The position numbers and the translations under genes were made by a program. Below, piece by piece: positions 1 through 64,000 of a stretch of DNA of 64,000 nt (positions are counted from its first letter, which is position 1; each line of letters starts with the position of its first letter). Origin of the DNA: Dyella choica (GTDB lineage: Bacteria > Pseudomonadota > Gammaproteobacteria > Xanthomonadales > Rhodanobacteraceae); the NCBI RefSeq assembly GCF_003977665.1, contig NZ_RYYV01000001.1, forward strand, positions 496,001 through 560,000. The letters are read 5' to 3'. The notes beneath the pieces are model-generated. The model saw only the letters and a list, made by a program, of their open reading frames with translations, searched no databases and was not told the DNA's origin.

Positions 1-84
1 TTCAATGGGCTGCATGAGCAAGTCTCGTGTTCGGGACGACTTTTGAAGATTACAACCACTTGCCGGTCGATGCGGCGCGAGGCT

Positions 85-546
85 TCAAATAAGGGCAAGG
101 ACGATCGGAAATATCGTCCCCGCCGCCAGCAACATGCTTATCAGCACGTGCTTGCGCGTGTACCGATAAGCCATGTAGAGGCCCAGCAGGGTCGACACGA
201 ACAGCCCTAACGACACGAAAGCGGAGAAAATCTTCAATGGCAGCGGATGCCGGATGGCAGTCGCCGGCCCAGTCTCCTGCGTGGCGCCCGCGCCAACCCG
301 GGACGCACTTCCTTCCACGGGGCGCACGCGGCGCGCGGGCAACACGTCCGTTTGCTTCTTGTGCAGCTGCGCAGCCACCGCCAGCCACGCGGGCGGCCGA
401 TAATCGCCGTCGCGGGAGGTTTCATGCAGGCCGAACACCTGCAAGCCGCCGGTGAAGGCGAAGAACAGCACCGCGGGCGCAATGAACACGCCGATATACA
501 GATGAAGCTGTCGAGCAAGTTTCAGAAAGGTATGAGATGCGGACAT
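85..546 (-). CDS. PepSY-associated transmembrane protein
   Basis: This 153-residue inner-membrane protein begins with the pattern RQLHLYIGVFIAPAVLFFAF, typical of the first helix of PepSY-associated TM proteins. A polar linker (about residues 40-100) follows, then two more hydrophobic helices (about 103-125 and 133-153). The periplasmic PepSY domain of larger relatives is missing; the linker is short and Arg/Ala rich. Small proteins of this type are often linked to iron-uptake or reductase systems, but nothing nearby confirms that here. It is downstream of glnD on the same strand, after a structured 130-nt gap, and probably has its own promoter. The family is likely, the function unknown. Confidence 0.75.
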   Translation of the reverse strand: MSASHTFLKLARQLHLYIGVFIAPAVLFFAFTGGLQVFGLHETSRDGDYRPPAWLAVAAQLHKKQTDVLPARRVRPVEGSASRVGAGATQETGPATAIRHPLPLKIFSAFVSLGLFVSTLLGLYMAYRYTRKHVLISMLLAAGTIFPIVLALI

Positions 547-590
547 GAGGGCACGGCCTTGCAGGGCAGATTTCAGCCAAAATGGGGAAA

Positions 591-684
591 GATGATTGGC
601 GATGGCAAGCCGCCGAGACGGCTTGGCGGAAAATCATCCCATGCGATGCTTGCATAGCCGCCGGGTACATAGCCTCAGGCTATG
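591..684 (-). repeat. structured 3' region of glnD (nested inverted repeats)
   Basis: Two structures follow the glnD stop on the minus strand. CATAGCC/GGCTATG (668-684, 3-nt loop) overlaps the stop codon. Further on, GATGATT (591-597) pairs with AATCATC (632-638) and encloses CAAGCCG/CGGCTTG (606-612/619-625). No T-run follows, so a classical intrinsic terminator is not shown. mRNA 3'-end protection or a Rho-dependent end is possible. Confidence 0.45.
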
Positions 685-3328
685 CGGACAAGCTCTGTGG
701 TCCGATCCGCTCCCGCAGAGCCTGCCACAACCGCTGCTGCTGTGTCTCGCTCAACGGCTCGTTGCGGCGATCAGTGAGCTGGAAAAAGTCCTCCACGCGC
801 TCGCCAAACGTCGCAATGCGGGCATCGTGCACACGCACCTCGCAAGCCATCATCACTTGTGTGACAGCGGCAAGCAGGCCGGGACGGTCGCTACATACCA
901 GCGCCATCTGCGTGCGTCCATCGGATTGCTTGAAATCGATGCGCGGCGTCATCTGAAAGTGCTTCAAATGCCGCGACATGCTGCGTCGTGACGGCATGAT
1001 CTGCGCCGACTGCAGCAGGGCCCGATGCAGGCGTTGCTGCAATTCCTCCGCCCGCTCGGGGCTCGCTGGTTTCTGCGTTTCCGCTTCCAGCAGCGCAAAG
1101 GTGTCCATCGCCTTGCCGTCAGGCGAGCTGAGCACGCGCGCCTCCATCACCGAAAAGTGCAGGCGGTCCAGCATGGCGGTGACGTTGGCGAACAGGCCGT
1201 CTCGATCCGGCGCATAGACGAACAATTCGGTGCTGCCGCGCACCGACAGCGGATTCACCGAAATCAGCGGCAACTTGCCTTGCCCGCTCAGGATTTGGGC
1301 GCTCTGCCAGGCGATCTGCTCCGGCCGATGGCGCAGAAAGCTGACCATCGGGAAGCTGTCCCACAGCCGTTCAACCGCCATGCGGTCGTTGCCATCGGCC
1401 ATCAGCAAGGCCATGGCCTGCTCGCGGCATACCTGCACGCGCGCAACTGCGCCGGACGACGGCTTGGCCTCGCGGCGCAGGGCATAGCGTGTGGCGGTAT
1501 AGAGGTCCGCAAGCAGGCGGTCCTTCCACGCATTCCACAGGCGCGGACTGGTGCCAATGATGTCGGCGATGGTGAGCAGGTACAGCTGCCCCAGTCGTTC
1601 GCGCCCTGCCACGCTCTCGGCGAAACGGTGCACCACATCCGGATCGGTGATGTCCTGGCGCTGAGCGGTGGTGCTCATCAGCAGATGCCAGCGCACCAGC
1701 CACGCCACGCGTTCGATGTCTTCCTCAGGCAGGCCCAGTTTCCTGCCGAAGGAACGCGCATCTTCTTCGCCAAGCACGGAATGATCCCCCCCCCTTCCCT
1801 TGGCGATGTCATGAAACAGCGCCGCAAGCAGCAGCACTTCAGGCTTGGGCAAGGTCGCCCACACTTCGCATGCGAGCGGAAATTCGGCTTGCGTGGATGC
1901 ATCGGCGAATCGCGCAACGTTGCGCAGTACGCGCAGCGTGTGCTCGTCCACGGTGTAGACGTGGAACAAGTCGTATTGCATGCGGCCGAACACTTTGCCA
2001 AACGCAGGCAGAATGGCCGCAAGCAAGCCGTGGCGGTTCATGCGCCACAGCGCATCCACCGCCGGGGCGCCATGTCGCAGCAATTGCAGGAAGGAAGCGA
2101 GCACTTGTGGATCATCGGCCAGTTGCGTGCCCATCGCCGCGGTAGCCTGGTGGACGCGACGCATGGTGTCGGCGGTGAAGCCGATGACGCCTTTCTGGTC
2201 CAGTCTGGCGATGAAAATGTCCACCAGCGCCGCAGGACGGTGGGTGAACAGGTCCGGATCGCATACCGCTACGCGAGCGCCGTAGCGCACGAAATCTGCA
2301 CCGACCGGCTGCGCCACGCTGGGCGGCTCCAGCATCTCCACGAAGCGCTCGGCAATCTGCCAGCCCAGGCGTTCCACCTGGCTGGCGGCGCGATAGTAGC
2401 CCTGCATGAATTGCTCGACACCAAGGTTTCTTTCGTGCTCGTCTTCGAACCCCAGCTGCGCGGCGAGCGCGCGCTGATAGTCGAACAACAGACGTTCTTC
2501 CGGGCGCCGTGCCTCCAGATGCAAGGCGAACCGATAGCGGCGCAGTGTGGCTTCGGCCTGCAGCAGCGTGTCGCATTCGGCCGGATCGAGCAAACCTTCG
2601 GTCACCATGTCCGGAAAATCCGCCGCATGGGCCAGGCGCCTGCCGAGCCAGCGCAGCGAATCGAGCGTGCGCAATCCACCGGGGCCGTCTTTGAGGTTGG
2701 GTTCCAGGTTGTACGCGGTATCGTCGAAACGCGCATAGCGTGCGTCGCGTTCGGCCAGACGTGCCTGTAGATAAGCCTGCGGTGGCCACATGTCCGGTGC
2801 TTCCACGATGGCGCGCAGGCTGGCATCAAGCGCGGGATCGCCGGCCAGACGGCGCGCGTCGAGCAGGCTGGTGAACACGCTGGCCTCGGCAGCCGCCAGC
2901 GTCTTGCATTGCGCAGGATCACGCACGGCATGGCCGACCTTGAGGCCGATATCCCAGAAGGTGGCGAAGCATTGTTCGAGCGCACGCAAGCGTGAAGCGT
3001 CCGCATGCTGGACCAGGGCCAGCAGGTCGATGTCCGAATAGGGAAACAACAGGCCGCGTCCGAAACCGCCGATGGCGAACAGCGCCGCATCCCCGACTTC
3101 GCCCAGGCAAGCCATCCACACATGCGCCACGATGCGCGTGACCGATTCGCTGCGCCGTTGCGCGAGCACCGCGGCATCGGCGCCATCACGGAAAGCCAAG
3201 GCGATGGCCCGATCGAGGTCGCCGACGAGTTGACGCAGCGCTACACGTGCTTCGGTGGAAACACCCGAGCGCGGGACGGCAACCGGGAGGCGGGGTAATG
3301 GAGGGAGGGGTACGGCGGACGAGGTCAT
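680..3328 (-). CDS. glnD: bifunctional uridylyltransferase/uridylyl-removing enzyme GlnD
   Basis: GlnD is the glutamine sensor that uridylylates and de-uridylylates PII proteins (GlnB/GlnK), setting nitrogen assimilation. The 882-residue protein shows the family order. The nucleotidyltransferase domain has GGFGRG near residue 87 and the SDIDLL metal-binding pair near 99-101. A GlnD helical region follows. The HD domain has LFHDIAKGRGGDHS, and two C-terminal ACT domains carry APDRDGLFANV and CSDRPGLLAAV. I place the start at 3328 (MTSSAVPL). Earlier in-frame ATGs at 3373 and 3379 would translate an intergenic palindromic repeat. The HD motif is encoded across a run of nine identical bases (1786-1794), yet the frame is intact. 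It lies downstream of map, as in xanthomonads. Confidence 0.97.
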   Translation of the reverse strand: MTSSAVPLPPLPRLPVAVPRSGVSTEARVALRQLVGDLDRAIALAFRDGADAAVLAQRRSESVTRIVAHVWMACLGEVGDAALFAIGGFGRGLLFPYSDIDLLALVQHADASRLRALEQCFATFWDIGLKVGHAVRDPAQCKTLAAAEASVFTSLLDARRLAGDPALDASLRAIVEAPDMWPPQAYLQARLAERDARYARFDDTAYNLEPNLKDGPGGLRTLDSLRWLGRRLAHAADFPDMVTEGLLDPAECDTLLQAEATLRRYRFALHLEARRPEERLLFDYQRALAAQLGFEDEHERNLGVEQFMQGYYRAASQVERLGWQIAERFVEMLEPPSVAQPVGADFVRYGARVAVCDPDLFTHRPAALVDIFIARLDQKGVIGFTADTMRRVHQATAAMGTQLADDPQVLASFLQLLRHGAPAVDALWRMNRHGLLAAILPAFGKVFGRMQYDLFHVYTVDEHTLRVLRNVARFADASTQAEFPLACEVWATLPKPEVLLLAALFHDIAKGRGGDHSVLGEEDARSFGRKLGLPEEDIERVAWLVRWHLLMSTTAQRQDITDPDVVHRFAESVAGRERLGQLYLLTIADIIGTSPRLWNAWKDRLLADLYTATRYALRREAKPSSGAVARVQVCREQAMALLMADGNDRMAVERLWDSFPMVSFLRHRPEQIAWQSAQILSGQGKLPLISVNPLSVRGSTELFVYAPDRDGLFANVTAMLDRLHFSVMEARVLSSPDGKAMDTFALLEAETQKPASPERAEELQQRLHRALLQSAQIMPSRRSMSRHLKHFQMTPRIDFKQSDGRTQMALVCSDRPGLLAAVTQVMMACEVRVHDARIATFGERVEDFFQLTDRRNEPLSETQQQRLWQALRERIGPQSLSA

Positions 3329-3353
3329 CCGGCAGCTTGCCTGGCGCATAAGT

Positions 3354-3414
3354 TTGGGGGCTGGCCCCAACATTGCCATATCAATCGGGATGCTGCTGGG
3401 GTTCGCGCCCCAGC
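3354..3414. repeat. paired GYTGGGRT-type intergenic palindromes
   Basis: Two hairpins lie between map and glnD. TTGGGG/CCCCAA is at 3354-3359/3365-3370, and GCTGGGG/CCCCAGC is at 3395-3401/3408-3414. They belong to the same dispersed family as the elements near 30862, 34811, 37680, 45310 and 54634. Unit starts here are 41 nt apart, like the other paired copies. Confidence 0.7.
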
Positions 3415-3429
3415 CTGCTGTGCGTCCGA

Positions 3430-4194
3430 TCAGGCGTCCGGCCAGGGGGTCAGAATCTCAAACCCGTCATCCGTCACGGCGATGGTGTGCTCCCACTGCG
3501 CCGACAACGAGTGATCCTTGGTAACCACTGTCCAGCCGTCCGGCAGCTGCTTGGTCTGCGGCTTGCCGGCATTGATCATCGGCTCGACCGTGAAGGTCAT
3601 ACCCTTCTGCAGCACCACGCCCGTGGCAGGCTTGCCGTAGTGCAGGACCTGCGGCTCGTCGTGATAGACCTTGCCGATGCCGTGGCCGCAATATTCGCGC
3701 ACCACCGAAAAGCCAGCCGCCTCGGCATGCTTCTGGATCGCGTGACCGACATCACCCAGGGTGGCGCCGGGACGCACGGCCTGAATGCCGCGCATCATCG
3801 CCTCATAGGCGGTTTCCACCAGGCGCTTGGCCAGCACGCCGGGCGTGCCCACGTAGTACATGCGGCTGGTATCGCCGTGCCAGCCGTCTTTGATGACGGT
3901 GACGTCCAGATTGATGATGTCGCCGTCCTTCAGCACCTTGCCGGGACTGGGAATGCCGTGGCAAATCACGTGGTTGACCGAGGTGCACAGGGTCTTGGGG
4001 AAGCCGTGGTAGCCCACGTTGGCGGGAATCGACTTCTGCACGTTCACGATGTGCTCGTAAGCGAGCCGGTCCAGGTCTTCGGTGGTGACCCCGGGTTTCA
4101 CATGCTCCTTGAGCATGGCCAGCACTTCAGCCGCCAGCTGGCCGGCGATGCGCATGCCTTCGAGGTCTTGGGCGGATTTGAGGGTGATTGCCAT
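3430..4194 (-). CDS. map: type I methionyl aminopeptidase
   Basis: This enzyme removes the N-terminal methionine from nascent proteins in the cytosol. The 254-residue sequence has the full type I pita-bread fold signature. The metal ligands are visible as the two Asp of NLDVTVIKDGWHGDTS, the His of YCGHGIGKVYH, the Glu of FTVEPM and the Glu of AQWEHT. The start at 4194 gives MAITLKSAQDLEGMRIAG, matching the family N-terminus; 15 upstream in-frame codons have no family similarity and are excluded. It is divergent from rpsB across a 313-nt region, a common arrangement in gammaproteobacteria, and lies upstream of glnD on the same strand. Confidence 0.97.
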   Translation of the reverse strand: MAITLKSAQDLEGMRIAGQLAAEVLAMLKEHVKPGVTTEDLDRLAYEHIVNVQKSIPANVGYHGFPKTLCTSVNHVICHGIPSPGKVLKDGDIINLDVTVIKDGWHGDTSRMYYVGTPGVLAKRLVETAYEAMMRGIQAVRPGATLGDVGHAIQKHAEAAGFSVVREYCGHGIGKVYHDEPQVLHYGKPATGVVLQKGMTFTVEPMINAGKPQTKQLPDGWTVVTKDHSLSAQWEHTIAVTDDGFEILTPWPDA

Positions 4195-4240
4195 AGGTCC
4201 AGTCAGATATGGCGGCAATCCGGCCGAAAACCAGGCCAAC

Positions 4241-4270
4241 TTGCCGCGAAGCGGTGGTCCCGGCTACAAT
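4241..4270 (+). promoter_or_regulatory. putative sigma70 promoter of rpsB-tsf
   Basis: A TTGCCG box (4241-4246) and TACAAT (4265-4270) are separated by 18 nt and point toward rpsB. Initiation would be near 4277 and give a leader of about 230 nt before the rpsB ATG, consistent with the long regulated rpsB leaders of gammaproteobacteria. The rest of the map-rpsB interval holds only this promoter and leader; I see no gene in it. Confidence 0.6.
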
Positions 4271-4442
4271 TTCCGGGTTTTGCAGACCGCTTCCGGCCAC
4301 GAATGACCGCACACGGCGCAAAGCGAAGCGGGATTGTAACCGCCATGCGGTGCAAGCCCAACCAATGCCACACACGTATCGGCACCGTCTTCGGGGTGCT
4401 GTAGCCGTCCCTCTCCTAGCCTCGAGGGCGCTACGGTCGAAG

Positions 4443-4472
4443 CCGGGGGTACGTGGAGGTCCCAACCCCCGG
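4443..4472 (+). promoter_or_regulatory. rpsB leader hairpin (possible S2 autoregulatory site)
   Basis: CCGGGGGT (4443-4450) pairs perfectly with ACCCCCGG (4465-4472) around a 14-nt loop, 35 nt before the rpsB start. S2 is known to repress its own rpsB-tsf mRNA through the leader in gammaproteobacteria. The hairpin is seen; its identity with that control element is inferred from position. Confidence 0.5.
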
Positions 4473-4507
4473 GCCACTCGAACAAGGCCCATTGCAGGAG
4501 TACTACC

Positions 4508-5404
4508 ATGGCTCAAGTCACCATGCGCCAGATGCTGGAAGCTGGCGTGCATTTCGGTCACCAGACCCGCTACTGGAACCCGAAGATGGCCCCGTACATC
4601 TTTGGCGCCCGCGGCAAGATCCACATCATCAACCTCGAGAAGACCCTGCCGCTGTTCACCGACGCGATGAACTTCCTGTCGGGTCTGGCCCAGAAGCGCG
4701 GCACCGTGCTGTTCGTGGGCACCAAGCGCTCCGCCCGCGAAGCCCTGGCCGAAGAAGCCGCCCGCGCCGGCATGCCCTTCGTCACCGCCCGCTGGCTCGG
4801 CGGCATGCTGACCAACTTCCGCACCGTCAAGCAGTCGGTCGCCCGCCTGAAGGAACTGGAAGCGGCCGAGACCGACGGCAGCTTCGACAAGCTGGTCAAG
4901 CATGAAGTGCTGGCCCGTCGTCGCGAGCGCGCCAAGCTGGAAAACTCCCTCGGCGGCATCAAGAACATGAACCGCCTGCCTGACGCGCTGTTCGTGATCG
5001 ACATCGGCCATGAAAACATTGCCGTGCAGGAAGCCAAGAAGCTCGGCATCCCGGTGATCGCGGTGGTCGATACCAACTACAACCCGGAACTGGTGGACTA
5101 CCCCATCCCGGGCAACGATGACGCGATCCGCGCCATCCAGCTGTACTCCCGCGCCGCCGCCGATTCGATCCTCGAAGGCAAGGCTGCCGCTCCGGCCGCC
5201 GCCCAGGGCGATGCCAACGAATTCGTCGAGCTGGACGAGCAAGGCAATCCGGTCGCCAAGGAAGAAGATGAACGCCGCGCCGCCCCGCCGCGCCGCAACC
5301 CGCCGCCCAAGAAGGGCGCCGGCCGTGGCGACCGTGACGGTGGCCGTGGCAACCGTGGCGGCCGTGGCGGCCGTGCGCAACACGACACCAGCGACGCCGA
5401 CTAA
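4508..5404 (+). CDS. rpsB: 30S ribosomal protein S2
   Basis: S2 is a late-assembling protein of the small subunit, needed for S1 docking. The 298-residue sequence opens with the canonical [20 protein letters not shown] and keeps the core S2 fold to about residue 230. A 55-60 residue basic, Gly/Arg-rich tail then follows (repeats of [16 protein letters not shown] type), longer than the 241-residue E. coli protein. Extended charged tails are seen in xanthomonad S2. An AGGAG ribosome-binding site lies 8 nt upstream of the ATG. The gene is the first of the rpsB-tsf operon, with a promoter near 4270 and a structured leader. Confidence 0.98.
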
Positions 5405-5414
5405 GTCTTAAAAC

Positions 5415-5440
5415 GCGCCGGACGCAGCAGCGTCCGGCGC
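5415..5440 (+). promoter_or_regulatory. perfect hairpin between rpsB and tsf (attenuator-like)
   Basis: GCGCCGGACGC (5415-5425) and GCGTCCGGCGC (5430-5440) form a perfect 11-bp stem with an AGCA loop in the 56-nt rpsB-tsf gap. It is not followed by a T-run, so partial attenuation, RNA processing or mRNA stabilisation is more likely than full termination. Confidence 0.65.
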
Positions 5441-5460
5441 CCCAAGTTTCCGAGGATCCC

Positions 5461-6342
5461 ATGAGCAATATTTCCGCCCAACTGGTCAAGGAACTCCGCG
5501 AGCGTTCTGGCGCCGGCATGATGGAATGCAAGAAGGCGCTGGTCGAGAACAACGGCGACATCGAGGTCGCGATGGAATGGCTGCGCAAGTCGGGCCTCGC
5601 CAAGGCCGACAAGAAGGCCAGTCGCGTAGCGGCCGAAGGCCGCATCGTCACCGCCCAGGCCGACGGCAACGCCGTGCTGGTGGAGGTGAACTGCGAAACC
5701 GACTTCGTGACCAAGAACCCCGACTTCGTGAAGTTCAGCGACAACGTCGCCGAGATCGCACTGAAGTCCGGCGCCAAGGATGTCGACACGCTGAAGGCTG
5801 CCGCCTATCCGGACGGCGGCAGCGTGGAAGAAGCCTCCAAGGCCCTGATTGCCACCATCGGTGAGAACATCCAGGTCCGCCGCATGGCGCAGGCGTCCAA
5901 CAGCGGCGTCATCGCCAGCTATGTCCACGGCGGCCGCATCGGCGTGCTGGTCACGCTGAAGGGTGGCTCCGAAGAGCTGGCCAAGGGCATCGCCATGCAC
6001 GTGGCTGCGATGAATCCGCAGTTCGTGCGCACCGAGGACGTGCCGGCCGACTTCCTGGCCAAGGAAAAGGACATCGCGCTGAGCCAGATGTCCGACAAGG
6101 AAAAGAACAAGCCGGCCGACATCCTGGAAAAGATCGTCAACGGCAAGGTCGCCAAGATCATTTCCGAAGTCACCCTGCTCGGCCAGGCCTACGTGCTGGA
6201 CACCAACGTTACCGTCACCGAGGCGCTGAAGAAGGAAGGCGCGGACGTGATCACGGTGGCTCGCCTGGCCGTTGGCGAAGGCATCGAAAAGGTGGAAGAA
6301 GACTTCGCCGCTGAAGTGATGAAGCAGGCAGGCCTGGCGTAA
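5461..6342 (+). CDS. tsf: translation elongation factor Ts
   Basis: EF-Ts is the guanine nucleotide exchange factor that recycles EF-Tu-GDP. The 293-residue protein begins [20 protein letters not shown] and has the TDFV motif ([12 protein letters not shown]) that contacts EF-Tu, near residues 80-90. Length is close to that of E. coli EF-Ts (283). It lies 56 nt after rpsB and is presumably cotranscribed with it; a strong intrinsic terminator follows 27 nt after the stop. An imperfect GAGG ribosome-binding site precedes the ATG. Confidence 0.98.
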
Positions 6343-6368
6343 ATCGCCGCGCTTCGCTTGCAGCAAGG

Positions 6369-6393
6369 GGCCGCGGGAAACCGCGGCCTTTTT
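6369..6393 (+). terminator. intrinsic terminator of rpsB-tsf
   Basis: GGCCGCGG (6369-6376), a GAAA tetraloop and CCGCGGCC (6381-6388) are followed directly by five T residues and a further T-rich stretch. It starts 27 nt after the tsf stop and is a textbook Rho-independent terminator. Confidence 0.93.
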
Positions 6394-6463
6394 GCTTTTC
6401 TTGGACACTCTCGGCCCCGCTTCGGCGCTGGTCGGGGCCTGCCCCCGAACCGAAGTCGTGCAC

Positions 6464-6889
6464 TCAGGTCACTTGCCGCAATGGGGCAGGCGCCGGTTTC
6501 ACGCGCGGCTGCAACAGGTCCCACTTGTTGCCATACAAATCCTCGAACACTGCCACGATGCCATACGGCTCTTCGCGCGGCTGCTCAAGGAAACGCACGC
6601 CGCGCGAACGCATCGCCTGATAGCGCGCGTAGAAATCGTCGACGTGCAAGAACAGGAAGACACGCCCGCCACCTTGCTCTCCAACATAGCTGTCCTGTTC
6701 GGCAGTACTGGCCTGGGCCAGCAACAGGCGTGTTTCGCGCGAGCCCGGCGGTGCCAACAATACCCAGCGCTTGCCTTTGCCCAACGGAGTGTCCTCGACC
6801 AACTCGAAATCCAGGCAACCGGTGTAGAACGCAATCGCCTCGTCATAGTCTCGCACCAGCAATGCAATGGCGGCGATGGTGTGGTGCAT
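6464..6889 (-). CDS. VOC-superfamily (glyoxalase-like) protein
   Basis: This 141-residue protein has two beta-alpha-beta-beta-beta modules of the vicinal oxygen chelate fold: MHHTIAAIALLVRDYDEAIA with FYTGCLDFELVEDTP at the start and FEDLYGNKWDLLQP near the end. The last motif places Asp where many VOC enzymes carry the metal-binding Glu, so metal chemistry is uncertain and the substrate cannot be named. The start at 6889 has a CGGAG ribosome-binding site. The long upstream extension of the frame (to 7057) runs through the pyrH promoter region and is rejected. It is divergent from pyrH and convergent with tsf. Confidence 0.85.
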   Translation of the reverse strand: MHHTIAAIALLVRDYDEAIAFYTGCLDFELVEDTPLGKGKRWVLLAPPGSRETRLLLAQASTAEQDSYVGEQGGGRVFLFLHVDDFYARYQAMRSRGVRFLEQPREEPYGIVAVFEDLYGNKWDLLQPRVKPAPAPLRQVT

Positions 6890-6946
6890 GGCGAACTCCG
6901 GTCGTGGCTGCGCCTTGAGCTTTACAGAGCATAAAAGTATGACGCG

Positions 6947-6975
6947 CTGACGTCTGCGGCGACGTCCGCTACAAT
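6947..6975 (+). promoter_or_regulatory. putative sigma70 promoter of pyrH
   Basis: CTGACG (6947-6952) and TACAAT (6970-6975) are separated by 17 nt, an optimal spacing. The predicted leader before the pyrH ATG is about 90 nt. Confidence 0.65.
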
Positions 6976-6990
6976 GCGGTCGTTTTGCTT

Positions 6991-7013
6991 GGGGCATTTG
7001 TACACGATGCCCC
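6991..7013 (+). promoter_or_regulatory. hairpin in the pyrH 5' leader
   Basis: GGGGCAT (6991-6997) pairs with ATGCCCC (7007-7013) across a 9-nt loop, 60 nt before pyrH and about 10 nt after the predicted transcription start. Regulation at this hairpin is inference; the pairing is seen. Confidence 0.5.
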
Positions 7014-7072
7014 GACGGCGATCCGGGAACAACCCTTCCCGCTGCCCCTCCCCCCAACCATCCGGAGCCCTC

Positions 7073-7795
7073 ATGAGCGACCCGCTAAAGTATCAACGCA
7101 TCCTGCTCAAACTCTCCGGCGAAGCATTGATGGGGGAGGCCGATTACGGCATCGACCCCAAGGTCATCGGCCGGCTGGCCGATGAAATCATCGAAGTTCA
7201 GAAGATCGGCGTGCAGATCGGCGTGGTCATCGGCGGCGGCAACATCTTCCGCGGCGCCGGCCTGGCTGCCGCCGGCATGGATCGCGTCACCGGCGATCAC
7301 ATGGGCATGCTGGCCACCGTGATGAATGCGCTGGCGATGCAGGATGCCATCGAGAAACGCGGCGGCTTTGCCCGCGTGATGAGCGCTATCCAGATCCATG
7401 ACGTGGCCGAGGATTTCATCCGCCGCCGCGCCATTCGCCACATCGAAAAAGGCCGCATCGTGCTGTTCGCCGCCGGCACCGGCAACCCTTTCTTTACCAC
7501 CGACTCGGCCGCGGCACTGCGCGCCATCGAAGTGGGCGCCGATCTGTTGCTCAAGGCCACCAAGGTCGACGGGGTATACACCGCCGACCCGGCCAAGCAC
7601 AGTGACGCCAAGCGCTTCGATCGACTTACCTACGACCAGGTGATCGAGCGCAAGCTGGCCGTGATGGATACCGCCGCGATAGCGCTATGCCGCGACCAGC
7701 GCATGCCATTGCGCATTTACGACATGACCGTGCCGGGCAATCTTATGCGCATCATGCACGGCGAGCCGATCGGTACGCTGGTCGACGCCAGCTGA
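7073..7795 (+). CDS. pyrH: UMP kinase
   Basis: UMP kinase phosphorylates UMP to UDP with ATP and is usually activated by GTP and inhibited by UTP in bacteria. The 240-residue amino-acid-kinase-fold protein shows [12 protein letters not shown] near residue 10, the glycine-rich [11 protein letters not shown] near 55, [17 protein letters not shown] near 140 and VDGVYTADP near 165. The start at 7073 (MSDPLKYQR) has a CGGAG ribosome-binding site; the 33 upstream codons in frame are leader. It begins the cell-envelope and lipid cluster and is followed by frr after 90 nt. Confidence 0.98.
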
Positions 7796-7885
7796 CCAGC
7801 CGACTTCTACCCCTTCCCCCGCCACGAAGAGGGGCGGAAAGTTACTGCTATACTTGCCGGCTTGCACGCCATCGGGTGATTTCCC

Positions 7886-8443
7886 ATGCTCAACGACATC
7901 AAACGCGATGCCCAGACCCGCATGGGCAAGAGCATCGATGCCCTCAAGCACGACTTGTCCCGCCTGCGTACCGGCCGTGCTAGCACGACGCTGGTCGATG
8001 GCATCAAGGTGCCCTACTACGGCTCCGACATGCCGCTGAACCAGGTGGCAACGGTTGCCTTGGCCGACGGGCGTTCGATCATCATCACGCCGTTCGAGAA
8101 GAACATGGTCGGCCCGGTCGAAAAGGCCTTGCTGGCTTCCGATCTAGGCATTACACCCACCACGGCCGGCACGGTGATCCGCCTGAACATGCCTCCGCTC
8201 ACCGAGGAGCGCCGCCGCGAACTGGCCAAGCACGTGTCGCACGAAGGCGAGAATGCAAAGATCGCCATCCGCAATGTGCGCCGCGATGCACTGCAGCACG
8301 TGAAGGACCTGCTCAAGGAAAAGAAGATCACCGAGGACGAGGAACGGCGGGCGGATGATGAGATCCAAAAGCTCACCGACCAGTTTGTCAAGGAAGTCGA
8401 CAAGCTGGCCAAGGCCAAGGAAGAAGAGTTGATGTCCATGTAA
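7886..8443 (+). CDS. frr: ribosome recycling factor
   Basis: RRF acts with EF-G to split post-termination ribosomes. The 185-residue protein is the standard length and starts MLNDIKRDAQTRMGKSIDAL. It contains the conserved LRTGRAS segment near residue 30 and a charged C-terminal helix ending KLAKAKEEELMSM. The pyrH-frr order is conserved across bacteria. A GGGTGA element serves as ribosome-binding site. A 266-nt gap without a credible gene separates it from uppS. Confidence 0.98.
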   Translation: MLNDIKRDAQTRMGKSIDALKHDLSRLRTGRASTTLVDGIKVPYYGSDMPLNQVATVALADGRSIIITPFEKNMVGPVEKALLASDLGITPTTAGTVIRLNMPPLTEERRRELAKHVSHEGENAKIAIRNVRRDALQHVKDLLKEKKITEDEERRADDEIQKLTDQFVKEVDKLAKAKEEELMSM

Positions 8444-8709
8444 GGGCATCCATCCCCAGCAGGAACAAACGATTGGCATGCGCCGTACACGCCACATGAT
8501 GGAGGGGCAAAGAAGGGTGAGGGGTCCATCTTGCACAACCGCAGCCCCCATGCGGACTCAGGGCCGACCGGCCGCGTGAGCCCCGCTTTCGCCATCATCC
8601 TCGCCGCGGCGAGGCAGAAGGGTGCCGTCATGTGGCCGTTTTCTGGCGAACGCGAGTTCTGCCCACCGCTCGGCGAAGCAGACGCAGTTGCCACCGTTAC
8701 TCTTCATCC
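8444..8709 (+). other. frr-uppS intergenic region without a gene
   Basis: The in-frame extension of uppS back to 8632 lacks family similarity and is not used. No T-tailed terminator is evident, and I see no convincing promoter pair. Transcription may read through from frr. Confidence 0.4.
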
Positions 8710-9456
8710 ATGACCACGACCACGCTCAAACATATACCGCGGCATATTGGCATCGTGATGGATGGCAATGGTCGCTGGGCGAAAGCACGCCGCCGACCGC
8801 GCAGTTTCGGCCACAATGCCGGCCGCAAGGCCGTGCGCGAGGTGGTGGAGGGCTGTATCCGCCAGGGCGTGGAAGCGCTGACGCTGTTCGCCTTCTCCAG
8901 TGAAAACTGGCAGCGTCCGCCGGATGAAGTCGGCGCGCTGCTGGAGCTATTCATGCTCGCGCTGGACAAGGAAGTGGATGAGCTGGACCAAAACGGCGTG
9001 CGCCTGCGATTCATCGGCGATCTGTCAGCCTTCGACAAGGCGCTGCACAAACGTATGGTCGAGGCGGCCAAACGCACCGCCGGAAACACCAAACTGCAGT
9101 TGAATATCGCCGTGAATTACGGCGGCCGCTGGGATGTCGTGCAAGCGGCACGCCAGGCGGCCATGGCTGTGGCCCGGGGCGAACTTGCGGTCGACGCCAT
9201 TGACGAAGCCGCCTTCGAGCGCTGGACCAGCCTGGCCGAAGTGCCGCCGCTGGATCTGTTCATCCGCACCGGTGGCGACCACCGCATCAGCAATTTCCTG
9301 CTGTGGCAGCTAGCCTATGCGGAGCTGTACTTCACCGAGACGCTATGGCCGGACTTCAACCAGACATCACTGCAACTGGCCATCAACGACTTCGCCCGCC
9401 GCGAACGGCGCTTCGGCCGCACCGGGGATCAAGTCGCCCAGGCGGCAGCACGTTGA
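8710..9456 (+). CDS. uppS: undecaprenyl diphosphate synthase (cis-prenyltransferase)
   Basis: UppS condenses eight isopentenyl-PP units onto farnesyl-PP to make the lipid carrier for peptidoglycan and LPS. The 248-residue sequence carries the whole signature: IVMDGNGRWA with catalytic Asp at 18, the FSSENWQRP loop, and RTGGDHRISNFLLWQ plus WPDF near the C-terminus. The start at 8710 gives MTTTTLKHIPRHIGIVMDGN, matching relatives. It consumes isopentenyl-PP, yet the MEP-pathway gene dxr, often its neighbour, is missing here. cdsA follows after 196 nt. Confidence 0.97.
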   Translation: MTTTTLKHIPRHIGIVMDGNGRWAKARRRPRSFGHNAGRKAVREVVEGCIRQGVEALTLFAFSSENWQRPPDEVGALLELFMLALDKEVDELDQNGVRLRFIGDLSAFDKALHKRMVEAAKRTAGNTKLQLNIAVNYGGRWDVVQAARQAAMAVARGELAVDAIDEAAFERWTSLAEVPPLDLFIRTGGDHRISNFLLWQLAYAELYFTETLWPDFNQTSLQLAINDFARRERRFGRTGDQVAQAAAR

Positions 9457-9652
9457 GCCGGCTCGTCATAGCCCGGAGCCCCCGTCCAAATCTTGCGTCT
9501 CAAGGGACGAAGAGTAACCAGGGCGTACATACCGGCATGCGACGATGCGAACGTCCGGCCGGCCGGCAGCCATACCGCCCGTCTCTTTCCCGCTTCTCAC
9601 GCCATCGCTGCCCAGGCAGCGCCGCGGCTTTAGCCAGCCGCTAGGACCCGCC

Positions 9653-10480
9653 ATGCTGCGACAGCGTGTTATCACCGCCCTGCTCCTCGCGCCGCTGGCG
9701 ATCCTGCTGATCCTGCTATTGCCGACCAGCGTGTTCGCCTGCCTGCTGGGGGCGGCCTTCCTGGCTGCCGCCTGGGAATGGTCGCGGCTGGCAGGCGTGC
9801 AAAGCCGCGTGGCGCGCACTGCACTGCTCGGCTTCGTCCTGCTGCTGTTCCTCGCCCTGTGGACGATGCGGACCACGCCATGGCTGTGGCAGGCGCTGAT
9901 CGGTGTCGGGGTGGCATGGTGGCTGCTGGTGTGCGTATGGCTGCGCCATTTCGCCTTCGCGGCCGCGCCGACACCCGAAAATCGCAACCTGAAGCTGCTG
10001 GCCGGCGCCCTGGTGGTGTTTCCCGCCTGGGTGGCTGCGCTAAGCATCCATGGCAGCGAGCCCCACGGCCATGTCTGGACGTTCCTGGCCATGTTGCTGG
10101 TGTGGGCCGCAGATACCGGCGCCTATTTCGCCGGCAGCCTGTTCGGCAAAGGCAAGCGCAAGCTGGCGCCGCAGATCAGCCCCGGCAAGACCTGGATCGG
10201 GGTATATGGCGCCTTCACCAGCGGCGCGCTCGTGGCTGCCGTGGCGGGATGGTTACTGAAGGTGCACGACCTCAGACTGCTCGGCCTGATCGTGGTCACC
10301 ATTGTCACCGTGGCCAGCTCGATCGTGGGCGACCTGCTGGAAAGCCTGATGAAACGCCACGCCAACGTGAAGGACTCCGGCGCACTTTTCCCGGGTCACG
10401 GTGGGCTACTGGACCGGCTGGACAGCGTATTTGCGGCGTTGCCGGTGTTTGCTCTGGGGAAACTGCTACTGGGGCTTTGA
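9653..10480 (+). CDS. cdsA: phosphatidate cytidylyltransferase (CDP-DAG synthase)
   Basis: CdsA makes CDP-diacylglycerol from CTP and phosphatidic acid at the inner membrane, the branch point of phospholipid synthesis. The 275-residue polytopic protein has about seven hydrophobic helices and the C-terminal signature SLMKRHANVKDSGALFPGHG, then GLLDRLDS. The start at 9653 (MLRQRVITALLLAP) follows an AGGA box; the longer frame from 9545 adds 36 unlikely residues. The 177 nt after it, before rseP, hold no gene, although dxr would be expected. Confidence 0.97.
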   Translation: MLRQRVITALLLAPLAILLILLLPTSVFACLLGAAFLAAAWEWSRLAGVQSRVARTALLGFVLLLFLALWTMRTTPWLWQALIGVGVAWWLLVCVWLRHFAFAAAPTPENRNLKLLAGALVVFPAWVAALSIHGSEPHGHVWTFLAMLLVWAADTGAYFAGSLFGKGKRKLAPQISPGKTWIGVYGAFTSGALVAAVAGWLLKVHDLRLLGLIVVTIVTVASSIVGDLLESLMKRHANVKDSGALFPGHGGLLDRLDSVFAALPVFALGKLLLGL

Positions 10481-10657
10481 GCCATCCCGTCCCCCATTAT
10501 CGTGCCTCTGGCTGCGAGGCATAAGGAACTGCCGCCGTCCGTCGTGGTCGATACCCTACCCTAACGTAGGCCTCCGGGCAGCCATCCAGGCCGTTCGGCG
10601 GGTACTTCGCAGCGCTTGCTGATAAGCTTTGAGTTCCTAAGAGACGTACCTGCTTTG

Positions 10658-12007
10658 ATGAATCCCTTTCTTGGCTCGGTGTTCTGGCTGCTGGTCACGC
10701 TCGGCGTGCTGGTGACCTTTCACGAATTCGGGCACTACTGGGTCGCCCGACGCTGTGGTGTGAAGGTACTGCGCTTCTCGATCGGCTTCGGTCGTGCCGT
10801 GTGGAAGCGCATCGGCCGCGACGGTACCGAGTACCAGATCGCCGCTATTCCGCTCGGCGGCTACGTCAAGATGCTCGACGCGCGCGAAGGCGAAATCGAT
10901 CCCGCGCAGCGCCACCTGGAATTCACCGCCCAGCCGATCTGGAAGCGCATTGCCATCGTCGCCGCCGGCCCGGTCTTCAATGTGGTCTTCACCATCGCCG
11001 CGTTCTGGCTGATGTTCCTGATCGGCCGCACCGACTACGCGCCGATCGTTACCGCCGCACCGCAAAGCCTTGCCGCGCAGGCCGGCATCCAGCCGGGTGA
11101 CCGCTTGCTCACGGTCGGCGGGCTGCAGGTCAGCACCTGGAGCGACTCGTACGATGCCATCGCCAACGCGCTGCTGAGCCGCACGCCGCTGGCGGTCACC
11201 GTGCTGGGTACCGATCGCAAGGAGCGCTCGCTGGTGCTACCGCTCAATCGTCTGCCGGCGGGCGAGGATCTCGGACAATACTCGGACAAGCTGGGTCTGT
11301 CGCCGGCGCCCCCGCCGCCCGTCGTTGCCAGTGTCACCCCCGGCGATCCGGCCGCGCTGGCCGGCCTGCAGGCGGGTGACCGCATTCTGCGGGTCGACGG
11401 CAATGCGGTGAAGAACTTCGACGACGTCGGCGCGCTGATCAAGGCCAACGCCGCGAAATCCCCGCGACTCTCGGTGGATGCCGAACGCCAGGGCAAGCCG
11501 ATGAGCTTCGCCGTCACGGCACGGATGAAATCCGAACAGGGGCAGCCGCTGCAATGGATCATCGGCATCAGCGCCCCCCCCGCCGAGGCCGCCATCCAGC
11601 ATTACGGTCCGGCCAAGGCGTTCACCGAATCGCTCGCCCTCACCTGGCAGCGCACCACCGACACCTTCGGCATGGTCAGCAAGATGGTCACCGGCCAGGC
11701 ATCGACGCGGAATCTTTCCGGCGTGATCGGCATCGCACAGGTCGCCAACGCGGCCGCGCAGATGGGGCTGGACCGCTTCCTGGAATTCCTCGGCCTGGTG
11801 TCGCTGAGTCTGGCGATCATCAACCTGCTACCCATCCCGGTCTTGGATGGCGGGCATCTGCTGTATTACCTTATCGAGCTGATCAAAGGCAGCCCAGTCA
11901 GCGAGCGGACCATGATTGCGGGCCAGTACGTGGGCATCGCCTTGCTGGTCACGCTGATGGGGTTGGCCTTCTACAACGACATCCATCGCATCATCCTGCC
12001 TTCGTGA
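10658..12007 (+). CDS. rseP: RIP site-2 metalloprotease RseP
   Basis: RseP is the inner-membrane zinc protease that cuts anti-sigma factor RseA and remnant signal peptides within the membrane. The 449-residue protein places the HEFGH zinc motif at residues 22-26, exactly as in E. coli RseP. Two PDZ domains follow (about 115-200 and 210-290), with GIQPGDRLLTV and GLQAGDRILRV. The C-terminal NLLPIPVLDGGHLLYY carries the third zinc ligand. The start at 10658 (MNPFLGSVFW) is chosen over an ATG at 10616 because it sets the motif position. An 8-base C-run lies at 11574-11581 without disrupting the frame. bamA lies downstream. Confidence 0.97.
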   Translation: MNPFLGSVFWLLVTLGVLVTFHEFGHYWVARRCGVKVLRFSIGFGRAVWKRIGRDGTEYQIAAIPLGGYVKMLDAREGEIDPAQRHLEFTAQPIWKRIAIVAAGPVFNVVFTIAAFWLMFLIGRTDYAPIVTAAPQSLAAQAGIQPGDRLLTVGGLQVSTWSDSYDAIANALLSRTPLAVTVLGTDRKERSLVLPLNRLPAGEDLGQYSDKLGLSPAPPPPVVASVTPGDPAALAGLQAGDRILRVDGNAVKNFDDVGALIKANAAKSPRLSVDAERQGKPMSFAVTARMKSEQGQPLQWIIGISAPPAEAAIQHYGPAKAFTESLALTWQRTTDTFGMVSKMVTGQASTRNLSGVIGIAQVANAAAQMGLDRFLEFLGLVSLSLAIINLLPIPVLDGGHLLYYLIELIKGSPVSERTMIAGQYVGIALLVTLMGLAFYNDIHRIILPS

Positions 12008-12135
12008 GACGGATGCACGCCGCCCGCAACCTTTGGTTGAGTGCTGGCGCCGTCGATCGCGTGGCAAAGCTTGCGTCCTGCGCAGTGCCCGGTGTTTTTC
12101 CGCCGGCTCGGCCAGCGCAAGTGGGGAACGAATTG

Positions 12136-12194
12136 AAGCCGGCATGATGCCGGCTTTGGAAAAAAATACAGCGGGGCGGCCGCAAGGCCGCCCC
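12136..12194 (+). promoter_or_regulatory. tandem hairpins in the rseP-bamA gap
   Basis: AAGCCGGC/GCCGGCTT (12136-12143/12149-12156) is followed, after an A-run, by GGGGCGGCC/GGCCGCCCC (12173-12181/12186-12194) with a GCAA tetraloop. The second ends 26 nt before the bamA ATG. A T-run would follow the first stem only on the minus strand. They could tune bamA translation or partly insulate it from rseP. Confidence 0.55.
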
Positions 12195-12220
12195 GTCCGA
12201 ATAACACAACGGAATCGACG

Positions 12221-14662
12221 ATGAAGCGTATCGCCGCCCTGATCCTGCTTGCCTCCCTTTCGACCGGCGCGTTCGCGCTGGAACCCTTCGTCGTTTCCGA
12301 TATCCGCATCGAGGGCCTCAATCGCATCTCCGCGGGTACGGTTTTCAACTACCTGCAGATCAACAAGGGCGACCGGCTCACCAGCGAGGAAGCCCAGCAG
12401 GCGATCCGCGCCCTGTACGGCACCAAGTTCTTCAGCGACGTGGAGCTGGAGCGCGACGGCAGCATCCTGGTGATCAAGGTGACCGAACGCGCTTCGATCG
12501 CCAAGCTGACGATCCGCGGCAACAGCGACATCAAGACCGATGACCTGAAGAAAGGCCTGAAGGACATTGGCCTGTCCGAGGGCGAAACCTTCGACCGCCT
12601 GGCGCTGGACCGCGTGCAGCAGGAGCTGATCCGCCAGTACTACAACCGCGGCAAGTACAACGTCTCGGTGTCGCCGCACGTGACGACGCTGGACCGCAAC
12701 CGCGTCTCGATCGACATCGAAATCCGCGAAGGCAAGGTCGCCAAGGTCAAGGAAGTGAACATCGTCGGCAATACGGCGTTCACCGACAAGCAAATCGAGG
12801 ACAACTTCGAAACCGGCACCACCAACTTGTTGTCCTGGTACTCGAAGAACGACCAGTATTCCCAGGACAAGCTGTCCGGCGACCTGAAAAAGCTGCAGTC
12901 CTACTACATGGATCGCGGCTACGCCGACTTCGGCATCGACTCCACCCAGGTGACCATAGCGCCGGACAAGCGCGCGATGTACATCGCCGCCGACGTCGTC
13001 CAGGGCGACATCTATCATATCTCCGGCACCCACCTGCTCGGCCAGCTGATCCTGCCCGAGGATACGTTGCGCAAGCTGGTCTTCGTGAAGGACGGCGACC
13101 TGTTCAACCGCCGCGCCATCGAAGCCACTTCCGATTCGATCAAGGCCCTGCTGGCGAACATCGGCTACGCCTTCGCCAAGGTCAATTCGGTACCCAAGCT
13201 CGACAAGCAGAACAAGACCGTGGACGTCACCTGGTATATCCAGCCGGGTCCGCGCGTCTATGTGCGGCGCGTGATCTTCCAGGGCAATACCCGTACGGAA
13301 GACGACGTGCTGCGGCGTGAAATGCGCCAGCTCGAAGGCGCTTGGTATTCGCAGGCGGCGATCGACCGCTCGAAGATCCGCCTGCAGCAGCTGGGCTACT
13401 TCAAGACCGTCACCATCGACAAGCAGACCGTCCCCGGCAGCGACGACGAAGTCGACCTGACGGCGAAGGTGGAAGAGCAGTCCGCCGGCAGCTTGACGTT
13501 CGGCGTGGGCTACTCGCAGTACTCGGGCATCATCCTGTCCACCTCGGTGTCGCAGAACAACTTCCTCGGCACCGGCGACCACTTCACCGTCGGCGCGCAG
13601 CGCAGCGACTACCTCACCTCCGTCAATGCGGGTTACGTCAACCCGTACCTGACCGACAACGGCATCAGCATCGGCTACAACGTCGCCTACTCCAAGGCCG
13701 ACTACAGCAGCCTGGGCAGCCAGTACGCCAGCTACTCGAACAGCACCAAGTCGTTCTCGACCACGCTGGGCATTCCGGTCACCGACTTCGACCGCCTCAG
13801 CGGCAGCCTCGGCATCGGCAGCACCAAGATCAACACCTATTACGGCTACACGCCGCAAGTGTTGATCGACTACATCACGGCGCTGGGCCACGAAACCATC
13901 CACACCTGGACCGGCTCGCTGGGCTGGGTGCACGACACGCGCAACTCGTATTGGGCGCCCACCCACGGTGGCGAGATCACCGCGGGCGTGAACGTGGCGC
14001 TGCCGGGCTCCACCGTGCAGTACTGGACCCTGAACGCCGAAGCCAACCACTACTGGCCGATGTGGAAGGGCTTCGTGCTGTACCTGGACGGCAAAGTTGC
14101 TTACGGCGATACCTACGGCAACAAGAACTTCAAGACCACCACCGCCGACTACAACGCCACCGATCCCAAGAACGTGATCGGCTACAAGGCCGGCGAAAAG
14201 GTCACCTACCCCTTCTGGCAGAATTTCTATGCCGGCGGCGTGACCGACCTGCGCGGCTTCCAGGACAACACCCTGGGCCCGCGTGCTTGCGCTGGCGCCG
14301 GCAGCAACGGCGCCCCCATCACGCCTGATCGCAACGGCTACTGCTCCGGCAGTCCGTATTCGTACGCGCAGCCCATCGGCGGTGCGTTCAAGGTGCTGGG
14401 TACGGCGGAGCTGTACCTGCCGCTGCCGTTCCTGAAGGACATCAACACCGCGCGCGTGTCGCTGTTCCTGGACGTCGGCCAGGCGTACAAGGACGTGCAG
14501 AGCTTCAGTGCCAAGCAACTCGATGCTTCGGCCGGTGTATCCCTGCACTGGCAGGCGCCGATCGGCCCGCTGATCATCAGCCTGGGCGTTCCGTTCCGCA
14601 AACAGTCGGGTGACAACCAGTACGCCGAACGCATCCAGTTCACCTTCGGCAGCCAGTTCTAA
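12221..14662 (+). CDS. bamA: outer membrane protein assembly factor BamA
   Basis: BamA is the essential Omp85 core of the BAM machine that folds beta-barrel proteins into the outer membrane. The 813-residue precursor has a signal peptide (MKRIAALILLASLSTGAFAL, likely cut after Ala19), five POTRA domains (about 22-420) and a C-terminal 16-stranded barrel. The barrel's final strand ends with Phe (IQFTFGSQF). The barrel region contains many alternating aromatic strands and a surface loop with Cys residues (RACAGAGSNGAPITPDRNG), a likely extracellular loop disulfide. A strong terminator follows. Unlike enterobacteria, no skp gene separates bamA from lpxD, which I believe is normal in this order. 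Confidence 0.97.
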   Translation: MKRIAALILLASLSTGAFALEPFVVSDIRIEGLNRISAGTVFNYLQINKGDRLTSEEAQQAIRALYGTKFFSDVELERDGSILVIKVTERASIAKLTIRGNSDIKTDDLKKGLKDIGLSEGETFDRLALDRVQQELIRQYYNRGKYNVSVSPHVTTLDRNRVSIDIEIREGKVAKVKEVNIVGNTAFTDKQIEDNFETGTTNLLSWYSKNDQYSQDKLSGDLKKLQSYYMDRGYADFGIDSTQVTIAPDKRAMYIAADVVQGDIYHISGTHLLGQLILPEDTLRKLVFVKDGDLFNRRAIEATSDSIKALLANIGYAFAKVNSVPKLDKQNKTVDVTWYIQPGPRVYVRRVIFQGNTRTEDDVLRREMRQLEGAWYSQAAIDRSKIRLQQLGYFKTVTIDKQTVPGSDDEVDLTAKVEEQSAGSLTFGVGYSQYSGIILSTSVSQNNFLGTGDHFTVGAQRSDYLTSVNAGYVNPYLTDNGISIGYNVAYSKADYSSLGSQYASYSNSTKSFSTTLGIPVTDFDRLSGSLGIGSTKINTYYGYTPQVLIDYITALGHETIHTWTGSLGWVHDTRNSYWAPTHGGEITAGVNVALPGSTVQYWTLNAEANHYWPMWKGFVLYLDGKVAYGDTYGNKNFKTTTADYNATDPKNVIGYKAGEKVTYPFWQNFYAGGVTDLRGFQDNTLGPRACAGAGSNGAPITPDRNGYCSGSPYSYAQPIGGAFKVLGTAELYLPLPFLKDINTARVSLFLDVGQAYKDVQSFSAKQLDASAGVSLHWQAPIGPLIISLGVPFRKQSGDNQYAERIQFTFGSQF

Positions 14663-14690
14663 GGCGTTCGCTGGGGATCAAACCCTGCAG

Positions 14691-14718
14691 AAAGCGCGGC
14701 TCTGCCGCGCTTTCTTTT
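14691..14718 (+). terminator. intrinsic terminator of bamA
   Basis: AAAGCGCGGC (14691-14700), a TCT loop and GCCGCGCTTT (14704-14713) are followed by CTTTT. The structure starts 29 nt after the bamA stop. It separates bamA from lpxD, whose own -10 box may be TACAAT at 14775-14780. Confidence 0.88.
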
Positions 14719-14806
14719 ATAGCCTGCGAAAGCTTGTGAATCGCCAAAAGATGCCTGCCGCAAGGACCAAGCCCTACAATGCGGCGGTTGCTCCGGGAGC
14801 CGAAGG

Positions 14807-15832
14807 ATGACCACCTCATACACCGTTGCCCAACTCGCCGAACGCTTTGACTTGGAGTTCCGTGGTGACGGTGCGCGCGTGATCGACGGTGTCGGCACGC
14901 TCGCCGGCGCCGGCCCCTCGCAGCTCAGTTTTCTGTCCAACAGCAAATATACCGCGCAGTTGGCTACCACCAGTGCAGGCGTCGTAGTGCTGAGCGCCGA
15001 CGTTGTCACCAGCTCTCCCACTGCAGTGTTGATTGCGCGCGACCCCTACGTGACCTACGCGCACATCGCCGCCTTGTTCGAACGCCTGCCGGCCGCAGCG
15101 CCCGGTGCGCATCCTAGCGCCGTGATAGCGCCCAGCGCACGCGTAAGCGCGTCCGCCAGCATTGGCCCGCACTGCGTCATTGAAGAGGGCGCAGTGGTGG
15201 AAGATGGTGCCGTGCTAGGTCCTCATTGCATCATCGGCCACGAATGCGTCGTCGGTGCCCAATCGCGCCTGGTTGCCCGCGTAACCCTGGTCACGCGCGT
15301 GACGCTCGGCAAGCGCGTGCTGGTGCATCCTGGCGCCGTGATCGGCTCGGACGGTTTCGGCCTGGCTTTCGACCGGGATCATTGGGTGAAGCTGCCGCAG
15401 CTGGGCGGCGTGCGGATCGGCGACGATTGTGAAATCGGCGCCAACACTACCATTGACCGCGGCGCGCTTGACGACACCGTGCTGGAAGAGGACGTGCGAC
15501 TGGACAACCAGATCCAGATCGCCCACAACGTTTACATTGGCGCGCATACCGCCATGGCAGGCTGTGCCGCCGTGGCCGGCAGTGCGAAAATCGGCCGTTA
15601 TTGCATGGTCGGCGGCAACGCCGGCGTGCTTGGCCATCTGGAAGTCGCCGACCGGGTTACCATTACGGCCAAGAGCCTGGTGACTCATTCGATTCGGGAG
15701 GCTGGCGAGTATTCCTCCGGGGTGCCGCTGCAGGAGAACCGACAGTGGCGCCGCAATGCTGCGCGCTTCAAGCACCTGGACGAGTACGCGCGCCGATTGT
15801 CGGCGCTGGAAAAGGATAAGAACGATGACTGA
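14807..15832 (+). CDS. lpxD: UDP-3-O-(3-hydroxyacyl)glucosamine N-acyltransferase
   Basis: LpxD adds the second acyl chain in lipid A synthesis. The 341-residue protein starts MTTSYTVAQLAERFDLEFRG. It has the N-terminal uridine-binding domain, a long left-handed beta-helix of hexapeptide repeats (about 110-290) and the catalytic His in QIAHNVYIGAHT. Its stop codon overlaps the start of fabZ by 8 nt. The lpxD-fabZ-lpxA-lpxB order is the classical lipid A cluster. A TACAAT box at 14775 and the bamA terminator upstream suggest a separate promoter for this operon. Confidence 0.97.
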   Translation: MTTSYTVAQLAERFDLEFRGDGARVIDGVGTLAGAGPSQLSFLSNSKYTAQLATTSAGVVVLSADVVTSSPTAVLIARDPYVTYAHIAALFERLPAAAPGAHPSAVIAPSARVSASASIGPHCVIEEGAVVEDGAVLGPHCIIGHECVVGAQSRLVARVTLVTRVTLGKRVLVHPGAVIGSDGFGLAFDRDHWVKLPQLGGVRIGDDCEIGANTTIDRGALDDTVLEEDVRLDNQIQIAHNVYIGAHTAMAGCAAVAGSAKIGRYCMVGGNAGVLGHLEVADRVTITAKSLVTHSIREAGEYSSGVPLQENRQWRRNAARFKHLDEYARRLSALEKDKNDD

Positions 15833-16298
15833 CAACACCACCCCGATCACGCTGCCGGTGGGCGTGGAGCAGATCCGGCAACTGCTGCCGCACCGCTACC
15901 CGTTCCTGCTGGTCGATCGCGTGATCGAGATCGTGCCCGAACGCAGCGTGGTGACGCTGAAGAACGTCACCATCAACGAACCGTTTTTCAACGGTCATTT
16001 CCCCGGCCATCCGGTCATGCCCGGGGTGCTGATCGTGGAAGCCATGGCGCAATCGGCAGGCCTGCTTACGCAGATCAGCGCACGCCTGAAGGGCGGTTCG
16101 CCCAGCCCGCTGTTCTATCTGGCCAAGGTCGACAACGCGCGATTCAACGCGCCGGTCGTGCCGGGCGATCAGCTCCGCATGGAAGTGAAGCTCAAGCGCC
16201 TGCTGCGCAACATGGGTTTGTTCGAGGCACGTACGCTGGTGGACGGCCGCGAAGTGGCAAGCTGCGAATTGATGTGCGCCGCGAGGTCGGAGAAATGA
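15825..16298 (+). CDS. fabZ: 3-hydroxyacyl-ACP dehydratase FabZ
   Basis: FabZ dehydrates 3-hydroxyacyl-ACP in fatty acid elongation and competes with LpxA for 3-hydroxymyristoyl-ACP. The 157-residue hot-dog-fold protein has the catalytic pair His58 and Glu72 within [20 protein letters not shown]. The start at 15825 ([16 protein letters not shown]) overlaps lpxD by 8 nt; the longer frame from 15756 lies inside lpxD. Its TGA overlaps the lpxA ATG by 4 nt, indicating translational coupling through the cluster. Confidence 0.97.
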
Positions 16299-17068
16299 TC
16301 CATCCCACCGCGCAAATCGACCCATCAGCCGTCATCGGCAGCAACGTCAGCATCGGCGCCTTCACCGTCATCGGCGCCGAGGTTCAGATCGGCGATGGCA
16401 CGGTGGTCGGACCGCACGTGGTGATCCAGGGCCCCACCAAGATCGGCCGCGACAATCGCATTGCGCAATTCGCTTCGCTCGGCGGTGATCCGCAGGACAT
16501 GAAGTTCAACGGCGAACGCACCGAGCTGGTGATCGGCGATCGCAACCTGATCCGCGAATTCACCACCATCAACCGCGGCACCGGTGACGGCGGCGGGGTC
16601 ACGCGTATCGGCAATGACAACTGGCTGCTGGCGTACGTGCACATCGCCCACGATTGCAATGTCGGCAACCACACCATTTTTTCCAATTACTCGGCCTTGG
16701 CAGGCCATGTGGAAGTGGGTGATTGGACGGTGTTCTCCGGCTACTCCGGCGCGCATCAATTCTGCAAGATCGGCGCCCACGCCTTCATCGCCATGGGCTG
16801 TCTGCTCGGCGCCGACGTGCCGCCGTTCCTGATGATGGCCAATGACCAGGCCGGACGGCCCCGCGGGCTCAACACCACCGGCCTCAAGCGCCGCGGCTTC
16901 GAGCCGGATCGCATCACCGCCATCAAGCGCGCCTACCGCACGCTCTACACCTCGGGTCTATCGCTGGCCGAAGCACGCGAACAGCTGGCTGCGCAGGCCC
17001 AGGAAAGCGTGGACGTGCGGGCGATGCTGGATTTCCTTGAGCGCAGCGAAAGAGGGTTGGCGCGCTGA
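16295..17068 (+). CDS. lpxA: UDP-N-acetylglucosamine acyltransferase
   Basis: LpxA performs the first, reversible acylation of UDP-GlcNAc in lipid A synthesis. The 257-residue protein is a left-handed beta-helix starting [20 protein letters not shown], with the catalytic His region [14 protein letters not shown] near residue 120 and a helical C-terminal domain. The start is fixed by the 4-nt ATGA overlap with fabZ and an AGGTCGGAG ribosome-binding site. lpxB follows after 60 nt. Confidence 0.97.
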
Positions 17069-17128
17069 CGACCATGTGCGCCTCGCACATGGTCAAATCA
17101 AGCACGGGCTTTTGCTCTAGGCGGCACC

Positions 17129-18331
17129 ATGAACGTTGATGCCACAACTCCGCTAATCGCACTCATCGCCGGCGAAGACTCCGGCGACCAGCTAGGCGCC
17201 GACCTGATCATCGCCCTGCGCAAGCATTACCCACAGGCACGCTTCATCGGCATCGGCGGCCGCCGCATGCAGGAACTTGGCTTCGAATCCTGGTACGACA
17301 TTCGCGAACTGTCGCTGTTCGGTTTTGCCGAAGTCATCGGCCACCTGCCGCGCTTGCTGAAACTGCGCAAGGAACTGATCGCGCGTTTGCTCGCCGCCCA
17401 GCCTGCCGTTGTCGTCGGCATCGACGCCCCCGATTTCAATCTCGGCCTCGAACGCCGCTTGAAACAGGCAGGCCTGCGCACCGTGCATTATGTAAGCCCG
17501 TCGATCTGGGCCTGGCGCGAAAAGCGTGCGGACAAGATCGGCCAGAGCGTGCATCGCGTGCTGTGCCTGTTCCCGATGGAGCCACCGATCTATGCACGCC
17601 ACGGCATCGACGCACGCTTCGTCGGTCATCCACTGGCCGATCGCTTTGCGCTCGTTTCCGATCGCGTTCCGGCGCGCCGGGCGCTGCAATTGCCGTTGGA
17701 CGTACCGGTGCTGGCGCTGCTGCCCGGCAGCCGCCACTCCGAACTGGAACGCATGGGCGGCATCTTCCTGGATGCAGCACAGCGCATAACCGCCGCGATG
17801 CCCGGCTTGCGCGTGGTGATTCCGGCGGCGAATTCGCGCGCCCTCGCCACGCTAAAAGGCATGCTCGCGCGTGGGCCGCGCGATGACTCCGCGCCCATCC
17901 TGCTCGACGGCCATGCCCACGAGGCCATGCTCGCCGCCGACGTGGTGCTGCTGGCTTCGGGTACGGCGACGCTGGAAGCCATGCTCGCCAAGCGCCCCAT
18001 GGTGGTCGGCTATCGCGTATCGCCGCTGAGCTATCGCATCGCGCGCCTGTTCAACATGCTCAAGACTGACGTATACGCGCTGCCCAACATTCTTGCCCGC
18101 GCCTGTGGCCTAGGCAAGGACACGCTGCTGGCACCCGAACTTATGCAGGACGATTTCACGGCGGACAAGCTGACGCACGCCACGCTGCAACTGTTTCGCG
18201 ACAGCGAACGGCGCGGCGCCATCGTTGCGGCCTTCGAACAATTGCACGAAGCCTTGCGTGGCCATCTGCCGGGACATGCCGGCGACCACGCTGCTGGTGC
18301 CATCGTCGACTTGCTCGGCCATGAACGATAA
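17129..18331 (+). CDS. lpxB: lipid-A-disaccharide synthase
   Basis: LpxB is the peripheral membrane GT19 glycosyltransferase that joins UDP-2,3-diacyl-GlcN to lipid X. The 400-residue protein opens with [19 protein letters not shown], the family AGExSGD signature. It also has [22 protein letters not shown] and the C-terminal [20 protein letters not shown] donor-site motif. It overlaps rnhB by 11 nt, so the two are translationally linked. An AGGCGG sequence before the ATG can act as ribosome-binding site. Confidence 0.97.
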
Positions 18332-18974
18332 GCTCAAACCAGATCCACTCCGCTCCCCGCGGGGGAACGCAGGCGAACGCGAAAAACGCGTCGCTCAACG
18401 TGTCGCCGGCGTAGATGAAGCCGGTCGCGGCCCGCTGGCCGGGCCGGTAGTCGTTGCCGCCGTCATTCTCAATGCGCAACATCCCATCGAAGGCCTGGAC
18501 GACTCCAAGAAACTGAGCGAGGCAAAACGCGAAGAACTCTTCCCGCTGATCGTGGAACACGCGCTTGCCTACAGCGTGGTGGTGGTCGAGCGCGAGGAAA
18601 TCGATCGCATCAATATCTTCCAGGCCACCATGGCCGGCATGACGCGGGCGGTACTGGGTCTGACGCCCGCCGCGACCGAAGTACTGATCGATGGCAACCG
18701 GCTACCCAAGGACTTGCCCTGCCCTGCCCGAGCCATCGTCAACGGCGATGCCTTGGAGCCGGCAATCAGCGCCGCGTCGATCCTTGCCAAAGTCAGCCGC
18801 GATCGCCTGATGATCGCGCTGGATGCGCAATTTCCGGGCTACGGTTTTGCCGCGCACAAGGGTTATCCCACCCCGAGCCACCTGGCCGCACTGCAGCGGC
18901 TTGGCCCCTGTTCCGAGCACCGTCGCAGCTTCTCGCCGGTCAAGCAACTGCTGGATCAAGGGCGGCTTTTCTGA
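18321..18974 (+). CDS. rnhB: ribonuclease HII
   Basis: RNase HII removes single ribonucleotides and RNA from RNA/DNA duplexes. The 217-residue protein has the [14 protein letters not shown] active-site motif near residue 33, [18 protein letters not shown] and [13 protein letters not shown] with further acidic catalytic residues. The start at 18321 ([10 protein letters not shown]) overlaps the end of lpxB by 11 nt. A basic N-terminal stretch of about 25 residues precedes the core. The lpxB-rnhB-dnaE order is conserved in gammaproteobacteria. Confidence 0.96.
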
Positions 18975-19136
18975 ACGCATGCGTGCCCCTCTTTCGGCGA
19001 GTGCGACGTTCATCTTCCTATGCAACCTTGCCTATTGCGCACGCATCTGAGCAGGTATAGGAATGGACTTAAGGAACGCCGCATGCGCGTGCATGCCAAC
19101 CACGGCGTAACGACCGTCTTGCACGGATGCGCCACC

Positions 19137-19172
19137 GTCCGGTGCCGGCAAATAACTCATCAGACACCGGAC
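19137..19172 (+). promoter_or_regulatory. leader hairpin before a small ORF
   Basis: GTCCGGTG (19137-19144) and CACCGGAC (19165-19172) form a perfect 8-bp stem with a 20-nt loop, ending just before the GAGGAGG ribosome-binding site (about 19177-19183) of the 66-residue ORF. It could be an operator palindrome or an RNA hairpin controlling access to the ribosome-binding site. Confidence 0.45.
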
Positions 19173-19188
19173 TTTCGAGGAGGGTGTC

Positions 19189-19389
19189 ATGATGTTTCCT
19201 TTCCGTCGCCGCCCAACGCCAAAACCGGCCAGCCAGAAGCGCAAAAACGAGGCTGCCGCAATGCCGCCGAATGTCATCAGCGAACTCCATCCGCAGCACG
19301 TCGACTACGACCTGCAACCAGTGCGCGTGGAAGGCCTTTCGCATTACATCGAGCCGATCGTCGAAACGGAACGATTCCGGGTGCATTGA
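19189..19389 (+). CDS. small hypothetical protein (66 aa)
   Basis: This short frame lies between rnhB and dnaE. It has an unusually strong GAGGAGG ribosome-binding site about 6 nt before the ATG, and its codon choice resembles its neighbours (frequent C or G third positions). The product is basic at the N-terminus (MMFPFRRRPTPKPASQKRKN) and mixed-charge at the C-terminus (HYIEPIVETERFRVH). There is no signal peptide and no membrane segment, and I recognise no domain. The 8-bp inverted repeat directly upstream suggests control. It could still be a chance ORF. Confidence 0.55.
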   Translation: MMFPFRRRPTPKPASQKRKNEAAAMPPNVISELHPQHVDYDLQPVRVEGLSHYIEPIVETERFRVH

Positions 19390-19484
19390 ATGGAAAACAA
19401 GGAACGGGGGTCGGGGACCGTTAAGCTTGCGGTAACCGTGACGCTGCCCGTTTCCTTTTCCCTATTCCCCGCCCTTGTCAATGC

Positions 19485-19513
19485 TTGCCCGCGCCGGACT
19501 GGCTCGCTAGGCT
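19485..19513 (+). promoter_or_regulatory. putative promoter of dnaE
   Basis: TTGCCC (19485-19490) and TAGGCT (19508-19513) are separated by 17 nt and lie 25 nt before the dnaE ATG. The -10 match is moderate. Confidence 0.4.
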
Positions 19514-19537
19514 GAGCCATTACTTCGCGTGCGCGCC

Positions 19538-22500
19538 ATGTCCGTCCGTTTCGCTCACCTGCATCTGCACAGCGAATATTCGCTGGTCGATTCGACCATC
19601 CGCATCAAAGCGCTGGTGGCTGCTTCCGTGCAGGCCGGCGCGCCCGCGGTGGCGCTCACCGACGAATGCAACATGTTTGCCCTGGTGAAGTTCTACAAGG
19701 CGTGCAGCTCGGCGGGCATCAAACCGATCGGCGGCTGCGACCTGTGGATCAGTTCCCCGGACGATCCGCGCCCGTGGCGCTTAAGCGTGCTGTGCCAGAA
19801 CCGCGACGGCTATCTGAACCTTTCCCGCCTCGTCTCGCGCGCCTGGCGCGAAGGCCAGCAAGGCGGCCGCGCGCTGGTCGAAGCCGCCTGGCTCACTCCG
19901 CAGGCGACGGACGGCCTGATCGCGCTGCTGGGTCGCGAAAGCGAAGTCGCACGCGTCGCCGTCAACCAGGGAACGGATACCGCCACGTCGCGTCTGCAAC
20001 CGATTGCGCGGCTGTTCCCGGATCGCCTGTACCTGGAATTGAGCCGCTGCGGCCGCGAAGGCGAGGAAGCCTGGAACAACGCCGCGCTCACCTTGGCGAC
20101 CGGACTGGATCTGCCGGTCGTCGCCAGCAACGACGTGCGCTTTTTGAAGCAGGACGACTTCGAAGCCCACGAGGCCCGCGTGTGCATTCATCAGGGCCGC
20201 GTACTGGCCGATCCCAAGCGCCCGCGCGACTATAGCAACCAGCAATACCTGAAAACGCCCGAGCAGATGGCCGAGTTGTTCGCGGACATCCCCGAAGCCC
20301 TGGAAAACACGGTCGAACTGGCGAAACGCTGCAATCTGGAGCTTTCCTTCGGCACCTACTACCTGCCGAATTTTCCGGTGCCGGAAGGCCACGACCTGGC
20401 CAGCTACATCCGCGAGATAGCGCGCGAAGGCCTGCAGGAGCGCCTCGCTCATGCGCCGCTTGCGCCGGGCCATACGCTCGCCGATTACCAGGCACGCCTG
20501 GAACGCGAGCTGGACGTGATCATCAAGATGGGCTTCCCCGGCTACTTCCTGATCGTGGCGGACTTCATCAACTGGGGTAAGCAGAACGGCATTCCGGTGG
20601 GGCCGGGACGCGGTTCGGGCGCGGGCTCCTTGGTGGCGTGGGTGCTGAAAATCACCGACCTGGATCCGCTGCAGTTCAACCTGCTGTTCGAACGCTTTTT
20701 GAATCCAGAGCGTATTTCGATGCCGGACTTCGACATCGACTTCTGCATGGACCGGCGCGATGAAGTGATCGACTACGTGGCGCGCAAATACGGCCGCGAC
20801 CACGTCAGCCAGATCATCACCTATGGTTCGATGGCGGCGAAGGCGGTACTGCGCGACTCCGGCCGTGTGCTCGGCATGGGCTACAACGCCGTCGACAAGA
20901 TCGCCAAGCTGATCCCTCCGCGCCCGCTCGACCTCACCTTGTCGTGTGCACTGGGCCGCTCGGACAAGGCGCAGAAAGAGCCCGATCGCGTGGTGAAGGA
21001 ATTCTGCGAGCTGTACGAGCAGGACGAAGAAGCCAAAACGCTGATCGACCTGGCGCTGAAGCTGGAAAGCCTCACCCGCAACGCCGGCAAGCACGCCGGT
21101 GGCGTGGTGATCGGGCCAAAACCGCTGACCGAATTTGCGCCGCTGTACTGCGAACCGGGCGGCGCCGGCGTGGTGACGCAATACGACAAGGACGACGTCG
21201 AAGCCGTCGGCCTGGTGAAGTTCGACTTCCTCGGCCTGCGTACGCTGACCATCATCGATTGGGCAGTGAAGGCAATCAATGCGCGCCGGGCGAAGAGCGG
21301 CGAAGAGGCGCTGGATATCTCGGCGCTGAAGCTGGATGACGTACCCACGTACGAGCTGTTGAAGCGCGCGCAAACGGTCGCGGTATTCCAGCTCGAATCC
21401 TCCGGCATGCAACGCATGCTCAAGGATGCGAAACCCGACCGCTTCGAAGACATTATCGCGCTGGTGGCGTTGTATCGACCCGGCCCCATGGACCTGATCC
21501 CCAGCTTCGTCGCGCGCAAGCACGGCCGCGAGGACGTGATCTATCCCGATCCGCGCGTCGAGCCGATCCTGAAAGAGACCTACGGCATCATGGTCTACCA
21601 GGAACAGGTCATGCAGATGGCGCAGATCGTCGGCGGCTACTCTCTGGGCGGCGCCGACCTGCTGCGCCGCGCGATGGGCAAGAAGAAAGTCGAGGAAATG
21701 GCGAAGGAGCGCGCCAAATTCCGCGAAGGTGCGGCCAAGGACGGGCTGAGCGGCGAGAAAGCCGATGCCATCTTCGATGACATGGAAAAGTTCGCCGGCT
21801 ACGGCTTCAACAAGTCGCACGCCGCCGCCTATGCCGTGGTGTCCTACCAGACCGCGTGGCTGAAGGCGCACTACCCCGCCGAGTTCATGGCCGCGACTAT
21901 CTCGTCGGACATGGACAACACCGACAAGGTGGTGATCTTTCTCAACGAATCGCGCGCGATCAACCTTCAGATCCTGCCCCCCGACGTGAACGCTTCGGAG
22001 TTCATGTTCGAGGCGGTGGAACCCCGGGTGATCCGCTACGGTCTGGGCGCCATCAAGGGCGTCGGCCAAGGAGCTTGTGAAGCGATCGCCGAGGAACGCA
22101 AGCAAGGCGGCCGGTACCAGGACCTGGCCGACTTCTGCCGCCGCGTCGACCCCACCAAGCTCAACCGGCGCGTGCTGGAAGCATTGATCCATTCCGGCTC
22201 GCTGGACGCCCTGGCGCCCACCCGCGCCAGTCTGATGCTGCAGCTGCCGGACGCCATCAAGGCGGCCGAGCAGCACCTGCGCGACCGCCAGTCCGGCCAG
22301 AACGACATGTTCGGGGCCTTCATGTCGGATAAGAGCAGCGGCGCGATGGCGCCAGTGGTACAAGTCGACCTGCCCACTGCGCCCGAATGGCCACTGGAGC
22401 AGAAGCTGCAGTACGAGCGCGAAACGCTCGGCCATTACCTGTCCGGCCATCCCACCGATCCCTGGCGCGAGGAACTGGCCCAGCTCTCCACCTGCCCGCT

Positions 22501-23098
22501 GGGCGAAATCGCCGACCGCTATCAGCCGCCACGCCCACGCAAGAACGATGGCGACGACAACCGCTTCCGCCGCGGCCCCGACACGCCCTGGACGGTGGCC
22601 GGCATGGTAATCGCCGTGCGTAAGCGTGGCGACAGCGACGCTTTCGTGCGCCTGGAAGACAGCACCGGCAGCATCGAGGTGAGCTTCTTCGGCGAGTTGT
22701 ACCAGCAGGTCGCACCACTGCTCACGCGCGACGAATTGCTGGTGGTGGAAGGCGGGCTGCGCATTGACGAATTCTCTGGTGGCGGCTTCCAGCTGCGCGC
22801 CCGCAGCGCCATGTCCATGGCTGACGCCTGCCGTCGCTATGCGCGCTTGCTGCGGGTGAAGGTGAATGGCATCAACCCGGACTTCATCGCCCCCTTCCGC
22901 CAGGCCCTTGCCGGCCACCGTGGCGGCAACGCCAGCGTCATCCTCAACGGATATCGCAACACCATTGCCCAGGCCGACCTGGAACTGGGGCAGGAATGGA
23001 AGGTACACGCCATCCCCGAACTGCTACGCGCGCTGCGAGGCATGCCGGGTGTGCTGGACGCCAGCGTAAGAATCGTCAAGACCGGCAACGGGGATTAG
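19538..23098 (+). CDS. dnaE: DNA polymerase III subunit alpha
   Basis: DnaE is the replicative polymerase catalytic subunit. The 1186-residue type I alpha subunit has the N-terminal PHP domain (FAHLHLHSEYSLVDSTIR), the polymerase palm with SMPDFDIDFCMDRRDEVI at about residues 395-411 holding the catalytic aspartates, and the thumb and fingers with PGRGSGAGSLV upstream. A helix-hairpin-helix region (YGFNKSHAAAYAVVSYQTAW) and an OB-fold (WTVAGMVIAVRKRGDSDAFV) follow near the C-terminus. I use the ATG at 19538 (MSVRFAHL) rather than an in-frame GTG at 19529. In relatives accA follows directly; here a 4.7-kb segment intervenes. Confidence 0.98.
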   Translation: MSVRFAHLHLHSEYSLVDSTIRIKALVAASVQAGAPAVALTDECNMFALVKFYKACSSAGIKPIGGCDLWISSPDDPRPWRLSVLCQNRDGYLNLSRLVSRAWREGQQGGRALVEAAWLTPQATDGLIALLGRESEVARVAVNQGTDTATSRLQPIARLFPDRLYLELSRCGREGEEAWNNAALTLATGLDLPVVASNDVRFLKQDDFEAHEARVCIHQGRVLADPKRPRDYSNQQYLKTPEQMAELFADIPEALENTVELAKRCNLELSFGTYYLPNFPVPEGHDLASYIREIAREGLQERLAHAPLAPGHTLADYQARLERELDVIIKMGFPGYFLIVADFINWGKQNGIPVGPGRGSGAGSLVAWVLKITDLDPLQFNLLFERFLNPERISMPDFDIDFCMDRRDEVIDYVARKYGRDHVSQIITYGSMAAKAVLRDSGRVLGMGYNAVDKIAKLIPPRPLDLTLSCALGRSDKAQKEPDRVVKEFCELYEQDEEAKTLIDLALKLESLTRNAGKHAGGVVIGPKPLTEFAPLYCEPGGAGVVTQYDKDDVEAVGLVKFDFLGLRTLTIIDWAVKAINARRAKSGEEALDISALKLDDVPTYELLKRAQTVAVFQLESSGMQRMLKDAKPDRFEDIIALVALYRPGPMDLIPSFVARKHGREDVIYPDPRVEPILKETYGIMVYQEQVMQMAQIVGGYSLGGADLLRRAMGKKKVEEMAKERAKFREGAAKDGLSGEKADAIFDDMEKFAGYGFNKSHAAAYAVVSYQTAWLKAHYPAEFMAATISSDMDNTDKVVIFLNESRAINLQILPPDVNASEFMFEAVEPRVIRYGLGAIKGVGQGACEAIAEERKQGGRYQDLADFCRRVDPTKLNRRVLEALIHSGSLDALAPTRASLMLQLPDAIKAAEQHLRDRQSGQNDMFGAFMSDKSSGAMAPVVQVDLPTAPEWPLEQKLQYERETLGHYLSGHPTDPWREELAQLSTCPLGEIADRYQPPRPRKNDGDDNRFRRGPDTPWTVAGMVIAVRKRGDSDAFVRLEDSTGSIEVSFFGELYQQVAPLLTRDELLVVEGGLRIDEFSGGGFQLRARSAMSMADACRRYARLLRVKVNGINPDFIAPFRQALAGHRGGNASVILNGYRNTIAQADLELGQEWKVHAIPELLRALRGMPGVLDASVRIVKTGNGD

Positions 23099-23100
23099 CC

Positions 23101-23165
23101 GGATGTTGAGAAATGGCTAAAGCACGTTTTCTCAACTCCTTGGAAACACCCAAGTTTTAACATCC
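23101..23165 (+). repeat. nested hairpin structure after dnaE
   Basis: GGATGTT (23101-23107) and AACATCC (23159-23165) enclose CTTGG/CCAAG (23139-23143/23150-23154). GTTGAGAAA/TTTCTCAAC (23105-23113/23128-23136) overlaps and competes with the closing stem. It begins 3 nt after the dnaE stop. A termination or 3'-end protection role is plausible; there is no long T-run. Confidence 0.5.
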
Positions 23166-23238
23166 CCGGCCAAAATTCGACTTATCTTAAGCGCCGTCAG
23201 TACCGCAACGATGATGCGTGGATTCCCAGGGGGACCCC

Positions 23239-23655
23239 ATGAGCACGGGTGCGCCGGATATTCTGCTGATTGACGACAGCCCCACTACGGCTGACTTGTT
23301 CAGGTATGCGCTGCGCGCCAACAAGTCCCGCATCACCCTGCGGGCGGTGCACGATAGCGAGTCCGCCCTGGACATGCTGCTTGGAAACGGCCAAGCCGCC
23401 TCAACTGCGCTGCCGCAACTGATCCTGCTCGATATGCATCTGCCCAGGGTGGACGGGCTGGAAGTATTGGCCCAGTTGCGCGCCGACGAACGCACCAGGC
23501 AGGTCCCGGTGCTCATCTACAGCGGAGCCGACGCCGCCGAGGTCGAAGCCGAAGTCATCCGCCACGGCGCCGATGGCTACGTTTGCAAACCGGCCGAATT
23601 CAAAGACATCTGCGCCTTGATCAAAAAGATTGAACAGCAGTGGCTGAAACGGTGA
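23239..23655 (+). CDS. stand-alone response regulator receiver protein
   Basis: This 138-residue protein is a single CheY-like receiver with no output domain. The acidic pair is in LLIDDSPTTADLF, the phosphoacceptor is Asp65 in LILLDMHLPRVDG, a Ser follows in LIYSGAD, and the conserved Lys is in GYVCKPAEF. An AGGGGGA ribosome-binding site precedes the ATG at 23239; a GTG start 21 nt earlier is less likely. It is 65 nt upstream of the hybrid kinase and on the same strand. It most likely passes or receives phosphate from that kinase, though this is inferred from position. Confidence 0.88.
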   Translation: MSTGAPDILLIDDSPTTADLFRYALRANKSRITLRAVHDSESALDMLLGNGQAASTALPQLILLDMHLPRVDGLEVLAQLRADERTRQVPVLIYSGADAAEVEAEVIRHGADGYVCKPAEFKDICALIKKIEQQWLKR

Positions 23656-23720
23656 ACTGATTCAAGGCTTCCCTTGCTGAAAAAGCCCAAGAGATAGACG
23701 TTCGGGTCACCTTACTCGTC

Positions 23721-26693
23721 ATGAGCGACAAGCCACCTGTGGGCACTTGGTCGGACCTGTTCGCCGATGGCGGCGAGATGGGTGCACTCATGCGCGCCAC
23801 CGACTGGTCCAGGACCCGGCTCGGCCCCGTCGAAAACTGGCCCGGCAGTCTGAAGACCATGCTCGGCGTGGTGCTTGGCAGCAGGTTTCCCATGATGATC
23901 TGGTGGGGGCCCGAGTTGCTGCAGCTGTACAACGACGCTTACCGCCCCATTCTGCGCCACAAGCACCCCGCTTCGCTGGCCCAACCCGGTGCACAATGCT
24001 GGGCCGAGGTCTGGGACGAAGCCGGCCCCTTGGTGCAAAGCGTACGGGAAGGCCATCCCGCCACCTGGATGGAAGACTGGCAACTGTTCATCAGCAGCGG
24101 CGACATGGCCGAGGAAACGTATTTCACGTCCTCGTACAGTGCGATCCCCGGCGACGACGGTAGCGTGGCGGGCGTACTGAATACCGTGCAGGAAACGACG
24201 GTAAAAGTGCAAAGCGAACGCCAGATCCGCATGCTGCACGACCTGGCCAGGCGTGCAGCAGATGCCAGGTCCGAGCGCGAAGCCTGTCAGATCGCCGTGG
24301 ACGTACTGGCCGCGAATGCGCTGGATCTACCTTTTGTACTGGTGTACGGCATGGACCAGTCGGCACTAAGCGCCACGCTTATCGCCGCGCATGGCTGGAA
24401 GGAGATCGACGGGCAACCGGTGTCTGCACGGGTACCCATCGACGACCAAAGCGCTGCGCGTGACTGGCCCTTTGCAGCCATCATGCGATCCGGGCAGGAA
24501 CTCATCGTCGACGATCTGCGCACCCGTTTCGGACCCATGCCCAGCGGCCGTTGGAACGCGCCAACCGAACAGGCCATCGTGTTTCCGCTGTACCGTACGG
24601 GCCACGCGGCCCCCTCCGCGTTCTTCGTTGCGGGAATCAGTCCGCATCGGAAGCTGGATGAACGCTATCGCGCGTTTTTTCTCGCTACCGCCGATCAAGT
24701 GGCCAGCGCCATGGTCAAGGCGCGTGCGCTCGAAGAGGAAAAACAGCGTGCCGAAGCGCTGGCTGAGATCGACCGGGCCAAGACCACCTTCTTCAGCAAC
24801 GTCAGCCACGAATTTCGGACTCCGCTCACGCTCATCCTCGGCACAGTCGAAGACGCGCTCGCCCGGCGACAGCCCTTGAATGGCCAAGAGCTGGACGTAG
24901 TCCAGCGCAACGGCATCCGGCTGCTTCGCCTGGTCAACAGCCTGCTGGACTTCACCCGCATCGAGGCCGGACGCCTGCCGCTGTCCTTCGTGCCCACGGA
25001 CCTTTCCAGGCTGACGAGTGAATTGGCCAGCGCGTTCGATTCGCTCGTCGAACGGGCCGACATGCGCCTGATCATCGGCTGTCCACCGCTGCCGGAGCCG
25101 GTCTACGTCGATCAGGAACAATGGGAGAAGATCGTCCTCAACCTGGTCTCGAACGCCTTCAAGTTCACCCTGAAGGGCGAAATCGAAGTCTCCCTCCATT
25201 GGCATGGCACGTACGCCGAATTGCGCATACGCGATACCGGAGTGGGCATTCCTGCCCACGAACTGCCGCATATCTTCGATCGTTTTCATCGCGTCGAGTC
25301 ATCGCAGGGCCGCAGCTTCGAAGGCAGCGGCCTTGGTCTGGCGATGGTCCAAGACCTCGTCAATCTGCACGGGGGAACCGTGCGGGCCGTCAGCGTGGAA
25401 GGCGAAGGAACCACCTTCTTTGTCGCCGTTCCTGCCGGTACCGCCCATTTGCCGGCCGAACGAATCGTCCAGGCACCCGTGGCCGCTACGCGATCGGCCA
25501 AGGCATCAGCCTTCGTGTTGGATGCGGCTCAATGGAGCCCTTCGACTGATCGAAACGACACGTCGGCCATCCCCGCTTCCAGCCACGTCATCGACTCCAG
25601 ACCGGAGCAGCAGCCGGCCCTGGCGGCTGGCCGCATCCTGCTTGCCGACGACAACGGCGACATGCGCGAATACCTGCTCCGGCTGCTGCGTCCCTATTGG
25701 GAAGTGGAGGCGGTCGGCGACGGCCAGGCGGCTCTGGAAAGCGCCCTGAACCACCCTCCGGACCTGATCCTCAGCGACATCATGATGCCGGTAATGGATG
25801 GCTTCGCCTTGCTGCGGGCGCTGCGGGCGCAAAGCAGCACAAGCACGATCCCGGTCATCCTGCTGTCTGCACGTGCCGGCGAAGAAGCGATACTGGAAGG
25901 GCTCGATTACGGCGCCGATGACTATCTGGCCAAACCGTTCACCGCGCCGGAATTGATCGCACGCGTGCGCACTCACCTGACCATGGCGGCCACACGCAAC
26001 GCCTTGAACGCGGAACTGGTGCGCGCCAACCAGGAACTGGAAGCCTTCAGCCATTCCGTGGCCCATGATCTGCGCTCGCCGTTGAGCAGCATCAACGGCT
26101 TCACCCAGATCCTGCTCATGCAGCAAGGCCAAACGCTTGATGCGGAAGCCAGGGAGCTGCTGGAGCAGGTGCTGCTGGCAGCCAAAGGCATGCGGCAAAC
26201 GATCGATGACCTGTTGACGCTCGCGCACATCGGGCGTGCCGAACTGCGACGGGATCCGGTGGATCTGAGCGATCTCGCCCAAAAAGCCATCAGCGTGCTG
26301 CAGCGCCTGCAACCCGAACGCCAGATACGGATCAAGCTCACACCAGGACTCACCACCCGCGGCGACCCTGGCCTGCTCCGCACGGCCCTCGACAATCTCA
26401 TCGGCAATGCCTGGAAATACAGCAGCAAGCGCGCGCAGCCCATGATCGAATTCGGCGCGACCAGGGCAAACGGCGAAGTGGCCTATTACGTGCGCGACAA
26501 CGGCGCCGGTTTCGACATGAAATATGCCCACAAGCTGTTCGCTGCGTTCCAGCGCCTGCACAGCGAAAAAGAATTCCCCGGTACCGGCATCGGCCTTGCC
26601 ACCGTGCACCGCATCGTCAGCCGGCACGGCGGGCGGATCTGGGCGGATGCCACGGAGGGCAAGGGGGCGACCTTCTATTTCACCTTGCCGTAG
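23721..26693 (+). CDS. hybrid sensor kinase with two kinase modules around a receiver
   Basis: This 990-residue soluble protein has an unusual modular order. A PAS-like sensor occupies about residues 10-160 and a GAF-like domain about 170-335. A first HisKA/HATPase pair follows, with His363 in SNVSHEFRTPL, DTGVGIP and GSGLGLA. A receiver domain has ADDNGDMRE and Asp686 in LILSDIMMP. A second HisKA/HATPase pair has His782 in SVAHDLRSPLSS, DNLIGNAWKY, RDNGAGFDMKY and GTGIGLA. No membrane segment or DNA-binding domain is seen, so the input is probably cytosolic (redox, light or a small ligand). It follows the lone receiver gene and probably shares its operon. All three phosphotransfer residues are intact. 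Confidence 0.9.
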   Translation: MSDKPPVGTWSDLFADGGEMGALMRATDWSRTRLGPVENWPGSLKTMLGVVLGSRFPMMIWWGPELLQLYNDAYRPILRHKHPASLAQPGAQCWAEVWDEAGPLVQSVREGHPATWMEDWQLFISSGDMAEETYFTSSYSAIPGDDGSVAGVLNTVQETTVKVQSERQIRMLHDLARRAADARSEREACQIAVDVLAANALDLPFVLVYGMDQSALSATLIAAHGWKEIDGQPVSARVPIDDQSAARDWPFAAIMRSGQELIVDDLRTRFGPMPSGRWNAPTEQAIVFPLYRTGHAAPSAFFVAGISPHRKLDERYRAFFLATADQVASAMVKARALEEEKQRAEALAEIDRAKTTFFSNVSHEFRTPLTLILGTVEDALARRQPLNGQELDVVQRNGIRLLRLVNSLLDFTRIEAGRLPLSFVPTDLSRLTSELASAFDSLVERADMRLIIGCPPLPEPVYVDQEQWEKIVLNLVSNAFKFTLKGEIEVSLHWHGTYAELRIRDTGVGIPAHELPHIFDRFHRVESSQGRSFEGSGLGLAMVQDLVNLHGGTVRAVSVEGEGTTFFVAVPAGTAHLPAERIVQAPVAATRSAKASAFVLDAAQWSPSTDRNDTSAIPASSHVIDSRPEQQPALAAGRILLADDNGDMREYLLRLLRPYWEVEAVGDGQAALESALNHPPDLILSDIMMPVMDGFALLRALRAQSSTSTIPVILLSARAGEEAILEGLDYGADDYLAKPFTAPELIARVRTHLTMAATRNALNAELVRANQELEAFSHSVAHDLRSPLSSINGFTQILLMQQGQTLDAEARELLEQVLLAAKGMRQTIDDLLTLAHIGRAELRRDPVDLSDLAQKAISVLQRLQPERQIRIKLTPGLTTRGDPGLLRTALDNLIGNAWKYSSKRAQPMIEFGATRANGEVAYYVRDNGAGFDMKYAHKLFAAFQRLHSEKEFPGTGIGLATVHRIVSRHGGRIWADATEGKGATFYFTLP

Positions 26694-26713
26694 GTCGGGT
26701 TCACCTAAGCTCT

Positions 26714-26877
26714 GCTTAAGGATGGTCTGAAAAAGTCCGTCACGGACCTTTTCAGACGCGCCGCGTCCGGTACACGCCCGGACGCGGCTACGCCAAATCA
26801 AGCGCTTACGCGCCTGATTTGCGGCGGGCCGTCCCTGGCCCGCAGAAACTCTGAACTTATTCAGAGTTTCCTTAAGC
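26714..26877. repeat. 164-nt multi-hairpin element closed by a 9-bp inverted repeat
   Basis: GCTTAAGGA (26714-26722) and TCCTTAAGC (26869-26877) form perfect termini. Between them are five consecutive hairpins. H1 is 26725-26757 (14 bp, one mismatch, TCA loop). H2 is 26760-26788 (11 bp). H3 is 26794-26821 (7+4 bp, one mismatch). H4 is 26824-26843 (7 bp). H5 is 26846-26869 (10 bp). The A-C mismatches in H1 and H3 become G-U pairs in minus-strand RNA. No coding frame is credible here. It could be a MITE-like or BIME-like mobile repeat, or a structured RNA. It ends 19 nt before the next gene. Confidence 0.8.
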
Positions 26878-26896
26878 GGTCTGCAGCATAGGAAAC

Positions 26897-27652
26897 ATGG
26901 TCACTGCAAGCTTCCGTTTTTATGAAGAGTTGAACGATTTCCTTGCTCCGGCGCTGCGCCAGCGCGAGTTCCAGCGGCGCTGCGCGCGGGCGGCGACCAC
27001 CAAACACATGATCGAAGCGCTCGGCGTGCCGCACACGGAAGTCGAACTGGTACTGGTCAACGGCAAATCCACCGGCTTCAACCACCTTCTGTGCGACGGT
27101 GATCGCGTGGCGGTGTACCCCAAATTCGAAGCACTGGACATCACGCCGCTATTGCGCGTGCGTGCACGACCCTTGCGCATGACGCGCTTCGTGGCCGATG
27201 CACACTTGGGCGGCCTCGCGCATTTGTTGCGCATGTGCGGTTTCGACACGCTGTACGACAATCACTTCCAGGACGACCGCATCGTGGAAATATCGCTGCA
27301 GGAAGAGCGCATCATCCTCACCCGCGACCGGGAGCTGCTCAAGCGGCGCGAAGTCACGCACGGATGCTTTGTCCATGCGCTCAGCTCGCCGCAACAATTG
27401 CACGAAGTCGTCATGCGACTGGACCTGAGCGCCAGCGCTCGACCGTTCTCGCTATGCCTACAATGCAATGCCCCTCTGCAGGATATCGACGCGGCAGCCG
27501 TGCGGCTACGGCTGCCGGCGCACGTGCTGGAACACCAGGATCGCTTCGTCACTTGCAGCCATTGCCATCGGGTGTATTGGAAAGGTTCGCATTGGCGGCA
27601 TATGCGCGATTTTTTGCGGGCCAGCGCGGGCATCGACACGCCTGATGGGTAG
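26897..27652 (+). CDS. Mut7-C RNase-domain protein with N-terminal ubiquitin-like domain
   Basis: The 251-residue protein matches the Mut7-C family. The N-terminal part (about 1-85, MVTASFRFYEELNDFLAPAL to VNGKSTGFNHLLCDGDRVAVYP) looks like a ubiquitin/ThiS-type fold. The rest is a PIN-like Mut7-C domain with RFVADAHLGGLAHLLRMCGF, LTRDRELLKRR and a zinc-binding pair, CLQCNAPL and CSHCHRVYW. A role in RNA cleavage or processing is assumed for the family but little tested. An AGGAA ribosome-binding site precedes the ATG. The dense multi-hairpin element directly upstream is its probable 5' region. Confidence 0.85.
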   Translation: MVTASFRFYEELNDFLAPALRQREFQRRCARAATTKHMIEALGVPHTEVELVLVNGKSTGFNHLLCDGDRVAVYPKFEALDITPLLRVRARPLRMTRFVADAHLGGLAHLLRMCGFDTLYDNHFQDDRIVEISLQEERIILTRDRELLKRREVTHGCFVHALSSPQQLHEVVMRLDLSASARPFSLCLQCNAPLQDIDAAAVRLRLPAHVLEHQDRFVTCSHCHRVYWKGSHWRHMRDFLRASAGIDTPDG

Positions 27653-27662
27653 TCTCTTGTCC

Positions 27663-27718
27663 GCTCCCCTGCCTGTAGGGCCTGCCCCGGACTCGATCTG
27701 GGGCAGGCGTAGGGGAGC
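27663..27718. repeat. two-tier inverted repeat between the Mut7-C gene and accA
   Basis: GCTCCCCT (27663-27670) pairs with AGGGGAGC (27711-27718), enclosing CCTGCCCC/GGGGCAGG (27681-27688/27700-27707). It follows the Mut7-C stop by 10 nt and may end that transcript, but no T-run follows. An accA -10 candidate, TATACT, is at 27784-27789. Confidence 0.55.
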
Positions 27719-27819
27719 TGGTCCCGTCCGGGGTGTACCGTTGCCCCATACGCCCCCGTTCCCGCCCCGTAACGCACCCCGGGTATACTGGCCCGCTTCT
27801 GTGCCACGTAAGTGACCGA

Positions 27820-28776
27820 ATGAACCCCAATTTCCTCGATTTCGAACAACCGATTGCCGAGCTGGAGGCCAAGATCGAGGAGCTGCGGCATGCCAGCTCC
27901 GGCCAGGCGTTCAATATCGACGAGGAGGTCGTCCGCCTGCGCGAGAAGCTCAAGCTCAAGACGGCCGATATCTTCCGCGCCCTCACGCCCTGGCAGGTCA
28001 CCCAGCTCTCGCGCCACCCCGCCCGTCCCTATACGCTCGATTACATCGGCGTGATGTGCGAGGAGTTCCACGAGCTGGCCGGCGACCGCACGTATGCCGA
28101 CGATGCCGCCATCGTGGGTGGGGTCGGCCGCATCAACGGGCGTTCGGTCATGATCATCGGCCACCAGAAGGCGCGCGATACCAAGGGCAAGATCCGCCGA
28201 AACTTCGGCATGCCACGGCCCGAGGGCTATCGCAAGGCGTTGCGGCTGATGAAACTCGCCGAGCGTTTCAAGCTGCCGCTGTTCACCCTGATCGATACGC
28301 CCGGCGCGTATCCGGGTGTAGGTGCCGAAGAGCGAGGGCAAAGCGAAGCGATCGCGCGCAATCTGCTGGAAATGGCCGAACTGAAGGTACCGGTCATCTG
28401 CACCATCATCGGCGAAGGCGGTTCCGGCGGCGCGCTGGCGATCGGCGTGGGCGACCGCACGATCATGTTGCAATACGCCACCTATTCGGTCATTTCGCCC
28501 GAAGGCTGTGCCTCCATTCTCTGGAAGAGTGCGGACAAGGCCAAGGACGCGGCGGAAGCCTTGGGGTTGATTGCTCCACGCCTGCTGGAACTGGGCCTGA
28601 TCGACAAGGTGGTACGCGAACCGCTGGGCGGCGCCCATCGCAATCCGCAGTCCATGGCCGTGCGCCTGAAAGCCGTGCTGCTTAACGAGCTGGACAAACT
28701 CGAAGCCATTCCGCCGCCGGAATTGCTCGAACAGCGCTACCGCCGCCTGCGCAACTACGGCGCATATACCGAGTAA
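27820..28776 (+). CDS. accA: acetyl-CoA carboxylase carboxyltransferase subunit alpha
   Basis: AccA pairs with AccD to transfer CO2 from biotin to acetyl-CoA, the first step of fatty acid synthesis. The 318-residue protein begins [20 protein letters not shown] and holds the crotonase-fold core with [19 protein letters not shown] and [16 protein letters not shown], ending YRRLRNYG. The start at 27820 is chosen because the 29 upstream in-frame codons cross a TATACT promoter-like box and match nothing. In relatives accA directly follows dnaE; here it is 4.7 kb away. A VOC gene starts 12 nt downstream and is probably cotranscribed. Confidence 0.97.
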
Positions 28777-28787
28777 GGGCTTGCGCC

Positions 28788-29174
28788 ATGGCGGGTGTAC
28801 AAGGCATTGACCACGTCAACCTAAGCGCACCCGCCGAGTTGCTGGAGCGAGTACGCCGCTTCTACGTGGACATCATCGGCCTGCACGAGGGGCCTCGTCC
28901 CACATTTCGCTCGGGTTCGCGCGGCTACTGGCTGTATGCCGGCGCCGAACCGGTCATGCATCTGACCTCGCGCGGCGGCGGCGAAGCGGCCGCGCAAGAC
29001 ACCGGCTGGCTGGACCATATCGCCTTCGCCTGCATTGATCTTCCTGCCATGCGCGCCAAGCTGGATGCAGCCGGCGTCCCCTATCGCATCGATGTGGTGG
29101 ACATGCCGCCGCAAGTGCAAGTGTTCCTTACCGACCCTGCCGGCGTCGGCGTGGAATTGAATTTCCGCCATTAG
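28788..29174 (+). CDS. VOC-superfamily (glyoxalase-like) protein
   Basis: This 128-residue protein has a clean VOC fold with candidate metal ligands His9 (GIDHVNL), His77 (GWLDHIAF) and Glu123 (GVGVELNF). The pattern resembles extradiol dioxygenase-like and methylmalonyl-CoA epimerase-like proteins, but the substrate cannot be assigned. It starts 12 nt after accA, so it belongs to the accA transcript. The paralogous VOC gene at 6464-6889 is different in sequence and lacks the canonical Glu. Confidence 0.85.
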   Translation: MAGVQGIDHVNLSAPAELLERVRRFYVDIIGLHEGPRPTFRSGSRGYWLYAGAEPVMHLTSRGGGEAAAQDTGWLDHIAFACIDLPAMRAKLDAAGVPYRIDVVDMPPQVQVFLTDPAGVGVELNFRH

Positions 29175-29262
29175 CGGCATCCCTAGGCAGTGGCCAGGAA
29201 TAGCTGGCGGCCTTTCGTGTTTTGCTGAAGAATCGCCTGACACTCACTCACGCGATGCTTCC

Positions 29263-30801
29263 ATGCAGGCTTACTCCTTTTTGCGCAGCGCGATCCTGGC
29301 CGCGGCCATCGCGTGCGCCGCTCAAGTATCGGCGCAGGCCATCCCGCTGCAAGCCGATACCGCGGAGACTCGGACCGACAAAGCCTTCGATGCAGCGCGC
29401 CAGCAAGGCCCGCTCGCCCTGCATGCCTTTCTCGCTGCCATGCCCAAGGGCGGCGACCTGCACAGCCACCTCAGCGGCGCGGTGTACGCCGAATCGTGGA
29501 TCGCCCAGGCCGCCACCGATGACCTGTGCGTGGACGTTGCCACGTCGAGCCTGGTCGACAAACACACGGCCGGCGCTCCGAATTGCGGAAGCGGCCGGCG
29601 ACCTGCCGCCGATGCGTTGAGCGACCAGCATTTCTACGACACGTTGGTGGATGCGTTTTCCATGCGCAGCTTCGTACCCTCCAACGGCCACTCCGGTCAT
29701 GACCAGTTCTTCGAAAGCTTCGGTCGCTTCCAAGCGGTCACCCCGCAACAGCACATGGGCGACTGGCTCAACGAAGTGAGCACGCGCGCCGCTGCGCAGA
29801 ACGAGCAATACCTGGAATTGATGGCCACGCCGCCCTTTGCGCATGCCCGGGAACTGGCTCGCACGCTGGGCTGGCAAGCCGACTTCGACAGCATGCGCCA
29901 GCAGCTGCTCGAACATGGGTTGAAGGACGACATAAGCGCCGACGAACAACTGCTCACCCAAGCACTGGCCGAACGCAAACGCCAGCAGCATTGCGACGGC
30001 TCCCGGGCCGACACGGCCTGCAAGGTGCAGATCCGCTTCCTGTACCAGGTCTTGCGCGGCGCAGCGCCCGAGCGCGTGTTCGCGCAAACCCTGCTTGGCT
30101 TCGAATTGGCTTCGGTCGATCCGCGCTGGGTCGGCATCAATTTCGTGATGGCTGAAGATGGCTATCTATCGATGCGCGACTACCGCTTGCAGATGCGCAT
30201 GCTCGACTATCTGCATCGCCTTTATCCGAAGGTGCATATCAGCCTGCATGCGGGAGAACTGGCGCCTGGACTGGTACCCTCCGAAGGCTTGCGCTTCCAC
30301 ATCCGCCAGGCGGTGGAAGTCGGCCATGCCAAACGCATCGGCCACGGTGTGGACGTGACATATGAAGACCGCCCGGAGGAACTGCTGGATGAAATGGCCG
30401 CCCACCACGTGATGGTCGAGGTCAACCTTACCAGCAACGACGTGATACTCGGCGTGCATGGCGCCGATCACCCGCTGCCGAGGTACTTGAAGCATGACGT
30501 GCCGGTGGCACTGTCCACCGATGACGAAGGCGTCTCGCGCATCGACCTCACCCACGAATATGTGCGCGCCGCCGAAGACTTCAGCCTCGGCTATCGCACG
30601 CTGAAACAAATGGCACGCAACAGCCTCACCTACAGTTTTCTGTCCGGCGAAAGCCTGTGGACGTCCAAGGCCTGTCAGGGCCAGTCACCGGGCAGCGACC
30701 ATCCCGCCAGCCTTTGCCGGCAATTCCTGGGCAGCAGCGAGAAAGCCTCGGCGCAATGGGAGCTGGAACATCGATTTAACGCCTTTGAAGAGGCGCACTG
30801 A
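29263..30801 (+). CDS. exported adenosine deaminase-family enzyme
   Basis: The 512-residue precursor has a signal peptide (SAILAAAIACAAQVSAQA) and then an adenosine/AMP deaminase-type TIM barrel. Visible zinc and catalytic motifs are MPKGGDLHSHLSGAVY (the HxH pair), ISLHAGE, IGHGVDV and LSTDDEGVSRIDL (the metal-binding Asp pair). The length and secretion signal resemble the ADGF/CECR1-like extracellular deaminases rather than cytosolic Add. Cys residues (CVDV, NCGSG, CDG, CKV, ACQGQ, LCRQ) fit a periplasmic, disulfide-bearing enzyme. A purine-salvage role outside the cytosol is inferred. It ends just before a palindromic repeat pair. Confidence 0.87.
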   Translation: MQAYSFLRSAILAAAIACAAQVSAQAIPLQADTAETRTDKAFDAARQQGPLALHAFLAAMPKGGDLHSHLSGAVYAESWIAQAATDDLCVDVATSSLVDKHTAGAPNCGSGRRPAADALSDQHFYDTLVDAFSMRSFVPSNGHSGHDQFFESFGRFQAVTPQQHMGDWLNEVSTRAAAQNEQYLELMATPPFAHARELARTLGWQADFDSMRQQLLEHGLKDDISADEQLLTQALAERKRQQHCDGSRADTACKVQIRFLYQVLRGAAPERVFAQTLLGFELASVDPRWVGINFVMAEDGYLSMRDYRLQMRMLDYLHRLYPKVHISLHAGELAPGLVPSEGLRFHIRQAVEVGHAKRIGHGVDVTYEDRPEELLDEMAAHHVMVEVNLTSNDVILGVHGADHPLPRYLKHDVPVALSTDDEGVSRIDLTHEYVRAAEDFSLGYRTLKQMARNSLTYSFLSGESLWTSKACQGQSPGSDHPASLCRQFLGSSEKASAQWELEHRFNAFEEAH

Positions 30802-30817
30802 ACGAATGGGGCGGAGC

Positions 30818-30881
30818 TTGGGATGCCAACCCCAACCTCGCACCCGATTGGGGATGACAATGTTGGGGTTTGTACCCCAAC
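30818..30881. repeat. paired intergenic palindromes (degenerate + perfect copy)
   Basis: A perfect unit, GTTGGGGT-TTGT-ACCCCAAC (30862-30881), follows a decayed unit, TTGGG/CCCAA (30818-30835). Unit starts are 44 nt apart. The pair lies between the deaminase stop and the NYN gene's ribosome-binding site, and belongs to the dispersed family described in the findings. Confidence 0.75.
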
Positions 30882-30915
30882 CTACGCCGATCTTCCCCAT
30901 GCGCAGGAGGCCGCC

Positions 30916-31665
30916 ATGGCCAGCGACAGCATCAAGCTCGCCGTCCTGATCGACGCCGACAACACCCAGCCGGCAATCGCGGACGGACTGCTGGCCGAGG
31001 TGGCCAAGTACGGCACCGCCCACGTGAAGCGCGCCTACGGCGATTGGACCGGCAATCAATTGAAGAGCTGGAAGGAGCAGTTGCTCACGCAATCGATCCA
31101 GCCGATCCAGCAGTTCAGCTACACCAGCGGCAAGAACGCGACCGATTCGGCCATGATCATCGATGCGATGGATCTGCTCTATACCGGCCGCTTCGACGGC
31201 TTCTGCATCGTCTCCAGCGACAGCGACTTCACCCGGCTGGCGGCGCGCATCCGCGAATCGGGCCTGATCGTCTACGGCTTCGGCGAACGCAAGACGCCCG
31301 AACCGTTCGTGGCGGCTTGCGACAAGTTCATCTACACCGAAATCCTCGCCGCCAAGCCGGATGAAGAACAGCCGCTGCAGCCACGCTCACCGGCGCAGTT
31401 GAAGAAAGACACCGGCTTGACCAATTTGCTGCGCAACGCCATCGATGCCGCGTCAGACGACGAAGGCTGGGCAGGCCTCGGCGGCGTGGGTTCGATCATC
31501 ACCAAGCAGCGGCCGAATTTCGATTCGCGTAGCTTCGGCTATGGCAAATTGAGCGATCTGATCGCGGCGATCGACCTGTTCGAACTGGATCGGCGCAGCC
31601 CGGGCGAAGGCCGTCCGAAGGCGATCTATGTCCGCAACAAGCTCAAGCCGGTGGCTCGTGGCTAA
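30916..31665 (+). CDS. NYN-domain protein with C-terminal LOTUS/OST-HTH domain
   Basis: This 249-residue protein has an N-terminal NYN (PIN-like) nuclease fold. The acidic residues expected for metal binding are in VLIDADNTQPA, KNATDSAMIIDAMDLL and CIVSSDSDFTRLA. A C-terminal domain (about 165-245) resembles OST-HTH/LOTUS, seen in FDSRSFGYGKLSDLIAAIDLFEL. Such proteins are predicted RNA-binding endoribonucleases. The start at 30916 has a perfect AGGAGG ribosome-binding site; the frame upstream to 30823 only translates the palindromic repeat. It abuts tilS. Confidence 0.87.
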   Translation: MASDSIKLAVLIDADNTQPAIADGLLAEVAKYGTAHVKRAYGDWTGNQLKSWKEQLLTQSIQPIQQFSYTSGKNATDSAMIIDAMDLLYTGRFDGFCIVSSDSDFTRLAARIRESGLIVYGFGERKTPEPFVAACDKFIYTEILAAKPDEEQPLQPRSPAQLKKDTGLTNLLRNAIDAASDDEGWAGLGGVGSIITKQRPNFDSRSFGYGKLSDLIAAIDLFELDRRSPGEGRPKAIYVRNKLKPVARG

Positions 31666-32962
31666 CCGCACTTCCTTGTCCGATACCTTGCAACAGGCGT
31701 TGCGCGAGCACCCTGAAGGTCCACTTTGCGTCGCCTTCAGCGGCGGTCCCGATTCCTCGGCATTGCTGCATGCGTTGGCGCATCTTCCCGCAGCGCGCAC
31801 CCGCGGCCTGCGGGCCATCCATGTGGATCATGGCCTGCACGCGCAAAGCGCACGCTGGGCAGCCCATTGCCGCGCGTTCAGCGCCACGCTGGGACTTGCA
31901 TGCGAAGTGTACGTCGCCAAAGTGGACCGCTCCGGCGGTATCGGCCTGGAGGCCGCGGCGCGCCATGCACGCTATGCCATCTTTGCTGAGCATGTACACG
32001 CCCATGAACGACTGGTTTTCGGCCACCACCAGGACGACCAGGCGGAAACCGTGTTGCTGAAGCTCCTGCGCGGCGCAGGACCGGAGGGACTCGGCGGCAT
32101 GCGAGTGGAGCGACCCCTCGGGCCTGGCCTGGCATGGCGGCCATTGCTCGATGTGCCGCGCCAGGTATTGCGCGACTACATCGAGGCGCACGACCTGCCT
32201 TGTATTCACGATCCCTCGAACGATGACCGCCAGCTGGCCCGCAATCATCTGCGTCATGAAGTGATGCCGCTGCTGAGAGCGCATTGGCCACAGGCAATGA
32301 TCTCCATCACGCACAGTGCCATGCTGTGCCGAATGGCCGCCGATACCTTGCAGCAGGATTGGCTTGCCGCCTTCGAAAACTTGCGCGACGACGCCAGCAA
32401 CAGCCTCGACGCACGCGGCTGGCTTGCCTTGCCTTCCGCGCTACGCGATCCGCTGCTGGCCCATTGGCTGCATGCACAAGGTTTGTCAGCGCCTACAACG
32501 GCGCAGCGTCAGCAGCTTGAACGACAGTGCACGGCGCAGGAGGGTCAATTGCCACGCATCCAATGGCCAGGCACCGAAGTGCACGTGTGGAGGAACCGCC
32601 TGTGGGCGATGGCTCTTCGCAGCCAGCCATCATCGCCGGGCGCACTGTCGTGGCAAGGCGAAGAGCTGAGGCTCCCCGATGGTGGCTCACTGACCCTGGA
32701 GCCTGTTTCGCGGCTGGCTGTCGCGCTCGAAGTGCGCTGGCGGAGCGGAGGCGAGCGCATCAAGCCGGCCGGCGACCGCCATACCCGCGAACTTCGCGCG
32801 CTTTTCCAGAGCGGAGCGATTCCACCGTGGCAGCGGGATTTTTGTCCACTGCTTTATGAAGGTGATCAGCTTGTTGCGGTGGCTGATCACTGGTTGAGCG
32901 CACGTGCCGAAACGATCTTCCGCGAAGCAGGCGCCCGGCCGCATTGGCGGCCGGGCCGTTAA
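31658..32962 (+). CDS. tilS: tRNA(Ile)-lysidine synthetase
   Basis: TilS adds lysine to C34 of tRNA-Ile(CAU), changing codon reading from AUG to AUA. The protein has the PP-loop ATPase motif VAFSGGPDSSALLHAL near the N-terminus, HVDHGLHAQS, FGHHQDDQAETVLLKLLRGAG and RPLLDVPRQVLRDYI. TilS substrate-binding and C-terminal domains follow (EVRWRSGGERIKPAGDRHTRELRALFQ). The start is uncertain. I prefer the GTG at 31658 (VANRTSLSDTL), which overlaps the NYN stop; an ATG at 31628 inside the NYN gene is the alternative. A perfect 9-bp hairpin (32934-32955) covers the last codons. Confidence 0.93.
   Translation: MANRTSLSDTLQQALREHPEGPLCVAFSGGPDSSALLHALAHLPAARTRGLRAIHVDHGLHAQSARWAAHCRAFSATLGLACEVYVAKVDRSGGIGLEAAARHARYAIFAEHVHAHERLVFGHHQDDQAETVLLKLLRGAGPEGLGGMRVERPLGPGLAWRPLLDVPRQVLRDYIEAHDLPCIHDPSNDDRQLARNHLRHEVMPLLRAHWPQAMISITHSAMLCRMAADTLQQDWLAAFENLRDDASNSLDARGWLALPSALRDPLLAHWLHAQGLSAPTTAQRQQLERQCTAQEGQLPRIQWPGTEVHVWRNRLWAMALRSQPSSPGALSWQGEELRLPDGGSLTLEPVSRLAVALEVRWRSGGERIKPAGDRHTRELRALFQSGAIPPWQRDFCPLLYEGDQLVAVADHWLSARAETIFREAGARPHWRPGR
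32934..32955. repeat. hairpin over the 3' end of tilS
   Basis: CCCGGCCGC (32934-32942) and GCGGCCGGG (32947-32955) are perfect complements around an ATTG loop, covering the last codons of tilS. It lies in the convergent tilS/MFS junction. There is no T-run, so it is a weak terminator candidate. Confidence 0.45.
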
Positions 32963-33031
32963 GCATGCTCTGATCTGTCCCCCGGAAGGCCTGTGCCCGG
33001 CGGCTTGAACAGACAATCAGAAGCGCTTGAG

Positions 33032-34327
33032 TCAGGATTCCTGGTTGACTTTGCTTTCCAGCGCCGCCGGATGCGCGGCCGCCGTTGCACCCATTACCCG
33101 TCGATTGACGAAATACATCAGGACGAACGACGCAAGAGTGGTGCAGACCAGGATGTCGCCGAGGGTGTCGAAGTGCATCAGCCTGCCGTCATCCAGTTGT
33201 ACCACGACCATGCCGCCCAACATGGCGGCGAGGCCGCCGGACATCTGCTGCAGCGAAGAACTGATCGACATGTAGGCACCTCGATCGGCCGGCTTGGGCA
33301 AGCCCGACATCAACGCCGACGAGGAAATCATGCGCGAGAAAATGCCTATCTGCAGCAGCGCGCTCACCGTGATCAAAGTCCATAAGGGCACATTGGACAG
33401 CCGCGTATAGATCAGCACCATCACGATGGTTACCGCGCAGCCGAACGCGAACACGCGGAACTTGCCGAAAGTGTCGCTGGCCCTGCCGAGCAAGGGCCCC
33501 ATTACTGCCGACACGAGACCCGTGACTAAATACACCACCGACAGATTCTCGATCGAAATCCCGACGTTATGCACCACGAACAGGGTCGAATAAGGCATCA
33601 GCATGAAGCCGCCCATGGTAAGCAATGCCGTAGTGGCAAAGCCGATCAGGTAGGAACGGGTGGTCAAGGTATGCAGCAGGTGATGCAGGGGGTTCTTGTC
33701 CGGGCGCAGCGCCAGATGCGCATTGACCGGGCGCAGGCGTCCGATGATCGAGCCGCCCACCGCCGTGCACACCGCCACGACCAGGAAAAACGGCGAATTC
33801 CAGCCCCAACGGCTGGACATCCACAGGCTCAGGGGCAAGCCCAGCACCGTGCTCGCCGCGAATGCTGACTGGATGAAACCCATCACGCGTCCACGCATGG
33901 CGAGCGGGAACAGGTCGGTGACGATGGCCATCGACGCCGCACCCACCACGCCGGCAAACATGCCGGTCACCATGCGCGCCAGCAGCAGCAGGACATAGGT
34001 GTGGGCGAGCGCACAGAACAGAGTACCGAGCATGAAACCGGCATAAAACACCAGCAGGATCTTTTTCCGGTCGAAGCGATCGGCATAGCCCGCCGCAAGA
34101 ATGCCGGAGACACCCGCAGCAAAGGCATAAGCCGACACCACCCGGCCGAATTGCTCCGGCGTGATGTGCAAGGCCGGCACCACCAGCGCTCCCAACGGGG
34201 CCAGCAGCATGAAGTCCAGCACGATGGTGAATTGCAGGAAAGCCAGCACGGCCACCACGAACTTCTGATAGCCGGAAAAGCCCATGCCGCCCGGTTCGGC
34301 GGCAGGCGCGGACGCAATCGTCGTCAC
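33032..34327 (-). CDS. MFS transporter
   Basis: This 431-residue protein has about 12 hydrophobic helices. The loop 2-3 motif of major facilitator proteins is present (ILAAGYADRFDRKKIL), as is a related loop 8-9 copy (GPLLGRASDTFGKFR). The first half resembles the drug:H+ antiporter and sugar-efflux (AraJ-like) groups, but the substrate cannot be assigned. Translation starts at a GTG (34327) with a GGAG box 5 nt upstream. A perfect 16-bp palindrome 64 nt upstream (34391-34406) looks like an operator, suggesting an inducible exporter, though no regulator gene is adjacent. Confidence 0.9.
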   Translation of the reverse strand: MTTIASAPAAEPGGMGFSGYQKFVVAVLAFLQFTIVLDFMLLAPLGALVVPALHITPEQFGRVVSAYAFAAGVSGILAAGYADRFDRKKILLVFYAGFMLGTLFCALAHTYVLLLLARMVTGMFAGVVGAASMAIVTDLFPLAMRGRVMGFIQSAFAASTVLGLPLSLWMSSRWGWNSPFFLVVAVCTAVGGSIIGRLRPVNAHLALRPDKNPLHHLLHTLTTRSYLIGFATTALLTMGGFMLMPYSTLFVVHNVGISIENLSVVYLVTGLVSAVMGPLLGRASDTFGKFRVFAFGCAVTIVMVLIYTRLSNVPLWTLITVSALLQIGIFSRMISSSALMSGLPKPADRGAYMSISSSLQQMSGGLAAMLGGMVVVQLDDGRLMHFDTLGDILVCTTLASFVLMYFVNRRVMGATAAAHPAALESKVNQES

Positions 34328-34390
34328 AAAAACTCCTATGGCAAGCCGTCCCTCGGCTCACGCGGGATTGGGGAGGATGGCAGGATAGTG

Positions 34391-34406
34391 TTTCGATATA
34401 TCGAAA
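34391..34406 (-). promoter_or_regulatory. perfect 16-bp operator-like palindrome upstream of MFS gene
   Basis: TTTCGATATATCGAAA reads identically on both strands and is AT-rich in GC-rich surroundings. It lies 64-79 nt upstream of the MFS start codon, where promoter elements are expected. Dimeric repressors of the TetR, PadR or ArsR type bind such sites. No regulator is encoded beside it. Confidence 0.65.
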
Positions 34407-34537
34407 TCAAGCCTTAGCGACATAGCTGCTGACAAGCCGCGAGACATGCGCTGCCTGCAACGCAAACGTCTCATTGGGTCACGCCGGCTCGTCACAACGA
34501 TTGATTCCGAGCTAACGCTGCGCTAGCGTTGCCGGCC

Positions 34538-34798
34538 ATGGCCAAGTCCACTCCCGCCCCCGCTGAAACGACCCCGGTCGCCGACTTCGAGCACTCGCTC
34601 GACGAACTCGAACAACTGGTGGCGCGCATGGAAGGCGGTGAGATGAGCCTGGACGATTCGCTCAGCGCCTTCGAACGCGGTATCGGCCTTTATCGCCACT
34701 GCCAACAGGCGCTCGACCAAGCCGAATTGCGCGTGCGCCTGCTGCTTGATCCGGAAGCGCCGGACCAGGCAGCGCCGTTCAAGCCCGGCGAAAATTAG
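34538..34798 (+). CDS. xseB: exodeoxyribonuclease VII small subunit
   Basis: XseB is the small subunit of the single-strand exonuclease XseAB. The 86-residue protein has the family core [20 protein letters not shown], then [30 protein letters not shown]. The start at 34538 (MAKSTPAP) is an ATG; a TTG 9 nt upstream is in frame but less likely. In many proteobacteria xseB leads into ispA and dxs. Here it is followed only by a palindromic repeat pair and a convergent membrane-protein gene, so it is separated from isoprenoid genes. Confidence 0.93.
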
Positions 34799-34810
34799 CA
34801 GGACTCGTAA

Positions 34811-34876
34811 GCTGGGATGGCAATCCCAGCATCGCGCAGGTTGCATGCACAGCAATGCTGGGTTTCGCAACCCAGC
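34811..34876. repeat. paired intergenic palindromes after xseB
   Basis: GCTGGGAT-GGCA-ATCCCAGC (34811-34830) and GCTGGGTT-TCGC-AACCCAGC (34857-34876) are two perfect 8-bp-stem units with starts 46 nt apart. The fourth stem pair from the loop end differs between the two, but each copy stays self-complementary. They lie between convergent genes. Confidence 0.8.
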
Positions 34877-34896
34877 CTACGATGGCCATCCCCCAC

Positions 34897-35331
34897 CTAC
34901 TTGATTAGGCGCAACGCAAACGGGTAGCGGTAACGCACGCCTTCGTTGGCTTTCACGCCGGCGATGATTGTCAACACAAGCCATGCGATGCCGATGATCG
35001 CCCACAGCGGTAGCGCGATGATCAGGCCGATTCCGAAAGTAATGGCCGACAGCACGACCAGCGCCAAAGTGGCAATGGCTACGGAAATATTGAAATTCAG
35101 CGCTTCCTTGGCCTGATCGGCGACGAAGGGCATGCTGTCCTTCTTCACCAGCCAGATCACGAGCGGCCCGATGAAGCATCCCCAGCCAGCACCCAGCGAG
35201 GCGGTAAGCAAGGCGCCGAGCAAGGCGGACAGATGCGCGAACATGGCCCAGGTGCGCTCTTCGGCGGGAATATCGCCACCGAGGGGCTCACTCGGCTGAG
35301 GCGGTACAACGGACTCGGGCGGAACGCTCAT
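34897..35331 (-). CDS. DUF4870-family membrane protein
   Basis: This 144-residue protein has a Pro-rich N-terminus, then EERTWAMFAHLSALLGALLT and hydrophobic segments near residues 25-60, 78-100 and 102-125. It ends YRYPFALRLIK, the typical DUF4870 pattern. The function is unknown. The start is ATG 35331, with a canonical AGGAGG box 5 nt upstream; a GTG two codons earlier is inside the ribosome-binding region. It converges with xseB across palindromic repeats and is 92 nt upstream of the pmbA end on the same strand. Confidence 0.82.
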   Translation of the reverse strand: MSVPPESVVPPQPSEPLGGDIPAEERTWAMFAHLSALLGALLTASLGAGWGCFIGPLVIWLVKKDSMPFVADQAKEALNFNISVAIATLALVVLSAITFGIGLIIALPLWAIIGIAWLVLTIIAGVKANEGVRYRYPFALRLIK

Positions 35332-35423
35332 GGGCACCTCCTGTCAAGTCGTGCAAACACCGGCCTATGCCGGTGCAAAGCATCCTAGCAGGCTGCGCAG
35401 GAACTTGCCGTGTAACCTTCGCC

Positions 35424-36794
35424 CTACTCGCCGGCAATCGTCATGCGATCGATCAAAATCGAACCGGTCAGCAGATGCGAGCGCCGGTCCACGTCGGCTC
35501 CCACCGCAACGATGCCGGAATACATGTCGCGCAGATTGGCGGCAATGGTGATCTCTTCCACCGGATAGGCGATTTCGCCGTTTTCCACCCAGAAGCCCGC
35601 GGCGCCGCGCGAGTAATCGCCGGTGATGGTGTTGACACCCTGCCCCATCACCTCGGTGACCAGCAGTCCGGTACCCAGGCGGCGAAGCATGCCGCTGAAG
35701 TCATCCGCCGGGCCGGCGTCGCCATGGCCGGATTCGACCACCAGGTTATGGATGCCGCCGGCATTGCCGGTGCTTTCCAGCCCGAGCTTGCGCGCGGAAT
35801 AGCTGCCCAGGATGTAACGGGCGAGTACGCCGTTTTCGATCAAGCTGCTGTCGCGCGTTGCCACGCCTTCCGCATCGAATGCCCCCGAGCCCTGGCCACG
35901 CTTCAGATGCGGGCGTTCCACGATGGTGAGCCAGGCAGGCATGATCTGTTTGCCGGCATGGTCTAGCAGGAAGCTGGCGCGGCGATACAACGACCCGCCG
36001 CTCACCGCGCCAATCAGATGACCGATCAGTCCGCGCGCGACTTCCGGCACGAACAGCACCGGCGCCTGACGGGTCGACAAACGCCGCGCCCCCACTCGTG
36101 CAAGGGTGCGTTCGGCGGCCTTGTCGCCCAGTGCCCGCGCGCTCATGAAGTCATTCGCACTGCGCACGGCGTCGTACCAGTCATCGCGCTGCATGCCCGC
36201 TTCATCGCCAGCGATCAACGACAGCGCTAGCGAATGCCGCGTACCGCGTTCGCGCCCCACGAAGCCGTGCGAATTGGCATAGACGGACAGGCTCTCGCCT
36301 GCCTGCACACTGGCGCCCTCGGAATTGGTAATGCCCGCGTGGGCACGCCCGGCGGCTTCGATTTCCTGACCCAACGCGATCGCTGCCGGCGTGTCGATCG
36401 CCCACGGATGCCACAGGTCGAGATCGGGAAACTGGGTGGCCATGCGCGAAGCATCGGCCAGGCCGGCAGCCGGGTCCTCTTCGGTGTACTTCGCTATGGC
36501 GCAGGCCTGGTCAAGCGTAGCCTGGATCGAATCCGCATTCAGGTCGGCGGTGCTGGCCGAGCCCTTGCGCTTGCCGAAATACACGGTCAGGCCGAAACCG
36601 CGGTCGCGGGTGTGCTCGACCGTTTCCACCTCGCCCAGGCGCACGTTGACGTTGAGGCCGGTGCCAATGCTGGCCGACACCTCCGCCTGGCTGGCGCCGG
36701 CGGCGCGGGCGCGGCGAATCACGTCTTCGGCCAGCTCGGCCAATCGGTCGAGTTCGCGCTGGCTGGTGTCCTGGCTGATGGCGATGTCGCTCAC
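35424..36794 (-). CDS. pmbA: metalloprotease-associated protein PmbA (TldE)
   Basis: PmbA forms the TldD/TldE heterodimer that degrades unfolded peptides, for example in microcin maturation and CcdA turnover. The 456-residue protein starts at a GTG (MSDIAISQDTSQRELDRLAE) and holds the family segments VEHTRDRGFGLTVYFGKRKG, ITNSEGASV, GGSLYRRASFLLD and the C-terminal TGDYSRGAAGFWVENGEI with PVEEITIAANLRDM. The subunit lacks the HExxH-like motif, as expected; the partner tldD, which has it, is 0.9 kb away on the same strand. A divergent DUF1653-darP pair lies between them. Confidence 0.95.
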   Translation of the reverse strand: MSDIAISQDTSQRELDRLAELAEDVIRRARAAGASQAEVSASIGTGLNVNVRLGEVETVEHTRDRGFGLTVYFGKRKGSASTADLNADSIQATLDQACAIAKYTEEDPAAGLADASRMATQFPDLDLWHPWAIDTPAAIALGQEIEAAGRAHAGITNSEGASVQAGESLSVYANSHGFVGRERGTRHSLALSLIAGDEAGMQRDDWYDAVRSANDFMSARALGDKAAERTLARVGARRLSTRQAPVLFVPEVARGLIGHLIGAVSGGSLYRRASFLLDHAGKQIMPAWLTIVERPHLKRGQGSGAFDAEGVATRDSSLIENGVLARYILGSYSARKLGLESTGNAGGIHNLVVESGHGDAGPADDFSGMLRRLGTGLLVTEVMGQGVNTITGDYSRGAAGFWVENGEIAYPVEEITIAANLRDMYSGIVAVGADVDRRSHLLTGSILIDRMTIAGE

Positions 36795-36897
36795 TTAGGG
36801 GTTTCCTGCAGGGGGATGGGTACAATAGGCAAACGTGGGGCCGCCTAGACCCATTGCCAATACTTCTAATCGTCAAAGGTTGCCATAGGAGCGGCCC

Positions 36898-37149
36898 ATG
36901 TCCATAGCCACCGGCATCTATCGTCACTACAAAGGCCAGAGTTATCGCGTGATCGGCACCGCCCGGCACAGCGAAACCATGGAAGAACTGGTCGTCTACC
37001 AGTCGCTCTACGGCGACTACGGACTATGGGTACGCCCGGCAACGATGTTTGCCGAAACGGTGGAGCTGGAGGGCGAACCCATCCCCCGCTTCGCCCTGAT
37101 CGAAGCCATGCCGGCCCCATTCGCACAGGCCGACCGGAACACGCCGTGA
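36898..37149 (+). CDS. DUF1653 protein
   Basis: This 83-residue protein begins MSIATGIYRHYKGQSYRVIG and contains EELVVYQSLYGDYGLWVRPA, the DUF1653 signature. The fold is a small beta-rich domain of unknown role. A clear AGGAG ribosome-binding site lies 6 nt upstream. Its TGA overlaps the GTG start of darP, so the two are translationally coupled. A TACAAT box at 36821-36826 may be its -10 element. Confidence 0.9.
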   Translation: MSIATGIYRHYKGQSYRVIGTARHSETMEELVVYQSLYGDYGLWVRPATMFAETVELEGEPIPRFALIEAMPAPFAQADRNTP

Positions 37150-37670
37150 ACCGCACCTACACCGACGACCCCGACCACGACTACGGCCCCACCCGCACAC
37201 AGCAGCGCCGTGACGCATTGGCTGTGCTGTCGCTTGCCTCGCAGCTGGCGGAGCTGCCGCCGTCGAAGCTCGCCCGCGCCAACCTGCCGGAAGACGTGCT
37301 GCGCGAAATCGACAACCTGCGCCGCATTACTTCGCATATCGCACGCAAGCGCCAGCTCGGCTTTCTCGCCAAGATGATGCGCCGTCATGACGACGAAGCC
37401 TTCGATGGCGCGCGTGCGCTGCTTGGCGAGAATCGCGAACAGCAGCGCAAGGAGACCGCGGCAATGCATCGCCTTGAAGCCTTGCGCGAACGCTTGCTGG
37501 AAAGCGACGAAGCCCTGCAGGACCTGATCGGCCAGCACCCCGATGTCGATCGCCAGCACCTGCGCTCGCTGTTACGCCAAGCCCGTATCGAGCGCGAAAC
37601 GAACAAGCCGCCGCGGGCTTATCGGGAGATTTTTCAGTTGCTGAAAGACTTGCCCGAAGACAATGCCTAG
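37146..37670 (+). CDS. darP: ribosome biogenesis factor DarP (YjgA)
   Basis: The YjgA/DarP family (formerly DUF615) associates with late 50S assembly intermediates. The 174-residue protein is helical and highly charged, with DALAVLSLASQLAELPPSKL, LREIDNLRRITSHIARKRQL and the C-terminal EIFQLLKDLP. Translation starts at a GTG (37146) that overlaps the DUF1653 stop as GTGA. A palindromic repeat just after the stop separates it from the convergent tldD. In pseudomonads this gene also sits beside tldD/pmbA. Confidence 0.93.
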   Translation: MNRTYTDDPDHDYGPTRTQQRRDALAVLSLASQLAELPPSKLARANLPEDVLREIDNLRRITSHIARKRQLGFLAKMMRRHDDEAFDGARALLGENREQQRKETAAMHRLEALRERLLESDEALQDLIGQHPDVDRQHLRSLLRQARIERETNKPPRAYREIFQLLKDLPEDNA

Positions 37671-37679
37671 AATGCCTAG

Positions 37680-37701
37680 GTTGGGGTTTACACCCCAACC
37701 T
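37680..37701. repeat. single intergenic palindrome between darP and tldD
   Basis: GGTTGGGGT-TTAC-ACCCCAACC is a perfect 9-bp stem located 9 nt after the darP stop and 8 nt before the tldD stop on the other strand, flanked by CTA on both sides. The position suits a bidirectional transcript end. Confidence 0.78.
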
Positions 37702-37709
37702 ACGCCGCA

Positions 37710-39149
37710 TCAGGATGCGGTGCCGCCCACCGTCATGCCGTCCACGCGCAACGTCGGCTGACCCACGCCCACCGGCACGCTCTGCCCGTCCTTACCGCAT
37801 ACACCGATACCCTCGTCCAGCGCGAGATCGTTGCCGATCATCGAAACGCGCGTAAGCACCTCCGGACCGCTGCCGATCAGGGTGGCGCCTTTCACCGGCG
37901 TGGTGACCTTGCCGTCTTCGATCAGGTAGGCCTCGCTGGCGGAGAACACGAACTTGCCGTTGGTGATGTCCACCTGCCCGCCGCCGAAGTTGACGGCGTA
38001 CAAGCCTTTCTTCACCGAGCGGATGATTTCCTGCGGATCATGCTGGCCGGCCAGCATGTAGGTGTTGGTCATGCGCGGCATCGGCAACTGCGCGAAAGAT
38101 TCGCGGCGACCATTGCCGGTGGGCGCCATGCCCATCAGGCGCGCATTGAGCTTGTCCTGCATGTAGCCCTTGAGGATGCCATCCTCGATCAGGGTGGTGC
38201 ACGAAGTTGGCGTGCCCTCGTCGTCCACGCTCAGCGAGCCGCGGCGGCCAGGCAACGTGCCATCATCCACCACCGTAACGCCCGGCGCCGCCACGCGCTG
38301 GCCGATACGCCCGGCAAAAGCCGAGCTGCCCTTGCGGTTGAAATCGCCTTCCAGGCCGTGGCCGATGGCTTCATGCAGCAGCACGCCCGGCCAGCCCGGG
38401 CCTAGCACCACCGTCATGCTGCCGGCGGGCGCATCGACGGCTTGCAGGTTCACCAGCGCCTGGCGCACGGCTTCATCCGCGAACGCCTGGGCGCGGCCGT
38501 TTTCCAGCAATTCGCGATAGCCATAGCGACCACCGCCGCCGGCATAACCCTGCTCGCGACGGCCATTTTGCTCGGCGATCACCTGCACGGACAACCGTAC
38601 CAGCGGGCGCACGTCCGCAGCGAGGGTGCCGTCGGAGCCGGCGATCAGCACGGTGTCCAACGTGGCATTGAGGCTGACGATGACCTGTTTCACGCGCGGG
38701 TCGCGCGAACGCGCATAGGCATCCACCTCCCGCAGCACGGCGATCTTGTCGGGGTTGGGCAAACTGTCCACCGGATCGATCGCCGGATACAGCGACTTCA
38801 CCCCATGCATCGCCAGCGGCTTCCCCGCGCCGTTACCGCCTTGGGCGATGGCGCGGGCAGCCCTGGATGCGTCCAGTAGCTGTGGCAGGATGATCTCGTC
38901 GGAATAGGCAAACCCGGTCTTCTCGCCGCTGATGGCACGCACGCCGACACCCTGCTCGATGGAGTGGCTGCCATCCTTGACGATGCCTTCCTCCAGCACC
39001 CAGGACTCGCTGCGCGAATGCTGGAAGTAGAGATCGGCTGCATCGATGGACGGCCCCATCAGCTGCGTGAACACGCGCTCGAGGTCGCCGGTGGCCAGGC
39101 CACCGGGGGTGAGCAGACGGTGTTCGGCCTGGGCGATAAGAGAATTCAT
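37710..39149 (-). CDS. tldD: metalloprotease TldD
   Basis: TldD is the zinc-bearing half of the TldD/TldE protease. The 479-residue protein has the metal motif [20 protein letters not shown] near residue 260, [31 protein letters not shown] and the C-terminal GICGKDGQ-like segment ([20 protein letters not shown]). It is transcribed after rng and yhdP on the minus strand, 90 nt downstream of yhdP. Its partner pmbA is on the same strand after the divergent DUF1653-darP pair. Confidence 0.96.
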
Positions 39150-39239
39150 GGATAGGAACCGGCTGAAAGGGGTGGGTTGGACCGATCTGGGGTCGGCTCC
39201 GGCAGTTTAAAACCCGGCTGGGCGCAGGATCGACGAAGC

Positions 39240-42200
39240 TTAAGGATGCCCCGTGGTTGATGCCGGAGCGGGTGTGGAAGAGCTGTTGGCCGGAGCCGTC
39301 TGCGCGGAACTGCCTGCGTCCACCGAGGTAAACACGGGTTTATCCCAACTACCGGTGATGTGGAAGCGTTGATTGACGACGTGGTTGAGTCCCCTGCCCA
39401 ACACGGTCTGCACGGCCAGGCCCGCCGCCGCACCGATCGGACCGGCCACCACGGCGCCCACTACCGGCAAGCTGCTGCCGATGTGCGGAACGACCACCAT
39501 CTGCTGGTCGTAATCACGGTTGCGCAAACCGGTGCGGCCCTTGACGGTGATTTCCGCGGCCGGCCCGTGCACTTTCAGGTTGTCGGTGTAGGCGTTGCCG
39601 TTGCTCAGCTTGAAGTCGCCCTTGATCGAATCGAAGCCGAAGCCCTTGCCGAACACGTCGTTGAAGTCGAATGACAGGCGGCGCGGCAGTTCCGCGATGG
39701 ATGCCAGCCCAAACAGGCGGCCGACTCCTGGCGACGCCTTCGGGATATTGCCGTTGCTGACGTTCACGCCGAGCGTCCCCTCCATGTTGCCCAACTCGAA
39801 CGCCCACGGTCCGCCGGGCCAGGTGGCGTTGAGCTGCGACTGCGTCTTGCCGCCGTCGAAAATCCCGGCATAACCGAAGGCGGTCAGCATGTCGCCCAGG
39901 TTGTTCGCAGCGAAGTCCACGCGCAGACGCGTATTGCTATGGGTGGGCGTGCCGTTCCAATCGCCGCTTCCGCTGATCTGTACGCTGCGCGACTGTGTGG
40001 AAAGCTGGTCGATGTGCATGCCATCGGAGGTCGGCCATGTTTCCAGGCGCGCTTCACCGAGCTTGGCTTCGTCCAGGCGCAGGTCATGGACCCAGAAATG
40101 CAGCGGAGGCATGCTGCGAGGATCGATCCCGGTGTTGGCCGGATCGGTCGCCGGCGGCGGCGCTTCGCCCGGTTTCTTGGCGAGAGTCGGCTGCTTCGGC
40201 CAGTACATGCGCTGCAGCCGTGCGGTGATGCCGCGCTTGTTCAGGTCGACCGTCGGCACGCTGAAATGGCCGGCGGCTGCGCTGCTGTCCACGTCAAGTT
40301 CCAACGTATCGGCCTTGGGCTCGGCCGTGACGTGCATGTTCGCAAAGTCGCGGCCGAACACTTCGGCGTGCTCGGTATTCACGTCGATCGTTTCCAGGCT
40401 CATGCCATTGCCGCCGGAGTTGCCGGCGATGGATTGTTTGATCCAGCCGGTTACGTCCAGCTCCGGCGCATCGCCACGAATGCGCATGCCCTTGGCCGGC
40501 AGGGTATTGGCGTCGGGCATCTGAGCGCCGAATGCAAACGTCGCCGCAAGCGGCGATGCTTCACCGTTGGCCAGGCGCAGCCGTCCTCTCGCCACCGATC
40601 CCAGCGCCACCTGCACCTGGGTGCCCGCCGTTGGCACGCCAAGCGTGACATGCAAGGGCAGCGTGCTGTCTGCCAGCTTGCTCAGTGGTATGGGAAAATT
40701 CAGGGCCACGCCGGACAACGGCGAATCGATGCTGAGCGTCTGGACGTCTGTAACGCCATCGTCGCCGTGCGCGAGCTGGTAACCGATGCTGAACTGGCTG
40801 CGTCCGTCGGCCAGGTCGCCCAGCCATTTGAGCTGGGGGTAGTCCTGCAGCAGTTCGGGCACGGTGTAGTTGCCGTCGAGCCTGGCGGCCAGCACCACAT
40901 TGGGATCGCCGGTGGCATGGGCAATGGCAAGATTCACTTGCGTGGGCTCGCCATGGAAACTGCCGGCGAGCGTACCGGCATGAAAGCCGTGGGCATCGAA
41001 AGTGGCCGGGCCATTGAGCTTGTCGAGCTCAAGTTTCCAATCCGGCGCGTTCAAATCAACATCCTTGAACTGCGCGGTGCCGTCTAGCAGGAAATCGTGC
41101 ATGTCCTTCATCGGCAAGGACAGATGGAAATCGAAAGTGCCGGTGCCGCCCAACTTGAGTTTGGCAAGCACATCCGCGTGCTTGTTCCCAATCGGGCTGT
41201 TGCTGACGAAGTTGATCAGGTCGGAGGCGTTGCCTGCGCCATTGAGGTTGAGATCAAGCGTGGTATGCGCCAGTTCCGGAATCACCGCCACCGCTCGATT
41301 CACCTTGGCGCCCAGCGATTCCCCCGTGGCCTCGACCAGCATCCCCGCGTCAATGAAATTGGCGACGGCCTGCACGTGCTCGGCCACAGGCCAGCTCTTG
41401 CCGTAGGACAGCGTCAGGTCGCTGATATCGGCACGCGCCTCGAAACGCCCTTCATTGTGATGGAACGGCCAATTGGCGAGGCTGCCCCGCACCAGCACGG
41501 CAGCGTCATCGATGCGCCCGGATACGAAGGCCTGGTCCAACCACTCCAGCGCATGCGGATTCAAGGAATCGATCGGCCAGAACAACTTGGCTGCCGCCAT
41601 GTCCGCATGCGTAAGGGCGAGATAGACGTCAAGAATCGGACGTCCGCCAGCGCTGGGCAAATCGATTTCGCCTTGCGCGTTGCCGCCATAGCCCTCGCCT
41701 TCGAAGTCCATGTTCGCGATACCGATATGCACCGCATCCTCGTCACGCCAGGCCGCGACGCTGCCACCCAGCTGGCTCATCACGAAGGGTTTGCGGAAGG
41801 TATGCGGCAGATTGATGGTCGTCGTCTGCGTTGGCAGCTCCAACGAAACAGCTTCGGCATCGCCACGTACTTCGCCTTGCAAAGAGTCCAGGCCCGGCAG
41901 CTTGCCCACCGCCGCAATGCCGAGGTTGCCAAACGCGGCATCCAAGTTGTTCAGACCCGTTGCAGCGCTCCAGTGGAATACGGCGCGCTCGATCTCGCCA
42001 TGCGGCTGCCCCGCTCCTAACCACTGCGCCAAACCTGGCGCCAGACCCGGTTTCAAGCCGATCCAAGGCATGAGGGGCGCCAGCTGCAGCTTGCTGGCAA
42101 CGGCCCGGATCTCGGACTGCGGCGTGCCAAAGCCATCCACATCCACACGCAATGCCCCACCGTCCTGGTCGGTCCAACGCGCGGTGTAGCCGCTGTCGTG

Positions 42201-43091
42201 GCGGCTCAGTTCGGCCAGCCCGTCCAACTGCGTAACATTTACCTTGACGCCGGTCGGGCTGGTGACGACAAGATCCCGCAAATTGAGCTGGAATAGATCC
42301 CGCACGATCTGCTTCTCGCGCCAATCCATCCATACCGCGATGTCGCCCCGGCCACTGTCGATGGCGTAGCCGCCCATGTCGAAGCCGGCCAGCAGGCCGT
42401 GCAGGTCGGCGTTCTGCGTGGTCATCCAGAATTTGCCGTTGGCGCCATCGTCACGGAACCATCCGGCTGCGCTCAGCACCCCAGTGGCGCCGATGCGGTG
42501 CACGCGCGCACCCACCCTGATGTGACTGCCCTGGTGCGTCAGTCGCAACTGGTCAGCCAGCAGCGTGTAGCGTTCGTTGATGACCTGGTCGTCGATGTTG
42601 ACACGCAGATTGTCCAGCCACAGCTCGATGGATAGGCGGCCGAACGAAATGTTCTGCCGCTCGGTGCTACCGGCCTTGCCCAGACCGTTCACGTGCCAGC
42701 GGCCGTCGGGATCGCGCGTGATGTTCAGCTCCAGATCGCGTGCCTGCAGGTTCAGCAAATGCCGCGAAGGCAGCAGCCAGCCCCCGAAGTCAAGCTTCAA
42801 GTCGACCTCCGGCACGTGCAGCGGAGTGCTGCTCGCCTCGCCGGGGCCGAAGGTTACATCGTGCATGACAAAACGTGGACCGGACGGTTCCCAGCGCCCT
42901 TCCAGGACAGCAAAACCCACCGGCAGCTGCAGCCTTTCGCCGAGCTCTTGCGCCACCCATTGAGGATGCTTCGCCAGCAAGGGCAGCAGCACTTGCGCCA
43001 AGGCCGCGGTGAGGGCGAGCGCAATGAGCACCACGCCCACCGACCAGCCGAGGGCACGCGTAATGCGATGGGTCCAGGCTTGAAACTGCAT
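39240..43091 (-). CDS. yhdP: YhdP-family AsmA-like intermembrane phospholipid transporter
   Basis: YhdP is one of the large AsmA-like bridge proteins (with TamB and YdbH) that move phospholipids to the outer membrane. The 1283-residue protein has an N-terminal membrane anchor (WSVGVVLIALALTAALAQVL). A very long beta-rich periplasmic body follows, then the DUF3971/AsmA-like C-terminal region around GRTGLRNRDYDQQMVVVPHI, and a low-complexity Ser/Thr/Pro tail. It is close in length to E. coli YhdP (1266). The rng-yhdP-tldD order is conserved in gammaproteobacteria; the gap to rng is 36 nt. Confidence 0.95.
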   Translation of the reverse strand: MQFQAWTHRITRALGWSVGVVLIALALTAALAQVLLPLLAKHPQWVAQELGERLQLPVGFAVLEGRWEPSGPRFVMHDVTFGPGEASSTPLHVPEVDLKLDFGGWLLPSRHLLNLQARDLELNITRDPDGRWHVNGLGKAGSTERQNISFGRLSIELWLDNLRVNIDDQVINERYTLLADQLRLTHQGSHIRVGARVHRIGATGVLSAAGWFRDDGANGKFWMTTQNADLHGLLAGFDMGGYAIDSGRGDIAVWMDWREKQIVRDLFQLNLRDLVVTSPTGVKVNVTQLDGLAELSRHDSGYTARWTDQDGGALRVDVDGFGTPQSEIRAVASKLQLAPLMPWIGLKPGLAPGLAQWLGAGQPHGEIERAVFHWSAATGLNNLDAAFGNLGIAAVGKLPGLDSLQGEVRGDAEAVSLELPTQTTTINLPHTFRKPFVMSQLGGSVAAWRDEDAVHIGIANMDFEGEGYGGNAQGEIDLPSAGGRPILDVYLALTHADMAAAKLFWPIDSLNPHALEWLDQAFVSGRIDDAAVLVRGSLANWPFHHNEGRFEARADISDLTLSYGKSWPVAEHVQAVANFIDAGMLVEATGESLGAKVNRAVAVIPELAHTTLDLNLNGAGNASDLINFVSNSPIGNKHADVLAKLKLGGTGTFDFHLSLPMKDMHDFLLDGTAQFKDVDLNAPDWKLELDKLNGPATFDAHGFHAGTLAGSFHGEPTQVNLAIAHATGDPNVVLAARLDGNYTVPELLQDYPQLKWLGDLADGRSQFSIGYQLAHGDDGVTDVQTLSIDSPLSGVALNFPIPLSKLADSTLPLHVTLGVPTAGTQVQVALGSVARGRLRLANGEASPLAATFAFGAQMPDANTLPAKGMRIRGDAPELDVTGWIKQSIAGNSGGNGMSLETIDVNTEHAEVFGRDFANMHVTAEPKADTLELDVDSSAAAGHFSVPTVDLNKRGITARLQRMYWPKQPTLAKKPGEAPPPATDPANTGIDPRSMPPLHFWVHDLRLDEAKLGEARLETWPTSDGMHIDQLSTQSRSVQISGSGDWNGTPTHSNTRLRVDFAANNLGDMLTAFGYAGIFDGGKTQSQLNATWPGGPWAFELGNMEGTLGVNVSNGNIPKASPGVGRLFGLASIAELPRRLSFDFNDVFGKGFGFDSIKGDFKLSNGNAYTDNLKVHGPAAEITVKGRTGLRNRDYDQQMVVVPHIGSSLPVVGAVVAGPIGAAAGLAVQTVLGRGLNHVVNQRFHITGSWDKPVFTSVDAGSSAQTAPANSSSTPAPASTTGHP

Positions 43092-43127
43092 GCTTATGGG
43101 AAGTCCGCTACAGGGCCCAGGCCTGCT

Positions 43128-44657
43128 TCAAAGAAGTACGACATCGAACTGTTCCTGCGAATAATGCTCCTCGGCCTGGAAGCGTATGCTTTTGGAGATG
43201 AATTCTTCCAGCTCGGCCACCGCGGCGGATTCTTCCTCAAGAATGCGTCCGACGACCTTGGGGCTCGCCATCACCAGCAGTTTCTGCGCATTGAACTGTC
43301 GCACCGCGCGGGTGATCTCGCGGAAAATTTCGTAGGTGACGGTTTCGGCCGTTTTCACCGTGCCGCGCCCCATGCATGCCGGACACGGTTCGCACAGCTG
43401 GCGCTCCAGGCTTTCGGTGGTGCGCTTGCGTGTCATCTCCACCAGGCCTAGCGGCGACATCGGATACACGGTGGTCTTGGCATGGTCGCGGGCAAGACCC
43501 TTCTCGAGCATGCGGATGACCTGGCGCTTGTGTTCCTCATCGGTCATGTCGATGAAATCGATGATGATGATGCCGCCGAGATTGCGTAGCCGGAGCTGGC
43601 GCGCTGCCGCCTGCGCGGCTTCCAGGTTGGTTCGATAGACGGTCTCTTCCAGGTTGCGCGTACCAAGGTAGCCACCGGTATTCACGTCGATGGTGGTCAT
43701 CGCCTCGGTCTGGTCGACGATCAAGTAGCCACCGGATTTCAGCGGTACCTCCTTGCGCAATGCTCGCTGGATCTCGTCCTCCACGCCGTAGAGGTCGAAG
43801 ATCGGCCGCTCGCCGGAGTAATGTTCGATGCGATCGTCCAGGCTCGGCATGAACTTGTGTACGAATTTGGCGACCTTTTCATAGGTCTCGCGCGAGTCCA
43901 CGCGCACTTTTTCGATGTCGTCGTTGAGCAGGTCGCGCAAGGCGCGCAGCGGCAACGAAAGCTCCTCATAGACGCGCTCGCCGACCTTGGCCTTGGCTAT
44001 ATTTTCCTGCACCACGCGCCAGACCTTGCCCAGGTAGGTCACATCGAACGCCAGCGACTCGGCGGACTGCCCCTCGGCATTGGTGCGCACTATGTAGCCC
44101 AGCCTGGGATTATTGGACGCGGGGTTGTTGGACGCGGGGTTATTGGACGTGTCTTCGCCGATCAGCGGGGTAAGAACCTCCTTCAGCCGCTGCCGCTCGT
44201 CGTCGTCCTCGATGCGGGTGGAGATGCCCAAGGTGCGCGCATGCGGCAGCAGCACCAGGTAGCGCGAGGGAATCGACAGGTGGGTGGACAGCCGCGCACC
44301 CTTGGTGCCGATCGGGTCCTTGACCACTTGCACCACGATTTCCTGGCCTTCGTGCACCAGCTCGCTGATCGAGGGCATATGGCCGTTGCCATTGCCGTTG
44401 GTACCGACCTCGGCCCCCTCCGGCAGCGGCGGCCGGACGATGTCCGAGGCGTGCAGGAAGGCCGCCCGTTCCAGGCCGATGTCCACGAACACCGCCTGCA
44501 TGCCCGGCATCACCCGCTGCACCCTTCCCTTGTAGACGTTGCCGACGTACCCACGCCGGGACGCCCGCTCGACATGCAGCTCCTGCAGCATGCCGTTCTC
44601 CACCACGCCCACCCGGGTCTCGCGCGGGGTCACGTTGATCAGGATTTCTTCGCTCAC
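43128..44657 (-). CDS. rng: ribonuclease G
   Basis: RNase G matures the 16S rRNA 5' end and degrades some mRNAs. The 509-residue protein starts at a GTG (44657) as MSEEILINVTPRETRVGVVE. It carries the S1 RNA-binding domain, the DNase I-like catalytic region with TTIDVNTGGYLGTRNLEE and GGIIIIDFIDMTDEEHKRQV holding the metal Asp residues, and the CPAC zinc-link motif. The frame extends far upstream of the GTG, but that part is antisense to mug. In the S1-to-catalytic loop it has an in-frame triple repeat (SNNPASNNPASNNP) where E. coli has only a few residues. yhdP follows. Confidence 0.96.
   Translation of the reverse strand: MSEEILINVTPRETRVGVVENGMLQELHVERASRRGYVGNVYKGRVQRVMPGMQAVFVDIGLERAAFLHASDIVRPPLPEGAEVGTNGNGNGHMPSISELVHEGQEIVVQVVKDPIGTKGARLSTHLSIPSRYLVLLPHARTLGISTRIEDDDERQRLKEVLTPLIGEDTSNNPASNNPASNNPRLGYIVRTNAEGQSAESLAFDVTYLGKVWRVVQENIAKAKVGERVYEELSLPLRALRDLLNDDIEKVRVDSRETYEKVAKFVHKFMPSLDDRIEHYSGERPIFDLYGVEDEIQRALRKEVPLKSGGYLIVDQTEAMTTIDVNTGGYLGTRNLEETVYRTNLEAAQAAARQLRLRNLGGIIIIDFIDMTDEEHKRQVIRMLEKGLARDHAKTTVYPMSPLGLVEMTRKRTTESLERQLCEPCPACMGRGTVKTAETVTYEIFREITRAVRQFNAQKLLVMASPKVVGRILEEESAAVAELEEFISKSIRFQAEEHYSQEQFDVVLL
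44106..44147 (-). repeat. 15-bp coding tandem repeat inside rng
   Basis: Nearly three copies of a 15-nt unit encode SNNPA-SNNPA-SNNP. Copies differ only at synonymous Asn positions (AAT or AAC). It is an in-frame expansion of a loop and not a CRISPR-like array. Confidence 0.85.
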
Positions 44658-44762
44658 AAATTTCCCCAAAGCATCCAGACATTTATAGCCGTTACTTGCG
44701 AGAACTGTCGATGTGTGGCGCACGTCTCCTGCTGTACTGCCGAGTTCGGTAAAGTGGCTGTC

Positions 44763-45290
44763 ATGCGCCTGCCCAAAGCTGTTCCGACTCCATCCGACAA
44801 CCCAATCCTCCCTGACGTTCTCCGCCCCGGCCTGCAACTGGTGTTCTGTGGCACCGCGGCCGGCAAACGGTCGGCCCTGGAGGGGGCCTACTACGCCCAT
44901 CCGGGCAACAGGTTCTGGCGCGCGCTGTTCCAGGCCGGCCTTACGCCGCGGCTGCTGGCGCCGCGGGAATTTCCCCTGCTGCCTGAATTCGGCATCGGCC
45001 TGACCGACCTGGCCAAGCGCCATGTGGGCAACGATGACGAATTGCCCAGGGACGCCTTTGACGTTGCCGGGCTGCTGGCCAAGATCGAGCGGTACGCGCC
45101 GGGCACCCTGGCTTTCACCAGCAAGCACGCAGCGCGCGCAGTACTAGGCACCAGCGTCGTTTACGGATTGCAGGATCGTGCATTCGGTGCGACCAAGGTG
45201 TTCGTGCTGCCATCGCCCTCCGGGCAAGCGCGCGGGCACTGGGATCTGGCGCATTGGGTCGCACTGGCAGCACAAGCCAGGAGCGCATAG
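44763..45290 (+). CDS. mug: mismatch-specific G:U/T DNA glycosylase
   Basis: Mug removes uracil and ethenocytosine opposite G. The 175-residue protein shows the family active-site segment LQLVFCGTAAGKRSALEGAY, then YAHPGNRFWRALFQAGL, and the C-terminal LPSPSGQARGHWDLAHW loop that contacts DNA. The canonical Asn of the GxNPG motif in E. coli Mug (GINPG) is replaced here by Thr-Ala (GTAAG), a variation worth testing. The start at 44763 is the first ATG in the region clear of rng. It is divergent from rng and followed by a palindromic repeat. Confidence 0.88.
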   Translation: MRLPKAVPTPSDNPILPDVLRPGLQLVFCGTAAGKRSALEGAYYAHPGNRFWRALFQAGLTPRLLAPREFPLLPEFGIGLTDLAKRHVGNDDELPRDAFDVAGLLAKIERYAPGTLAFTSKHAARAVLGTSVVYGLQDRAFGATKVFVLPSPSGQARGHWDLAHWVALAAQARSA

Positions 45291-45309
45291 GCCGGGATGA
45301 CAATCGTAG

Positions 45310-45329
45310 GCTGGGGTGCAAACCCCGGC
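45310..45329. repeat. intergenic palindrome after mug with truncated neighbours
   Basis: GCTGGGGT-GCAA-ACCCCGGC is one unit with a G-T pair. A half unit (GGCCGGGATGACAATC) lies directly before it, and a degenerate GGATG/CATCC unit is about 45 nt after it. The mug to RND gap (45291-45534) otherwise shows no gene. Confidence 0.65.
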
Positions 45330-45534
45330 ATTGCCATGCATGCGATCCGCGCGATGCAAGGATGGCCATCCCTGCCTGCACCGCTCAGCGCAAATCCATG
45401 CGGCCCATGCATTGCCTCTGGCACATGGTTGCCGCCCCGAAAATTGTCTAGGCTGCCAAGTTCCGCCCCTCCCCCTAGAGTCAGCCCATGCGAATGGACG
45501 TCCGTTTCGCTTCGGCTGATGGAAAGCATCGGCT

Positions 45535-48500
45535 ATGTGGATCGTCAAAATCGCGCTCGAACGGCCGCTCACGTTTGTCGTTCTCGCGCTACTGCTACTG
45601 ATCCTCGGCCCCCTGGCGATCCTGCGCACGCCGGTGGACATCTTTCCAAATATCGATATTCCGGTGGTTTCGGTGGTGTGGCGGTACACGGGGCTGCCCG
45701 CCGACGACATGAACAACCGTATTGTCTCCGGCTACGAGCGGGCGCTAACTACCACGGTCAACGACATCGAACACACCGAGACGATGTCAGTCAACGGCAT
45801 CGGCCTGGTGAAGGTGTATTTCCAGCCGAACGTGAAGATCGACATGGCCGTAGCGCAGGTCACTGCGATTTCGCAGACGGTATTGGGCGGCATGCCGCAA
45901 GGCACTACGCCGCCGCTGATTCTGGTGTACAACGCCTCCACCGTGCCGGTGCTGCAGTTCGCGCTGTCCTCGAAGGAGCTGTCGGAAGCCACCATTTTCG
46001 ACGACGCCAACCAGATCGTGCGCACCTTCGTTACTTCCGTGCGCGGTGCGGCCACACCGTACCCTTACGGCGGCAGGCAGCGACAGGTGCAAGTGGATAT
46101 CAATCCGCAGGCGTTGCTAGCCCATAAGCTGTCACCCAGCGACGTGGTGGCGGCGATCGGCGCGCAAAACCTGATCCTGCCCGCAGGCACGCAGAAGATC
46201 GGCGATATCGAATACAGTGTGAAGTTGAACGGTAGCCCGCTGCAGGTCGAAGAACTCAACAACGCTCCGATCCGCACCGTCAACGGCGTCACCACCTACA
46301 TCCGCGATGTGGCCCAAGTGCACGATGGCTCGCCGCCACAAACCAACGTGGTGCGTGTGAACGGCCAGCGCGCAGTGCTGATGTCGATCCTGAAAATCGG
46401 CGATGCCTCCACGCTGGATATCGTGGACACGCTCAAAGGCATGCTGCCGGCCATCCGCGCAGCGGTTCCACTGAACTTGCAGATCAACGCGCTTTCGGAC
46501 CAATCCCTTTTTGTACGCGCCGCGATCTCGGGCGTGATCCGCGAAGGCGTGATCGCTGCGACTTTGACCGGCCTGATGATTCTGCTGTTCCTGGGTTCCT
46601 GGCGCTCGACACTGATCATTGCGATCTCGATTCCGCTGTCGATCCTTGCTTCGATCATCACGCTGTCCGCGCTGGGCCAGACCATCAACATCATGACGCT
46701 GGGCGGCCTGGCGCTGGCAGTCGGCATTCTGGTCGACGACGCCACGGTAACGATTGAAAACATCAATTCGCATCTGGAGCAAGGCAAGGGGGTCTATGAC
46801 GCGATCATGGAAGGGGCGCATCAAATCGCCGTGCCTGCTTTCGTCTCCACCTTGTCGATCTGTATCGTGTTCGTGCCGATCTTCTTCCTCGGCGGCGTAG
46901 CGAAGTATCTGTTTGCGCCACTGGCCGAAGCGGTGGTGTTCGCGATGCTGGCCTCATACGTGTTGTCGCGAACCCTGGTGCCCACGCTTTCGCTGTTCTG
47001 GCTGAAGAAGCACAACCACAACAAGCAAGCGAACGGGCCGTTGAGCGGCTTCCAACTGGCATTCGAACGACACTTCGAGCGCCTGCGCACGGGCTATCGC
47101 GGCGCGCTGGAGACTACGGAGCGCCATCGTGGCCTGTTCGCGATCCTGTTCTTCGCAACCTGCACTCTGTCGGTGGGCTCGCTGGTGCCATGGCTAGGAC
47201 GTGACTTCTTCCCCTACGTGGACGGCGGCCAGATCAAGCTGCATTTCCGCGCCCCCGTCGGCTTGCGCATAGAGGAAACGGCGCGGCTCGCAGACGGCAT
47301 CGAAAGCGTGATTCGCGACACGATTCCAAGGCAGGAGCTGGCCAGTGTCGTCGATGCGCTGGGTGTCCCTTACAGCGGCATCAACCTTTCCTATAGCAAC
47401 ACCGGCGTGGTGGGCACATCGGACGGCGATGTCTTCGTGACGCTCAATGAAGATCATCACCCTACCGCCGATTACGTACGTAGCCTGCGCCGACAGTTCG
47501 CACAAAAATATCCTGGCGTGATCTTCTCGTTCCTGCCGGCGGACATGGTCGGGCAGATCCTGAACTTCGGCGCGCCGGCGCCGATCGATGTGCAGGTATC
47601 CAGCCACGATGCCGAAGCTTCGGCCAAGGTCGCCAAGGAGCTCTACGGCGACTTGCTGACGATTCCAGGATTGGTCGACCTGCGCATCCAGCAGGCGCTC
47701 AACCTGCCGCAGATCGGTGTGACCGTGGATCGCACACGCGCCAGCCTGGTCGGCCTCACGACCCAGGATGTGGCGAGCAACCTGCTGACCGCGCTGGCTG
47801 GCTCTTCGCAGGTCAACCCCACCTACTGGGTGGATCCGAAAACCGGCAACAGCTACGGCATCACCACCCAGACACCGCAATACCGCCTCGACAGCTTGCA
47901 GGCACTGAAGAACCTGCCGATCCGCAGCATCTCAGGCAGCAGTTCGGCAAACAGCAGTTCGTCCGGCACGACAATCAGCCAGACGCTGCAGAACCTGGCC
48001 TCCTTCTCGCGCAGCGAAGGGCCGGCGGTCGTCACGCACTACAGCACGCGGCCCACCATGGACCTGTATGCCTCGGTCGACCGCACCGACCTCGGCGCCG
48101 TGGCGAGCGATGTGCAACGCGTCGTGGCTGAACACTCCAAGCATCTGCCGCGCGACGTGAACATCGACGTGCGCGGCCAAGTTGCGACCATGCAGGCTTC
48201 CTACCGAGGATTATTGGGTGGGCTGCTGTTCGCGATATTGCTGGTGTATCTGCTGATCGTGGTGAACTTCCAGAGTTGGCTGGATCCGCTGATCATCATT
48301 GCGGCTCTGCCTGCCGCTTTGGCCGGATTGGTATGGATGCTGTTCCTCACCGGTACCACGCTGTCGGTACCGGCGCTGATGGGCGCAATCATGTGCATGG
48401 GCGTAGCCACCGCCAATTCAATCCTGGTGATCAGCTTCGCACGCGAGCGGCTGGCCCACCATGGCGACCCGGTGCAGGCCGCCGTTGAAGCCGGCTTCCA

Positions 48501-48720
48501 GCGTTTCCGCCCAGTGCTGATGACGGCGCTGGCGATGATCATCGGCATGGTGCCGATGGCGCTGGGCCTGGGCGAAGGTGGCGAGCAGAACGCACCGCTG
48601 GGGCGTGCCGTGATCGGCGGCCTGGTGCTGGCGACCGCCGCTACCTTGTTCTTCGTACCGACTTTTTTCAGTCTGCTGCATCGGCGCCGCAAGGCGCGCC
48701 TCGATGCAGCCGTAGCGTGA
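45535..48720 (+). CDS. RND efflux transporter permease (HAE1-type)
   Basis: This 1061-residue inner-membrane proton antiporter has the RND layout. TM1 is near residues 10-30 and the first periplasmic porter and docking region runs to about 330. Helices 2-6 include TM4 with GGLALAVGILVDDATVTIEN, bearing the proton-relay Asp pair. A second periplasmic region and helices 8-12 follow. A Ser/Asn-rich linker (SISGSSSANSSSSGTTISQT) in the second periplasmic region looks like an insertion. The membrane fusion gene starts 9 nt later. No outer-membrane factor or regulator is adjacent. Substrates cannot be named; multidrug or solvent export is likely. Confidence 0.95.
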   Translation: MWIVKIALERPLTFVVLALLLLILGPLAILRTPVDIFPNIDIPVVSVVWRYTGLPADDMNNRIVSGYERALTTTVNDIEHTETMSVNGIGLVKVYFQPNVKIDMAVAQVTAISQTVLGGMPQGTTPPLILVYNASTVPVLQFALSSKELSEATIFDDANQIVRTFVTSVRGAATPYPYGGRQRQVQVDINPQALLAHKLSPSDVVAAIGAQNLILPAGTQKIGDIEYSVKLNGSPLQVEELNNAPIRTVNGVTTYIRDVAQVHDGSPPQTNVVRVNGQRAVLMSILKIGDASTLDIVDTLKGMLPAIRAAVPLNLQINALSDQSLFVRAAISGVIREGVIAATLTGLMILLFLGSWRSTLIIAISIPLSILASIITLSALGQTINIMTLGGLALAVGILVDDATVTIENINSHLEQGKGVYDAIMEGAHQIAVPAFVSTLSICIVFVPIFFLGGVAKYLFAPLAEAVVFAMLASYVLSRTLVPTLSLFWLKKHNHNKQANGPLSGFQLAFERHFERLRTGYRGALETTERHRGLFAILFFATCTLSVGSLVPWLGRDFFPYVDGGQIKLHFRAPVGLRIEETARLADGIESVIRDTIPRQELASVVDALGVPYSGINLSYSNTGVVGTSDGDVFVTLNEDHHPTADYVRSLRRQFAQKYPGVIFSFLPADMVGQILNFGAPAPIDVQVSSHDAEASAKVAKELYGDLLTIPGLVDLRIQQALNLPQIGVTVDRTRASLVGLTTQDVASNLLTALAGSSQVNPTYWVDPKTGNSYGITTQTPQYRLDSLQALKNLPIRSISGSSSANSSSSGTTISQTLQNLASFSRSEGPAVVTHYSTRPTMDLYASVDRTDLGAVASDVQRVVAEHSKHLPRDVNIDVRGQVATMQASYRGLLGGLLFAILLVYLLIVVNFQSWLDPLIIIAALPAALAGLVWMLFLTGTTLSVPALMGAIMCMGVATANSILVISFARERLAHHGDPVQAAVEAGFQRFRPVLMTALAMIIGMVPMALGLGEGGEQNAPLGRAVIGGLVLATAATLFFVPTFFSLLHRRRKARLDAAVA

Positions 48721-48729
48721 GAGCCGATC

Positions 48730-49911
48730 ATGTCCACTGCCCATGCTCCCCTTCCTGCCGCCAAGCCTTCGCGTGGCGCACGGCTCGTTCTCCTCGGGCT
48801 CGGTGCCCTGCTGGCCGTGCTGGCTGGATTTGGCATCACCAAGCGCGTGCATGCGCGGCGTGAGCTGACCGCCGATACCAACCGCAATGCCATCACCACG
48901 GTAGCGACGATTACTCCCAAAGCCTCGCCCGGGGACCAGGACCTGACCCTGCCCGGCACGGTCGCTTCATGGCAGGACGCACAGGTGTATGCGCGCACTA
49001 CCGGCTACGTCGCCAAGTGGTACGTCGATATCGGCGCGAAGGTGAAGAAGGGGCAGCGCCTGGCCGACCTGGACACACCGGATGTCGACAACCAACTGCT
49101 ACAGGGCAAGGCGCAGATGCGCACCGACCAGGCCAATCTGGCATTCGCCAAGGTCACCGCGGATCGTTATGCCAAGCTGGCGACGCAAGGCTTGGTGGCG
49201 CAGCAATTGGCCGACCAGTACATGGCGCAGTACCGGGCGGGTACCGCTACCGTGCAGGCGGATGAAGCTAACGTCGCCCGCCTGCAGAGCCTGCAAGACT
49301 TCAAATTTATTCATGCTCCGTACGACGGCATCGTTACACAGCGCAACCTGAATATCGGTGCGCTGGTGGATGCGGGTGCCAACGGCGGCAATCTGTTCGT
49401 GATCGCCGATACCAGCAAGCTGCGCGTGTACGTGGATGTACCGGAAACCTACGCTGCCAGCGTGCACACCGGCATGCCCGTCGATGTCAGCTTGAACACC
49501 TACGGCGCCAGGCCGATCACCGGCAGCGTGGCGCGCACAGCCGATGCGCTCGATCCCAGTACGCGCACACTGCGCACAGAAGTGGACGTCGACAATGCCA
49601 GTCAACAACTGCTGCCCGGTGTCTATGCCAACGTAAAGTTGAATGTGTCGACGGCCACGAGCCATTACATCGTTCCCGCCAACGTATTGTTGTTCCGTGC
49701 CGAAGGGCTGCGTGTTGCACTGGTTGATGGCCAGCAGCACGTGCATTTGCAGCCGATAACGCTGGGGCGAGATTTCGGCAATACGGTGGAGATTACCGAC
49801 GGACTCAACGATAAGGACCGTCTGGTGCTAAGCCCGTCGGATTCTCTGTACGAAAAGCAGCCAGTGAAGCTGGTCGAACCCAACCCGGCGCAAGAACAGC
49901 GCCTGCCATAG
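48730..49911 (+). CDS. RND efflux membrane fusion (periplasmic adaptor) protein
   Basis: This 393-residue adaptor has an N-terminal membrane anchor (LVLLGLGALLAVLAGFGITK) followed by barrel-sandwich, alpha-hairpin and beta-barrel domains. Typical segments are GYVAKWYVDIGAKVKKGQRL, FKFIHAPYDGIVTQRNLNIG and LDPSTRTLRTEVDVDN. It follows the permease by 9 nt in the same operon. The order permease-then-adaptor is the reverse of most acrAB-type operons. It should link the permease to a TolC-type channel encoded elsewhere. Confidence 0.94.
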   Translation: MSTAHAPLPAAKPSRGARLVLLGLGALLAVLAGFGITKRVHARRELTADTNRNAITTVATITPKASPGDQDLTLPGTVASWQDAQVYARTTGYVAKWYVDIGAKVKKGQRLADLDTPDVDNQLLQGKAQMRTDQANLAFAKVTADRYAKLATQGLVAQQLADQYMAQYRAGTATVQADEANVARLQSLQDFKFIHAPYDGIVTQRNLNIGALVDAGANGGNLFVIADTSKLRVYVDVPETYAASVHTGMPVDVSLNTYGARPITGSVARTADALDPSTRTLRTEVDVDNASQQLLPGVYANVKLNVSTATSHYIVPANVLLFRAEGLRVALVDGQQHVHLQPITLGRDFGNTVEITDGLNDKDRLVLSPSDSLYEKQPVKLVEPNPAQEQRLP

Positions 49912-49940
49912 ACCGGGATACCCATCGCGGCATGCGCAGA

Positions 49941-51227
49941 CTAGTCGATCGGCGTGTGCCGGTACGTCGCCACATCGCGCTCCTGTATCCCCGTTGCGCG
50001 ATTGGACCAAGCCTGCCGGATGTAGGTCACCACCGCGGCAACATCTGCATCATTTAGCCGCTGCGCATACGGTGGCATGGAGTACGGGCGAGGGTTGCCG
50101 GCGGCCAGCGCAGGAAATCCGCCCAGCAGCACTACGCGCGTTGCATTGATACCCGTAGGCTCCACCACCGACGCACTGCCATTCAGTGGCGGGTAGATCC
50201 CTGGGATACCCATACCGTCCTTGCCGTGGCAGTTCTCGCAGCGTTCGCCGTACACCGCACTACCGCGGTCGGTCAGGGATTGTGCGCTGAGGTTCGAACG
50301 CACGCGTGCAGGAGCGGCACGGGCCGGTAACGAAAGCAGATAATCGGCGATGGCTTGCAGATCATCGTCGCGCAGGTATTGCGTACTGTTCGCCACCACG
50401 TCTGCCATGGGCCCGACCGCGTCGCCTTTCGACGCCTGGCCCGTCTTCAGCACGTCGACGATGTCCTGCCGGCTCCAGCCCTGCAGGCCGCCATTGGCCT
50501 GCGTGCTCAGATCCGGCGCATACCAGTCCTGTTCGGGTATCCGTCCACCGGTCAAGGCGGTGCTGGCCTCAATACCGCCCCATGCGCCGCGAGCTGCGTG
50601 GCATTCGTTGCAGTGTCCAAGGCCTTGCACCAGATAGGCGCCGCGATTCCAGGACTCCGATTGCGAAGGATCGGGCTGATACGCGCCCGCCTTGAAATAC
50701 ATCGCCCGCCATGCCGTAAGCGTGCTGCGCAGGTTATAGGGAAAGCGCAGCCCAAGCGGTACGTTGACCTGATGAACGGCCGGCAAGGAGCGCAGGTAGG
50801 CGAAGATGGCGACAGCGTCGTCATGCGGCACCTTGGTAAACGACGTATACGAAAATGCCGGATAGAGCGGCTCGCCGTCGCGTCCGACGCCATCGTGCAA
50901 GGCGTGCCAGAAATCCCTGAACTTCCAGTTGCCGATGCCGGTTTCCGCATCGGGAGTGATGTTGGGCGCGGGGATATTGCCGAATGGCGTGGGCAGCGGG
51001 CGGCCACCCGCGTATGCCTGGCCACCGCGTGCGGTGTGGCAGGAAACACAATCGCCGGCCGTAGCCAGGTAATGGCCCTTGGCGATCCTGGCGGGATCCT
51101 TGAGCATCACGGCAATGACCGGATCTTCCAATTCGGGCTGCATCTGCCGATGTCGCTGCGACAGCCACCAGCCTCCGGCCAGCACGATCACCCATAACAC
51201 GGCAGGCATCCACAGCCACCGCCTCAT
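49941..51227 (-). CDS. triheme c-type cytochrome (AdhB-like)
   Basis: The 428-residue protein has a membrane-anchored N-terminus (WLWMPAVLWVIVLAGGWWL) and three haem-binding CxxCH motifs: CVSCH, CNECH and CENCH. Distal Met residues are visible (for example YSMPPYAQRL). This triheme layout matches cytochrome subunits of membrane alcohol, aldehyde or gluconate dehydrogenases of the AdhB type. Such proteins pass electrons from a periplasmic dehydrogenase to quinone or oxidase. No dehydrogenase gene is adjacent. The start at 51227 is set by a 4-nt overlap with the preceding cytochrome gene and an AGGAGG box. Confidence 0.92.
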   Translation of the reverse strand: MRRWLWMPAVLWVIVLAGGWWLSQRHRQMQPELEDPVIAVMLKDPARIAKGHYLATAGDCVSCHTARGGQAYAGGRPLPTPFGNIPAPNITPDAETGIGNWKFRDFWHALHDGVGRDGEPLYPAFSYTSFTKVPHDDAVAIFAYLRSLPAVHQVNVPLGLRFPYNLRSTLTAWRAMYFKAGAYQPDPSQSESWNRGAYLVQGLGHCNECHAARGAWGGIEASTALTGGRIPEQDWYAPDLSTQANGGLQGWSRQDIVDVLKTGQASKGDAVGPMADVVANSTQYLRDDDLQAIADYLLSLPARAAPARVRSNLSAQSLTDRGSAVYGERCENCHGKDGMGIPGIYPPLNGSASVVEPTGINATRVVLLGGFPALAAGNPRPYSMPPYAQRLNDADVAAVVTYIRQAWSNRATGIQERDVATYRHTPID

Positions 51228-51937
51228 GCACCGCCTCCTTGACCTTGCAATACGCCACAACGCAAGGGCGGCGTGATGGAGCCTGCGGACTGCGGATGCG
51301 CATCGGCCGGCACGTCCCGGCTCGCCAGCCAGGCCGAAACAGCTGTGATGTCAGCAGGCGCGAGGCGGTTGGCAATCTGGGCCATGCAATCCGGCGCAGC
51401 GGAAGCGCGTGTGCCGGTGCGCCACGAGCCGAGCTGCGAACTGAGGTAGTCGTAAGGCAGGCCAACCAGCCCCGGCACCGAAGGTTCCGTCCCAGTGAGC
51501 TGCTTGCCGTGGCAAGCCTGGCATGGGGGTATCTGGCGGGCGGGATCGCCCGACATGACCAGTTGCTCGCCACGCTGCAGCGTTGACGGTGTAAGCGTCG
51601 GCACCGGTTTGCGCTCGTAAGGCACCTGCTGTCCGGCGAAGTACTCGGCGATCTCGTGCATGTATTCTGGCGTGAGCAGGCGCACGGTGTATTCCATCGG
51701 CGCGTACTCGCGCAGCCCACGCTGAAAGTTCTGCATTTGCAATGCGAGGTACCCGGACGGCTTGCCCGCCAGGCGCGGGAAGAAGCCACCGCCGGAAGAA
51801 CCTTCGCCGTGCACGCCATGGCAGGAGGTGCAAGCGGCAATGCGTTGTTGCAGCGTGTCAGGCACGCCCGGTTGATCGGCGTGCGCAAGAGCGACGCAAA
51901 TCAGCAGGGTAAATGGGAGCAGTCGTCGCAAGCACAT
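51224..51937 (-). CDS. diheme c-type cytochrome
   Basis: This 237-residue precursor has a signal peptide (MCLRRLLPFTLLICVALAHA) and two CxxCH haem motifs, CTSCHGVHGEG and CQACHGKQLTG, in two cytochrome c4-like domains. The start at 51937 places the signal peptide directly at the N-terminus. An upstream in-frame ATG at 51967 lies only 7-8 nt after a TATACT box and would be nearly leaderless. It is upstream of and overlaps the triheme gene by 4 nt, so the two are made together and probably form one electron-transfer chain. Confidence 0.9.
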   Translation of the reverse strand: MCLRRLLPFTLLICVALAHADQPGVPDTLQQRIAACTSCHGVHGEGSSGGGFFPRLAGKPSGYLALQMQNFQRGLREYAPMEYTVRLLTPEYMHEIAEYFAGQQVPYERKPVPTLTPSTLQRGEQLVMSGDPARQIPPCQACHGKQLTGTEPSVPGLVGLPYDYLSSQLGSWRTGTRASAAPDCMAQIANRLAPADITAVSAWLASRDVPADAHPQSAGSITPPLRCGVLQGQGGGA

Positions 51938-52055
51938 ACGAAGAGTTGGCCGACCCCTGGTAGCCATGCCGAAAGTATAGGGGTAGCCCACACGCCAACC
52001 GCGGCACCTGCGGTTATGCTGCGGCATCACGCCACGCCCCTAGTCGGAGGTCGCC

Positions 52056-53672
52056 ATGCTTCGCCCGTCGCTGTTGTGCGCCGCCCTTGCGTTTGCCGTT
52101 TTGCCTACTACTCCTCTTTTGGCCCAGGACAGCCATGACATCGCCTGGCAAAGCGTGACCGCGCTGCAGCAACGCATGGACGCAGGCAAGCTCACCAGCA
52201 AGGCGCTGGTGCAGGAAGATATCGCACGCATCCGCAAGATCGATCAGGCCGGCCCGATGCTGCGCTCGGTACTGGAGCTGAACCCCGATGCCGGCAAGAT
52301 TGCCGCCGCCGCGGATGCGAAGCGCACGTCTTCGCATGGGCCGCTGTATGGCATTCCGGTTCTGCTGAAGGACAACATCGACACCGGTGATCACACGCTG
52401 ACCACGGCCGGCTCACTCGCGCTGATAGGCGCACCGGCAGCGCAAGACGCAGCGCTGGTGACACGGTTGCGCAAAGCCGGTGCGGTGATCCTCGGCAAAG
52501 CCAATTTGAGCGAATGGGCGGATTTCCGCTCTGCCCACGCCAGCAGCGGATGGACGGGGCGAGGCGGACAGACGCGCAATCCGTATGCGCTGGATCGCAA
52601 TCCGTGCGGCTCGAGTTCCGGTTCCGCCGTGGCGGTAGCCGCCGGCCTGGTGCCCGTGGCCGTAGGCTCGGAAACCGACGGCTCGATCATCTGCCCTGCA
52701 TCGATGAACGGCATTGTCGGCATCAAGCCGACGCTGGGCTTGGTCAGCCGCAGCGGCATCATCCCGATCAGCCACAACCAGGATACCGCCGGCCCCTTGG
52801 CGCGCAATGTCACCGATGCGGCGATCCTGCTTTCCGCCTTGGCAGGCAGCGACCCGCGCGACCCGGCCACGGCCGAAGCGGACAAGCATGCGACGGACTA
52901 CACGCGCTTCCTCGACCCGAATGGCTTGCGCGGCAAGCGCATCGGCGTGGTGCGCCAGCTTGCCGGCAACGAACCGAATGCCGATCGCGTGCTGGACGAA
53001 GCCATTGCGGCGATGAAAGCGCAAGGCGCGATCATCGTTGATCCGGTCGCGCTGCCGCATCTGGCTGATCTGGGCGATCCGGAAATGACCGTGATGCTGT
53101 ACGACTTCAAGCATGACCTCAATGCGTATCTCGCCGACCGCAAGGGATTGAAGGTGAAGACGCTTGCCGATCTGATTGCCTTCAACCAACAAGAGTCCGC
53201 GCGCGAAATGACCTGGTTTGGGCAGGACCTGTTCGAACAGGCGCAAGCCAAAGGTCCGCTTACTGACAAGGCGTATCTGAATGCGTTGACCAAGGCCAAG
53301 CAGCTCTCGGGACCGCAAGGTATCGACGCGGCACTTGAGGCCAATCATCTGGATGCCCTGCTCTCGCCTTCATGGGGGCCGGCCTATCTCACGGACCTGG
53401 CGCTCGGCGATCACATCGTCAGCGGCAATCCGACCATTGGCGGTGCCTCGCAGCCGGCTGCGGTGGCGGGTTATCCATCGATCACCGTGCCGGCGGGATG
53501 GGCACACGATCTACCGGTAGGCATCGTGTTCTTCGGTGGCAAGTGGAGCGAACCGGCGCTGATTTCGATCGCTTATGGTTTCGAGCAACACACGCATGCG
53601 TGGCAAGCGCCCAAATTCCTGGATACGGTGGATGGCAAGGCCTACGCACCCGTGCCCGCGCAGAGCCATTGA
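52056..53672 (+). CDS. exported amidase (amidase signature family)
   Basis: The 538-residue precursor has a signal peptide (MLRPSLLCAALAFAVLPTTP, LLA-Q cut) and the Ser-Ser-Lys amidase signature. The Lys is in PVLLKDNIDTGD, the glycine/serine region in NPCGSSSGSAVAVAAGL, and the nucleophile region in VGSETDGSIICPASMNGIVG. Other members hydrolyse peptide amides or aryl amides; the substrate is not predictable, but export suggests degradation of external amides or modification of a periplasmic compound. It is divergent from the cytochrome genes and followed by a hairpin, then the metallo-beta-lactamase gene. Confidence 0.93.
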   Translation: MLRPSLLCAALAFAVLPTTPLLAQDSHDIAWQSVTALQQRMDAGKLTSKALVQEDIARIRKIDQAGPMLRSVLELNPDAGKIAAAADAKRTSSHGPLYGIPVLLKDNIDTGDHTLTTAGSLALIGAPAAQDAALVTRLRKAGAVILGKANLSEWADFRSAHASSGWTGRGGQTRNPYALDRNPCGSSSGSAVAVAAGLVPVAVGSETDGSIICPASMNGIVGIKPTLGLVSRSGIIPISHNQDTAGPLARNVTDAAILLSALAGSDPRDPATAEADKHATDYTRFLDPNGLRGKRIGVVRQLAGNEPNADRVLDEAIAAMKAQGAIIVDPVALPHLADLGDPEMTVMLYDFKHDLNAYLADRKGLKVKTLADLIAFNQQESAREMTWFGQDLFEQAQAKGPLTDKAYLNALTKAKQLSGPQGIDAALEANHLDALLSPSWGPAYLTDLALGDHIVSGNPTIGGASQPAAVAGYPSITVPAGWAHDLPVGIVFFGGKWSEPALISIAYGFEQHTHAWQAPKFLDTVDGKAYAPVPAQSH

Positions 53673-53684
53673 AACGCCAGCTGG

Positions 53685-53712
53685 CTGGCCGAAGCCCTTC
53701 TGCTTCGGCCAG
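53685..53712 (+). terminator. hairpin after the amidase gene
   Basis: CTGGCCGAAGC (53685-53695) and GCTTCGGCCAG (53702-53712) form a perfect 11-bp stem with a 6-nt loop, 12 nt after the amidase stop. AACGC/GCGTT (53673-53677/53725-53729) can close it. The T content after it is low, so termination is likely but imperfect. Confidence 0.6.
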
Positions 53713-53754
53713 TTCGGGGAGCTAGCGTTACGCCACCTCCCCTGGGCCTATCCC

Positions 53755-54633
53755 ATGAACCATTGGTTAGTTTTGTGCGCGCTGGCTTTCGTCACTACCC
53801 ATGTGGATGCCGCTACGCCGTGGACAGATCCCGATATGCGTGCCACCTGGACGCAGCCACAGCAGCCTTTCCGCATCTACGGCAATACGTATTACGTCGG
53901 CTCGCATGGACTTAGCGCCATTCTGATTACCTCGCCCAAGGGCCATGTGCTGATCGATGGGACGCTGCCGGAAAACGCGGGGATGATCGAATCGAATATT
54001 CGCGCGCTGGGCTTTCGCGTGCGGGACATCAAACTGATTCTCAACTCACATACGCACGGTGACCACGCAGGCGCCATTGCTGCGCTAGTGCATGATAGCG
54101 GAGCCCAGGTAGCCGCAAGTGCAATGTCGGCAAAGGCGTTGGAGCTTGGCGGAGACGATCCCGATGATCCACAACACGGGATGGCGCCGTTCTACCCCAA
54201 AGTCTCCAAGATCCGTATCGTGGCCGACGGGGAAACCGTGCACGTAAGCTCATTGGCATTGCAAATGCACGCCATGCCTGGACACACGCCCGGAGGCAGC
54301 GGTTGGACCTGGCGCTCCTGCGAAGAAAATCGCTGTCTGTCGATCGTCTATGCCGACAGTATCTCGCTACTCAGTACGGATGATTATCGCTATACCGATC
54401 CGACTCATCCGGAACGTCTTGCTGGCTACCGCCACGCGCTCGCCGTGCTGTCCGCATTGCCTTGCGACATTCTGCTGACACCACACCCGCGCGATGGCTT
54501 TTTCGAAAAAGCGGCGGCCATGGCGCCCGGTAAACCTAATCCCCTGATCGATACGCAGGCGTGCAAAGCCTACGCTGACGAAGGGCAGCACAATCTTGAA
54601 CAACGCATGCGCAAGGAAGCCGGGACCCTGTAG
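53755..54633 (+). CDS. subclass B3 metallo-beta-lactamase
   Basis: The 292-residue precursor has a short signal peptide (MNHWLVLCALAFVTTHVDAA) and the B3 metallo-beta-lactamase core. Zinc ligands are His99, His101, Asp103 and His104 in the SHTHGDHAG segment, His177 in MPGHTPGGSGW, and His244 in LLTPHPRDGFF. Flanking B3 features (YADSISLL, LSALPCDILLTPHP) and paired Cys residues fit periplasmic enzymes that hydrolyse penicillins, cephalosporins and carbapenems. The HxHxDH spacer residues are Thr and Gly, unlike the more usual Ala and Phe/Tyr. It is chromosomal with no mobile element nearby, so probably intrinsic. Resistance is predicted, not shown. Confidence 0.9.
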   Translation: MNHWLVLCALAFVTTHVDAATPWTDPDMRATWTQPQQPFRIYGNTYYVGSHGLSAILITSPKGHVLIDGTLPENAGMIESNIRALGFRVRDIKLILNSHTHGDHAGAIAALVHDSGAQVAASAMSAKALELGGDDPDDPQHGMAPFYPKVSKIRIVADGETVHVSSLALQMHAMPGHTPGGSGWTWRSCEENRCLSIVYADSISLLSTDDYRYTDPTHPERLAGYRHALAVLSALPCDILLTPHPRDGFFEKAAAMAPGKPNPLIDTQACKAYADEGQHNLEQRMRKEAGTL

Positions 54634-54691
54634 GCTGGGATGACAATCCCAGCATCACGCCGCGGGTAGAAGCTGGGATTGTCATCCCAGC
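54634..54691. repeat. exactly inverted pair of palindromic units
   Basis: GCTGGGATGACAATCCCAGC (54634-54653) and its exact reverse complement (54672-54691) are 18 nt apart. Each is itself a hairpin (8-bp stem, loop GACA or TGTC). The pair lies between the convergent lactamase and DAHP synthase genes and overlaps the lactamase stop region. Confidence 0.85.
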
Positions 54692-54698
54692 TTACGAA

Positions 54699-56059
<1,361 letters not shown>

Positions 56060-56063
<4 letters not shown>

Positions 56064-56572
56064 CGGCGCAACCTCGGCGCAGCGCGGTGCAAGGTCGCGC
56101 GTATCGCCAGTATCGAAAGAAGAACGAACCACAGCAAAGCCCACAACGGAATGGGCAGGCCCAGGATGGGCTGGATCTTGGCGCATTCACCGGAGCCAGT
56201 GAACACCATTTTCAGGGCCTTTTCGAACGGGAAGGCGTCGAACATGTAGGCCAGATTGGGACCGCAGGCGGGCACCTGGTCCGGCGGCAGCGTCATGATC
56301 CATAGATGGCGCCCGGCCACCGCGGTCCCGAACAATGCGCCCAGGAGCACCAGCCCGGTATAGAACCAGCGGCCGCCTGCGCGCGGCCCATGCACGCTAC
56401 CGACCAGGAAGAACAGGGCCATGAAGAGGAAGCCGATGCGCTGGAAGATGCACAGCGGGCACGGTTCCAGTCCCCATTGATACTCGGCATACAGTGCAAA
56501 CCCCAGCAGGCCGGCGCAGATCAGGAAGCCAAACAAAAAACTGACGCGATAGGACCAACGAAGAGGGTTCAT
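56060..56572 (-). CDS. dsbB: disulfide bond formation protein B
   Basis: DsbB re-oxidises DsbA and passes electrons to quinone. The 170-residue protein has four hydrophobic helices. One redox pair is in EPCPLCIFQ near residue 37, and a second periplasmic Cys pair is in VPACGPN and GSGECAKIQP. The order and spacing match DsbB. The start at 56572 (MNPLRWSYRVSF) excludes a long, unsupported upstream extension. Its TGA overlaps the DAHP synthase ATG by 4 nt. Confidence 0.95.
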
Positions 56573-56659
56573 GGCCGAAATGGAGTGGGGGGGAATGACG
56601 ACATTACCCGCTCCCAGCCACGCTGTCAGCAGGTCATGGCGCGCCCCTCCCCAAAACAC

Positions 56660-56706
56660 AAACCCCGCCTGGTTGCCCAGCCGGGGTTTGCATTTGGACG
56701 TCCAAA
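56660..56706 (-). terminator. terminator of the ribosomal operon after rplQ
   Basis: On the minus strand a stem of AAACCCCG and CTGG pairs with CCAG and CGGGGTTT (56660-56689, one G-G mismatch, GCAA loop), then reaches a GTGTTTTG stretch. A perfect 14-bp palindrome, TTTGGACGTCCAAA (56693-56706), lies between it and the rplQ stop. Together they mark the 3' end of the operon. Confidence 0.75.
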
Positions 56707-56723
56707 CCTGTCTTGGAGCGGAC

Positions 56724-57104
56724 TTACTCGGCGGCACCCTCGGTGCGCGGGCGGTCCACCAGCTCGACGTAGGCCAGAGGGGCGTTGTCACCCGGGCGGA
56801 AGCCGCACTTGAGAATACGCAGGTAGCCGCCGGGACGCTCGCGGTAGCGCGGCCCCAGCTCGACGAACAACTTGCCCACGGCCTGCTTGTCACGCAGGCG
56901 CGCGAACGCGAGGCGGCGGTTGGCCACGCTGTCGGTCTTGGCCAGCGTGATCAGCGGTTCAGCCACGCGGCGCAGTTCTTTCGCCTTGGGCAGGGTGGTA
57001 CGGATCAGCTCGTGCTTGATCAGCGACGAAGCCATGTTCTTGAACATCGCTTCGCGATGCGAGCTGGTGCGGTTGAGTTTGCGACCGGATTTTTGGTGGC
57101 GCAT
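56724..57104 (-). CDS. rplQ: 50S ribosomal protein L17
   Basis: L17 is a large-subunit protein near the exit tunnel. The 126-residue sequence begins [20 protein letters not shown] with [21 protein letters not shown] and is the expected length. It is last in the operon, but separated from rpoA by 320 nt instead of the usual few tens of bases, so a separate promoter or RNA element may control it. A terminator follows on the minus strand. Confidence 0.97.
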
Positions 57105-57424
57105 GGTGAATTTCTCTTAGTGTCTGTTGTTATGAAAAGCCGGCCATCGGCCCGACTTCCCGCGGTTGCCCGCTGTTAAAGCCCTATGTGAATCAGGCTT
57201 TTTTAAGAGCGCAGCCATGAACGGCCGCTTCTGCATGGCGAATGGAACAGTTCCGTGCTCGCCAGCCTATTTGTCGCGGCGATCAAGCGGGATCGCCAAT
57301 ACATCTTATGCGCAGCCATGGAGGCTGTCTTTTCATCTTCGGCGAATGATCGCCTTGGGTAACGGCAGGTACAAACCCGCCGCTACGAAATCATGTCGGT
57401 GATCATACGATCGCCGACATCATA
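57105..57424 (-). other. unusually long rpoA-rplQ intergenic region
   Basis: I see no credible gene in this 320-nt stretch. It contains a hairpin right after the rpoA stop (57393-57420, listed separately) and an AAAGCC/GGCTTT inverted repeat (57178-57183/57196-57201) whose T-run would only help termination on the plus strand. The sequence CATGGCTGCGC occurs twice on the minus strand. No clear sigma70 promoter was found by eye. Confidence 0.5.
57393..57420 (-). promoter_or_regulatory. hairpin element directly after rpoA (related to the rpsH upstream element)
   Basis: ATGTCGG (57393-57399) and CCGACAT (57414-57420) are closed over GATC/GATC with a 4-nt loop and one plus-strand T-G pair. On the minus strand it is preceded by TGATATGAT at the rpoA stop. 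The same arrangement (TGATATGAT, then GTCGG...CCGAC) occurs at 63945-63982. Confidence 0.55.
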
Positions 57425-58423
57425 TCAACCCAGCTGCATGCCGTGCGACAGGCCCGGCGGCGGCCAGTTTTCGAGCTTCATGCCGAGCGCGAGACCACGC
57501 ACGCCCAGGACGTCCTTGATCTCGGTCAGCGACTTCTTGCCAAGGTTCGGCGTCTTCAGCAGCTCCACCTCGGTCTTCTGCACCAGATCGCCGATGTAGT
57601 AGATGCTTTCGGCCTTCAGGCAGTTTGCCGAACGGACGGTGAGCTCCAGATCGTCGATCGGACGGAGCAAGAGCGGATCGAAACCACCCTTTTCCGCCTT
57701 GTCCGTGGCGCTTTCGCGGCGCGAGAAATCACCGAACACCGACAGCTGGTCGTTGAGGATTTCAGCAGCCTTGCGTACCGCGTCTTCCGCACCGATGGTG
57801 CCGTTCGTTTCAATATCGAGGATCAGCTTGTCGAGGTTGGTACGCTGCTCCACGCGAGCCGCATCCACTTCGTATGCCACGCGCAACACCGGTGCGAACG
57901 AGGCATCCAGCTGCAGGCGGCCGATCGGACGCGCTTCGTCATCCGGATGCTGGCGCGCGCTGGCCGGCTGATAGCCCACGCCACGACGCACCTTCAGGCG
58001 CATGTTCAGCGTGATGTCCTTGGTGAGGTGACAGATCACGTGTTCGGGATTGATGATCTCCACCGAATGGTCAACGGCGATGTCGCCGGCCGTGACCACG
58101 CCCTTGCCCTTCTTGGACAAGCTGAGGGTGACTTCATCACCCGTATGCTGACGGATCGCCACTTCCTTGAGGTTGAGCAGGACTTCGATGACGTCCTCCT
58201 GCAGACCTTCGAGGGTGGTGTACTCGTGCAGCACGCCATCGATTTCGACCTCGACGATGGCGCTGCCGGGGATCGATGAGAGCAGCACACGACGCAACGC
58301 GTTGCCCAGGGTGTGGCCGAAACCGCGTTCGAGCGGCTCCACCACCACCTTGGCGCGATTCGGTCCAAGCTGTTCAACGCTGAGGCCGCGGGGCCGCAGT
58401 ACGCTGGTTGACGAAACTGCCAT
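57425..58423 (-). CDS. rpoA: DNA-directed RNA polymerase subunit alpha
   Basis: The alpha dimer nucleates RNA polymerase assembly and its C-terminal domain binds UP elements and activators. The 332-residue protein has the N-terminal assembly domain ([20 protein letters not shown]), a linker rich in charged residues near 235-250, and the C-terminal domain with [20 protein letters not shown] and [16 protein letters not shown]. It sits between rpsD and rplQ as in other bacteria. Confidence 0.98.
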
Positions 58424-58439
58424 GCAGGGCTCCGGTTGA

Positions 58440-59066
58440 TTACTTCGAATAAAGCTCGACGATCAGCGCTTCGTTGATGTCGGTCGGCAGATCTGCGCGA
58501 TCAGGGACCGACTTGAACGTGCCGGCGAACTTCTTGGCGTCCACTTCGACCCACTGCGGACGCAGGTCCATCGTGTCGAACACGGTGGAGGCTTCCTGCA
58601 CGCGCAGCTGGTTGCGCGCGCGCTCGGTCAGCGCGACCTCGTCGCCGGGGCGAACCTGGTAGGACGGGATATTGACCTTCTTGCCGTTCACCAGCACCGC
58701 CTTGTGCGAAACGAGCTGGCGGGCCTGGGCGCGGGTGACCGCAAAGCCCATGCGGTAAACGACATTGTCAAGGCGGCTCTCCAACAGGCGCAACAGGTTC
58801 TCGCCCGTATTGCCCTTGAGAGTCGATGCCTTGGTGTAGTAGTTGCTGAACTGGCGCTCAAGCACACCGTAGATGCGCTTGACCTTCTGCTTTTCACGCA
58901 GCTGGACGGCGTAGTCGGACATGCGCATGCGCTTGTTGGCGCCGTGCTGGCCGGGTTTGTTCTCCAGCTTGCACTTGGAGTCGATTGCGCGTGCCGGGCT
59001 CTTCAGACTCAGGTCCGAACCTTCGCGGCGCGCGAGTTTGCAGGTAGCTCCACGATAACGTGCCAT
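58440..59066 (-). CDS. rpsD: 30S ribosomal protein S4
   Basis: S4 is a primary 16S-binding assembly protein and, in E. coli, the repressor of the alpha operon. The 208-residue protein starts [20 protein letters not shown] and has the S4 RNA-binding domain [20 protein letters not shown]. The CxxC zinc pair of Firmicute S4 is not seen, as expected in gammaproteobacteria. It is 16 nt upstream of rpoA. Confidence 0.98.
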
Positions 59067-59077
59067 GGTTGTGCTCC

Positions 59078-59467
59078 TTAGACGCGACGCTTCTTGGGGG
59101 GACGGCAGCCGTTATGCGGAATCGGCGTCACGTCGATGATGTTGAGGACCTTGTAGCCGAGCGCATTCAGCGAACGCACTGCCGACTCGCGGCCCGGGCC
59201 CGGGCCCTTGATCCGCACTTCCACCGTCTTCACGCCGTATTCGCCGGCAGCACGGCCGGCCTTCTCGGCGGCGACCTGGGCAGCGAACGGGGTGGACTTG
59301 CGCGAACCGCGGAAGCCCGCGCCACCAGCGGTCGCCCACGAGAGCGCATTGCCCTGGCGGTCGGTGATGGTGACGATGGTGTTGTTGAAGGAGGCCTGCA
59401 CGTGCGCCACCGCATCGGTGACAACACGCTTGACTTTCTTCTTGGTCTTAACTGCTGGCTTTGCCAT
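59078..59467 (-). CDS. rpsK: 30S ribosomal protein S11
   Basis: S11 lies in the 30S platform near the E-site mRNA path. The 129-residue protein has the core [40 protein letters not shown] and the C-terminal [14 protein letters not shown]. The spacing to rpsD is 11 nt, consistent with a tight operon. Confidence 0.98.
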
Positions 59468-59479
59468 GGTTTATTCCAA

Positions 59480-59836
59480 TTATTTCTTGATCGCGCGACG
59501 CGGGCCCTTACGGGTGCGCGCATTGGTACGCGTGCGCTGGCCGCGCACCGGCAGGCCGCGGCGATGGCGCAGGCCGCGGTAGCAACCCAGGTCCATCAGG
59601 CGCTTGATGGCCATACCGACCTCACGGCGCAGATCGCCTTCCACGACATACTTGCCGATTTCGTGGCGGATCTTCTCCACCTCGCCTTCGCTCAGCGACT
59701 TGATCTGAACGTTCGGGTTCACACCCGCGTCCGCGCAGACCTTCTTGGCCCGGCTGCGGCCGATGCCATAGATGCTCTGCAGGCCAACCCAGACGTGTTT
59801 CTGGACCGGCAAATTGACACCCGCAATGCGCGCCAT
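59480..59836 (-). CDS. rpsM: 30S ribosomal protein S13
   Basis: S13 bridges to the large subunit and contacts the P-site tRNA. The 118-residue protein starts [20 protein letters not shown] and ends with the basic [20 protein letters not shown] tail. The 122 nt upstream, after secY, would normally hold rpmJ (L36), but no L36-like sequence is present. That gap is the expected position of the alpha-operon leader; a TAGAAT sequence and a GCGCG/CGCGC hairpin are seen on the minus strand there. Confidence 0.98.
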
Positions 59837-59958
59837 GATCTACTTTCTCCGATGCTTTCTCGCGCGGTAAACGCGCAATTCTAACCTTAATCAAACTGTC
59901 AGGAAAGTACCGCGACACCTCGAGCGCCGCCGCCCTTCCACCGGGACCCGCCTGCACC

Positions 59959-61284
59959 TCAGCCGCGGCGCAAGTTGGCCTTTTTGAGCAAACCTTCGTA
60001 CTGGTGGCTGACCAGATGCGCCTGCACCTGGGCGGTGAAATCCATCACCACGACCACCACGATCAGCAGCGAAGTGCCGCCGAAGTAGAACGGAACATGC
60101 CAAGCGTTCTGCATGAACGTCGGCACCAGACAGACCAGCACCAGGTAGAGGGCGCCAACGCCGGTCAGACGGGACATTACCGAGTCGATGTAATCCGCCG
60201 TCGAACGACCTGGGCGGATACCCGGAATCAGGGCGCCGGACCGCTTCAGGTTGTCCGCCGTGTCCTGCGAGTTGAAAACGATCGCCGTGTAGAAGAAGGC
60301 GAAAGTGATCACCAGGACCGCATAGACGATGTCGTAGAGCGGCTCGCCCGGGCTCAACACCTGGATCAGATCCTGCAACCAGCGGGACTGGTGGCTGGCG
60401 TTGCCCCAAGTGGCGGCCATCGCCGGGAACATCAGAATACTGTTCGCGAAGATGGGCGGAATCACACCCGCCATATTGATCTTCAGCGGCAGATGCGAGG
60501 TCTGGTTCATGTACGACCGCTGCCCGCCCGACCGCCGCGCGTAGTTCACGGTAATGCGCCTCTGGGCGCGCTCCATGAACACCACGAAAGCCGTTACCGT
60601 GAGCACCAGCGCAACTACCATGACGAGCTTGATCGTGCTCAGCTCGCCGTTGCTCGACATCGACAGCGTGTGCACCACCGCGTTCGGCAAACCAGCCACG
60701 ATGCCAGCGAAAATCAGCAGCGAAATGCCGTTGCCGATGCCGCGTTCGGTCATCTGCTCGCCCAGCCACATCAGGAACAACGAGCCGGCCGTCAAACCAA
60801 CCACCGACGACAGGATGAACCCGAAGCCCGGCATGTAGACCACCGGCACACCACCATTGGTCTGCTGCTTCATCAGTGCCACGGCGATGCCGAAAGCCTG
60901 AAAAGCAGACAAGCCAACCGTACCAATGCGCGTATACATGGTCAGCTGCCGCTGGCCGGACTGCCCTTCCTTGCGCAGCGCCTGCAGACTGGGGATGACC
61001 GAGCCCATCATCTGCACCACGATCGAGGCAGAGATGTAGGGCACCACACCCAAGGCAAAGACCGAGAAACGCCCGAGCGAACCACCCGAGAACATGTTGA
61101 ACATGTCCAGGATGCCGCCGGTCTGGCCAATCAGGTTAGCCATGGCATCGGGGTTCACGCCCGGCACCGGGATGAACGAGCCGAGGCGGTACACGATCAG
61201 CGCAGCGATCACGAAAAAGATGCGCTGACGCAGCTCGGTCAACTTGCCGAGCGACCCTACCGATGGACCCTTGGCTGCGGCCAC
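59959..61284 (-). CDS. secY: preprotein translocase subunit SecY
   Basis: SecY is the channel-forming subunit of SecYEG for export and membrane insertion. The 441-residue protein has ten hydrophobic helices. It starts GKLTELRQRIFFVIAALIVY with SFIPVPGVNPDA in the first periplasmic region, and has the lateral-gate and cytosolic loop segments (RRITVNYARRSGGQRSYMNQ, PLKINMAGVIPPIFANSIL, RPGRSTADYIDSVMSRLT). It follows rplO by 3 nt. Confidence 0.98.
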   Translation of the reverse strand: MAAAKGPSVGSLGKLTELRQRIFFVIAALIVYRLGSFIPVPGVNPDAMANLIGQTGGILDMFNMFSGGSLGRFSVFALGVVPYISASIVVQMMGSVIPSLQALRKEGQSGQRQLTMYTRIGTVGLSAFQAFGIAVALMKQQTNGGVPVVYMPGFGFILSSVVGLTAGSLFLMWLGEQMTERGIGNGISLLIFAGIVAGLPNAVVHTLSMSSNGELSTIKLVMVVALVLTVTAFVVFMERAQRRITVNYARRSGGQRSYMNQTSHLPLKINMAGVIPPIFANSILMFPAMAATWGNASHQSRWLQDLIQVLSPGEPLYDIVYAVLVITFAFFYTAIVFNSQDTADNLKRSGALIPGIRPGRSTADYIDSVMSRLTGVGALYLVLVCLVPTFMQNAWHVPFYFGGTSLLIVVVVVMDFTAQVQAHLVSHQYEGLLKKANLRRG

Positions 61285-61287
61285 GAG

Positions 61288-61719
61288 TTACTCCACGCTG
61301 CCGCCGGCAGCTTCGATGGCAGCCTTAGCGCCCGCCGTGGCGAGCAGGCCGGACAGCTTCACCGCACGGCCGATTTCGCCCTTGGCGACAACCTTGACCT
61401 TCTTGGCGCGGCTGTCGATCAGGCCGGCCTGATGCAGGACGACGGCGTCGATCACGTCAGCCTTGAGGCTAGCGAGCTGGTACAGGAACACCTGTTGGCT
61501 CTCGGCCTTCTTCAGCGAACGGAAGCCGACTTTCGGCAGGCGGCGCTGCAGCGGCATCTGGCCGCCCTCGAAACCGAGGCGGTGGCTACGGCCGGTACGG
61601 GCATGCTGACCCTTGTGGCCGCGGCCGGCGGTCTTGCCCAGGCCCGAACCGATACCACGACCGACGCGCAGGCGGCTCTTGCGCGAGCCGGCAGCGGGCT
61701 TGATGTCATTCAGACGCAT
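61288..61719 (-). CDS. rplO: 50S ribosomal protein L15
   Basis: L15 is an early large-subunit assembly protein. The 143-residue sequence has the glycine/arginine-rich N-terminus [20 protein letters not shown] with [20 protein letters not shown], typical of L15, and a C-terminal [10 protein letters not shown]. It is 5 nt after rpmD and 3 nt before secY. Confidence 0.98.
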
Positions 61720-61724
61720 CTTGA

Positions 61725-61913
61725 TTACTCCTCAACCCGGACCAGGTAGTAAACCGTGTTGATCAGGCCGCGAACCTGCGGGCTGTCTTTCAGTTCACGG
61801 ACGTCGTTGGTCTTGTTCAGGCCCAGCGCCTTCACACTGAGGCGATGGCGGGACTGTACGCCGCGCAAGCCCTTAACCAGGCGCACGCGGATGGTTTTTT
61901 CGTTGTTAGCCAT
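61725..61913 (-). CDS. rpmD: 50S ribosomal protein L30
   Basis: L30 is a small large-subunit protein. The 62-residue sequence has the family pattern [20 protein letters not shown] and [20 protein letters not shown]. The ATG overlaps the end of rpsE by 8 nt, and rplO follows after 5 nt. Confidence 0.97.
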
Positions 61914-62415
61914 TGCCCATCACCTCTTCCACGGTCTTGCCGCGCTTGGCAGCGATCTGCTTCGGCGAGGCAACGGCCTGCAGGCCCTTGATGGTGGCGC
62001 GCACCAGGTTGATCGGGTTGCGCGAACCAACGGCCTTGGCCAGAACGTTCTTCACACCGACCACTTCCAGCACAGCGCGCATGGCACCGCCGGCGATCAC
62101 GCCGGTACCTTCGGAGGCCGGCTGCATGTAGACGCGAGCGGCGCCATGGTTGGCCTTGATGGCGTACCACAGCGTGCCGTTGTTCAGGTCGATGCTCACC
62201 ATGTTGCGGCGGGCGCGTTCCATGGCCTTGGAGATGGCCACCGGCACTTCACGAGCCTTGCCATAGCCGAAGCCAACCTTACCCTCGCCGTCGCCGACCA
62301 CAGTCAGCGCGGTAAAGCTCATCTGGCGGCCGCCCTTGACGGTCTTGGCCACGCGGTTGACGGCGATCAGCTTCTCGAGCAGGCCGTCAGAGTTTTCGCG
62401 ATCAGTAGAAGACAT
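61906..62415 (-). CDS. rpsE: 30S ribosomal protein S5
   Basis: S5 contributes to decoding accuracy and mRNA unwinding. The 169-residue protein contains the double-stranded RNA-binding domain [20 protein letters not shown] and [20 protein letters not shown], then [20 protein letters not shown]. It lies 76 nt downstream of rplR and overlaps rpmD by 8 nt. Confidence 0.98.
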
Positions 62416-62491
62416 TATCTTTTTCCGTATGCCCGGACCATCCGGGACTTTTGCTTGCGGCTGTGCCGCTTGGAGTTGTTTTGGTTGTTGC

Positions 62492-62845
62492 TTAGAACTT
62501 CAGGCCGGCTTCACGGGCGGCATCAGCCAGCGCCTTGATGCGGCCGTGATAGCGGAAACCGGAGCGGTCGAATGCCACGGCTTCGATACCAGCAGCCTTG
62601 GCGCGCTCGGCAATCGCCTTGCCCACCGCTGCGGCGGCTTCCAGGTTCTTGGTGCCCTTCAGGCCTTCGGCGATCGCCTTCTGTACGGTAGAGGCTGCCG
62701 CCACCACTTTCACGCCGGCGGCGTCGAACACCTGGGCATAAAGATGCTGGCCGGTGCGATGCACGGACAGGCGAGCTACGCCGAGCTTGCGGATGTGCGA
62801 ACGCGTGGACTTGGCGCGGCGCAGACGGGCTTCATTCTTGTTCAT
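62492..62845 (-). CDS. rplR: 50S ribosomal protein L18
   Basis: L18 binds 5S rRNA and helps dock it on the large subunit. The 117-residue protein begins [20 protein letters not shown], with [19 protein letters not shown] and the C-terminal [21 protein letters not shown] choose ATG 62845, with GGAG 7 nt upstream; another ATG three bases earlier is also possible. The extension to 62926 is not family-like. Confidence 0.96.
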
Positions 62846-62937
62846 CATGTGTCTCCGGAAAGCGGATTGGCTAATGGTGATCTGCTCTTTTGAAGCGTCC
62901 GGCCATGGATGGCCGGATGACTTCACGAGGGATCGCC

Positions 62938-63465
62938 TTACGCCTTCTTGGCTTCCTTCAGGGTGATCTTCTCGCCGGCATAGCGCACGCCCTTGCCCTT
63001 GTAGGGTTCCGGCGGACGATAGCCGCGAATCTTGGCAGCAACCTCACCGACCAACTGCTTGTCCGAACCCTTGATCAGGATTTCGGTCTGCGTCGGGGTC
63101 TCGAGGGTGATGCCCTCCGGTGCGTTGAACACGACCGGGTGGGAGAAGCCGAGGCTGAGATTCAGCGCCTTGCCGGCCATCGAAGCGCGGTAACCCACGC
63201 CGACCAGCTCAAGCTTGCGCTCGTAGCCTTCAGACACACCCTTGACCATATTGGCCAACAGCGCGCGGACCGTACCGCCGAACTTGTCCTCGGCACCTTC
63301 GGCGACCACGACGTTGACCACGCCGTTCTCGACGTGCACCGACGCGCCCGGCAAGGAGTGCACCGACAAGGAGCCCTTCGGGCCCTTCACGGCAATACCG
63401 TCCTCGGCGACCTTCAGTTCGACGCCCTTGGGCAGGGTAATGGGTTTCTTGGCAACACGAGACAT
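62938..63465 (-). CDS. rplF: 50S ribosomal protein L6
   Basis: L6 sits near the sarcin-ricin loop and the factor-binding site. The 175-residue protein begins [20 protein letters not shown] and has two similar RNA-binding halves. The C-terminal signature is [20 protein letters not shown] followed by VRYAGEKI. It follows rpsH by 10 nt. Confidence 0.98.
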
Positions 63466-63475
63466 CGGAAACTCC

Positions 63476-63871
63476 TTACGCGACCAGGCCGATGACTTCG
63501 CCGCCCACGCCCTTGGCGCGAGCCTGCGAGTCGGTCAGCAGACCGGCAGACGTCGAAATGATCGAAATGCCCAGACCGCCGAGCACCTTCGGCAGCTCGT
63601 CCTTGCCGCGGTAGACGCGCAGGCCCGAGCGGCTCACGCGTTCGATGCGCTCGATCGCGGGACGGCCTTCGAAATATTTGAGCTTGATCTCGAGCACCGG
63701 CTTGCCCTCCGCTTCGGAGGCCTTGGCGTCGAGGATGTAGCCCTCGTTCTTGAGAAGGTTGGCCAGCGCCACCTTCAGCTTCGACGACGGTACGCTGACA
63801 ACCTGCTTGCCCGTAGCCTGGGCATTGCGGATGCGCGTAAACAGATCGGCGATGGGATCAGTCATGCTCAT
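63476..63871 (-). CDS. rpsH: 30S ribosomal protein S8
   Basis: S8 is a primary 16S-binding protein and the autorepressor of the spc operon in E. coli. The 131-residue protein begins [20 protein letters not shown] and ends with the canonical RNA-binding segment [21 protein letters not shown] choose the first ATG of the MSMTD pair (63871), matching E. coli MSMQDPIAD. The next upstream gene, normally rpsN, does not reach into the window, so the gap before rpsH exceeds 128 nt. A structured element fills it. Confidence 0.98.
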
Positions 63872-63924
63872 GAAAACATCCTTCAGAGTGCACCGATATC
63901 CGATAAAACCGGAGATCAATTCTA

Positions 63925-63982
63925 GATTGTGAGCCGACGGAACAGTCGGCCTGCGATGCGCAGACCGACAATCATATCAGCC
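63925..63982 (-). promoter_or_regulatory. alternative-folding element upstream of rpsH
   Basis: GATTGT (63925-63930) pairs with ACAATC (63968-63973), enclosing GCCGAC/GTCGGC (63933-63938/63945-63950) and CTGCG/CGCAG (63951-63955/63959-63963) as a three-way junction. In an exclusive alternative, GTCGG (63945-63949) pairs with CCGAC (63965-63969), extending the CTGCG/CGCAG stem to 11 bp on the minus-strand RNA with one U-G pair. TGATATGAT precedes it on the minus strand. A TATGAT box could be an internal promoter. Confidence 0.6.
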
Positions 63983-64000
63983 TTTTCCGGCTTTTGCGAA

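Follow-up and report, generated by a model that had tools for sequence, protein, structure and literature searches.

A 152-bp five-hairpin repeat upstream of a Mut7-C gene in Dyella choica, very probably a non-autonomous transposable element with IS5-type ends

The locus and the parts of the element

The DNA analyzed here (the window) is a stretch of 64,000 nucleotides from Dyella choica (Gammaproteobacteria, Lysobacterales, Rhodanobacteraceae), in which an interval at 26714-26877 lies immediately upstream of a Mut7-C gene. In a preliminary description, made from the letters alone, this interval was reported as five hairpins in a row within a closing repeat, and both the sequence and its folding bear this out. 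The minimum free energy was -100.2 kcal/mol on the plus strand, compared with an average of -51.6 for shuffled sequences (z -12.2), and -108.7 kcal/mol on the minus strand (z -12.5); on neither strand were any of 200 shuffles as good. The 9-bp terminal repeat given in that description (GCTTAAGGA/TCCTTAAGC) is likewise present, but it is a composite of a palindromic duplicated TTAA, the GGA/TCC ends of the element, and chance GC. These ends (GGA...TCC) were placed by aligning 38 copies, 23 from the same genome, three from G012, and 12 from G039, a genome of another family in the same order. So delimited, the element is 152 bp long, occurs in many copies, and holds no transposase gene. The features of the locus are listed below.

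26716-26719: target-site duplication TTAA (YTAR), left copy
26720-26871, plus strand: putative mobile element proper, GGATGG...GTTTCC, 152 bp (from the 38 aligned copies and the duplicated targets)
26720-26738, plus strand: left terminal inverted repeat GGATGGTCTGAAAAAGTCC, apparently of IS5 type (the related element of G039 matches IS5 ends)
26725-26757, plus strand: hairpin H1, 15 pairs including one A-C mismatch (folding of both strands, alignment of copies); its 5' arm holds most of the left terminal repeat
26760-26788, plus strand: hairpin H2, 11 pairs (two-sided changes in 7 of the 11 among 38 copies)
26794-26821, plus strand: hairpin H3, 12 pairs including one A-C mismatch (two-sided changes in 7 of the 12)
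26824-26843, plus strand: hairpin H4, 7 pairs with a six-base loop, in which most of the 38 copies retain TCC
26845-26870, plus strand: hairpin H5, 11 pairs (folding, alignment of copies); its 3' arm holds most of the right terminal repeat
26854-26871, minus strand: right terminal inverted repeat, GGAAACTCTGAATAAGTT when read inward on the minus strand (from the G039 right end compared with IS ends)
26872-26875: target-site duplication TTAA, right copy
26897-27652, plus strand: Ub-Mut7C and Mut7-C gene, outside the element (Pfam PF01927, PF14451)

The closest named record for the Mut7-C gene was found in Dyella flagellata (NZ_BSOA01000047.1), where the gene order matches at 84-86% identity. 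Among the best 80 of 565 relatives of the Mut7-C protein, a single one, at 86%, was from Dyella; the others mostly carried betaproteobacterial names (best 75%), a hint that the gene may have been gained horizontally. Just downstream of it, a GC-rich inverted repeat (GCCTGCCCC...GGGGCAGGC, 27680-27708) is perhaps a terminator or another repeat.

Copies, insertion sites and the relation to IS5

Further copies, target-site duplications, and covarying stems had been proposed in the preliminary description as ways of distinguishing a mobile repeat from an RNA, and the first two were readily found. In the D. choica genome, a search in which 40 of 58 candidates were scored returned 55 local matches, many being parts or palindromic echoes. 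Counted by row, 23 places, spread over 15 contigs, were near full length, at 71-100% identity; the rest included fragments. When 16 genomes of the genus were searched at the sequence level, matches were obtained only in the D. choica genome (the 55), in G012 (six rows, three places of which are full or near-full copies), and in G002 (one fragment). G039 contains at least 40 near-full copies, 40 having been scored of 256 loose candidates.

The copies are flanked by a 4-bp repeat, which is TTAA at the window copy and CTAG, TTAG, CTAA, or the like at others. Perfect flanking tetramers were present at 18 of the 38 aligned copies, and at least three of four positions matched at 29 of 38. By source, perfect duplications were found at 11 of 26 copies of D. 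choica and G012 and at 7 of 12 copies of G039; the 15 of 26 D. choica and G012 copies that lack one count against a mobile element. A larger G039 set, which overlaps the 12, comprised 60 distinct copies, from which one was dropped for its 24 differences and five as the ends of tandem arrays. Of the 54 single copies that remained, 39 had perfect duplications, 29 of them being CTAG, TTAG, or CTAA. Insertions of IS5 in Escherichia coli have been reported with a YTAR duplication, according to PMC10359306. Six D. choica copies (L007, L008, L011, L012, L016, and L020) carry a common 6-nt shortening of H1. Because three of these (L007, L008, and L012) have perfect target duplications, full pairing of H1 may not be needed for insertion.

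Empty sites were examined by joining the flanks of seven copies and comparing them with other Dyella genomes. Five of the seven sites were continuous in at least one of these genomes (all five in G012, two of them also in G002 or G014), and for the remaining two, L002 and L007, no spanning match to the joined flanks was found in the other Dyella genomes. The L003 site was the only clean case: there, G012 is continuous through GTAACCCAA and retains the target tetramer. None of the other four had an element-sized insert, but the spacer had diverged around the target, and the tetramer itself was not kept. One of the five is the window site, which in D. flagellata, the one relative examined there, is continuous between the histidine kinase and Mut7-C genes, with no element between them.

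The ends of the element resemble IS5 ends. In the D. choica genome, a draft of 68 contigs, a search for an IS5 transposase gene returned no match to PF05598 and two fragments matching PF01609, for which matching ends were not found; because this assembly is a draft, the IS could be missing from it. In G039, there were 13 hits of a DUF772 protein in 344-aa frames, and this protein was identified as an IS5 transposase (NF033581, 325 bits compared with a cut-off of 140). Relatives of the G039 IS on plasmids, at 66-68% DNA identity, are labelled ISPa16-like. The IS ends came out as GGAGGGTCTGAACAAGTC when copy L115 was compared with the five others in the same orientation; L115, the copy whose flanks were read, has CTAA on either side. 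The first 18-19 bp of the G039 element were 94-95% identical to both IS5 ends, and its right end was 88% identical to the IS ends over the last 17 bp. Within the IS, the best match to the element was 22 bp at 82% (E 0.02), which is as good as the right-end match, and the rest were weaker. From these matches, the ends of the element appear to be IS5 ends, and its inside is not evidently IS sequence. In G039, then, the terminal repeats are in common with a resident IS5; in the Dyella draft no IS5 was found.

Two other classes of short repeats were considered. REP, REPIN, and BIME elements, which are moved by RAYT and are known in the same order, are also palindromic and numerous; as described in PMC2817692, REP elements start with a GT(A/G)G head beside a short palindrome. 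The present element has no such head and ends in GGA/TCC beside YTAR duplications, and a REP/REPIN assignment was rejected. MITEs derived from IS630 have a TA target. Those named in PMC2817692 (Correia, RUP) are likewise short, non-autonomous repeats with terminal inverted repeats, but they belong with a different transposase family; we set them apart by description.

Taken together, the YTAR duplications, the empty sites in Dyella relatives, and the 18-19 bp of end sequence in common with an IS5 element of another family are the basis on which the element is assigned as a MITE, an assignment made by sequence comparison. We consider it very probable that the interval at 26714-26877 arose by insertion of a single copy of a MITE, a non-autonomous transposable element, whose ends are of IS5 type; the preliminary description, which had listed a non-autonomous mobile repeat among its possibilities, was right on this point. 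An IS5-family DDE transposase supplied in trans would recognize the ends and insert the element at YTAR tetranucleotides, duplicating them. Because YTAR contains TAA and TAG, insertion would often fall at stop codons. No IS5 was found in the D. choica genome, so its copies may have been mobilized, also in trans, by an IS5 that is now lost or unassembled.

Concerted change of the hairpin arms

When the structure of the window copy was imposed on the 38 aligned copies, 89.2% of 2074 cells were paired, 24 of 56 pairs showed two-sided change, and the covariation score was 0.255, compared with 0.116 after shuffling. H1 was the weakest helix (80% of cells paired), in part from poor alignment of the G039 copies. 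In 27 diverse cassettes consisting of H2-H4, the score was 0.402 compared with 0.166, and 22 of 30 pairs had changed on both sides. The covarying stems anticipated in the preliminary description do therefore exist; the covariation, however, is among the copies of a mobile family and between its subfamilies, not in a single-copy RNA. The H3 of the window copy fits the IHF consensus WATCAANNNNTTR, but in other copies both halves of this match vary in step with the facing arm; it was accordingly read as part of a palindrome and rejected as an IHF site.

The copies of G039 allowed this change to be followed among close relatives. Thirty copies gave 34 private substitutions at 126 paired sites and 10 at 26 unpaired ones; as these numbers were too small for decay to be told from constraint, the set was enlarged to 59 copies. 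Their mean identity to the consensus is about 96%, and yet the arms change together. Of the distinct variants, 17 were two-sided, and 14 of those were Watson-Crick, whereas 500 shuffles gave 3.4 on average and never more than 7. The foot of H2 occurs as seven coexisting arm alleles, all fully Watson-Crick, that differ at adjacent pairs. Both observations are what would be expected if the covariation were purely mutational, with template switching between the arms keeping them complementary and no selection acting on structure; replication template switching between hairpin arms is described in PMC8794818. As a sufficient explanation, we regard this as possible but rather doubtful, since variation is lower at stem sites than at unpaired ones (0.75 compared with 1.25 distinct variants per site, and 0.032 compared with 0.067 substitutions per site and copy), and since the hairpins persist in distant relatives despite frequent one-sided changes (70 distinct one-sided variants in the 59 copies). 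The arm data fit template switching together with the weeding out of unpaired copies, and do not tell the two apart. Each terminal repeat is folded back into its own hairpin (H1 and H5), with H2-H4 as the interior. The arms are kept complementary by concerted change; in the proposed mechanism, this would come from template switching and selection on copies that still transpose. The hairpins most likely serve the element itself, either by making a 152-bp unit so compact that its ends can meet or by rendering insertions near genes harmless.

Strong covariation, both in the 38 copies and in the 27 cassettes, would also be expected of a structured RNA under selection, whether a host noncoding RNA or the target of an RNA-binding protein, and possibly on the minus strand. 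On that strand, H3 has a GNRA-like loop, and the loop of H4, CANGGANG, resembles CsrA/RsmA sites; its A, G, G, and A are kept in at least 90% of the 38 copies. The A-C mismatches of H1 and H3, from which minus-strand RNA had been suggested, are real (positions 15 and 29 in H1 and 82 and 95 in H3 of the 152-bp core) and become G-U on the minus strand. Raw wobble cells in the 38 rows also lean that way (90 A.C compared with 52 G.T), an excess that shared ancestry can produce. The hint does not clearly generalize, however, when distinct variants are counted: in the 26 rows of D. choica and G012, there were 29 G.T variants (plus-strand wobbles) and 34 A.C variants (minus-strand wobbles).

Orientation was assessed at 50 loci (20 in D. 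choica, some of them partial, and 30 in G039), using gene calls from a codon-score script rather than annotation. Of the 47 copies with a predicted gene on both sides, 15 were co-directional with both genes, 7 were opposed to both, and 25 were mixed, so that no clear bias was evident. Furthermore, at a fixed site between two genes (described below), the plus strand is the coding strand. A search of the element against Rfam gave no family over its gathering cut-off; the best match, the gyrA RNA (RF01740), reached 33.1 bits compared with a cut-off of 45, its two adjacent hairpins aligning to H2-H1 on the minus strand mainly by structure, and it was rejected. With sub-threshold Rfam matches, no clear bias in orientation, and mixed wobble evidence, the structured noncoding RNA of the preliminary description is unsupported at the window site, as is the minus-strand reading, and we judge selection for an RNA to be distinctly unlikely. 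Least credible is the further suggestion that the element serves as a 5' control region for Mut7-C: it does end 25 nt before the start codon and has the same orientation as the gene, but near-full copies lie at 22 other places in the genome, and D. flagellata keeps the same gene order without the element.

Distribution, a possibly fixed copy and significance

The reach of the MITE was examined with a covariance model of H2-H4 only, built from the 27 cassettes, which were taken from loci found by BLAST. The model matched 62 of 299 genomes of the order (E <= 0.001), in 29 of 85 genera and six families, and 26 of 369 genomes of the class (E <= 0.0001), which represent 23 of 272 genera and include two from the family of D. 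choica itself. Because strict filters were applied and at most 14 (order) or 11 (class) candidates were scored per genome, copy counts are lower bounds, and the E-values are rough. No match was obtained in plasmids with three element queries, in phages with one, or in viral contigs with two exact patterns. Near an element copy in G023, a SAM riboswitch was matched at L023 291-430 (65.2 bits, cut-off 44.4).

Sequences flanking the model matches were compared at 43 loci, namely 26 of 30 order loci (the D. choica genome, G039, and two contig ends being set aside) and 17 of 18 new class loci (less one contig end). Directly upstream, a hairpin with a score of 8 or more was found at 27 of 43 loci, and directly downstream at 24 of 43, compared with 4 of 516 control segments. 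In the class loci alone, such a hairpin lay upstream at 6 of 17 and downstream at 9 of 17. Folding energies of the flanks (means -19.9 and -17.2, control -14.2 with a standard deviation of 4.9) separated them weakly, G+C-rich controls folding too, and the helix-length test was used instead. H1 and H5 thus recur beside model matches well above control. The end types of these relatives include GGAAGCTCTGAATAAGTC, CAGGATGTTGAAAAAG, GAGCTTGTGAAGAAAA, and GGCAACACTGAACAAGTC; judged by sequence and predicted folding, many Gammaproteobacteria have elements of this five-hairpin plan whose ends differ.

Three of the model matches fell at one site, between genes assigned by eye to a chemotaxis receptor and a STAS protein, and this site was followed across the family. 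A search for the downstream gene matched 76 of 147 family genomes, and the spacer was examined in 70 of the 76. In seven of these 70 loci, from three genera (G308, G078, G340, G036, G287, G338, and G207), the spacer is 142-150 nt long and contains H1-H4 without H5. The coordinates of these copies are given here together with those of the tandem arrays described below.

Copies without H5 at the receptor-like/STAS-like site: L305 1354-1500; L314 1352-1500; L328 1351-1500; L309 1801-1944; L319 1804-1947; L345 358-500; L354 359-500
Tandem arrays: L067 1160-1819 (minus strand); L077 371-776; G039:C1:213732-214137, 3008590-3008995, and 5721021-5721553

At the same site, G030 has an H4-like hairpin only, and the remaining genomes have short spacers of 7-56 nt (measured by script or by eye), including 9-13 nt in 11 Dyella genomes. 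Because other sequence, of 127-177 nt, fills the spacer at L316, L330, and L350, the site may simply attract repeats. In the seven resident copies, 90.3% of cells were paired, 12 of 39 pairs had changed on both sides, and the covariation score was 0.283 compared with 0.166, although further pair types were not above shuffles (143 of 500). H4 was paired in all seven without two-sided change, H3 failed in part (74% paired), and wobbles were G.T in 14 cases and A.C in 8. The resident copy is thus a lead for domestication, not proof of it, and its presence is scattered among genera. In G039, the arrays consist of H1-H4 units with a 127-bp period, ending in one full copy with H5. Because the same junction occurs at several sites, each multimer appears to be moved or spread as a whole.

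These findings permit a broader, tentative proposal, to which we give somewhat less than even credence: that the element belongs to a class-wide, previously undescribed superfamily of five-hairpin MITEs, in which the H2-H4 cassette would be the conserved module, independent of the terminal repeats. Its folds would be kept by concerted arm change, its terminal repeats would be of several kinds, and it would form tandem multimers and have been fixed at least once as the spacer between the receptor-like and STAS-like genes. No description of the family was found in the open-access literature on MITEs in Dyella, Xanthomonadales, IS5, and Gammaproteobacteria, a scope outside which most subscription papers fall.

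By kind, the element is an IS5-type MITE, and it is unusual by its anatomy and its reach. Like IS5-family insertion sequences and their MITEs, it is flanked by a duplicated YTAR target, and about 18 bp at its ends are in common with an IS5 element. In contrast to them, it has inside a conserved set of hairpins that is not evidently derived by deletion from the IS found, ends that are folded into hairpins, and a plan that extends across the class. The usual view of a MITE is that it derives from an IS by deletion and is decaying; here, IS5 ends appear to enclose a different, foldable inside that is recognizable across a bacterial class. The family would thus provide a natural data set for asking whether selection or template switching accounts for compensated hairpin changes, and what role secondary structure plays in a transposon too short for its ends to be bent together easily. 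It also serves as a warning against taking strong covariation in intergenic DNA as proof of a host RNA gene.
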